IMG/VR virus record: IMGVR_UViG_3300029908_000109
Span: 1-30,650 of that record
Direction: 5' to 3' (one strand)
Source of the DNA: a virus
DNA length: 30,650 nucleotides
A program made the translations under genes and the position numbers. The notes under the pieces are model-generated. The model did no database searches. It was not told the DNA's origin and saw nothing but the letters and a program-made list of their open reading frames with translations. Every line of letters starts with the position of its first letter. The stretch's first letter is position 1. Of this stretch, positions 1 to 30,650 are shown in pieces.

Positions 1-194
1 TTAATCTTGTACAATTCTCGAACCATACCATCATTGTATGCTTGAGAATTCTTGAATGTATCGTTTCGAACCTGTTCATACTTTGGTGCAAAGAAACTAT
101 ACTGAAGATATCCAGCATAATTCAGGCCGAAGCCTAGACCAAGAAACATAACGAAAACAACTACCCAAGTAGCAACTACTCCAATACCACGCAT
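1..194 (-). CDS. Small single-pass membrane protein, 3' end outside window
   Basis: The frame opens with ATG at 194 and stays open to position 1, so only the first 64 residues are visible. Residues 5-27 (GVVATWVVVFVMFLGLGFGL) form a hydrophobic membrane segment, followed by a polar tail with YEQVRNDTFKNSQAYNDG. An AAAGGA ribosome-binding site lies just upstream. The ATG shares one base with the stop of the gene at 194-370 (TAATG), so translation is probably coupled. Function not recognised. Confidence 0.7.
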   Translation of the reverse strand, partial: MRGIGVVATWVVVFVMFLGLGFGLNYAGYLQYSFFAPKYEQVRNDTFKNSQAYNDGMVRELYKI

Positions 195-370
195 TATTTT
201 GTCCTTTCGACTAAATAGAGAATACTAAACGTTAAATTCAACGCAAATGAAATTAGCATACAAGTAACTAAAAGATAGTTACCTTGAGTTATAATCATAA
301 CAGACATTATGTATAACCACATTACACCGAATGCTATAAGCTGAAGTACAGTATAAATTATGGCAATCAT
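194..370 (-). CDS. Small two-helix membrane protein, 58 aa
   Basis: A 58-codon frame starting with ATG at 370 and ending in TAA that overlaps the next ATG. It starts MIAIIYTVLQLIAFGVMWLY and ends LYLVERTK. Two hydrophobic stretches (about residues 3-27 and 33-54) separated by a short polar turn (TQGN) predict a helical hairpin in the membrane. There is no strong Shine-Dalgarno, so expression probably depends on coupling to the gene ending at 372. Function unknown; holin- or superinfection-type roles are possible but unsupported. Confidence 0.6.
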   Translation of the reverse strand: MIAIIYTVLQLIAFGVMWLYIMSVMIITQGNYLLVTCMLISFALNLTFSILYLVERTK

Positions 371-371
371 A

Positions 372-558
372 TCAATTTTTCATTTCTACTACTATCAAAA
401 TATTACAGATGTATACAATTATTCCAAAAACTATAATTAATACACCTAATCCAGCACCTTTCACATAGGCAGCACCAATATATATTTCCATTAATGCACC
501 TGATGCTAATGTTCCCACCAACCATAATGTATTAAGTATTAAAAAATACCATTTTCAT
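372..558 (-). pseudogene. Frameshifted small membrane protein gene (homopolymer indel)
   Basis: A good ribosome-binding site (GAGGT) and ATG at 558 start a frame that runs only MKMVFFNT before a stop. One base out of register, directly after a six-base homopolymer (541-546), an open frame continues for about 57 codons to a TGA at 372-374 and encodes two hydrophobic segments (including GAGLGVLIIVFGIIVYICN). Removing one base from the run restores a single protein of about 61 residues. It could be a sequencing or assembly error, a natural mutation, or +1 recoding. Flanking small genes on both sides are intact. Confidence 0.55.
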
Positions 559-565
559 TTTAACC

Positions 566-1540
566 TCAATATTCTACAACAACATCACGATATTCTTCTA
601 TGATAAAATTTTCAATCCAATCTTTATCTGGCTTCTCTTGTAGAGTTGACTTCAAAGATGCTGCTTTTACTTCTTCGAACAAGTCTTCGATCTGTGCAGC
701 TACTTCAACGTAAGGAATACGACCCTGCTTGATATCCAAAAGATATGCAGCATTGTGACGAGGAAACACGACGTTATGTGTTTCAAAAAGCTCTACAGCC
801 TGCTGAGCGATACGAACGGCATGTGATAGTGCTTTCCAGTCTACACCAGTGTTGGTTTCGGCCATTAGGGCTCTTGTACCGTATTCATCCATCAATCGCT
901 GAAGAATGTCAATACCTTCTTTCAAAGAAGAATTGAATTGGATTTTACGACCACATACTTCAAAGAAAAGCATTTCGACGCCAGACTGTTGAAATGTATG
1001 CTCGATTTTAACAAATTCATTATTTTGTTCGCTAACAAAATTTGCAATCCAAGGTGCAACTTCTCTTAGTTTTGTAGAAGGCTTTACTAGAAAGCTCTTA
1101 AGAAAGTCAAGTGAGCTTCTTACGGCAGCAACTCGGCTACCCTTGATACCATACTTCTTGGCCTGTTGCATACAATAGCCAATAAAAGCCTCTGACTTTC
1201 GTGAAATCAGCCTGTCACGATTTGCGACAATATCATCCCAAATATAATTTTTACTGATAATATTTTCAGGATTGACGAATAGCATGTCGATGGCTACAGT
1301 CTGGCCTTGATAGACCAAATCCAGAAACTTGTCAAGTGAATGATATTCTTCGTCTACCTCACCGGCATAGTTCTTCTCACCCTCGCCTTTTGGACGCTTG
1401 GTAGATACGGAACCCTTGATACGACCCAACAGAATATCATCTGCTGTAGGAAGGTATACGCCCTTGATATCAATATCAGAAGCAGGCGTAGATGTCCCGT
1501 AAAGACGAGAGCCAAAATTCATTTCTACGATTTTATTCAT
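566..1540 (-). CDS. Nucleotidyltransferase (DNA polymerase beta superfamily, COG3541-like)
   Basis: A 324-residue protein with the minimal nucleotidyltransferase signature at its N-terminus: GSRLYGTSTPASDIDIKG (residues 10-27). It has the G-S motif followed by the D-x-D metal-binding pair (D23, D25), and a later acidic residue in VAIDMLF as the likely third carboxylate. The rest is a long helical region, as in phage and bacterial proteins of the YcgL/COG3541 group. Their substrate is not established; RNA end modification has been suggested for relatives. Start ATG at 1540 overlaps the upstream stop (ATGA). Family assignment is firm, function is not. Confidence 0.8.
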   Translation of the reverse strand: MNKIVEMNFGSRLYGTSTPASDIDIKGVYLPTADDILLGRIKGSVSTKRPKGEGEKNYAGEVDEEYHSLDKFLDLVYQGQTVAIDMLFVNPENIISKNYIWDDIVANRDRLISRKSEAFIGYCMQQAKKYGIKGSRVAAVRSSLDFLKSFLVKPSTKLREVAPWIANFVSEQNNEFVKIEHTFQQSGVEMLFFEVCGRKIQFNSSLKEGIDILQRLMDEYGTRALMAETNTGVDWKALSHAVRIAQQAVELFETHNVVFPRHNAAYLLDIKQGRIPYVEVAAQIEDLFEEVKAASLKSTLQEKPDKDWIENFIIEEYRDVVVEY

Positions 1541-2052
1541 ATTCCCACATAATTCCTAAAAACTGAGATTGGTGGTGAGTCGGTGTATGTAAGCACACAC
1601 TCTTTAACAAGTTTGTCAACATCTGAATTCCAAGATATAGAATTGGTTTTAGCCCAATCCCAAGCCAGATTTTCATAAATAATTGCAACTTCTTTATATT
1701 CTTGAAAAAGACTATCTGAAGCATTCAAGAAACCTTCGTCGGCAATCTTCCGATATACCATCATAAGATGATTTAAATCGGTAGTCAAAATATGACCGAT
1801 TTCATGAAGTGCTGAATTATAAGTAATTAAATCATCAATTGGAGCTATTTCAACTCTATTATATGCAATATGCGCCTTATTATAATCAGCATCATTAATA
1901 AGTTCATATGTAATATTATTAGAATTTAATTTGTGATTTACATCTAAGCATAGATTACGATCCTTTGAACAATTCAAAAGGTCGTTGCTGCTATAAGCAT
2001 ATTCGCTTATGTTCATGAAAACCTGAACAAAATTAGAAAAAGTAATAGCCAT
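1537..2052 (-). CDS. Putative zincin metallopeptidase-like protein (HEIGH motif)
   Basis: A 171-residue protein not recognised as a whole. Residues 81-87 read ALHEIGH, a textbook HExxH zinc-protease motif with small and hydrophobic neighbours. About 40 residues later YENLAWDWAK supplies a Glu followed by a helix-like motif, as in the third zinc ligand region of ImmA/IrrE-like and related zincins. No signal peptide or membrane segment is seen, so it would act in the cytoplasm. It overlaps the nucleotidyltransferase gene by four bases and is likely co-expressed with it. A structural relic without activity cannot be excluded. Confidence 0.5.
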   Translation of the reverse strand: MAITFSNFVQVFMNISEYAYSSNDLLNCSKDRNLCLDVNHKLNSNNITYELINDADYNKAHIAYNRVEIAPIDDLITYNSALHEIGHILTTDLNHLMMVYRKIADEGFLNASDSLFQEYKEVAIIYENLAWDWAKTNSISWNSDVDKLVKECVLTYTDSPPISVFRNYVGI

Positions 2053-2067
2053 AATAAACCTCAGATA

Positions 2068-2337
2068 TCAGTATACAACAATGTCCTTAAATCCATAATC
2101 CTTGATTATATTCAGTGCCTGAGTATAAATAGCATCATCAATATAAACGGTTACGGATGAATTGCAGTTATTATACGACAAAGAAAGAAGATTGTCAATG
2201 TTTTCGATAATCTTTTTTTCTCCAAGATCATAGGGAATGGTTACAGATGTAAAAAATTGTAACTTTCCTAGCTCGATTCTTTTATCAAGAATTTTTGCAA
2301 TTTTGTGCTTATAAATGCAGATAGCATAATTCATCAT
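2068..2337 (-). CDS. Hypothetical protein, 89 aa
   Basis: Starts MMNYAICIYKHKIAKILDKR; the initiating ATG at 2337 overlaps the stop of the preceding gene (ATGA), and ATG at 2334 is an alternative. It is a small mixed alpha/beta protein ending in a hydrophobic strand (FKDIVVY), without cysteine clusters, membrane segments or known motifs. A perfect sigma70-type promoter lies inside this gene (2170-2198) and probably serves the genes downstream. Confidence 0.6.
   Translation of the reverse strand: MMNYAICIYKHKIAKILDKRIELGKLQFFTSVTIPYDLGEKKIIENIDNLLSLSYNNCNSSVTVYIDDAIYTQALNIIKDYGFKDIVVY
2170..2198 (-). promoter_or_regulatory. Perfect consensus early (sigma70) promoter inside a gene
   Basis: On the minus strand TTGACA (2198-2193), a 17-base spacer, then TATAAT (2175-2170). 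Both hexamers match the sigma70 consensus exactly with optimal spacing. It lies inside the 89-residue gene and points at the HExxH protein and nucleotidyltransferase genes. Not tested; inferred early promoter. Confidence 0.6.
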
Positions 2338-2879
2338 GACTTAGGATGTCCCATAATAGACTTCTCGTGTTTTTCTTTTCCCAATTGTCTCTTATACGTG
2401 AATTCACCCGTAATGTCAACTGGCTTATTCAATAATTTTTCTGCATGTTTTGCATGAACATATGGTACACCCATCTTTTTATTAATGATTTCGGGAACAC
2501 CAGAAATTTCACCCCAAGCACGTTTTTGCGTATGGTCTTCATGATTAATTTTTTTATAATCTGTCTTTCCTTGCGGAGTACCATCTGTACCGGCAGCGAT
2601 AGCTTTACGACCAAAAGAATTTTTGTATAATCTAACAGAACTTATCTTACCGTCTCTCTTGACAGCCTTAATTAAAGAAGAATCCAAGTCCTTATGAATT
2701 GACTTGGATTCTTCTTCTGTTCCATGCCCTAGACCGCCGTATCCACCTTCTACGTTCTTATATGAATTTCTGAGAATGTCATGAAATTCTTGTCTGTGCT
2801 TAGCACGTAAATGTTCGTGTTTAGGATCGAATCCTATTGTTACGAACGTTTCTGTGATATATTTCTTAAAAGATTGCAT
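2334..2879 (-). CDS. Putative virion-packaged protein with capsid-targeting-like N-terminus
   Basis: A 181-residue basic, Gly/His/Lys-rich protein. Its N-terminus MQSFKKYITE closely resembles the T4 capsid-targeting sequence of internal protein I (MKTYQEFIAE), including an (I/L)-x-E site of the kind cut by the T4 prohead protease gp21 (here ITE, residues 8-10). A late promoter variant lies directly upstream (2899-2907), in keeping with a virion protein. The mature region (GGYGGLGHGTEEE, then KRDGKISSVRLYKNSFGRK) is not recognised. Inference: carried in the head and possibly injected with the DNA. Confidence 0.55.
   Translation of the reverse strand: MQSFKKYITETFVTIGFDPKHEHLRAKHRQEFHDILRNSYKNVEGGYGGLGHGTEEESKSIHKDLDSSLIKAVKRDGKISSVRLYKNSFGRKAIAAGTDGTPQGKTDYKKINHEDHTQKRAWGEISGVPEIINKKMGVPYVHAKHAEKLLNKPVDITGEFTYKRQLGKEKHEKSIMGHPKS
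2391..2419 (-). promoter_or_regulatory. Candidate early promoter
   Basis: TTGACA (2419-2414), 17-base spacer, TATAAG (2396-2391) on the minus strand, inside the gene at 2334-2879 and about 200 bases upstream of the perfect promoter at 2170-2198. One mismatch from consensus. In AT-rich coding DNA a chance match is possible. Confidence 0.4.
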
Positions 2880-2898
2880 TTCATACCTTTTTTTAGGT

Positions 2899-2907
2899 AT
2901 TTATTAA
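2899..2907 (-). promoter_or_regulatory. T4-type late promoter variant TAATAAATA
   Basis: Minus-strand TAATAAATA; its first TAA is also the stop codon of the gene at 2904-3128. It sits about 20 bases before the ATG of the CTS-like protein. The same variant occurs before other late genes here (13927, 14897, 27340, 27844, 28757). Confidence 0.6.
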
Positions 2908-3128
2908 TGCTTTCTAATAAGATAATTTACCATTTCACGATCATTATAATGATCCATATATTTCTTGACAGATATTTCAAAATTAGCTGAAGCCAAGTTT
3001 ACAATGTCATCAACATCTTTTTCAAGGACATTCATTAATTTTTCTTTCATACCATTTTTAAGTTCTTGAAGAAGAAGTCTCTCGAATAGACGATCTTCTT
3101 CTTCATGATTTTTTCCTGAATTAATCAT
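2904..3128 (-). CDS. Hypothetical protein, 74 aa, helical
   Basis: Starts MINSGKNHEEEDRLFERLLL. Highly charged and probably all-helical, with a possible short coiled coil (EEEDRLFERLLLQELKNGMK). The start overlaps the end of the upstream gene. No known motif; function unknown. Confidence 0.55.
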   Translation of the reverse strand: MINSGKNHEEEDRLFERLLLQELKNGMKEKLMNVLEKDVDDIVNLASANFEISVKKYMDHYNDREMVNYLIRKH

Positions 3129-3306
3129 TCTTTTCTACTCGACCCTTCATTTCAATAATAGTAATCATTCTACCATCCCAAACATGAAAGTCTTGAGTAG
3201 TATATGGTTTTACTATAGTCATAGTCTCTTTTTCACTTACTTGATCGAGAAAAATTACTTTGACTGGCCAACCGGCATGTGCATCTACTGTAACTTTTGT
3301 GGTCAT
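3121..3306 (-). CDS. Conserved-looking hypothetical protein, 61 aa
   Basis: Starts MTTKVTVDAHAGWPVKVIF. The predicted structure is short beta strands (VKVIFLDQV, ETMTIVKPY, MITIIEMKG), suggesting a small beta barrel or sandwich. ATG at 3306 is preceded by an AAGGAAA ribosome-binding site and follows the 29-residue basic ORF after 9 bases. Function unknown. Confidence 0.6.
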   Translation of the reverse strand: MTTKVTVDAHAGWPVKVIFLDQVSEKETMTIVKPYTTQDFHVWDGRMITIIEMKGRVEKND

Positions 3307-3315
3307 TTAATTTCC

Positions 3316-3405
3316 TTACTTCTTCTTGTTGCGACGAGCTTTACGCTTTGCTGAACCGACCTTACGACGGCCTTTGCGTGGACGATTCTTTGCGGGATGT
3401 GGCAT
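3316..3405 (-). CDS. Hyper-basic 29-residue peptide
   Basis: A very short frame with a start overlapping the stop of the MazG-like gene (TAATG) and its own TAA. The peptide begins MPHPAKNRPRKGRRKVGS and ends in KRKARRNKKK; 15 of 29 residues are Lys or Arg. Such composition suggests binding to nucleic acid or ribosomes, or DNA charge neutralisation like a protamine. Tight coupling on the 5' side and a normal spacing to the next gene support it being real rather than a chance frame. Confidence 0.6.
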   Translation of the reverse strand: MPHPAKNRPRKGRRKVGSAKRKARRNKKK

Positions 3406-3674
3406 TAGTTTAATCCTTTGTTAAATACTGAATTATCAAGATTTTTATAGCATACTTGATCTTCAAAGTTCTTGATTGCACCTTTAAGATCATCTAGTTC
3501 TGATAATAACCAATCGATATTAGAACGACGTTTATTAATATCTACTGTAGGATCGTATGAAAACCACCCAAATCTCATAGATTTACCTATAGCGGCTACA
3601 GACTCACCTAATTCTTCATTGAGTTTGCCGGTAGCAAAGTCAAAACCCGGTTTCATATACTTTTGATCTGTCAT
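3405..3674 (-). CDS. MazG-like nucleotide pyrophosphohydrolase-like protein
   Basis: An 89-residue protein with the two acidic motifs of the MazG/all-alpha NTP-pyrophosphohydrolase superfamily: KLNEELGESVAAIGKSMRFG (from about residue 18) and, after a loop, LLSELDDLKGAI. Together they give the ExxE and ExxD carboxylates that bind Mg2+ in the family. Relatives hydrolyse (d)NTPs or related alarmones; the substrate here is unknown. A strong purine-rich ribosome-binding site precedes ATG at 3674. A second MazG-like gene lies at 9973-10404. Confidence 0.65.
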   Translation of the reverse strand: MTDQKYMKPGFDFATGKLNEELGESVAAIGKSMRFGWFSYDPTVDINKRRSNIDWLLSELDDLKGAIKNFEDQVCYKNLDNSVFNKGLN

Positions 3675-3919
3675 TTCTTTCCCTTTCCTTCAAATATTAC
3701 AAATTTCTTTTTGTTTAAATATTGACAAAACGCAATAACCAACATAACTAATCCAATGATAATAGGAAAAAGCGGTCCAAATACTAATGATACTAAAAAT
3801 GCTATAATCATATCATCTGAATAAATGTCTTGTTTAAATTGTATTGATTGCCATTTCAAGGTAATCATCCAAGGAATAAAACCACTTAATACATACAAAG
3901 TATACCATAAAATATCCAT
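3671..3919 (-). CDS. Small membrane protein, 82 aa
   Basis: Starts MDILWYTLYVLSGFIPWMI. Two hydrophobic segments (about residues 1-22 and 36-66, the second long and with a central Pro-rich kink FGPLFPIIIG) and a Lys-rich C-terminus (NKKKFVIFEGKGKK), which should face the cytoplasm. Its stop overlaps the start of the MazG-like gene. Function unknown. Confidence 0.6.
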   Translation of the reverse strand: MDILWYTLYVLSGFIPWMITLKWQSIQFKQDIYSDDMIIAFLVSLVFGPLFPIIIGLVMLVIAFCQYLNKKKFVIFEGKGKK

Positions 3920-3928
3920 TTTAATCTC

Positions 3929-4147
3929 CTAAACATCAAGGTCTGGTTTAAAGCGAACATCGAGATAATCTATAATGATATCCATCGATCCGTTGTCGCC
4001 TTCAGGAAGCTTCTTAGACTCGACAATGACGTAATATAAATCATTGTCGTCCCAAATCGAAGCCTTTCTAACAATTACCTGATCGACATAATTGATTAGA
4101 AGATTTGCAAGTAAGCTTCTTTTTATAACTGTACTGCAAGTTCCCAT
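3929..4147 (-). CDS. Hypothetical protein, 72 aa
   Basis: I place the start at ATG 4147 (MGTCSTVIKRSLLANLLINY), two bases after the stop of the zinc-ribbon gene. A longer frame from ATG 4180 would overlap that gene by 31 bases and lacks a ribosome-binding site. The product is a small acidic mixed alpha/beta protein ending in IDYLDVRFKPDLDV, without known motifs. Confidence 0.55.
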   Translation of the reverse strand: MGTCSTVIKRSLLANLLINYVDQVIVRKASIWDDNDLYYVIVESKKLPEGDNGSMDIIIDYLDVRFKPDLDV

Positions 4148-4149
4148 TA

Positions 4150-4368
4150 TCAGCCCCCAAAGTAATACTTTGCACCACATTTATTACAACCATAGGCTGT
4201 GCAATCATCCCATAGATCGTCAGACTTACACCGCATACAACGACCAGTGTAATGTCCTGCTCGCTTATTATCAGGATTATTTTTTCGTTTTAAAAGCTTT
4301 CTTTCAGATTCTTCTAAATTTATCCAGTCAATTCTATTTGTATTATCGTAAACATTTCTATATGTCAT
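4150..4368 (-). CDS. Zinc-ribbon-like small protein, 72 aa
   Basis: Starts MTYRNVYDNTNRIDWINLEE. The C-terminal half has two CxxC pairs (CMRCKSDDLW and CNKCGAKYYFGG) with an extra cysteine between them (DDCTAYG), the layout of a zinc ribbon. The N-terminal half is charged and helical with RKLLKRKNNPDNKR. Likely nucleic-acid or protein binding. The start overlaps the stop of the ATP-grasp gene (ATGA). Confidence 0.6.
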   Translation of the reverse strand: MTYRNVYDNTNRIDWINLEESERKLLKRKNNPDNKRAGHYTGRCMRCKSDDLWDDCTAYGCNKCGAKYYFGG

Positions 4369-5240
4369 AGATCACCCTTCAATTCTTTTATTGCCATTTT
4401 ACCAACTTTATCTACAATGATATTTGTGTCGCAGGCGTATAGACCAGAACATGAAAATGCATTAAATTCCATAATTCTCGGACCATCTTCAGTCAATGCA
4501 GTATCGACGACATAGACATAATCCATATCTTCTTTCTCTGCTACCTGTTGAGCCAGCCTGTGGCAATCTTCATCAACATCGCTACGAATGTCTAGCTTTC
4601 CATCACGTCGATACTGAGAGCCCGTAATGACTTCACGGTCGCATACAATATGACGAAATTCTGCAATTATTTCTTTTTCAGATGCAATTATGCATAATTC
4701 TCTATCATCGATTGGTTCATATTGTACGATAGATCGAATTGAGTCTTCAAAAGTATCAAAATCGAATAAACGACCAGCAAAGGACTTTGTGACAACATCA
4801 GGTCTAACAAAAAGTCTATGTGATTTAAAATGTGGTGGTCGTCTACCTTCATGAATATCTTCGTCGATACGACGCTTTAGTTCTCCATAAGGAAGCATGA
4901 TGTAGTCTTCATTAAACATATACTCACCCCATTGAGAAGAATAAACTGAGTATTTCAACTCGTCTATCTTGAAGTATGCACCGGGACAACTAAACTTATA
5001 ATATGGATTTTTAACAAGTTGCTTCAGAAAACCAGTACAACCATATGCAACCAAAGGTTTATTTAAAACTGTTTGTCTTTCATATATAAATTGATCTACA
5101 TCATTTGACACCGATGTAGAAAAAGGAATATATCTTGTCAATATTACATTATGACCGGCATTACTTGCAGCCTCGGCCAAAGTAGGAAATCCGGTATCAT
5201 GTTTTTCTAAAAGAATTTCGTCAATAAGCCAGTCAATCAT
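4365..5240 (-). CDS. ATP-grasp domain protein (DUF4343-like)
   Basis: A 291-residue protein resembling phage and bacterial ATP-grasp proteins of the DUF4343 type. Visible features are an N-terminal Rossmann-like part, the central FVRPDVVTKSFAGRLFD stretch (nucleotide-binding loop region), EFRHIVCDREVITGSQYRRD, and a C-terminal metal-binding strand VYVVDTALTEDGPRIMEFN with catalytic-type Asp, Glu and Asn. The family joins a carboxylate to an amine or thiol with ATP through an acyl-phosphate; the substrate is unknown. It is translationally coupled on both sides. Family confidence is good, role open. Confidence 0.7.
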   Translation of the reverse strand: MIDWLIDEILLEKHDTGFPTLAEAASNAGHNVILTRYIPFSTSVSNDVDQFIYERQTVLNKPLVAYGCTGFLKQLVKNPYYKFSCPGAYFKIDELKYSVYSSQWGEYMFNEDYIMLPYGELKRRIDEDIHEGRRPPHFKSHRLFVRPDVVTKSFAGRLFDFDTFEDSIRSIVQYEPIDDRELCIIASEKEIIAEFRHIVCDREVITGSQYRRDGKLDIRSDVDEDCHRLAQQVAEKEDMDYVYVVDTALTEDGPRIMEFNAFSCSGLYACDTNIIVDKVGKMAIKELKGDL

Positions 5241-5416
5241 TTTTTATAAATCTCTAATTCTGATGGATACCTTAACCATTCTGTGTTGTCTTTTGTGTTT
5301 TTGACAACATAGAATGCATTCTGAGTACCAATAATAACTCCACGAAATGAAGGAAAAGAGCCAGCCTTTATAGACTTGACCCTTCTCCCCACATATTTTT
5401 CACTTACTGAAAGCAT
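5237..5416 (-). CDS. Hypothetical protein, 59 aa
   Basis: I choose ATG 5416 (MLSVSEKYVGRRVKSIKAGS), whose A is shared with the stop of regA (TAATG). A longer frame from 5455 would overlap regA by 40 bases. The protein looks like a small beta barrel (FRGVIIGTQNAFYVVKNTKD) followed by LRYPSELEIYKK, reminiscent of SH3-like folds. Function unknown. Confidence 0.55.
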   Translation of the reverse strand: MLSVSEKYVGRRVKSIKAGSFPSFRGVIIGTQNAFYVVKNTKDNTEWLRYPSELEIYKK

Positions 5417-5811
5417 TACTTTCTTCCGATATGATACTTCGGAACAAGAACCCATTCATTTTTTTCTTTGAATGGAACAATCTTAATACCCTTCATAGAA
5501 GGTTGAACACCCTTCAGTATATCACGATTTACGATTTCCACAAGTCCCCATTCTTCAAGGAGTAGTGCAATTGTATCACGACGATTCTTGTCTTCCTCGG
5601 TAAAAGTCTTTCCTTTACCATCGATCTTAAACATTTCTAGAAAATGAACAATATAATATTGACCTTTTCTATGAAAAATGTGACAAGTCTGAGCAAGACG
5701 CTTTTCGTTATATGAAGATACTCCAATTCGACTTAAAGTTTCCTTGACTTTAAGGAAGTCTTCAGGATTCTTCAGCTTCACTTCAATCAGGGTATTAAAA
5801 ATATCAGTCAT
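5416..5811 (-). CDS. regA: RegA translational repressor
   Basis: A 131-residue protein matching T4 RegA along its length: KNPEDFLKVKETLSRIG, CHIFHRKGQYYIVHFLEMF, TEEDKNRRDTIALLLEEWGL and the C-terminal EWVLVPKYHIG all have direct counterparts in T4. RegA binds around the start codons of many phage early mRNAs, including clamp and clamp-loader messages, and blocks ribosome binding. It is the last replication gene of the gp45-gp44-gp62-regA block, in T4 order. AAAGGAAAAGG precedes the ATG. Confidence 0.93.
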   Translation of the reverse strand: MTDIFNTLIEVKLKNPEDFLKVKETLSRIGVSSYNEKRLAQTCHIFHRKGQYYIVHFLEMFKIDGKGKTFTEEDKNRRDTIALLLEEWGLVEIVNRDILKGVQPSMKGIKIVPFKEKNEWVLVPKYHIGRK

Positions 5812-5822
5812 TACCTTTTCCT

Positions 5823-6185
5823 TTAACCATTGTTTTCAAGACTTTGTTTCATCAAAGCTATTTCTTCGTTCAAAAGAATACCAAGATATATTCTCGCATT
5901 CTTATATGAGATATCATAATAATTTGCTATTATCTTGATATCTTCATTATCAGATTTGTACCACTTTTTGACAAATCTTTTTTTTCTACTTATTAGATGG
6001 TAATAAAAGTCGAAATGAGCCTGATTACTAATTCCAGTAAATTTTGAGGCTTCGTTACTAATTAATACCGTATCTACGAAGTAAGAAAAAAATCTATTAA
6101 CTAAAAATTGATTGTAGGTGCTATCTACTTCCACATATTCATGGTTACAGATAGCATTTATGAATGTAAATGGAGTATTCTTCAT
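5823..6185 (-). CDS. 62: Clamp loader small subunit (gp62-like)
   Basis: 120 residues, considerably shorter than T4 gp62 (187). The call rests on its position between gp44 and RegA and on family-typical segments (VDTVLISNEASKFTGISNQAHFDFYY in part, then KKRFVKKWYKSDNEDIKIIANYY). In T4, gp62 joins four gp44 subunits to form the ATPase that loads the gp45 clamp. ATG overlaps the gp44 stop (ATGA), consistent with coupled stoichiometric expression. Confidence 0.8.
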   Translation of the reverse strand: MKNTPFTFINAICNHEYVEVDSTYNQFLVNRFFSYFVDTVLISNEASKFTGISNQAHFDFYYHLISRKKRFVKKWYKSDNEDIKIIANYYDISYKNARIYLGILLNEEIALMKQSLENNG

Positions 6186-7123
6186 TTAAATACAATTTCA
6201 GTCATAATCTTGGTTATGAATGCGATTACATTATTCTCTTTGTCAGCAACAAAGTAATGTTGAAAATCGAATTCATTCATCCTTACGGTAAGGACCGGAA
6301 GACTGCTAGATTGCAGCAATCCCTTTATTTCATCATAAAGCTTTCTTAAGAAAGATGCGAAGTCAACATAACAGTCATTATTCTCACCGACCCATTTACG
6401 TGCATTTTCCCATTGCTTTGACTTGATAAAGCCAATCAACTCGTCTAAAGTATCTAAATCCTTGTTACCAAGAATTCCATTATCTATAATGTTATTATGA
6501 GTTATAGCATACTCTTGCAACACAATCAAGATTTTTCGCCAATCTGGAAAAAATTTCTTGATTACAGGACCGATTACCTGTTTTTCAAAAACTACGTTAT
6601 TTTCATTTAATATAGTTTCTACTTTTTTGTAGAAATTCTTAGCTAGTGTAGGAAAATCATTCTTTGATACAACAAAGTTAATGATCATATTTCTTGATTG
6701 GATTGCAGGAATAAGCTTGTTAAGACTATTACAAGTAAAGATAAATCCTGCATTATTAGCATATTCCTCGATAAATGTCTTAAGAGCATCTTGAGCGGCA
6801 ACAGAAAGACCGTCAGCTTCATCGAAAATAACGTATTTCTTCTTACCGACGAATGAGACAGTAGAACAAAACTGCATAACTTCATCACGAATAAGATCAA
6901 TACCCTTAATAGAAGCATTTACCTTGTAATAGTCACAATCCAAATCCTTCAGCATGGCGACAGCTACAGAAGTCTTACCGATTCCTGAAGGGCCTACTAA
7001 AATGAGATTTGGGATTGACTCTGTTCGGACGAAGGAATAGAATTTATTATAAAGTTCATCGGTCAGAATACATTCTGACAGAGTATTTGGTCGATATAGA
7101 TCGACCCATGCTTTATTGATCAA
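6182..7123 (-). CDS. 44: Clamp loader large subunit, AAA+ ATPase (gp44)
   Basis: 313 residues, close to T4 gp44 (319). Walker A is GPSGIGKT (about residues 44-51), the Walker B/DEAD box is VIFDEADGLS (about 98-107), and the Ser-Arg arginine-finger motif is IQSRNMI (about 141-147). The C-terminal collar domain follows. It opens and loads the gp45 ring at primer-template junctions. It starts with TTG at 7123, one base after the clamp stop, behind a GGAG ribosome-binding site; a weak start codon for this subunit may help set complex ratios. Confidence 0.93.
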   Translation of the reverse strand: MINKAWVDLYRPNTLSECILTDELYNKFYSFVRTESIPNLILVGPSGIGKTSVAVAMLKDLDCDYYKVNASIKGIDLIRDEVMQFCSTVSFVGKKKYVIFDEADGLSVAAQDALKTFIEEYANNAGFIFTCNSLNKLIPAIQSRNMIINFVVSKNDFPTLAKNFYKKVETILNENNVVFEKQVIGPVIKKFFPDWRKILIVLQEYAITHNNIIDNGILGNKDLDTLDELIGFIKSKQWENARKWVGENNDCYVDFASFLRKLYDEIKGLLQSSSLPVLTVRMNEFDFQHYFVADKENNVIAFITKIMTEIVFK

Positions 7124-7124
7124 T

Positions 7125-7802
7125 TTAAGCTCCGAGCTTTGAGAATTCTGAATTTACAGGAATAAAATATTCAATTTCTGAATTAGTCAGATAAATGAAA
7201 CCCTTTCTGGATACCACAACATCATAGGTTGTGTCAACAATTTTCAAGGATTCTTTTTCGACGACAGCAGAGAATCGAATATCAGACTCACCAAGATAAA
7301 TCTTACCATTTGATGATGTAGGACTACGATAGTCTGAAGCTGAAACAAAGAGACGCTCACCATCACCACCAAACGTAATATGATTGGTTTTAAGGATCGC
7401 TGAAGCCTTAAAAACTTCTTTGAGCTTGTCATACCCCATAGAAAATTCTATGCCTTCTGTGGGCCTCTTATAGCGATCTGGACGAGTCGGATACTTAATC
7501 ATTTCAGGATGCGTTAAGACGTATTCAAACTTACGATTACTGTCAGAAATGATTAATTTCTTGTTATGTTCAATTTGGATTGAAGGTTCATCGAACATAC
7601 TCATAATGTTCAGAAACTTGGCTAATTCAAATACGGCGAAATCTTCTGGAATTTCTACGTCACTATTGAGACGTGCAAAGAAGATATCGCCTGAATTGCC
7701 TGATATAGATGTACATTGAACAGAACCCGGAACAAAATACATGCTTTGATTTATAATACTGAAGTTCTTTAGATAATTAGTAAATTTTTCTGTAAATTTC
7801 AT
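7125..7802 (-). CDS. 45: DNA polymerase sliding clamp (gp45)
   Basis: 225 residues (T4 gp45: 228), starting MKFTEKFTNYLKNFSIINQS. Family features include the early QSMYFVPGSVQCTSISGNS region, FAVFELAKFLNIMSMFD and the beta-rich C-terminal half. It forms a trimeric ring that tethers the polymerase and, in T4, also activates late transcription with gp33 and gp55. That fits the many late promoters in this window. It heads the gp44-gp62-regA operon and has a good sigma70 promoter immediately upstream (7829-7857). Confidence 0.93.
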   Translation of the reverse strand: MKFTEKFTNYLKNFSIINQSMYFVPGSVQCTSISGNSGDIFFARLNSDVEIPEDFAVFELAKFLNIMSMFDEPSIQIEHNKKLIISDSNRKFEYVLTHPEMIKYPTRPDRYKRPTEGIEFSMGYDKLKEVFKASAILKTNHITFGGDGERLFVSASDYRSPTSSNGKIYLGESDIRFSAVVEKESLKIVDTTYDVVVSRKGFIYLTNSEIEYFIPVNSEFSKLGA

Positions 7803-7828
7803 TTTGATCCCACTTAATTAAGAACCGT

Positions 7829-7857
7829 ATACTAAAGAAGTTTCAGCTATTTGTCAA
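7829..7857 (-). promoter_or_regulatory. Early (sigma70) promoter of the clamp operon
   Basis: Minus-strand TTGACA (7857-7852), 17-base spacer, TAGTAT (7834-7829), about 27 bases before the gp45 ATG in the only real gap of this block. The position, perfect -35 and ideal spacing make this the best-placed early promoter in the window. Confidence 0.75.
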
Positions 7858-8135
7858 GAATTATCTTTACCCCAATCACCATTATGTTCTTCTTCTTTCT
7901 TTTTCAAGGCTTCATTAATTCTATACTGATTTGACCATTCGATTGCATTTGCAAACCAAGGAAAAACAGCATTTACATCTAATTCAATTCCTGCTACCTT
8001 CTTAATAGTCTGTGTAAATGCAAGAGCCCATTTATATCCATTATCATTTAATGCATTAAGCAGATCGGCACCATTTTTAAATTGTGTATAATCTACTTCT
8101 TTTTCTTCGGTAATTTCGTTAAAAATATCTGACAT
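7854..8135 (-). CDS. Conserved-looking phage hypothetical protein, 93 aa
   Basis: Starts MSDIFNEITEEKEVDYTQF. Acidic and helical with several aromatic residues (NGYKWALAFTQTIKKVAG, FPWFANAIEWSNQYR) and a charged tail (KKKEEEHNGDWGKDNS). It lies directly before the clamp operon, where T4 carries RpbA, but I see no RpbA resemblance. Its stop overlaps the clamp promoter. Function unknown. Confidence 0.6.
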   Translation of the reverse strand: MSDIFNEITEEKEVDYTQFKNGADLLNALNDNGYKWALAFTQTIKKVAGIELDVNAVFPWFANAIEWSNQYRINEALKKKEEEHNGDWGKDNS

Positions 8136-8136
8136 A

Positions 8137-8673
8137 CTATCCTTCTTGTTTTTTAATATATATGGACTTTCGTCCTAAAATGTGAGTTAATGAATTAATC
8201 ATTCTTGTCGGAGTAATTCCGTCAAGAACAATGCGATATCCACCATAGATAAGGATCAAACCAGCTAATAATGCTGGATAAAATCTTTTTTCTGTGGTAT
8301 TTTTAGAAAAGAAAGAAAGAAACTCATTAATATGAGACTTCTTAGTTCCAATCAGGCTTTTCATTACAGCCTGAATTGTTTTATTCCATGTAATTCCAGT
8401 CTTAATAAGAAGAAAAGAATCTAATCCTTCAAGTGGTACTAATTGTAGTCCAGATTTTGGTAAATAAAAATACATAAATGCTTCTTTATCTTTAACAAAA
8501 GCTAAAGCAACATCTGAAAAATAAATATAATTCTTATATTCTACTTTTTCAAATCTTTTCTTCCAGTCTTTACCACTGAAGGCGATAAGATCACCGCTTT
8601 CAATGATATCGTTTTCAAGTGCTTCTTCTAGTGTCATAATCCAAGTATCCTTTTGATTTTGTTTCTTTTTCAT
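8137..8673 (-). CDS. Hypothetical protein with C-terminal membrane segment, 178 aa
   Basis: Starts MKKKQNQKDTWIMTLEEALE. The motif IESGDLIAFSGKDWKKRFE (about residues 25-43) faintly recalls the GDLI strand of YiiX/NlpC-type papain-like proteins. However, the position where those have a catalytic His (SDVALAFV) lacks one, so I do not assign that function. Residues about 133-150 (YPALLAGLILIYGGYRIVL) form a membrane helix with a basic cytoplasmic tail. Separated from the next gene by one base. Confidence 0.55.
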   Translation of the reverse strand: MKKKQNQKDTWIMTLEEALENDIIESGDLIAFSGKDWKKRFEKVEYKNYIYFSDVALAFVKDKEAFMYFYLPKSGLQLVPLEGLDSFLLIKTGITWNKTIQAVMKSLIGTKKSHINEFLSFFSKNTTEKRFYPALLAGLILIYGGYRIVLDGITPTRMINSLTHILGRKSIYIKKQEG

Positions 8674-8692
8674 GAATTACTTGGATCACAAG

Positions 8693-9553
8693 TTAGCTCT
8701 TTGCTTGATCGCGGAACTTCTTTAATTGTGCTGGATCGGCAGTAGGAGAAGCTCCAATTGCTGCTAAGTCAGCCAGAGAACCACCATAAATCATGGTGCC
8801 TACGTGCATTGTCTTCATCCAAGGACATAACCAAGTCTTAAGACCTATTTCTTGAACCTTTTGACAGAACCAATAATCTTCTGATAGATATCTTTCTGAC
8901 TTAGGATCAATTTCGGCTTGGAAATACATCATAATCTTACGTGAGCCATCGAAATGCTCGGTTCTTACGTGATCAGGACGGTATAGATACTTAGTAAACT
9001 TATCACGAAATAATTCGAAAGTCTTTCTGCGAACCATCATAAAACCAGTTCCGATTTCTAGAACTTCACATGGCTCACCAATAGGAATTTTTGTAGCACC
9101 GGCCTTTGGATTGAATACGAAGTCACCAACGAACTTATCCAATATATTTGGGTCTTTTTCTGCAAAGCCCTTATTTACAGCAGTAACAATCTTTTCCCAT
9201 GAGATATTCTTCTTTGGATATGGAGCACCAATAATATCATAATCAGATTCGTCTGTCTGTAATGCTAACATTGCAATTACGTCATTCGGATCAAATCCAA
9301 TGTCTGCGTCGATGAATAGAAAATGTGTGAAATCACTTCGCATAAATTCATCAACACAATAATTTCGTGCTCTAGGAATTAATGATTCATTAAACAATGC
9401 GTAGAATCTTAATTCTATACCATATCTAGAACAAAGTACAGATAAATCCATACATGATTTAGTATAAAGTCCTGTACTCATACCTCCATACATCGGAGTT
9501 GCTAGAAATAACTTACGCTTACTTAATTCTTCTTGACTAATTGAAATTTGCAA
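8693..9553 (-). CDS. Glycosyltransferase, GT-A fold
   Basis: A 286-residue protein. KRKLFLATPMYGGMSTGLY begins the nucleotide-binding domain, FLFIDADIGFDPNDVIAML holds the DxD metal/sugar-nucleotide motif, and EIGTGFMMVRRKTFELF and LSEDYWFCQKVQEIGL match the acceptor-side and ED catalytic motifs of GT2-like enzymes. Phage relatives modify DNA bases or virion glycans; which one is unknown. It starts at TTG 9553, about 12 bases after AAGGAG. A TATAAATA match inside the upstream gene (9787) may drive it late. A second glycosyltransferase is at 13933. Confidence 0.8.
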   Translation of the reverse strand: MQISISQEELSKRKLFLATPMYGGMSTGLYTKSCMDLSVLCSRYGIELRFYALFNESLIPRARNYCVDEFMRSDFTHFLFIDADIGFDPNDVIAMLALQTDESDYDIIGAPYPKKNISWEKIVTAVNKGFAEKDPNILDKFVGDFVFNPKAGATKIPIGEPCEVLEIGTGFMMVRRKTFELFRDKFTKYLYRPDHVRTEHFDGSRKIMMYFQAEIDPKSERYLSEDYWFCQKVQEIGLKTWLCPWMKTMHVGTMIYGGSLADLAAIGASPTADPAQLKKFRDQAKS

Positions 9554-9562
9554 TTTAAAAAA

Positions 9563-9976
9563 CTACTCCTTAATTTTCACTACTCTCCAACCTTTAATAG
9601 TAGTAGTATTTACTAATATTTCTGCTGTTGATTTAGTATGTGTTCTTGCGATTACCTTACTTTCTTCATTTAGAACGGCATAAGGGAGCCCGCCATCTAT
9701 TTCAAATACGCTGAAATCTCTTCTTTGAAGAATTTCTTCTTGTACATCGTAAATAACTTCATCACTGATTTTAGATGGTGTACTTTTATTTATAGGCTTA
9801 AAAGCCTTGTCAGGATTAATTTTGATTTTTTCTTGATATTTTTTTGGTTCTGGTTTATAGTTATTAATAAAATCATAACATTCATCATAATGTCCCATCT
9901 TTTTATCCTTATGTAAATTAACCAATATAGTTTGATTCTTATAAAAATTTATCCATGAATCATCGAATAGTATCAA
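9563..9976 (-). CDS. Hypothetical protein, 137 aa
   Basis: Starts at TTG 9976, overlapping the upstream stop as TTGA (MILFDDSWINFYKNQTILVN). The N-terminal half is Lys-rich and probably disordered (YKPEPKKYQEKIKINPDKA). The C-terminal half looks like a compact domain (FEIDGGLPYAVLNEESKVIA, then IKGWRVVKIKE). No motif recognised. Starting at the internal MGHYDE is a possible alternative. Confidence 0.55.
   Translation of the reverse strand: MILFDDSWINFYKNQTILVNLHKDKKMGHYDECYDFINNYKPEPKKYQEKIKINPDKAFKPINKSTPSKISDEVIYDVQEEILQRRDFSVFEIDGGLPYAVLNEESKVIARTHTKSTAEILVNTTTIKGWRVVKIKE
9787..9794 (-). promoter_or_regulatory. Candidate late promoter TATAAATA within a gene
   Basis: An exact TATAAATA on the minus strand inside the gene at 9563-9976, about 235 bases upstream of the glycosyltransferase start. 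It is encoded by codons for Pro-Ile-Asn-Lys, so chance is possible in AT-rich DNA. Confidence 0.35.
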
Positions 9977-10404
9977 AATTTCTTTCCGTTTGTACCTTCA
10001 CGAGCTTCTGGCTTATGGTCTGCTCGTTGTTTATTATAAGCAATTTTTTCGATGATGGCACCACCGATATCATAATTATACTTGCCAGCACGATCTAGAA
10101 GGCGGATGATGGCATCAGCAATTTCGACTTCTACCATTGGACGATCCTTAAGGTGATCATCCATAAGATTCTTGCGAGTACCTTCTAATGATTCTGATAG
10201 CTCAGAATGCTCTAGGGCAACCATAGAAGCCTCTCGAATCTTTTCGAAGTATGTGACTAGCTCTGGTTTTCTTGCCAGTAGGAGAACTTCCTTGACAGTG
10301 TCGTCAATTTTGTGCCAGCCGGATGCTACAGCATTTTCATGAACTTCATCACGAAGATAATTAATAACTTGACTCATTGAATGTGTTGAAATTGGATTAG
10401 ACAT
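9973..10404 (-). CDS. MazG-like nucleotide pyrophosphohydrolase
   Basis: 143 residues. The MazG-type metal motifs are clear: ALEHSELSESLEGTR (ExxE-type, about residues 68-82) and VEVEIADAIIRLLDRAGKY (ExxD-type, about 105-123). The tail EKIAYNKQRADHKPEAREG is typical of a phage MazG-like subgroup. Such enzymes hydrolyse nucleoside triphosphates to monophosphates and may tune host alarmone or dNTP levels during infection. It is coupled to both neighbours. Confidence 0.75.
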   Translation of the reverse strand: MSNPISTHSMSQVINYLRDEVHENAVASGWHKIDDTVKEVLLLARKPELVTYFEKIREASMVALEHSELSESLEGTRKNLMDDHLKDRPMVEVEIADAIIRLLDRAGKYNYDIGGAIIEKIAYNKQRADHKPEAREGTNGKKF

Positions 10405-10660
10405 TATTTTCCTTATATAGTTTTTCTAATTCGTTATTGAAAAATTCATCTTGAATTTTTTTCCAAGATTCATAGCTTTCTTTACCTGATGAATCTACTA
10501 AACATAGACCATTCTCAATTGTGGATATACATATACAACTTCCACTTCCGCATGGCATAAGACAACGTATTGGCATGATATTAACCACATAAAATGGTGG
10601 CTTACGACCATCCTTGACAAGTTGGTCGTAAGCCTTTTTTAGTTGATTTTTAACTTTCAA
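10397..10660 (-). CDS. Cys-rich hypothetical protein, 87 aa
   Basis: Starts at TTG 10660 (MKVKNQLKKAYDQLVKDGRK), overlapping the upstream stop as TTGA. A cysteine cluster CLMPCGSGSCICISTIENG followed by GLCLVDS could bind a metal, but it matches no zinc-finger spacing I know. The C-terminus is charged and helical. It overlaps the MazG-like gene by 8 bases. Function unknown. Confidence 0.55.
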   Translation of the reverse strand: MKVKNQLKKAYDQLVKDGRKPPFYVVNIMPIRCLMPCGSGSCICISTIENGLCLVDSSGKESYESWKKIQDEFFNNELEKLYKENNV

Positions 10661-11160
10661 GTTACACTCGTTTCTTCAAAGAGTGTTGTAAACTCTTCGA
10701 TTTCGACAGGAGCGTAACCAATTGCCTCAACACAGATATTGTGTCGATTTGCAATCTTTGGCATATGAGTATCATGAACATGACCGTACAGATGCACGGA
10801 GTTATGAAACTTCTTATTCCAACTTTCGATGGGATAATGCATCATTACCACAAATCGACCGTTATGGTTGAATTCATGATAATCCTTCACAGTTTCCCAA
10901 CCAAGATTACGATTTACTGTATGATCATGATTTCCTCTGATCAGAATCTTACGGCCCTTCAGTTGAGCGAAGATGCCGGTATCCTGCTTGTAGAAAGAGA
11001 AATCGCCGTTGTGGATGACCAGATCGTTAGGACTCACCACGGAATTCCAAGCCTCAACCATCTTGACGTCCATTTCCTCGACAGAAGCGAAAGAACGGTT
11101 ACAGAACTTGATGATATTAGCATGTCCGTAGTGAGTATCGGAGATTACAAATGTTTTCAT
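10657..11160 (-). CDS. Calcineurin-like metallophosphoesterase
   Basis: 167 residues with all five metallophosphoesterase blocks in order: ISDTHYGHANI (residues 6-16, D-x-H), VIHNGDF (GD), ILIRGNHDHT (GNHD), MHYPIE and LYGHVHDTH (GHxH). These residues bind two metal ions and attack phosphoesters. The small size and lack of accessory domains resemble phage-encoded members whose substrates (cyclic nucleotides, nucleic acid ends) are unassigned. Coupled to the next gene by ATGA. Confidence 0.85.
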   Translation of the reverse strand: MKTFVISDTHYGHANIIKFCNRSFASVEEMDVKMVEAWNSVVSPNDLVIHNGDFSFYKQDTGIFAQLKGRKILIRGNHDHTVNRNLGWETVKDYHEFNHNGRFVVMMHYPIESWNKKFHNSVHLYGHVHDTHMPKIANRHNICVEAIGYAPVEIEEFTTLFEETSVT

Positions 11161-11522
11161 TTTTTCTTTCCTTTTGAAAATAGTAAGGGATATTTCAGTC
11201 GGAATGTTCCACCGGCACTGTACAAGGCAGACTGAAGAAATTGAACAACATAAAAATGCTCATTAAGATCATTCAGTCTATCCAAATCAGGCCAGCTTCC
11301 CCACATTTTAGCAAAATTCTTTAGATAATTAATTGTGTCTTGTGAGCAGTCGGTTCCATATAGTACACCATAGATGCACCATTTACAAGCCTTTAAATCT
11401 CTAGGATCAAACAATTGATTATCATCTTCATCACGAGCCAAGGCTCTTTTACACCACTTATTTTCATCGATAAGAATGAAAAGTACCTTATGTAAATCAT
11501 CGATCACTATTTCTTTATTCAT
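11157..11522 (-). CDS. Hypothetical protein, DUF6197-like features
   Basis: 121 residues. LFILIDENKWCKRALARDED followed by RDLKACKWCIYGVLYG recalls the pattern of DUF6197-type proteins (a W-x-(3-4)-ARD segment, then A-C-x-W-C). Cysteines near Trp suggest a small structural metal site or disulfide. No enzymatic motif. The start overlaps the end of helicase gene 41 (ATGA), so it is part of the gp41 operon. Confidence 0.55.
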   Translation of the reverse strand: MNKEIVIDDLHKVLFILIDENKWCKRALARDEDDNQLFDPRDLKACKWCIYGVLYGTDCSQDTINYLKNFAKMWGSWPDLDRLNDLNEHFYVVQFLQSALYSAGGTFRLKYPLLFSKGKKK

Positions 11523-12892
11523 TGGAAATCCTTAAACATATTAGTAAAAGCATCATTGTTCATTGTATTCATACTCTTAGCAAAATCAGATTTCCTAATA
11601 TTGTTTATATTTTCAACATCTTCTATATTATACAACTTCATTTTTTTAATATCGATTCCTAGAGTAAATCTTCTATCCTCTCGAATATCTGAATATCGAG
11701 TCTTTAACTGAGTTATAAGCAATTGATTTATTGCATCTAATTCTTGTGTACGAACGACAGAAAGAATTAGATCGGCTGTTGCATTCGTACCAAAGGATTC
11801 TGAAGTGTCTTCCATGCCGGGGTCCGTTGAACTAAATCCTGCTCGATTAAATTGAGTAGCCGTAATAATAGGAATATCGAATTCTACAGCAAGACCACGA
11901 AGTTCTTGACTAATAGATAAAACATATTCATAAAGATTAGACCTACCTTTACTAAGTCTAGATGAACTACAAATATTAAGATAATCAATATAGATAATAT
12001 CTGGAACAAAATTAGACTTAAGTTTTAGATCATTTAATAGATATCGAAAATTTGCAGAACCAGCTTGACTTGTTGGATATTCTTTAGTCTTAAGACGACC
12101 AACAGTATGGCTTTTGATAATGTTAATACTGTTAAGATACGCTTGTCTTTCTAACTTTGTAACATCATCCATGTTAATGTCGATCAGGTGGGCGTCTATA
12201 CGCTGACCAATCATTTCCTCTGACATTTCCATTGAAATATAGAGAACGTTTTTACCTTCTTTTAAATTATTTGCAGCCATAGAACACATCAACATGGTTT
12301 TACCCACATTGACGCCACCCATAAGAATTGTTAGTGTCTTTCTTGAAACACCACCCTTGGTAATCTTATTGAGGATATCAATTCCGAAAGGAACTTTTAT
12401 TTCTGTTCTATGATAGTAATCATAACGCTTTTCAGCATCATCAAAGTAATCATGACCAATACTTTGATCAAAACTAATTGATAGAGCTTCGTTCAGAATG
12501 CCCGGAATAGCGTTATCTGTAAATTCCTTATCTTCACCACTAACAATCTTGATAGATTTCATAAGAGCAATTTGAATAGCCTGCTTTTTACAAAAATCTT
12601 CGGTTGTATCAAGTAACCAATCGTAAGAAGTCTTATCGTCTACTGAGAGATTAAGAATTGTTTCTTCTAACTGAGCTTTTGTTTCACCATTTACATTAGA
12701 ATTATTAGCATCAATAAGTAATGCTTCCTTTGAAGGTGTAGTGTTGTACTTTGAAACATAAGCTGTTACAAGATTGAACAATTCCTTGTTCACCGGATCA
12801 GAAAAGTATTCTAACTTTAGATACGGAAGAACTTTTCTTGTGTATTGCTCATTGCACACAAGATTACTAATTATTAATTTTTCGTTATTAAT
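11519..12892 (-). CDS. 41: Replicative DNA helicase, DnaB/gp41 family, probable ATT start
   Basis: T4 gp41-like helicase. GGVNVGKT (Walker A) is followed by NVLYISMEMSEEMIGQRIDA and by VPDIIYIDYLNI (Walker B). The first standard start codon is GTG 12859, but the frame upstream is open and encodes EKLIISNLVCNEQYTRKVLP, which aligns with the N-terminus of T4 gp41. Above it, the only plausible start is ATT at 12892, 7 bases after AAGGG; an in-frame TAA lies just upstream and there is no in-frame ATG or TTG. That gives 457 residues (T4: 475). gp41 unwinds DNA at the fork and activates primase. Confidence 0.9.
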   Translation of the reverse strand: MNNEKLIISNLVCNEQYTRKVLPYLKLEYFSDPVNKELFNLVTAYVSKYNTTPSKEALLIDANNSNVNGETKAQLEETILNLSVDDKTSYDWLLDTTEDFCKKQAIQIALMKSIKIVSGEDKEFTDNAIPGILNEALSISFDQSIGHDYFDDAEKRYDYYHRTEIKVPFGIDILNKITKGGVSRKTLTILMGGVNVGKTMLMCSMAANNLKEGKNVLYISMEMSEEMIGQRIDAHLIDINMDDVTKLERQAYLNSINIIKSHTVGRLKTKEYPTSQAGSANFRYLLNDLKLKSNFVPDIIYIDYLNICSSSRLSKGRSNLYEYVLSISQELRGLAVEFDIPIITATQFNRAGFSSTDPGMEDTSESFGTNATADLILSVVRTQELDAINQLLITQLKTRYSDIREDRRFTLGIDIKKMKLYNIEDVENINNIRKSDFAKSMNTMNNDAFTNMFKDFQ

Positions 12893-12905
12893 GACATCAC
12901 CCTTT

Positions 12906-12938
12906 TAAAAAAAGCATCCTACCGCAATAGGATGCTTT
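12906..12938 (-). terminator. Rho-independent terminator, probably bidirectional
   Basis: GCATCCTA (12914-12921) pairs with TAGGATGC (12928-12935) around a 6-base loop. It is flanked by A and T runs on both sides, so minus-strand transcripts end in a T7 run. It closes the gene at 12947-13861. Confidence 0.85.
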
Positions 12939-12944
12939 TGTCAA
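12916..12944 (-). promoter_or_regulatory. Early promoter for gene 41 embedded in a terminator
   Basis: TTGACA (12944-12939), 17-base spacer, TAGGAT (12921-12916) on the minus strand. The -10 is made by one arm of the terminator hairpin. Expected transcription start near 12909, giving a leader of about 17 bases before the ATT start of gene 41. Confidence 0.55.
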
Positions 12945-12946
12945 GA

Positions 12947-13861
12947 TTAAACTCTTGATTTTGGAATATAACATCCATTAGGATTATAACCCGGAAAAGC
13001 TGACTTCACAGGCTTTTCATCGACCACAATACCTTTCTTACGAAGGTTTGAAATAGTATCATAATTAATGACACCAATCCATGACGGAGCATCTTCACCA
13101 TTGAAAGTTACGCTAGTTGTCTTGAATGATACGTCTTCACCAAATCCTGTACCTAGACTCTTTTCTTTAGGTTGTTCGACTGATCTAAATTTTGATGATC
13201 TTGTAACAGGAACGGAAGCATTACCACTGTAAGAAGATGCTACCATAGGTGCTGATGCTGTATAATTGTTCATACTATTATATCCTGATGCATACACAGG
13301 CTCACCAATTGCACAAGCATAATTTTGAGCCATACCAACAAAAGGCGTACCATCAAAATTATTATCGAATGGATAATCTATTGTAGATGCTGGCGTAAGA
13401 CCATTATGATACTGATATTTAGGAAAAGGTGTACGTGCAACAGGAATATATTTTTCCTTAAAGACCATACATCCTATTACACCTTGATTACCGACATCAA
13501 CAGCAAATCCTTCCTTCTTAAGGACTTCTACATAGGTAGAATCTTCCTTGTCGCCTTGAGGACGAAACTTGAATTTTGCTGCTACATTATTGTTAATTGT
13601 CCAACCGGGAATTGTAATACTAGAATAGGCATCAACAATATAACCTTGTGATTTATGTGATGCAGGCTTACCGTCTGCGACACAAAGACCGTCTACGGAA
13701 AATATTACCTTTACTCTTGTGCGTGTTGTATTTTGAAAATAAAGCTCGTAAGTTGATCCTCTACGGCCTTCTATATAAACATCGTTTAAATGTTGATATT
13801 CTTTTGTATTATTACCTTTTACTCTTACTGAAAATGAGTAATTAGCATTACGTTCCATCAT
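12947..13861 (-). CDS. Putative virion-associated protein, 304 aa
   Basis: Starts MMERNANYSFSVRVKG behind AAGGAG with 7-base spacing. The N-terminal domain (YELYFQNTTRTRVKVIFSVD, GKPASHKSQGYIVDAYSSIT, IPGWTINNNVAAKFKF) is a beta-rich module I have met in hypothetical proteins of phages and bacteria. The middle is Ser/Ala/Tyr-rich and flexible. The C-terminal part (PSWIGVINYDTISNLRKKGI) may be a second small domain. A late promoter variant (13927) and hairpin precede it and a terminator follows, so it is a separate late unit. A structural role is inferred, not shown. Confidence 0.6.
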   Translation of the reverse strand: MMERNANYSFSVRVKGNNTKEYQHLNDVYIEGRRGSTYELYFQNTTRTRVKVIFSVDGLCVADGKPASHKSQGYIVDAYSSITIPGWTINNNVAAKFKFRPQGDKEDSTYVEVLKKEGFAVDVGNQGVIGCMVFKEKYIPVARTPFPKYQYHNGLTPASTIDYPFDNNFDGTPFVGMAQNYACAIGEPVYASGYNSMNNYTASAPMVASSYSGNASVPVTRSSKFRSVEQPKEKSLGTGFGEDVSFKTTSVTFNGEDAPSWIGVINYDTISNLRKKGIVVDEKPVKSAFPGYNPNGCYIPKSRV

Positions 13862-13905
13862 GTTTTTTCTCCTTACTGCTATGGACTTATGACTGCCAGA
13901 GACTT

Positions 13906-13925
13906 AACCGGGACTATTCCCGGTT
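13906..13925. other. Strong GC hairpin in leader of the 13861 gene
   Basis: Inverted repeat of 8 bp (AACCGGGA / TCCCGGTT) with loop CTAT. The T-rich tract lies on the plus-strand side, so it would terminate plus-strand RNA. On the minus strand it lies just after the stop at 13933 and at the 5' end of the late transcript, where it could end or protect RNA. Confidence 0.65.
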
Positions 13926-13926
13926 T

Positions 13927-13935
13927 TATTTATTA
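13927..13935 (-). promoter_or_regulatory. Late promoter variant TAATAAATA
   Basis: Minus-strand TAATAAATA whose first TAA is the stop codon of the glycosyltransferase. It lies about 66 bases upstream of the putative virion gene start. Confidence 0.6.
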
Positions 13936-14874
13936 AAGACTTGAAACGTCTTCTCGTCTTTCTCTCATATAATTATCCCAACTTCTAATAAGATCGGGTT
14001 TGTTACCAGAAAATTCTACAACACCATAAGTATTCTTTTTTAAATCTGTTGCAGGATCGAATTGGTGATTTAAGAACATATCCCATCGAGTTGTATAACC
14101 TCTATCTTGCTTTCTACCATGAAAGTAGTGTTCAATAGTCTGTGAGACGAAACCAATATTATAATTAGCTGATCTTACGGCTCTGTCTTCCCACATCTTC
14201 AATAATTTTGTATAGGATTCAGTTGTTCCTTGAGGAATAGTGGTATCTACTTCACCAATAAGAGCATACGCCATATGATGATCACCACTACCCATTCCAC
14301 AGAAATCTATTAGACCACCCGTTTCTTCTAAAAACTTTCTTGTATAGGCCCAAACATAACCCGGATGACTATAGTCATACGGACCACCATTAAACTTCCA
14401 AAACTTATTTCCATTAGGAATTACAGGCTTTTCTTCATGATAAAGAGAGCAGAATGAACGATGCATCTGAATTGTTTCATCATTTGGCCCTAAATCTAAT
14501 GCAGTATGCCAAGGCTGAATAACTGGATGGGCCTGCAATGCGTGAACAACTTCAGCAGGCCAATTTCTCTTTCTAAAATGAATATCTGCGTCTGCGACCA
14601 TAATGTACTTAGCATCATGAGGAAGTCTAGAAATTCCAATATTCATTAAATTTTCTTTATTCCATGCCATAGAATAGGCTCTTACGGGAATATGAGTGAT
14701 ACCGGGAATATCAGTTAATTCCCAATCTCTTTCACCGAAAGCACATTCAACTACATAAACGTTAGTTCCGTCTGCTACCCATTCCGTAATAGCTTTTCTG
14801 GCACAGTCAATTCTTGATTTCCATCTTAATGGATTAGAAACACAAGTGACAACGTGTAATAATTCGGCTTTCAT
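13933..14874 (-). CDS. Glycosyltransferase, GT-A fold (second copy)
   Basis: I choose ATG 14874 (MKAELLHVVTCVSNPLRWKS), five bases after GTGGAG; the longer frame from 14949 runs into the reductase gene. 313 residues. The sugar-nucleotide domain is followed by YIMVADADIHFRKRNW with the DxD-type motif, then FWKFNGGPYDYSHPGYVWAY and FCGMGSGDHHMAYAL, as in GT2-like and galactosyltransferase-related enzymes. A late promoter variant lies in the short leader. Probably acts on phage DNA or virion glycans. Confidence 0.75.
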   Translation of the reverse strand: MKAELLHVVTCVSNPLRWKSRIDCARKAITEWVADGTNVYVVECAFGERDWELTDIPGITHIPVRAYSMAWNKENLMNIGISRLPHDAKYIMVADADIHFRKRNWPAEVVHALQAHPVIQPWHTALDLGPNDETIQMHRSFCSLYHEEKPVIPNGNKFWKFNGGPYDYSHPGYVWAYTRKFLEETGGLIDFCGMGSGDHHMAYALIGEVDTTIPQGTTESYTKLLKMWEDRAVRSANYNIGFVSQTIEHYFHGRKQDRGYTTRWDMFLNHQFDPATDLKKNTYGVVEFSGNKPDLIRSWDNYMRERREDVSSL

Positions 14875-14896
14875 ATTTTCTCCACTGATTATATTA

Positions 14897-14905
14897 TATT
14901 TATTA
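14897..14905 (-). promoter_or_regulatory. Late promoter variant TAATAAATA
   Basis: Minus-strand TAATAAATA overlapping the reductase stop codon, about 22 bases upstream of the glycosyltransferase ATG at 14874. Confidence 0.6.
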
Positions 14906-17629
14906 AGGGATTTCACAATTTCCAGCAACACAAGCCAATTCTTGTGCATTTGTTGTAGAATCTTCTAATTCATATTCTGTAAGCTTTGACCAGTCTACAT
15001 TTACTGGCATGACTTCGTTCAACTTATTATAATCATCTTCGGTGCATGTGGTAAATGGAGCCTGTTTATAGACGGTAGAACCTTCTTCAGCAGGCAAAAA
15101 TGAAATACCAGATACAAGATCAAAGTTCTTGTAAACCCATGCGCCGACCTCTAACCATTCACTTTCTTTGACAGAAACGGTAATAGAAGGCTTATGTTCA
15201 CAAAAATACTTCTGATATACAAGCCAAAGTTCTAGATGTTCGATTGCAGTCAAATTCTTCTTGAATACTGCATCCTTTGAAGACTTGATAGGAAACTTGA
15301 AGCATACTACATTATTTGGATCGTAAGCATCCTTTTCATATGGAAAGCCTGCATCGATCATAAATGCAGTCAATGGGTCTTTCTTATCGTTTCTTACATA
15401 ACGAACATAGAATGGAGAGTGAGCAGGATGAATTCCTGAAGACGTACCGTTCAATGCAGAAGAAGTTCCTGAAGGCTTAACACAAGTAATAGCAACAGAG
15501 GAATTAATACCTATTAATGCTGCTAGATCAATATTTGTATGAATTGAAATAGCCTTCAGATCACTTAAGAAATTATCAAGACCAGTTTCATTATAACCAT
15601 TTGTATAGATATTATCGTAAATACCTGTAAGTGATACACCTAGAAGACGTTCATCTTCACAATTTTTTTGCCATTTCTTATTGATATACTTGAAGTTTGT
15701 GAAACAAGATTGAAATGTACCTAGAATTGTGGCTAATCTAATCTTGTTTCTAATGGTTTCTGGTGTATCGTCTTCGTATATTACTACTTCGGTAAGATTA
15801 CAGAATTCATATGGACGTAGGATAATTTCAGAACAAGGATTTGTTCCAAAATTATGATTTACATCACGATATCTTACATCTTCCTTGCCATAAATCTGAC
15901 GACGAAATTCATTAGCATTTGCAATAACGTTTTTGATTGCCTGTCTAGAAATAATTCCTCTTTCACCAGACTTTGACTCATAAAGAGAAACCCATTCTCT
16001 CATGAAGACGCCAATTTCTGGCTTTTCATCATAGACGGCAGAATTGTTTGCAAGACGACGATAAGGATGCGTCATCCACCAGTTACCTGACTTGGCGTCT
16101 CTCATTCTTTCGTCGGTAAGATCAGAAAGAGAAATTAAGGCAGAACGACGAACACCACCGACAACAACAATGTCAGCAATCTTACATGCAAGATCATGTG
16201 CTTCTAGAGTTGTGATCTTTCGACCAGCAGCACGAATGAAAAGGTTCTTTGTAAATTCTAATAGGTCTACAAGAGGCTCTGGACCAGAAGAATTATGTGA
16301 AACAAATCCATTGGCAATAAAATTATGATTTGGTCCTTCCATTTCTAAATCATAAACTTCTTCTTCTCCTGCTTCTGTAATTTCAATAATTTCATCATAC
16401 ATCATATATTTACATGCATATGGATTACCAAAATAAATTCGTTTCATATCTTCTGCACGATGACATGAGATACAAAGATTTTGTAGATTATTTTCATTAT
16501 TATTCCAAGGATCGCCATCAACATGATGACATTCAAATTCCACATTTTCTAATCCACAAATTTCACAAAAAAGAACCCCTGCCTTGTATCTTTTCACTTC
16601 TAATCTTTGACGTGAAGTTGTGTCAAGACAATCATCCTTAAATTGTGAAACTCTATTACATTCTTTACAACGAATTGCTCGTCTAGAAATGTTATCACCA
16701 CAATCAATACAAATTCCAGTTTTTCTTTCTGTACTTCCATTAACAGCAATTTTATCACCAATATCAAAATCTGAAAGAAACTGATATTCTCCTAATTCAT
16801 TCATAAATCGGTGATTTTCGGTGGCCTTAATTCTGTAACCTTTAGAAGTTACTAAATTATAAGTCATACGATTACCGTTATAGATTACTGATTTTATTTT
16901 ATTTCTAAAAAATTCACCAGTATCTTCATCAAGTGAACGTAATTTCATTTGTTCAAATCGATGTGGAAAATTGATCTGAAGATCAAATAATTTTGCAAGA
17001 GTTATTTCATTATATCCTCTATCAACTTTTCGATCCTTGTAAACAATAGTATCGCCTGAAAGACAACGGCCACCCATAGTCTTTAGACGAGCACCAGCAG
17101 CACGCAACTGACTTACATCGTACTTCGGCACCTGTCCAATAAGAAGCAGGCTCATGAACTCTCTAAAGCCCTTGGCCCAACCTAGACGTGAGTCGTCGAA
17201 TATGATAATAGTTTCGGAAGGAAAAAATTCATCTGGTAATTCTGGTAAATTCTTGATATATGCTGACTCTACAGAATATCCTACACCAGTTCCAGACATA
17301 AGAATTGCCATTTCTTCATCAAAGGACTTAATATCGTCCATTGGAAGATAAGCACAATTATAGATAGCAACGTTGTTCTTTTTAGCAGCAGGGCCAGCAG
17401 TCATCAATGCACGCATAGACGGCATAATGTCATGATTTAGAACAGCAAGTTCTAATTCTGGACGATAAGGAGTAATATCAAAGTTGTTTTTTTCCTTAAG
17501 AGATTCTTCAATAAAATCGAAATATCTCTTAACAGTTTCCGGCCAGCTTTCTCTACGCTTTTCCTTTTCAATATATCTAGAATAACGACTTTTATATATA
17601 AATTGTGAATATAATGAGTCAACGAACAT
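14903..17629 (-). CDS. nrdJ: Adenosylcobalamin-dependent (class II) ribonucleotide reductase with intein
   Basis: 908 residues; about 650 after removal of a 258-residue intein. It matches monomeric RTPR-type class II reductases. YNCAY holds C92 (RTPR C119). GTNPCSE holds C599, the thiyl-radical cysteine (C408), and E601. EFCNL holds C610 (C419), with the same 11-residue spacing. ACVAGNCEIP holds C900 and C905, the exchange pair (C731/C736). It reduces ribonucleotides using coenzyme B12 and needs no oxygen. I start at ATG 17629 behind AAAGGAAAC; it overlaps the GIY-YIG stop as TAATG. The class II choice implies B12 availability in the host. Confidence 0.9.
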   Translation of the reverse strand: MFVDSLYSQFIYKSRYSRYIEKEKRRESWPETVKRYFDFIEESLKEKNNFDITPYRPELELAVLNHDIMPSMRALMTAGPAAKKNNVAIYNCAYLPMDDIKSFDEEMAILMSGTGVGYSVESAYIKNLPELPDEFFPSETIIIFDDSRLGWAKGFREFMSLLLIGQVPKYDVSQLRAAGARLKTMGGRCLSGDTIVYKDRKVDRGYNEITLAKLFDLQINFPHRFEQMKLRSLDEDTGEFFRNKIKSVIYNGNRMTYNLVTSKGYRIKATENHRFMNELGEYQFLSDFDIGDKIAVNGSTERKTGICIDCGDNISRRAIRCKECNRVSQFKDDCLDTTSRQRLEVKRYKAGVLFCEICGLENVEFECHHVDGDPWNNNENNLQNLCISCHRAEDMKRIYFGNPYACKYMMYDEIIEITEAGEEEVYDLEMEGPNHNFIANGFVSHNSSGPEPLVDLLEFTKNLFIRAAGRKITTLEAHDLACKIADIVVVGGVRRSALISLSDLTDERMRDAKSGNWWMTHPYRRLANNSAVYDEKPEIGVFMREWVSLYESKSGERGIISRQAIKNVIANANEFRRQIYGKEDVRYRDVNHNFGTNPCSEIILRPYEFCNLTEVVIYEDDTPETIRNKIRLATILGTFQSCFTNFKYINKKWQKNCEDERLLGVSLTGIYDNIYTNGYNETGLDNFLSDLKAISIHTNIDLAALIGINSSVAITCVKPSGTSSALNGTSSGIHPAHSPFYVRYVRNDKKDPLTAFMIDAGFPYEKDAYDPNNVVCFKFPIKSSKDAVFKKNLTAIEHLELWLVYQKYFCEHKPSITVSVKESEWLEVGAWVYKNFDLVSGISFLPAEEGSTVYKQAPFTTCTEDDYNKLNEVMPVNVDWSKLTEYELEDSTTNAQELACVAGNCEIP
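16292..17065 (-). other. Intein with HNH homing endonuclease inside the reductase
   Basis: Residues 189-446 of the reductase. It starts CLSGDTIV, has the Hint TxxH block as TENHRF (about 270-275) and ends GFVSHN followed by extein Ser447, the classical Asn/Ser splice junction. Splicing gives GGR joined to SSGPEPL, an uninterrupted class II reductase motif. Two CxxC pairs (CIDCG, CKECN) precede an HNH endonuclease: CEICG, ECHHVDGDPWNNNENN, NLCISCHRAED. All splice residues (C1, block B His, terminal HN, +1 Ser) are present, so it is predicted active. Confidence 0.92.
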
Positions 17630-18219
17630 TAGTTTCCTTTCTTTAATCTTCCTACAATCCAATTTTCTAAAATAGAAGAATTATTATTAATTCTTTTTTC
17701 TTCTATTCCATTATTGATCCAAATCATATTCGAAAAAGTTTTAGAAAGTTTTATTTTATGTTCATTTGATAAAATTTTACCAATTTGAGATTCGCTAATC
17801 TTTCTTTTACATTCTTTTGATCTTGGAATACCTATTTTCTTATTTCTTATTTTTTCTTTACATTCTTCTGTCTGATTTTTTCTATGATTATTTACAATTC
17901 TTTTCTTTACTGTATTTGATACAATATATGCATTTTTACCACCTACAGTTGAATTATATCCTTCGTTAAAAGAATTATAATATAAAATCCAATACACTTC
18001 TCTTTCATCTATTAAATCATTTGAAATATTTTCTTCAATAATTTCTATATTCCAACATTTTTCATTATATTTTTTTAAAGCATTGTAAAATTTAGTATTA
18101 TAACCACTATTATAAGTAGACTTATAGATATGTGTCTTAAATCTAACATCAATAGATTTTTTTGTCTGACCTATATAAATTTTTCCGTTAATAGTATTGG
18201 TTATCTTATATATTAACAT
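17629..18219 (-). CDS. Free-standing GIY-YIG homing endonuclease
   Basis: 196 residues. The N-terminal GIY-YIG nuclease domain is IYKITNTINGKIYIGQTKK with R26 (VRFKTHI) and the downstream Glu in DEREVYWI. The middle holds NUMOD3-like repeats (RNKKIGIPRSKECKRKISES, SQIGKILSNEHK) that bind DNA. The C-terminus has WINNGIEEKRI and the NWIVGRLKKGN ending common in phage members. It lies directly upstream of the reductase and overlaps its start by TAATG. It has no ribosome-binding site of its own and is coupled to the 52-residue ORF before it. Confidence 0.9.
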   Translation of the reverse strand: MLIYKITNTINGKIYIGQTKKSIDVRFKTHIYKSTYNSGYNTKFYNALKKYNEKCWNIEIIEENISNDLIDEREVYWILYYNSFNEGYNSTVGGKNAYIVSNTVKKRIVNNHRKNQTEECKEKIRNKKIGIPRSKECKRKISESQIGKILSNEHKIKLSKTFSNMIWINNGIEEKRINNNSSILENWIVGRLKKGN

Positions 18220-18377
18220 TATTGTTGTATTGGCTCGTTGCTATCTAGTCTAACAACTTCAAAGTATAGTTCATAAAAATATGAGTCGTCAAGCTTAATT
18301 CTTTTTCCATTGCATACTGGATAAGCACTCGTTTGTTGATAACTTATCCCATCTTTAGTGTAAAAAATAGTACACAT
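18219..18377 (-). CDS. Small ORF before GIY-YIG endonuclease, 52 aa
   Basis: Begins MCTIFYTKDGISYQQTSAYP at ATG 18377 and ends VVRLDSNEPIQQ, with the stop overlapping the endonuclease ATG (TAATG). The composition is normal for a folded small beta protein. Its start lies right at the foot of a 16-bp inverted repeat (18379-18411), so translation, and that of the coupled endonuclease, may be restricted by RNA structure. Function not recognised. Confidence 0.55.
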   Translation of the reverse strand: MCTIFYTKDGISYQQTSAYPVCNGKRIKLDDSYFYELYFEVVRLDSNEPIQQ

Positions 18378-18378
18378 C

Positions 18379-18411
18379 CCATTTTTATCTCAAATTTTGA
18401 GATAAAAATGG
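18379..18411. other. Perfect 16-bp inverted repeat between thyX and the 52-aa ORF
   Basis: CCATTTTTATCTCAAA and its exact complement are separated by one base. On the minus strand it starts 18 bases after the thyX stop and ends at the base before GATG of the small ORF, covering the region where its ribosome-binding site should be. There is no clean T-tract, so translational masking is as likely as termination. Confidence 0.75.
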
Positions 18412-18429
18412 AAGTTTCTTCGGCGATCA

Positions 18430-19158
18430 TTAAACAGTTTCCATATCAATGTCTGAAAGTGAAGGAAAGTGATCGACTAGATTTTCCCATGCTTCTCTTG
18501 CTAGGTCAATATGTTCTTGTTGTGTGCTTAGCTTCTTTTCGCCTGTTACAGGATCAACAGAGTGTCCCCAACCCCTTAGAGCGCACCAGTGGACCCATGA
18601 ACGTAGGCTACCGGCCATGTAGATATGGGTAGGAGTCAAACCTTCTGGCAGGGCTGCACGAGCCTGTTCCTTGGCGATACCATTTTCAATGGCCCAATCA
18701 TAGGCTTCTTTTGCTTTTTCAATTAGTTCTTTTTGAATAAAATTCCATTCTGTATGTAATTCTTTATTGTCAATTTTAATACTGGCCTGACGATTTGTCT
18801 TGTCCTGAAGACGAGCTTCACGTAGCACAAATTCCATCTTAGTAGGATCAGCATAACGCTGGCTGAATTCTTGAAAAGAAAATGAACGATGACGTAGAAT
18901 TTGACGACCGATATCTCTTGTGGTATTAACGTCGCCAACAGCATGAACCATTTCGAATGGACTCCAATGCTTATTCTTGATTAGATACTTAAGAAGTTTC
19001 TTTGCAGTAAGTTTATTACCCTGATTTGTAGGATTTGATACTCTTGCTACGTAGGCTACGAATTCGTCTACTGTTAATCTATCACGATCATTGTTAGGTA
19101 ATGCGCCATTTACATCAATTAATGGCTGTGTAATGGCAATAATTTTTGCGCTATTCAA
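18430..19158 (-). CDS. thyX: Flavin-dependent thymidylate synthase ThyX
   Basis: 242 residues with the ThyX signature RHRSFSFQEFSQRY (residues 89-102; consensus RHRxxSxxxxSxRY) and the upstream HWSPFEMV dUMP/FAD-site segment. It methylates dUMP to dTMP using FAD, NADPH and methylene-tetrahydrofolate. T4 uses the unrelated Td enzyme. Clustered with the class II reductase for dNTP supply. Start is TTG 19158 behind AGGAG at 8 bases; an exact late promoter (19183) lies just upstream. Confidence 0.93.
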   Translation of the reverse strand: MNSAKIIAITQPLIDVNGALPNNDRDRLTVDEFVAYVARVSNPTNQGNKLTAKKLLKYLIKNKHWSPFEMVHAVGDVNTTRDIGRQILRHRSFSFQEFSQRYADPTKMEFVLREARLQDKTNRQASIKIDNKELHTEWNFIQKELIEKAKEAYDWAIENGIAKEQARAALPEGLTPTHIYMAGSLRSWVHWCALRGWGHSVDPVTGEKKLSTQQEHIDLAREAWENLVDHFPSLSDIDMETV

Positions 19159-19182
19159 TTCAAATTCTCCTGATATGAGTTT

Positions 19183-19190
19183 TATTTATA
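19183..19190 (-). promoter_or_regulatory. T4-type late promoter TATAAATA
   Basis: Exact octamer on the minus strand, 25 bases upstream of thyX. The 100-base gap 19159-19259 otherwise holds only a weak hairpin (GATTTTG/AGAAAATC) after the primase start region. Late expression of a nucleotide-synthesis gene is unexpected. Confidence 0.65.
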
Positions 19191-19259
19191 AGTTAGGCTG
19201 ATTTTCTAAAAAACAAAATCATCAACAAAATCAATAACTTAAGAAAATACTATAATAAT

Positions 19260-20252
19260 TTAAAAAGATATTTTTAGAAAAGCTTCTAACCCTTTGAAGG
19301 TATTATCTTTTATTATTTCAATTATTTTTTCTGATGTCATTCCAGACAGAACCATACTGTTTATGTCCTTTTGACGTACAGTCTTAGGCCATACACAGAC
19401 AGGAAATCCTTCTGCAATGGCTTTCTTTATCTTTTCTTTTGTAGTAAGTGAGTCGGGCTCGTTGTCATAGATAATGGTAAATTGTTCTTTATCAAACTTT
19501 CTGAAGTTTGATATAAGAGAACCACCAGATGTTGCTATACAATTAGGTAAGAACATACTATCTATGGGGCCTTCAACGACATTAGTATGTTCGTTTTTGT
19601 TCCATTTGTCAAGACCAAAAATCTTCGGTTTGCTTTCGTCGAGCACAATATTCACATATCTCAATTTAGAATTTGCTTTTATTGATCTACCAGTATATGC
19701 AAACATCTTCTTATTTTCATCAAAGAAAGGAATAAGTAATCGATCCTCGTCATACTCAAGAGTCTCGAACTTATTCGGTATAATAGAATTAGTAAACTTC
19801 TTGAAATTTGGACAAGAATAAATTCTAGAATGATATTCTTCAGGAATTTTTCTTGACTTTACATAAATCTTCATAGCATCGAAGTCTGATAGTTCAGTCA
19901 CAGGAAAAAGATCATTCAAACGATCAGCGTTATAACTTTTAAACGTAGGAGTTACAACTTCGAAATCTGACTTCTTTTCTTTACCAAATTTTTCCTGTAG
20001 AAATTCGAGAAAGAGAGAATAATCGATTTGCTTTAAGAAATTAGTGAAGTTACCTACAGGAGCATTACATTTATGACAATAAAAAAAACTTGTATTATTT
20101 TTACTTATAATATAGGCTCTAGCCTTTTTAGCAGATTTATTAGAATCATTACAAAATGGGCAAGAAAAATTGTAAAGATTACTACTCTTACGTTTAAAAT
20201 TTCTTAATCTACCTGAGACAAAAGACAAATATTTTTCTTCTAGATAATCCAT
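19260..20252 (-). CDS. 61: DNA primase (gp61-like)
   Basis: 330 residues (T4 gp61: 342). The N-terminal zinc finger is CPFCNDSNKSAKKARAY followed by FFYCHKCNAPVGNF (C31, C34, C59, C62). The TOPRIM catalytic part is seen as NVVEGPIDSMFLPNCIATSG and FTIIYDNEPDS with metal-binding acids. It synthesises RNA primers for lagging-strand synthesis with helicase gp41. It lies downstream of the Dda helicase gene after a 51-base gap. Confidence 0.9.
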   Translation of the reverse strand: MDYLEEKYLSFVSGRLRNFKRKSSNLYNFSCPFCNDSNKSAKKARAYIISKNNTSFFYCHKCNAPVGNFTNFLKQIDYSLFLEFLQEKFGKEKKSDFEVVTPTFKSYNADRLNDLFPVTELSDFDAMKIYVKSRKIPEEYHSRIYSCPNFKKFTNSIIPNKFETLEYDEDRLLIPFFDENKKMFAYTGRSIKANSKLRYVNIVLDESKPKIFGLDKWNKNEHTNVVEGPIDSMFLPNCIATSGGSLISNFRKFDKEQFTIIYDNEPDSLTTKEKIKKAIAEGFPVCVWPKTVRQKDINSMVLSGMTSEKIIEIIKDNTFKGLEAFLKISF

Positions 20253-20303
20253 AACTTACAACTATAGGTAATATTAAACGATGGCATGGGGAGAATTGTA
20301 AAT

Positions 20304-21554
20304 TTAAAATGTAAATATGTTGTGTGTAGGACGAGTTGCGGCGACGTAAAGACACTGGAATGCTTCACGATCCTTATGGTTAGCAAGAATGTCCTGCTGA
20401 TCTATATAACAATTCTTCAATGTTGAACCTTGTGCTCGGTGTGCAGTCAAAGCGTAGCCATATCGAATATAATCAAAGCTTTTCTTTGTCTTCCAAAATT
20501 CGGCCCATGCAGATCGACGAGCACCCGGAGTTTTAGCCATCTTGGCTATGGTAGCCTTGTCAGAAAGAGCAGCATTCAACTCGGCTTCATCCTGAGCAAT
20601 CTGCAATATGATTTTGCTTTCACCACTAACTTCAAGATTCCACGTATTTACATAACGACCGTCTACTTTGACTCGACTTTCACTTCGCTTTTCAATAATG
20701 TATTCATCATCGACGTTAGAGACGATTACCTCGTCTCTTTCTACCGGAGCAGCAATAAGAATAATCTCGCCTTCATTATAAGGTGTGGAATATCCTAAAG
20801 AACTTCGGATCAGTCTATTATATTCGGCGATTGTTTTATTTCGCCATGCAATAACTTTGGTTTCCTGAAAGTTTATATCCATCACATTTTTTAGAATGTT
20901 TTGAACAAAATCTTCATGTGATGGAAATAAGTGTACACCTTCACCTTCACTATTAATATCATGTTCGATAGGAGAAAGAAAGTCTTTATTAAATATACAA
21001 GCCCTTAACTTTGTTGCAAGATTAAGAAGCTCATTGTCGTTTCTCATTACTTTCTTCAGAACAGAAACACACTTTTCATCTTTGGTTAAAGACCATACTG
21101 GACTAACGACTTCACCGACAGGAGGTAACTGTGCAGGATCACCTACAAAGATAATACGTAAAGTGTGATATCGTGCTACAGCATTCAAAATATTCTTTAG
21201 CAAGTCGCTTCCAATCATGGAAGCCTCGTCGATAATGATAATTGAATTTTTTGGAAAGTAAGGTTCACGACCTGAAGGCGTAAGAATGAGCTTATCTTCT
21301 TCTTCGGTCATACGAAGCCCTAGAAGGCTGTAAATTGTTTTGGTAGTTCTGTCCATCGTAGCAGACAAGACCTTTGTAGCCTTGTTCGTTGTGGCAGTAA
21401 AGAACAGATTAGAGTAATCGCTCTTTGCAAGCATTCCTAAAAGATAGGACTTTCCTGTACCAGCGAAACCGGCTAGAATGTAATACTTTTCATGGGAATT
21501 TTTGATCCAGTCATTGAGACTGGACCATGCTTTAGACTGATCATCTGATAACAA
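20304..21554 (-). CDS. dda: Dda-like DNA helicase (SF1B)
   Basis: 416 residues (T4 Dda: 439). Motif I is LAGFAGTGKSYLLG (about 27-40), motif II IIIIDEASMIGSD, motif III FVGDPAQLPPVGE, and the C-terminal motif is YGYALTAHRAQGST with FQCLYVAATRPTHN. Dda is a 5'-3' helicase that displaces proteins from DNA and helps replication and recombination initiation. It starts at TTG 21554 behind AAGGA with 7-base spacing, three bases after the NADAR gene. Confidence 0.93.
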   Translation of the reverse strand: MLSDDQSKAWSSLNDWIKNSHEKYYILAGFAGTGKSYLLGMLAKSDYSNLFFTATTNKATKVLSATMDRTTKTIYSLLGLRMTEEEDKLILTPSGREPYFPKNSIIIIDEASMIGSDLLKNILNAVARYHTLRIIFVGDPAQLPPVGEVVSPVWSLTKDEKCVSVLKKVMRNDNELLNLATKLRACIFNKDFLSPIEHDINSEGEGVHLFPSHEDFVQNILKNVMDINFQETKVIAWRNKTIAEYNRLIRSSLGYSTPYNEGEIILIAAPVERDEVIVSNVDDEYIIEKRSESRVKVDGRYVNTWNLEVSGESKIILQIAQDEAELNAALSDKATIAKMAKTPGARRSAWAEFWKTKKSFDYIRYGYALTAHRAQGSTLKNCYIDQQDILANHKDREAFQCLYVAATRPTHNIFTF

Positions 21555-21557
21555 AAT

Positions 21558-22064
21558 TTATTCCTTAAATGATTCTTTTAGAGATAATTCTAATCTCACA
21601 AGACCTAGAATAATTCCTAGTCGATTTTGACCTAACCAATTCTTTTCATCAAGAATACGGTCATCATCCTCGGCTAAACCAACACCCCAAATCTTATCAA
21701 TAGGACTAGCTTCTACCAGAATTTTATCTCTTGTGTCAAGCAAATTGTGCTTGAAGTCAAGATTTTGTGAAAATTTTAAATAACATGCATCAAACATGAC
21801 TTTATTACAGACTTTATTCCAAATTTCAGGATCGAAGTCTTTAACCTTCTTTCCTAGAGCCTTTGCAGCCCTAGCGTCAGGAGCATTCAAAATTTTGTGG
21901 TATGAAACTACATCCTTGAAGACAAGGGCCTTATGAAGCATAAAGTACTGTTCTGATGTATGAAATTCTAATTCTTCACCTAGAACAGTTGTTTTAAATG
22001 GAGCCCAAACAAAATTACTTAGAAATGAACCCCAAAAGTAAATATGTGTATCTGTAACTCTCAT
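21558..22064 (-). CDS. NADAR-domain (YbiA-like) protein
   Basis: 168 residues, essentially one NADAR domain: YFWGSFLSNFVWAPFKTTVL, EFHTSEQYFMLHKALVF, ILNAPDARAAKALGKKVKDF, WNKVCNKVMFDACYLKF and a C-terminal IWGVGLAEDDDRI plus NWLGQNRLGIILGLVR. The family cleaves N-glycosidic bonds of ADP-ribose-linked molecules, and some members remove ADP-ribose from guanine in DNA. In a phage it could undo host DarT-type DNA ADP-ribosylation or serve NAD metabolism; both are inferences. ATG 22064 follows the tRNA-Cys gene directly. Confidence 0.88.
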   Translation of the reverse strand: MRVTDTHIYFWGSFLSNFVWAPFKTTVLGEELEFHTSEQYFMLHKALVFKDVVSYHKILNAPDARAAKALGKKVKDFDPEIWNKVCNKVMFDACYLKFSQNLDFKHNLLDTRDKILVEASPIDKIWGVGLAEDDDRILDEKNWLGQNRLGIILGLVRLELSLKESFKE

Positions 22065-22077
22065 GATAACCTCGAAA

Positions 22078-22151
22078 TGGAGACTGGTAAGGGAAACGCA
22101 CCCTTATAAACGATTTTGCAGATCGTCACATTACTACTCTGTCAACCAGTC
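22078..22151 (-). tRNA. tRNA-Cys (anticodon GCA), atypical elbow
   Basis: Acceptor GACTGGT/ACCAGTC, T73, CCA encoded. Anticodon arm ACGAT-CTGCAAA-ATCGT gives GCA. T-arm AAGGG-TGCGTTT-CCCTT. The D-loop (GAGTAGTAA) lacks GG and the T-loop lacks TTC and A58, so canonical tertiary contacts are missing. Confidence 0.85.
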
Positions 22152-22157
22152 AGAAAA

Positions 22158-22234
22158 TGGCACTAGCGGAAGGTAATGCTCCTTCACCGTCTGGTTCACA
22201 GCCAGACATGCAGAACTTCTACAACACTACTAGC
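22158..22234 (-). tRNA. tRNA-His-like (anticodon GTG), degenerate
   Basis: Anticodon arm TCTGG-CTGTGAA-CCAGA gives GTG, T-arm GAAGG-AGCATTA-CCTTC is intact, and CCA is encoded. The acceptor (GCTAGTA/CGCTAGT) has G.T pairs and one mismatch, the D-stem is weak, and G18G19 and T55 are absent. The expected His C73 is not evident (G here). Possibly functional, possibly decaying. Confidence 0.6.
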
Positions 22235-22247
22235 ATAAAGTCAAATA

Positions 22248-22799
22248 TTAAATGGTCGTCTCGGAAAGATTCGAACTATCAACCTCTCCGTTCGTAGCGG
22301 AGTGCTCTGGTCCAGTTGAGCTACGAGACGTTAATTTTTTTGCATACGTATCTGTTTGACTATGGCAATTAGGACATAAAAATTGTAAGTTATCAAGACG
22401 ATTATCTCGGTTATTACCATTCTTATGATGTAACTGTATATTTAATAATTTACCATTCCAAAATGGACCTATACCACAATCTTCACATTCGTATTTTTTA
22501 ATATTTTCACTAATCAATTTATTTTTAATCGATCCATTATTTCTAGATTGATTAATTTTAAATTTAACAATATTCTTTTTCTTAGATCGAGATTTTCTTA
22601 CTAAGTCATCTTTCCAAGAATCTACAATTTTTTGAGTATGTTCTTCTGTTAACTTACGACCAGTTAAATTTTCACTAACTCTATTATTTATTTCTTTTCT
22701 TTTATTTCTAGTAGAAAAACCATTAGCACATGATCTAGAACAAAATCTTCCAGACCCATATACGCCATCATGTGGCTTACTACAATATTCACAATACAT
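22248..22799 (-). CDS. Free-standing HNH homing endonuclease overlapping tRNA-Arg
   Basis: I choose ATG 22799 (MYCEYCSKPHDGVYGSGRFC) with GGAGG five bases upstream. An N-terminal zinc finger (CEYC, FCSRSCANGF) is followed by a NUMOD3-like segment (LTGRKLTEEHTQKIVDSW), a second CxxC (YECEDCGIG) and the HNH core IQLHHKNGNNRDNRLDNLQF with LCPNCHSQTD. After TDTYAKK the frame runs on through the entire tRNA-Arg gene and stops just after its CCA, adding 28 residues of tRNA-derived tail. The start region lies in a hairpin with an embedded late promoter (22797-22843). Confidence 0.85.
   Translation of the reverse strand: MYCEYCSKPHDGVYGSGRFCSRSCANGFSTRNKRKEINNRVSENLTGRKLTEEHTQKIVDSWKDDLVRKSRSKKKNIVKFKINQSRNNGSIKNKLISENIKKYECEDCGIGPFWNGKLLNIQLHHKNGNNRDNRLDNLQFLCPNCHSQTDTYAKKLTSRSSTGPEHSATNGEVDSSNLSETTI
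22253..22330 (-). tRNA. tRNA-Arg (anticodon ACG)
   Basis: Acceptor CGTCTCG/CGAGACG with A73 and encoded CCA. D-arm GCTC/GAGC with GG in the loop. Anticodon arm CTCCG-CTACGAA-CGGAG gives ACG. T-loop TTCGAAT is canonical, with one mismatch in the T-stem. It lies entirely within the 3' end of the HNH endonuclease ORF. Confidence 0.93.
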
Positions 22800-22843
22800 T
22801 CGAACCTCCATCTTTCTTTGGAGTATTTATATAAGTTCGAATG
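22797..22843 (-). promoter_or_regulatory. RBS-masking hairpin with embedded late promoter before HNH gene
   Basis: On the minus strand CATTCGAAC (22843-22835) pairs with GTTCGAATG (22805-22797), and inside it CTCCA (22823-22819) with TGGAG (22810-22806). The 3' arms contain the GGAGG ribosome-binding site and the ATG of the HNH gene. The late promoter TATAAATA lies in the 11-base bulge between the two 5' arms, so a late transcript starts downstream of the outer 5' arm. Confidence 0.75.
22824..22831 (-). promoter_or_regulatory. T4-type late promoter TATAAATA
   Basis: Exact octamer on the minus strand, 25 bases before the HNH ATG at 22799, inside the hairpin at 22797-22843. Confidence 0.7.
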
Positions 22844-22850
22844 TTAATTC

Positions 22851-23099
22851 TTATTTAATAAAATTTGGAAAGTTTTTTGTAATAGCAGTCCAAAATTCTT
22901 TAGCAGCTTCATCAGGAGTATAATCTCCTAGATAAACTACTTTACCTTGTCTGTCAATAGCTACAACATCATTAAGAACAATTAGCCATTCACCTTTTGG
23001 TGTGTTATAAGATCGATTTCCAATAGACAAAAATAACGCAGTATGCGAATTTATACTTGACATATTTAAGTCAGACTGATATAAATTTCCAAAATTCAT
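22851..23099 (-). CDS. Hypothetical protein in tRNA cluster, 82 aa
   Basis: Starts MNFGNLYQSDLNMSSINSHT behind AAGGA; an internal Met13 is a possible start. The core WLIVLNDVVAIDRQGKVVYL looks like a small beta sheet, then a helix (DEAAKEFWTAITKNFPNF). It sits between tRNA-Ser and the HNH gene. No family recognised. Confidence 0.6.
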   Translation of the reverse strand: MNFGNLYQSDLNMSSINSHTALFLSIGNRSYNTPKGEWLIVLNDVVAIDRQGKVVYLGDYTPDEAAKEFWTAITKNFPNFIK

Positions 23100-23113
23100 T
23101 TACATTCCTTAAA

Positions 23114-23206
23114 TGGCGGAGACAGTAGGATTCGAACCTACGGGAGGCTTTTTAGGCCCCCAACGGTTTAGCAAACCGCCGCTTTCGTCCACTCAGCCAT
23201 GTCTCC
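23114..23206 (-). tRNA. tRNA-Ser (anticodon GCT)
   Basis: 93 bases with a long variable arm (GGGGGCC...GCCTCC type), acceptor GGAGACA/TGTCTCC, G73 and encoded CCA. Anticodon arm GCGGT-TTGCTAA-ACCGT gives GCT. D-loop GG and T-loop TTCGAAT are canonical. Confidence 0.93.
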
Positions 23207-23215
23207 ATTATAAAA

Positions 23216-23289
23216 TGGTACTCCGAAAAGGATTCGAACCTTTGTCTAGCGATTATCGGTCGCTTGCTCTACCATTGAGCTACCAGAGT
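23216..23289 (-). tRNA. tRNA-Ile (anticodon GAT) with C33
   Basis: Acceptor ACTCTGG/TCGGAGT with G.T pairs, A73 and encoded CCA. D-arm GCTC/GAGC with GG, T-arm AAAGG-TTCGAAT-CCTTT. Anticodon arm AGCGA-CCGATAA-TCGCT gives GAT but has C where U33 is nearly universal. Confidence 0.85.
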
Positions 23290-23290
23290 A

Positions 23291-23506
23291 TTAATTATTA
23301 ATCGTCATTACAAAATTTGTAAAGAATAATACTAAGAGTATTCCCATTATTGTTGAGACTCTTGCATAATCTGTATGATTAATGTTATCTAACGCATCGG
23401 ATAACACTAGAAATCCAAAAACATTGATAGCTATCCAACTTATAACTGTTACTAACCCTGAAATTCTTGTAAAAAACCCAACAAAAAATGCTTTTACTAA
23501 ATTCAT
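23291..23506 (-). CDS. Small two-helix membrane protein, 71 aa
   Basis: I choose ATG 23506 (MNLVKAFFVGFFTRISGLVT), six bases after GGAG; an upstream ATG at 23518 lies before that site. Two hydrophobic helices (about residues 4-36 with a basic/aromatic start, and 50-67 GILLVLFFTNFVMTI) are joined by a polar loop LSDALDNINHTDYARVS. Located between the GIY-YIG gene and tRNA-Ile. Function unknown. Confidence 0.6.
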   Translation of the reverse strand: MNLVKAFFVGFFTRISGLVTVISWIAINVFGFLVLSDALDNINHTDYARVSTIMGILLVLFFTNFVMTINN

Positions 23507-23523
23507 AATGAACTCCAAAGAAA

Positions 23524-24138
23524 TTATTTTCTACCTTTAATATATCCTTTATTTATCCACTCGTCAAGGCATTCTTTTTTTATTTTTTTACTATCTTGAC
23601 CATTTGTCACCCAACATGTTCCAAATTGTGAATTTTTGTTGCCTTGTTGATGTTGAATTTTTTCATAAGTCATTTTTCGTTTTTCGAAAACTTCTTTTGA
23701 AAGAGACTGTGAATTATTTTTAAAATAAATGTTCTTATGTATTCCGTTTTTATGAGCTTTTATTACGCTGGCTATAAGCCTATGATTCGGTACTCTTAGA
23801 TAGTCATTATTACGGTTTGCAGCAGCTTTTTTAGCATGTGCTTTATGGTCGCGATGTTTATTAATATAACCAAATCCACCTTGTCCACCAGAACAAAGAT
23901 TGTATGATACAATTTTATCTTCAATTACTAGTATCTTCTCGGCAAGATTCATCTTGTCTTCTGTATCATATATCTCTATAATTTCTTTAGTAAAATTTTG
24001 AATTCCGTATTTTTTGATAGCTCTCTTAAGCCATTTTCCCGAACCAAAATAACCATCATCAAGATTTTTAGTTTGATGCTTACCAATGTAAAATTTACCA
24101 TTGATATTATTTGTGATTTTATATATAGTGTAAAAAAT
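23524..24138 (-). CDS. Free-standing GIY-YIG homing endonuclease, ATT start
   Basis: A 204-residue endonuclease whose first ATG (23952) lies inside the conserved domain. The open frame upstream encodes the complete GIY-YIG start, TIYKITNNINGKFYIGKHQ, then GYFGSGKWLKRAIKKYG and the catalytic Glu in NLAEKILV. An in-frame stop lies further upstream and no ATG, GTG or TTG lies between, so translation must start at ATT 24138, 7 bases after a strong GGGAGG. The C-terminus has SYNLCSGGQGGFGYIN, WVTNGQDSKKIKKE and the WINKGYIKGRK ending of phage members. It inserts next to tRNA-Val and is masked by a hairpin (24147-24191). Confidence 0.85.
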   Translation of the reverse strand: MFYTIYKITNNINGKFYIGKHQTKNLDDGYFGSGKWLKRAIKKYGIQNFTKEIIEIYDTEDKMNLAEKILVIEDKIVSYNLCSGGQGGFGYINKHRDHKAHAKKAAANRNNDYLRVPNHRLIASVIKAHKNGIHKNIYFKNNSQSLSKEVFEKRKMTYEKIQHQQGNKNSQFGTCWVTNGQDSKKIKKECLDEWINKGYIKGRK

Positions 24139-24146
24139 TGCTAAAC

Positions 24147-24191
24147 CTCCCGTTCGATAAAAGTCTTATTATGCTATTTATCGAACGGGAG
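24147..24191 (-). promoter_or_regulatory. RBS-masking 15-bp hairpin before GIY-YIG gene
   Basis: Perfect 15-bp inverted repeat (CTCCCGTTCGATAAA, 24147-24161; complement 24177-24191) with a 15-base loop. The 3' arm on the minus strand ends in CGGGAG, part of the ribosome-binding site of the endonuclease. A late-promoter-like GATAAATA lies at the end of the 5' arm, so late transcripts would start in the loop and lack that arm. Confidence 0.8.
24175..24182 (-). promoter_or_regulatory. Late-promoter-like GATAAATA in hairpin 5' arm
   Basis: Minus-strand GATAAATA, one mismatch from the late consensus, spanning the end of the 5' hairpin arm and the first loop bases. An expected start 5-7 bases downstream falls in the loop. 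Confidence 0.45.
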
Positions 24192-24199
24192 TGCTTATG

Positions 24200-24272
24200 T
24201 ACTCCGTCAGTGAATCGAACACTGTCAATATCTCGGTGTAAACGAGAAGCCGTCCCATCTGGCCCACGGAGC
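24200..24272 (-). tRNA. tRNA-Val (anticodon TAC)
   Basis: Acceptor GCTCCGT/ACGGAGT (one G.T pair), A73, no encoded CCA. D-arm GCC/GGC with GGG in the loop. Anticodon arm TCTCG-TTTACAC-CGAGA gives TAC. T-arm CAGTG-TTCGATT-CACTG. First gene after the double promoter at 24286-24314. Confidence 0.9.
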
Positions 24273-24285
24273 AAATTAGAATGTG

Positions 24286-24314
24286 AATATAGCCTTATTT
24301 ATAAGGTCTGTCAA
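24286..24314 (-). promoter_or_regulatory. Early (sigma70) promoter of the tRNA island
   Basis: Minus-strand TTGACA (24314-24309), 17-base spacer, TATATT (24291-24286), 14 bases before tRNA-Val. The spacer contains the exact late promoter TATAAATA, so one site can be read early and late. Confidence 0.75.
24296..24303 (-). promoter_or_regulatory. T4-type late promoter TATAAATA inside early promoter spacer
   Basis: Exact octamer on the minus strand within a near-palindrome CCTTATAAATAAGG, between the -35 and -10 of the early promoter for the tRNA island. Confidence 0.65.
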
Positions 24315-24688
24315 TCGTTTTGTATAAAAGATGACGGAATTTTTTGAAAGGTTATGAAAACTCCAATTTTTCTTAGAGCTACAGCACATGCAAAACATGC
24401 AAGTAAAAGTCTGGCAGATGATATGTCATAAGGAACATCATAATTTTCTAAAACATCTGCTATCATTAACATGGAAATTACGATATGTAAATAGAGAGAT
24501 AACTGATTTATGACGACACCAAATGAATCTGATCTATTTTCAGTTAATGATGTCGCAAGATAGGCTCTCTGCCAGATTGAAAAAATGAAAATTGATATTG
24601 CAGAGAAAAATTCTATATAAGCCCATACATGATTTGTATATAATGGACTTAGAAGAGTATTGAATTCATTAATAAATTGTGTATTCAT
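24311..24688 (-). CDS. Membrane protein, three helices, holin-like candidate
   Basis: 125 residues, starting MNTQFINEFNTLLSPLYTNH. Three hydrophobic segments: WAYIEFFSAISIFIFSIW (about 23-40), VINQLSLYLHIVISMLMIAD (about 59-78) and ARLLLACFACAVALRKIGVF (about 91-110). It lies next to another multi-helix protein in the late block, a setting where phage lysis or spanning membrane proteins occur. No recognised family; the holin suggestion is inference. Confidence 0.6.
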   Translation of the reverse strand: MNTQFINEFNTLLSPLYTNHVWAYIEFFSAISIFIFSIWQRAYLATSLTENRSDSFGVVINQLSLYLHIVISMLMIADVLENYDVPYDISSARLLLACFACAVALRKIGVFITFQKIPSSFIQND

Positions 24689-24694
24689 AAAAAA

Positions 24695-25084
24695 TTAATC
24701 CTTCTTCTTGCCAAATTTTGACATAATAGTATCGATTGTTGATTCTATTATAGATGAAAAAGAAGTGATTTGTAGGTTTCTAATGAAAAACCAAGTTAAT
24801 TCGACGCCGAACATTGCAGCAAAGAAACTTGTAGGCAATTGAGGTAGACTTATATACTCAGCATGTACTAATTGTGATCCGAATATTCCCCATCCTAATC
24901 CTATTAAAATATGTACAATTACAACTCCAACACTATAATCCTTACCAAAACTGATAGTAAGTAATGAACCGCTAATAGACACAATCCATACACCTACAGA
25001 AGGTTCTATTGAATAAACAATAGAAGCAAAAAAATAAGTAATTACCCCAAAGATAATTTTAAGAAAAGCTATTGTTGAATCCAT
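24695..25084 (-). CDS. Membrane protein, four helices, putative holin
   Basis: 129 residues, starting MDSTIAFLKIIFGVITYFFA. Hydrophobic segments at about 5-25, 28-48 (VGVWIVSISGSLLTISFG), 52-72 (VGVVIVHILIGLGWGIFG) and 84-101 (FFAAMFGVELTWFFI), then a basic tail SKFGKKKD. Size, Gly-rich helices and charged C-terminus fit phage holins, which form inner-membrane holes for lysis. No lysozyme gene lies in the window to support this by context. Confidence 0.6.
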   Translation of the reverse strand: MDSTIAFLKIIFGVITYFFASIVYSIEPSVGVWIVSISGSLLTISFGKDYSVGVVIVHILIGLGWGIFGSQLVHAEYISLPQLPTSFFAAMFGVELTWFFIRNLQITSFSSIIESTIDTIMSKFGKKKD

Positions 25085-25097
25085 CAGGTATATATCC

Positions 25098-25313
25098 TTA
25101 AGAATTTGAATCAGTATACTTTGAAGAATTCTTATCTTTCAAAGAAATTACCTGAGGTTTTCCTCTTGCCATTATCTTCTTTTTCAGAGATAGTATAGGA
25201 TCAAAGGTATCGATAGGCCCTGTTCCTGATGTAGATGAAGATGTTCCCATAGCATTTGTAGGGGCTTCTTCTTTTAAAAATCTGTCTAAAATCTTTTTTG
25301 TAATATTATTCAT
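25098..25313 (-). CDS. Small late protein with possible capsid-targeting N-terminus, 71 aa
   Basis: Starts MNNITKKILDRFLKEEAPTN. The helix ending FLKE carries an (L/I)-x-E site like T4 gp21 prohead-protease sites. After it the protein is disordered and Ser/Gly-rich (AMGTSSSTSGTGPIDTFDP) with a basic stretch (LKKKIMARGKP). An exact late promoter (25331) and AGAGGA ribosome-binding site precede it. Inferred minor virion or head-core protein. Confidence 0.5.
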   Translation of the reverse strand: MNNITKKILDRFLKEEAPTNAMGTSSSTSGTGPIDTFDPILSLKKKIMARGKPQVISLKDKNSSKYTDSNS

Positions 25314-25330
25314 GATGTCCTCTTTTTATA

Positions 25331-25338
25331 TATTTATA
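25331..25338 (-). promoter_or_regulatory. T4-type late promoter TATAAATA
   Basis: Exact octamer on the minus strand, 18 bases upstream of the gene starting at 25313. Confidence 0.75.
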
Positions 25339-25352
25339 AAATAGAGGCATTT

Positions 25353-25760
25353 TTAATCTTTTGAATTATTATCAATCAAACGTAGTTTTTCTACTATTTT
25401 CCAATCAAGTTCTATCGAAATCGTGTCATAGTCTTTTCCATTTATAGCAAAGACTTTTTCAGGAAGTAAATTAAGATAAAGTAGGAATGGTTTGATGTGC
25501 GTGATCTGAGGATACAATTTTAAAAATATTATTCTACATAAAAATTGTGGGCCGAATACATTATTGAGAATAATAATATGATTTAAAATCAATCTTTCAA
25601 AAAGTATGTCTTTTTTTAAGTATCTCGTCAACAATTTTTTAATATATTTTATATGTTGCAAGTCAGACATAAACTCGTCCGTACTCTGACAATGTTTGTT
25701 ACGGTAATGCTTCGCACATTCAAGTAAAAAATTATCTTCTGTTAAATTTTCTAGTATCAT
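25353..25760 (-). CDS. Conserved phage protein, DUF7207-like, 135 aa
   Basis: Recognised by HYRNKHCQSTDEFMSDLQHI, KYIKKLLTRYLKKDILFERL and ILNHIIILNNVFGPQFLCRI, a sequence pattern I associate with DUF7207-type proteins shared by many T4-like phages, including cyanophages. It is all-helical with no catalytic motif. Function is unknown; genes of this type usually lie among late or packaging genes. It has its own late promoter at 25793. Confidence 0.7.
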   Translation of the reverse strand: MILENLTEDNFLLECAKHYRNKHCQSTDEFMSDLQHIKYIKKLLTRYLKKDILFERLILNHIIILNNVFGPQFLCRIIFLKLYPQITHIKPFLLYLNLLPEKVFAINGKDYDTISIELDWKIVEKLRLIDNNSKD

Positions 25761-25792
25761 TAATGTTTAAACCTACAAGTTATCTATAGATT

Positions 25793-25800
25793 TATTTATA
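25793..25800 (-). promoter_or_regulatory. T4-type late promoter TATAAATA
   Basis: Exact octamer on the minus strand, 33 bases upstream of the gene starting at 25760. Confidence 0.75.
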
Positions 25801-25807
25801 CACAATA

Positions 25808-26101
25808 TTAAAAGGATGATAATGTAATTCTTTTGATCTGATTATTAGCTACTCCAACATAGATATACGTTCCATCAGACCATATCTTACCTACAGTAGT
25901 ATTCTGAGTACTATTTGCTGGCGTAGTTATATCACCTATTACCAAATCTGTAATATTAAGTGTAGTATTTACATACAAATTGGCAATTGGAACAAGAACA
26001 GTATTTCCAGTAGTATTTGACCATACTACAACCTGATCAGTATTATCTGGTATTAGTTTTAATTGAATATTGTTTATTCTTATTGATGAATTGCCAGCCA
26101 A
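25808..26101 (-). CDS. Asn/Thr-rich putative structural protein, 97 aa
   Basis: TTG 26101 is the start behind AAAGG (MAGNSSIRINNIQLKLIPDN). It is beta-rich with VVVWSNTTGNTVLVPIANLY, GKIWSDGTYIYVGVANNQIK and an abundance of Asn-Thr pairs. The motif ANLYVNTT recurs in the protein at 26702-27310. This composition is typical of phage fibre or decoration proteins. It has an exact late promoter overlapping a terminator (26121-26159) before it. Confidence 0.55.
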   Translation of the reverse strand: MAGNSSIRINNIQLKLIPDNTDQVVVWSNTTGNTVLVPIANLYVNTTLNITDLVIGDITTPANSTQNTTVGKIWSDGTYIYVGVANNQIKRITLSSF

Positions 26102-26120
26102 TGGTTTACCTTTCTTAGAT

Positions 26121-26156
26121 AAAAAAATACTCTTGTAAATTCTTACAAGAGTATTT
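26121..26156 (-). terminator. Strong rho-independent terminator
   Basis: Perfect 14-bp stem (26125-26138 with 26143-26156; core TACTCTTGTAA) with loop ATTC, ending on the minus strand in a run of seven T. It closes the gene at 26182-26673. Confidence 0.9.
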
Positions 26157-26159
26157 ATA
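26152..26159 (-). promoter_or_regulatory. Late promoter TATAAATA overlapping terminator
   Basis: Exact octamer on the minus strand; its last five bases are the start of the terminator's 5' arm. Late RNA for the gene starting at 26101 would begin inside the stem and not form the full terminator. Confidence 0.75.
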
Positions 26160-26181
26160 TTTTAAATGAAATGATAAGGTC

Positions 26182-26673
26182 TTATCGACCAATAGCTGTA
26201 TAGGTAAATGTTGGTGTCCCGGCACTAGAAGTTACAACACCCTTTGTAGTATTTGATGAACCTGAGATAATATTTGCTTGACCTAAGACAGTAAATGAAT
26301 AACATGCTGTAGGAAATGGTACAGCAAATTGTACTGTATTTCCAGTTGTATTTGCTACACCTGTTCCCCATTGAAGAATAACGCCACCAGAAACTACTGT
26401 ATAACCATTAGCTGAAGATGAATTAACTGTAGAATTACCGTATGAATTAATAGTTGTATTTCCAAGAGAAATACCATAAGTAAATACGTTGGCGAATCTA
26501 GAAGTTGTAAGACCAATATTGTCGTTTAGATCGGCACTAGGAGCCAAAACGAAACTATTTCCTGATGTATTCTGTGAACCTAGAACCGTAACACCTAGAT
26601 TAAGTAATGAAATAGGTTGTAGAAGGTTATTTGCTGTTTGTGTATAAGTATTTGTTACGCCTGCTGTTGACAT
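26182..26673 (-). CDS. Putative tail fibre protein with gp53-like C-terminus
   Basis: 163 residues. The N-terminal part (PISLLNLGVTVLGSQNTSGN, SADLNDNIGLTTSRFANVFT) resembles repeat-type fibre shafts. The C-terminal part from about residue 88 (NGYTVVSGGVILQWGTG, VQFAVPFPTACYSFTVLGQA) matches the pattern of the phage tail-fibre gp53-like C-terminal domain, a trimeric tip that binds the host surface. It is short for a complete fibre, so it may be a fibre-tip or decoration. Late promoter at 26693, terminator after. Confidence 0.65.
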   Translation of the reverse strand: MSTAGVTNTYTQTANNLLQPISLLNLGVTVLGSQNTSGNSFVLAPSADLNDNIGLTTSRFANVFTYGISLGNTTINSYGNSTVNSSSANGYTVVSGGVILQWGTGVANTTGNTVQFAVPFPTACYSFTVLGQANIISGSSNTTKGVVTSSAGTPTFTYTAIGR

Positions 26674-26692
26674 TTAATTCTCCTTTTATTTT

Positions 26693-26700
26693 TATTTATA
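26693..26700 (-). promoter_or_regulatory. T4-type late promoter TATAAATA
   Basis: Exact octamer on the minus strand, 20 bases upstream of the gene starting at 26673, directly after the stop at 26702. Confidence 0.75.
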
Positions 26701-26701
26701 A

Positions 26702-27310
26702 TTATGAGTGATTAGGGAAAGCAGCAGTATTCTGGGAAGAATTACCAGTCATTGATCCGTAAGATACAAGAACTTCATTTTGTACTCGTCCTGCACGACC
26801 GCCTAATACAGCAGTAGCAGCAAAGTTAGAACCATTAGCTGCTCCACCAGTAGTATTAGAAATTGTTACAGCAGCGTAAGCAACATTAGGGAACAAACCA
26901 CCATTATTACTGAAGCCTGTTAATGAAATAATGCCACCAGTAGAATTTGTTGTGACTACAGCAGAACTATTTACACAACCAGCAGACCCTTTGATATGTA
27001 CGACGTCAAGATTTGAATATCCTGTACCTGTATTGCTCATCGTGATATTAATGACTGGACCCATACCAGACTTTCTTAATACCCAACCCGGAGAAGATAC
27101 ATTTTTAACATTAGCAGCTTCGGCTACAGCTAATTCGGTAGGTGTTACACCATAAATTCCAACTACAGTATTGTTTATGAAAGCACTAGGAGTAGTATTA
27201 ACATAAAGATTGGCAGTAGTATTTACTGATGAATTTGAGACATGGTTTACAAGTACTGTAAACTTTGGTGTATTTGAAACGGCTGCACCGTTAGCTCCCC
27301 ATAATGGCAT
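26702..27310 (-). CDS. Putative virion structural protein, 202 aa
   Basis: Starts MPLWGANGAAVSNTPKF, an N-terminus (M-x-LWGAN) I associate with structural proteins of T4-like phages. Beta-rich with TGTGYSNLDVVHIKGSAGCV, TTNSTGGIISLTGFSNNGG and GRAGRVQNEVLVSYGSMTG. Rich in Asn, Thr, Ser and Gly. It shares ANLYVNTT with the protein at 25808-26101. Late promoter variant at 27340. Exact virion location unknown. Confidence 0.6.
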   Translation of the reverse strand: MPLWGANGAAVSNTPKFTVLVNHVSNSSVNTTANLYVNTTPSAFINNTVVGIYGVTPTELAVAEAANVKNVSSPGWVLRKSGMGPVINITMSNTGTGYSNLDVVHIKGSAGCVNSSAVVTTNSTGGIISLTGFSNNGGLFPNVAYAAVTISNTTGGAANGSNFAATAVLGGRAGRVQNEVLVSYGSMTGNSSQNTAAFPNHS

Positions 27311-27339
27311 TTTTGTAATCCTTTTCTAATTGTTTCTAT

Positions 27340-27348
27340 TATTTATTA
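27340..27348 (-). promoter_or_regulatory. Late promoter variant TAATAAATA
   Basis: Minus-strand TAATAAATA whose TAA is the stop codon of the HicA-like gene; 30 bases upstream of the structural gene at 27310. Confidence 0.65.
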
Positions 27349-27825
27349 ATAGTCTTCTTTTCTTAATTGAAGGATTGCAAATGCATAATCTTTAAGCTCT
27401 GGTCGTGCATTTGGATCGGCAATAATCCCTTCAGGAAAGTATACTGCCTTCATTCTTTCTGTAGCAGTTAAAACATATTCTTCACCTTCTTTTAAAGGAG
27501 GATGAATTATTACTTTAGATTTGTTTTTGTTTAGAACAATTTTTTTCATCTTTTCTTTTTTATCGATATCTTCAAGTATAGAAAACAATTTACTAGGTGT
27601 AATAGTTTCTTTTGATTCGCGAATAGATGCAGACTTAGAAAGAATAGAATGTACAGTTCCCATAGGAATTGCTCCTTTATGTCTAGGAACAGCTATAACT
27701 TTATCGGATTTTTCATGTGAATATAGATCATGCTCGGTTCCTTGTCTTTTAAGTTTCCATCCTCTCTTGGATAGTTCCTTTTTAAGACCATTAGCGTCTA
27801 AATTCATTCTTCCTTCGTCGATCAT
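27346..27825 (-). CDS. HicA-like domain protein, 159 aa
   Basis: The N-terminal ~65 residues match the HicA toxin fold (dsRNA-binding-like): LKKELSKRGWKLKRQGTEHD, then LYSHEKSDKVIAVPRHKGAI and PMGTVHSILSKSA. The active-site His is present (GTEHDLYSH), though the usual GSH is GTEH. The C-terminal half (residues about 75-159, EKMKKIVLNKNKSKVIIHPP onward) is an extension not found in simple HicA toxins. No HicB antitoxin gene lies beside it. It sits in the late block with its own promoter. Confidence 0.65.
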   Translation of the reverse strand: MIDEGRMNLDANGLKKELSKRGWKLKRQGTEHDLYSHEKSDKVIAVPRHKGAIPMGTVHSILSKSASIRESKETITPSKLFSILEDIDKKEKMKKIVLNKNKSKVIIHPPLKEGEEYVLTATERMKAVYFPEGIIADPNARPELKDYAFAILQLRKEDY

Positions 27826-27843
27826 AGATGCACCTTTTATTTT

Positions 27844-27852
27844 TATTTATTA
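27844..27852 (-). promoter_or_regulatory. Late promoter variant TAATAAATA
   Basis: Minus-strand TAATAAATA, 19 bases upstream of the HicA-like start at 27825. Confidence 0.65.
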
Positions 27853-27862
27853 TTTGATCTTC

Positions 27863-28729
27863 TTAGAATTCATCTACATGATCGTCTGGATGATGTTCAA
27901 ATCCATAACCAGTTTTAGGAGCCTGATGCAAAGCTTCTGGATGGTGCTCACCAATATATTCTGACCACTTATGGTGTGCTGTTTCGGCATCTGAACCTAC
28001 TTTAGATTTCATATTGACTGATAAGTTTTTGGCTTCATTTTCATTAAGACGTTGGCGTGTCAACCATGTAATAGCCTGCATCTGATGAGGTTTAACATCG
28101 ACTTTATCTCTCTTAGAAACATGTTCGGCAGCTTGCTTATAGGCAGTAGATAATTCGTTATATCTTTTCTTTCCTTTTAATCCGGAAGATGCATAAGCAT
28201 GGTCTGGTGCTCTTTTTCCAGCAGCTACAGAGAAGGCATGACGGTCAACACATACTCTCGGATTCTTAGGATCGGCGTCACCACCATGCTCGATAAGATG
28301 ACCGAAAGCACGAATCTTATTTCCTTTGAGAATGTTGTCGTAGTGCTCACCTTTTAACATGCGATCAGCGTTCTCCTTTTGAAGATTGGAGGCGAAGACA
28401 CCGCTACGTGGACCACCTAGAGGGATTTTAGTTCTTGCCACTGTAGAGGCTGTTAGAAGGTTCTGAGCCCAATGCGTTTGAGGGGAATAATTGGCTATCA
28501 AGCCAGACATAACATGGTGCGGAACTTTATAAGTACTGGACAAAGACTTGGCGACGTTGTGAGCTTCTGAATACCAATTCATACCAGCAGTACGTTCATT
28601 TTCATTTGACTGATCGTAATGATTTACAATATTTTTAAAATGAACAGGATTTTGCTTATGCCAAGCATCTGATTCGCCTGATTCAATCTTTTGTTTGATT
28701 TCTAATAGAATTTCTTGTAAATATTGCAT
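27863..28729 (-). CDS. DUF7178-like protein with CTS-like N-terminus
   Basis: 288 residues. The pattern TAGMNWYSEAHNVAKSLS, SGLIANYSPQTHWAQNLLTA, ILKGNKIRAFGHLIEHGG, CVDRHAFSVAAGKRA and KPHQMQAITWLTRQRLNE resembles phage proteins of the DUF7178 type, an all-helical family of unknown activity. The Asp-Arg-His-Ala motif and the Gln-Ala-x-Thr-Trp helix are the most conserved parts I know. The N-terminus MQYLQEILLE has an L-x-E end like T4 capsid-targeting sequences. The late promoter at 28757 supports virion use. Confidence 0.6.
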   Translation of the reverse strand: MQYLQEILLEIKQKIESGESDAWHKQNPVHFKNIVNHYDQSNENERTAGMNWYSEAHNVAKSLSSTYKVPHHVMSGLIANYSPQTHWAQNLLTASTVARTKIPLGGPRSGVFASNLQKENADRMLKGEHYDNILKGNKIRAFGHLIEHGGDADPKNPRVCVDRHAFSVAAGKRAPDHAYASSGLKGKKRYNELSTAYKQAAEHVSKRDKVDVKPHQMQAITWLTRQRLNENEAKNLSVNMKSKVGSDAETAHHKWSEYIGEHHPEALHQAPKTGYGFEHHPDDHVDEF

Positions 28730-28756
28730 TTTTGATTCCTTTTAAATATTTTTTTA

Positions 28757-28765
28757 TATTTATTA
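28757..28765 (-). promoter_or_regulatory. Late promoter variant TAATAAATA
   Basis: Minus-strand TAATAAATA directly after the terminator at 28771-28805 and 28 bases before the ATG at 28729. Confidence 0.65.
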
Positions 28766-28770
28766 AAACA

Positions 28771-28805
28771 AAAAAAACCCGCAGCTTTTTTAATAGCTGC
28801 GGGTT
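28771..28805 (-). terminator. Strong rho-independent terminator
   Basis: 11-bp GC-rich stem (AACCCGCAGCT 28776-28786 with AGCTGCGGGTT 28795-28805), 8-base loop, then a run of T on the minus strand. It closes the glutaredoxin transcript and isolates the late block. Confidence 0.92.
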
Positions 28806-28830
28806 GCAATATAGATTAGGTGCTTAAATA

Positions 28831-29082
28831 TTAACCGTTTAAAAGCTTTTGACCAAAAAATTCATCAGATATCTTTTCAACGAGTTCAGTATATCCTCCA
28901 ATGACTTCATTGTCAATAACAATTATAGGAAATGTTTTCATTGTAGGAAAGGATCGTCTGATTTCTTCTAGTGAAATATCGACATTTAGAATATATTCAT
29001 TAAAAGTGATCTTTCGATTTGCTAAAAGTGTCTTTGCTCTTGTGCAAAAGACACAATTATCTTTTGTGTATACGTTAATCAT
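28831..29082 (-). CDS. grx: Glutaredoxin
   Basis: 83 residues. The dithiol active site CVFC (residues 10-13), the TFPIIVID cis-Pro loop and VIGGYTELVEK (glutathione-binding GG) are all present. It donates electrons, via glutathione, to enzymes such as ribonucleotide reductase; in T4 a glutaredoxin (NrdC) serves the phage reductase. Whether it serves the class II reductase here is inference, as those usually use thioredoxin. It is preceded by an exact late promoter and followed by a terminator, making it a single-gene late unit. Confidence 0.9.
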   Translation of the reverse strand: MINVYTKDNCVFCTRAKTLLANRKITFNEYILNVDISLEEIRRSFPTMKTFPIIVIDNEVIGGYTELVEKISDEFFGQKLLNG

Positions 29083-29099
29083 ATGTTTCCTTTTTTGAT

Positions 29100-29107
29100 T
29101 ATTTATA
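29100..29107 (-). promoter_or_regulatory. T4-type late promoter TATAAATA
   Basis: Exact octamer on the minus strand, overlapping the stop codon of the DNA ligase gene (GTATAAATA) and 18 bases upstream of glutaredoxin. Confidence 0.75.
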
Positions 29108-30209
29108 CGTCTCGATCACCTTCATAAAAGGCTACTGCAATTGGAAACCTATATGAACCATCAGGAGTTACATTCTGATAACGAATTGTAGCTGTCTTAG
29201 GAGGACTAGTACGGTTAAAAAGCTCTCTAGCAAACTGCTGATTACCCTTGATACCAGCAGAGAATACTACACCAGCCTTTGACTTGCAAGAGACTGACTT
29301 GGCATAACCGGCCCAATTTCCCTGACCTTCAAGGATTTCTAGAACTTCGAATTCCTCGTCGATGAATTCTTTACGCTTAATCAGACCCTTAGAACGCTTA
29401 TTTTCATATAGTGATCCTGAAATTCTAATGATTTGACCTTCGTAACCATCCTGAAGTAATGATGCATATTCAGCATCAAGTTCAGTACTATTATAAATTC
29501 CTATTGTATGAACAAATTTAATACATGGATCAGTCAAAACTTCTGGATAGTAACCATGAATACTAGCACTTCTTGTATCAAAGCCAATTCCTTCATCTAA
29601 ATTATCATAAATATGATATTCGATCATTTCTTTGGACTTAGCCAAATCTTTTGGTGTTGGCTTAGTCTGACGTGCAACAGAAAGTAATTCGTTAAAATTA
29701 TCTTTCAAATTATGATTGTAAAGCTCACCATCTAAAATCAGATCAGGACGAATATTAAAAATTGGCTTTAGTGCTTCCTCGATATGAGGACATGAAACAA
29801 TTGGCTTTCCCTGACGTGAAAATAGACCATTGGCAGTTGCAATACAACGCATACCATCAAGCTTAGGTTGAGAAAAAACTTCTGTCCAATTATCATTCCA
29901 ACCCTTGAATGAAGAAGCAAGCATAGGTTCAATAATTTTTGAACCCTGCTCAACGTCTTCCTTGTTACGATGATACTTACGAGCCAACTTCTTTTCGTAA
30001 AGAGCAAGTACTTCGGCCTTGGCTTGTTCTGAGTCGGAAGTTTCGTTCTTCTTTCCCTTGTTCTTGCCGGTAGCCTTCTTCCATTCAGAAGTAACTAACT
30101 GCCCATTTTCAATACCAGAAACAGTACGATATACATCATCTTCCTGCTCCATATACCAAATCCGAAGATTTAAGTTTTCGTCAATATGATATAGTGTATC
30201 GTACTTCAT
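29103..30209 (-). CDS. lig: ATP-dependent DNA ligase with N-terminal WGR-like domain
   Basis: 368 residues. Residues 1-80 resemble a WGR domain (NLRIWYMEQEDDVYRTVSGI, SEWKKATGKNKGKKN). The ligase core has the lysine nucleophile in QPKLDGMR (K116, KxDG), then LILDGELYNH, YHIYDNLDEG, GYEGQIIR and LIKRKEF (motifs III, IIIa, IV, V). A C-terminal OB-like domain follows. It seals nicks in DNA, playing the part of T4 gp30 with a different domain layout. Start ATG 30209 is four bases after the end of the RNA ligase gene. Confidence 0.92.
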   Translation of the reverse strand: MKYDTLYHIDENLNLRIWYMEQEDDVYRTVSGIENGQLVTSEWKKATGKNKGKKNETSDSEQAKAEVLALYEKKLARKYHRNKEDVEQGSKIIEPMLASSFKGWNDNWTEVFSQPKLDGMRCIATANGLFSRQGKPIVSCPHIEEALKPIFNIRPDLILDGELYNHNLKDNFNELLSVARQTKPTPKDLAKSKEMIEYHIYDNLDEGIGFDTRSASIHGYYPEVLTDPCIKFVHTIGIYNSTELDAEYASLLQDGYEGQIIRISGSLYENKRSKGLIKRKEFIDEEFEVLEILEGQGNWAGYAKSVSCKSKAGVVFSAGIKGNQQFARELFNRTSPPKTATIRYQNVTPDGSYRFPIAVAFYEGDRDV

Positions 30210-30212
30210 TTT

Positions 30213-30650
30213 TCACTCGTCATTCTTCAAGAGGTAATTATTGCTGATAGCCTTAAAAGAGAATTGGTGCTGATTTGACTTATACACAATTCCCTCGGCA
30301 GGAAGACCATTATACATGGTTTTATCTGCCAATGCAAGAGCTTCTTCTTTTTCTGGATATCTTGCGTTATAATCCAAAATAGGAACATGTTGCAATTCAT
30401 GACAATATGTTGCAAGAAAACCACATCTTTCAATCGGTGTAAGATATCTCTTATAATCGATATGATACACATCAAAAATGAAAAAATGGTGCTCCTTCAA
30501 TTGAGCACGATTATGGTTTACACCCGGTCCTACAAGCTCACCCTGTAAGGCAAAGTTGCGGCCTAATGTAAGATAATCACGTAGCTCAAGCTTGTTAGCC
30601 ATTTGCCAATAAAGATTTTCGGCTTCCTCGGTCAAATCCCAATTACGACT
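30213..30650 (-). CDS. RNA ligase, C-terminal part (5' end outside window)
   Basis: The frame is open to the window edge, so this is the C-terminal ~145 residues; the nucleotidyl-lysine motif I would lie outside. Visible are FALQGELVGPGVNHNRAQLK (motif III with catalytic Glu-region), HHFFIFDVYHID (motif IIIa), GLPAEGIVYKS (motif IV) and FSFKAISNNYLL (motif V). This order matches the DRB0094/Rnl5-like group of RNA ligases, which repair or join RNA ends with ATP. A TTG at 30635 is an internal codon, not a start. Confidence 0.8.
   Translation of the reverse strand, partial: SRNWDLTEEAENLYWQMANKLELRDYLTLGRNFALQGELVGPGVNHNRAQLKEHHFFIFDVYHIDYKRYLTPIERCGFLATYCHELQHVPILDYNARYPEKEEALALADKTMYNGLPAEGIVYKSNQHQFSFKAISNNYLLKNDE

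Follow-up and report, generated by a model that had tools for sequence, protein, structure and literature searches.

A predicted translation-control switch in the leader of a tRNA-nested HNH endonuclease gene of an uncultured T4-like phage

Introduction

An HNH endonuclease gene in the tRNA array of an uncultured T4-like phage begins inside a hairpin that also contains an exact TATAAATA. This raises the question of whether the leader confines synthesis of the nuclease to late infection, and whether such an arrangement arose here anew or belongs to a mechanism already known. The hairpin/late-promoter layout has been described for I-TevI, I-TevII, I-TevIII, T4 segB and Aeh1 mobE (reviewed in PMC2988022), and the same layout occurs in the ordinary late genes e, soc and 49 (PMC3014915); the mechanism is established experimentally for I-TevI and Aeh1 mobE (PMC2988022, PMC3014915). 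Here the locus was analysed within its window, a stretch of 30,650 nucleotides (positions 1 to 30,650 of IMG/VR record IMGVR_UViG_3300029908_000109), and compared with its relatives in other contigs.

Results

The HNH gene and the tRNA array

The minus strand is the coding strand throughout the region, which comprises the following genes.

22248 to 22799, minus strand: free-standing HNH endonuclease, 183 aa (Pfam HNH, PHROG HNH families)
22253 to 22330, minus strand: tRNA-Arg(acg), into which the 3' end of the HNH open reading frame extends
23114 to 23289, minus strand: tRNA-Ser(gct) and tRNA-Ile(gat), the upstream part of the tRNA array

The encoded protein matches PHROG HNH families (E-values down to 4.7e-27) and, slightly under the curated cut-off, the Pfam HNH model (E=7.6e-4). 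Its HNH domain contains zinc-binding Cys pairs and the conserved LHHKNGN..N..LCPNCH, while the N-terminus forms a module of four cysteines, MYCEYC..GSGRFCSRSC. Although an in-frame ATG at 22811 would give a longer open reading frame, the start was placed at 22799, because homologues begin at MxCExC.

At the other end of the gene, about 80 nt of tRNA-Arg lie within the open reading frame (22248–22330) and encode the last 27 residues of the protein; RNase P cleavage at the overlapped tRNA would presumably strip the stop codon from the nuclease mRNA. A shared tRNA overlap was also considered for the HNH C-terminus of an E. coli phage and was rejected, its protein similarity to the tRNA-derived tail being merely marginal. 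The contig fragment is abundant in mobile nuclease elements, as the ribonucleotide reductase gene (14903–17662, minus strand) has an intein with an HNH-like segment and a GIY-YIG endonuclease gene (17629–18219, minus strand) lies directly upstream of it.

Hairpin anatomy and start-dependent exposure of the ribosome-binding site

The start of the HNH gene is enclosed in a hairpin at 22797–22843, built of an outer and an inner helix.

22835 to 22843, minus strand: outer 5' arm CATTCGAAC, a T-arm-like motif in reverse orientation (fold and aligned arms in 28 family leaders)
22834 to 22824, minus strand: bulge TTATATAAATA between the two 5' arms
22824 to 22831, minus strand: exact TATAAATA in the bulge, read as a T4-type late promoter (sequence, counts in the window)
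22819 to 22823, minus strand: inner 5' arm CTCCA, pairing with TGGAG (fold)
22818 to 22811, minus strand: loop of 8 nt
22810 to 22806, minus strand: inner 3' arm TGGAG (fold)
22805 to 22797, minus strand: outer 3' arm GTTCGAATG, terminating in the start codon ATG at 22799–22797 (fold)
22797 to 22810, minus strand: whole 3' side TGGAGGTTCGAATG, containing the Shine–Dalgarno (SD) sequence GGAGG (22809–22805), the T-arm-like GTTCGAAT and the ATG
22818, minus strand: predicted late transcription start, from T4 late promoter spacing and truncated-leader folds

The predicted folding energy of an 81-nt stretch is -16.8 kcal/mol, compared with -8.4 on average for shuffled sequences (z -3.8), and none of 200 shuffles equalled it; for the 58-nt HNH leader folded alone, z is -4.7. 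In an Rfam scan, tRNAs were the sole matches.

Exposure of the ribosome-binding site depends on where the RNA begins. In computed folds of RNA with its 5' end at 22849 or farther upstream, the unpaired probability is about 0.01 for GGAGG and about 0.00 for the AUG, whereas in RNA starting at 22819–22815 it rises to 0.67 and 0.79, respectively. The predicted late start, at about 22818, was placed 6 nt past the last A of TATAAATA; RNA beginning there lacks both 5' arms, and in the truncated-leader folds its ribosome-binding site is freed. An earlier note on this DNA had claimed that the outer and inner arms together hide the GGAGG and the ATG of the HNH gene and that an exact TATAAATA lies in the bulge between the 5' arms. 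Both statements hold: the two translation signals are closed in the long RNA and open in the short one, as a switch needs, and the promoter-like sequence is found at 22831–22824 on the minus strand.

The window contains 10 copies of TATAAATA, with 5.4 expected, of which 9 are on the coding strand and 1 on the other, and five copies sit 25–32 nt ahead of SD-preceded starts. Since this strand bias and this placement are those expected of a T4-type late promoter, we read the sequence as such. The contig also encodes T4-type clamp and clamp-loader proteins (gp44/gp62/gp45) as well as gp41-like and Dda-like helicases; the late sigma factor gp55 and gp33 were not seen within the 30.6-kb fragment. 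Elsewhere in the window, the open reading frame at 25098–25313 (minus strand) has TATAAATA 25 nt ahead of its ATG (25313–25338), and its SD sequence has a predicted unpaired probability of 0.00 in a long RNA and 0.85 in a short one; this is possibly another late-only gene.

A second hairpin in a GIY-YIG cassette

A comparable hairpin precedes another nuclease gene of the same array.

23524 to 24132, minus strand: GIY-YIG SegE-like endonuclease (Pfam SegE_GIY-YIG, 2.6e-7)
24146 to 24193, minus strand: hairpin of this gene with an embedded GATAAATA (fold, comparison with the relative L012)

Relatives of this gene occur in other contigs (L012–L015), with proteins 60% identical to that of the window. 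In L012, TATAAATA stands where the window hairpin has GATAAATA, and DNA similarity between the two starts directly behind a different tRNA and stops with the gene. Their stems differ by five changes in the 5' arm, all five of which are compensated (C-G to G-C, G-C to T-A, T-A to A-T, T-A to G-T and G-C to T-A).

The window gene (23524–24150) contains no ATG, GTG or TTG start, and an ATT (24132) is found at normal spacing after GGAGG. The corresponding frame of L012 (approximately 2935–3613) is without any start and has a frameshift near its end; over the 91-codon N-terminal segment the two share 88% protein identity. The gene lacking a standard start may use an AUU start or be decaying.

A large family of tRNA-nested HNH genes

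HNH relatives were searched by protein and then with a pattern covering nothing but the 3' arm and the initial codons; a third search, blind to the leader, used the N-terminal four-cysteine module alone and found at least 179 relatives in IMG/VR. Sequences of 80 loci were retrieved, and the analysis covered about 70 distinct leaders. Among 84,980 bacterial and archaeal genomes only 5 relatives were found, and among annotated phage records they occur in Prevotella Lak phages only. A tRNA gene lies within 300 nt of 61 of 71 family members, and in 23 of the 71 the 3' end overlaps the next tRNA, like that of the window gene over tRNA-Arg. The relatives adjoin many different tRNAs in unrelated contigs, as a mobile cassette in varied contexts.

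The N-terminal 46 residues (MxCENCxxxHDGSYGSGRFCSxKCARxFSTKxKRxEINxKVS in L156–L235) show much stronger conservation than the HNH domain, and no Pfam model matched the four-cysteine module in the members scanned. This module is likely the specificity (DNA-binding) part of the protein.

Conservation of the leader

Like the anatomy and the folds, the conservation of the arms was observed directly: the arm sequences TTYGAAC and GTTCRAA recur at corresponding positions in relatives from unrelated contigs. Leaders of relatives picked by protein, regardless of leader, have a mean folding z of -1.94 against -0.49 for other genes of the same contigs (p 8e-9); applied to T4 as a control, the leader detector recovers I-TevII, e and segB. 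In 28 motif-bearing leaders, partly chosen for pairing, the outer helix has a single freely varying pair; it is C-G in 10 leaders, U-A in 13 and U-G in 3, and is disrupted in the other 2. This distribution involves about 7 changes on each side on a poorly resolved tree, which leaves the covariation test underpowered. Arm pairing averages 9.16 of 11 positions and 8.82 of 11 after 5' regions are swapped between members (sd 0.09); because the swaps lower pairing only modestly, the arms represent a mostly invariant motif rather than freely covarying sequence. Three IMG/VR copies of the window locus are identical over the compared stretch and hence show no covariation within the population.

Between the arms, TATAAATA was found in 7 of the 28 leaders by script and in 8 by eye, with 0.2 expected. 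Of the tree members nearest the window, L132, L234 and L174 possess this between-arm copy and L205 does not. The hairpin recurs in both HNH and GIY-YIG relatives, but in many HNH relatives it is without TATAAATA. As an exact copy is absent from about 20 of the 28 relatives with a hairpin, not every leader of this kind would function as a promoter switch. A mostly tRNA-Cys-adjacent subgroup (L181, L187, L189, L195, L202, L214, L220, L222, L223) shares the inner stem CGCT..AGCG, exactly or in closely similar form, together with a loop resembling AAATATATATAA, perhaps the late promoter of another phage group inside the hairpin.

The T-arm-like motif and alternative readings of the leader

The 3' arm, GGTTCRAAT, is identical to the common T-arm sequence of tRNAs. 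Outside a tRNA, GTTCRA or TYGAAC is present in 61 of 69 family leaders, whereas among the control leaders 41 of 176 contain it (p 2e-21). At least 30 members have the motif without a hairpin, beside a different promoter-like stretch; in members without a clear SD sequence or hairpin it occurs once, in forward orientation, directly upstream of a promoter-like TATATAAAATAAA. Its origin as a copied piece of the neighbouring tRNA was considered and ruled out, as the base corresponding to R57 does not track the neighbour, and from the independence of this variable base it follows that the motif is maintained in its own right and is not a recent copy. These properties fit a reading in which the palindrome is primarily a DNA element: copies of the T-arm core GTTCRAAT flanking the promoter would form an autorepression operator, with the RNA hairpin as a by-product or second layer. 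In I-TevI autorepression, the operator resembles the homing site and overlaps the late promoter (PMC2988022), and by this analogy the leader motif suggests a DNA-level operator of which hairpin-bearing members would use two copies. A 2026 study of SegB, a nuclease of the tRNA region in the T4 group, placed its cleavage sites inside tRNA genes, with the motif RAWTSGAAC (PMC13096335). This is the T-arm sequence of the HNH leaders read on the other strand, and the motif lies in the T-arms of four window tRNAs (22268, 23129, 23231, 24212). However, SegB is a GIY-YIG and not an HNH enzyme, the leader of T4 segB itself is without the T-arm motif, the R/Y pair of the arms shows the covariation to be expected from RNA pairing, and the T-arm core is a short, common sequence. 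We therefore regard a primarily DNA-level function as possible, yet rather doubtful. Similarly tentative is the broader proposal that this HNH family, specialised to tRNA arrays, may recognise the core GTTCRAAT, which almost every tRNA gene has, so that the leader copies on either side of the promoter would serve as an autorepression operator and, in phages with SD-preceded starts, also as the arms of a translation-delaying hairpin.

The position in a tRNA array might instead point to an element of tRNA-operon processing or stability, such as a 3' trailer structure or an RNase site, and many relatives indeed have their hairpins 36–70 nt behind a tRNA 3' end. In this phage, however, the upstream tRNA is about 270 nt away with another open reading frame between, an intact gene has its SD sequence and its start codon inside the hairpin, no U-tract is present, and across the family the hairpin tracks the nuclease gene rather than any given tRNA, all of which makes such a role very improbable. 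Least credible of all is that the palindrome arose by chance in AT-rich DNA and that its TATAAATA is a coincidence. About five copies of the latter are expected in the window by chance, but the folding statistics given above and the recurrence of the same layout in diverged relatives contradict this explanation.

Discussion

Most probably the leader is a translation-control switch that allows a mobile HNH homing endonuclease gene, free-standing and inserted among phage tRNA genes, to be translated only late in infection. RNA initiated upstream, from the tRNA operon and before late transcription, would include both 5' arms and fold, so that the read-through transcript would hide the SD sequence and the AUG and little endonuclease would be made. 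Once the late sigma system of the phage is active, RNA polymerase would initiate at TATAAATA within the hairpin, at about 22818, and the resulting RNA, deprived of both 5' arms, could not fold and would be translated. The leader belongs to the mobile cassette and travels with it. Early read-through transcription, the late start site, the translational block and homing activity are all drawn here from work on T4.

Comparison with known systems places this arrangement on familiar ground. T4 segB is likewise a free-standing homing endonuclease gene in a tRNA array, between tRNA-Arg and tRNA-Ile; its hairpin starts near a tRNA 3' end, includes the late promoter CATAAATA within its 5' arm and sequesters the ribosome-binding site and AUG (PMC2988022). 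Our control fold of the T4 leader reproduced the position of CATAAATA in the 5' arm, directly behind tRNA-Ile. In contrast to the window gene, segB belongs to the GIY-YIG family, and the sequence of its arms is unrelated. Aeh1 mobE, compared by description, is a free-standing HNH gene with a late promoter and a hairpin shown experimentally to sequester the ribosome-binding site (PMC2988022, PMC3014915), but it is inserted in a ribonucleotide reductase gene rather than among tRNA genes. The leaders of I-TevI, I-TevII and I-TevIII also combine a sequestering hairpin with a promoter placed so that the late RNA cannot fold; these genes differ in being intron-encoded, and the delay there also protects intron splicing (PMC3014915). 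The same promoter-in-hairpin logic is found in T4 e, soc and 49, which are neither homing-type endonucleases nor mobile.

The earlier note had also drawn attention to the hairpin at 24147, arguing that it is unrelated in sequence and guards a nuclease of a different family, and had seen in the shared architecture convergent selection to delay endonuclease synthesis. The premises are correct. The nucleases are HNH and GIY-YIG, respectively, both with the promoter-in-hairpin layout, and the possibility that the two hairpins are one repeat is ruled out, as they have in common merely the hexamer GTTCGA, which is absent from L012. Convergence in this phage does not follow, since GIY-YIG and HNH genes with this layout had been described before, as had several ordinary late genes, and each hairpin was inherited with its cassette, as HNH relatives share the arms and the GIY-YIG cassette recurs behind another tRNA. 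The predicted switch in this uncultured T4-like phage accordingly corresponds to the known T4 mechanism, and a new convergent layout is not supported. As for the delay itself, late-only translation is the natural reading, established for I-TevI and Aeh1 mobE, but it is probably not the whole story, because TATAAATA is missing from the hairpins of many HNH relatives, and many others have the arm motif but no hairpin.

What is new here is that the HNH gene belongs to a large family of nucleases nested among tRNA genes, mostly from uncultured phages, with a tRNA-like leader motif. While the switch is one further example beside the few known from T4 and Aeh1, this wider result may matter more. The family, nearly absent from cultured phages, keeps the promoter-and-hairpin leader while the promoter differs between phage groups, and retains the T-arm-like motif even without the hairpin. 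It thereby offers a direct test of how homing endonucleases pick tRNA genes, spread, rearrange phage tRNA arrays and restrain their own expression.
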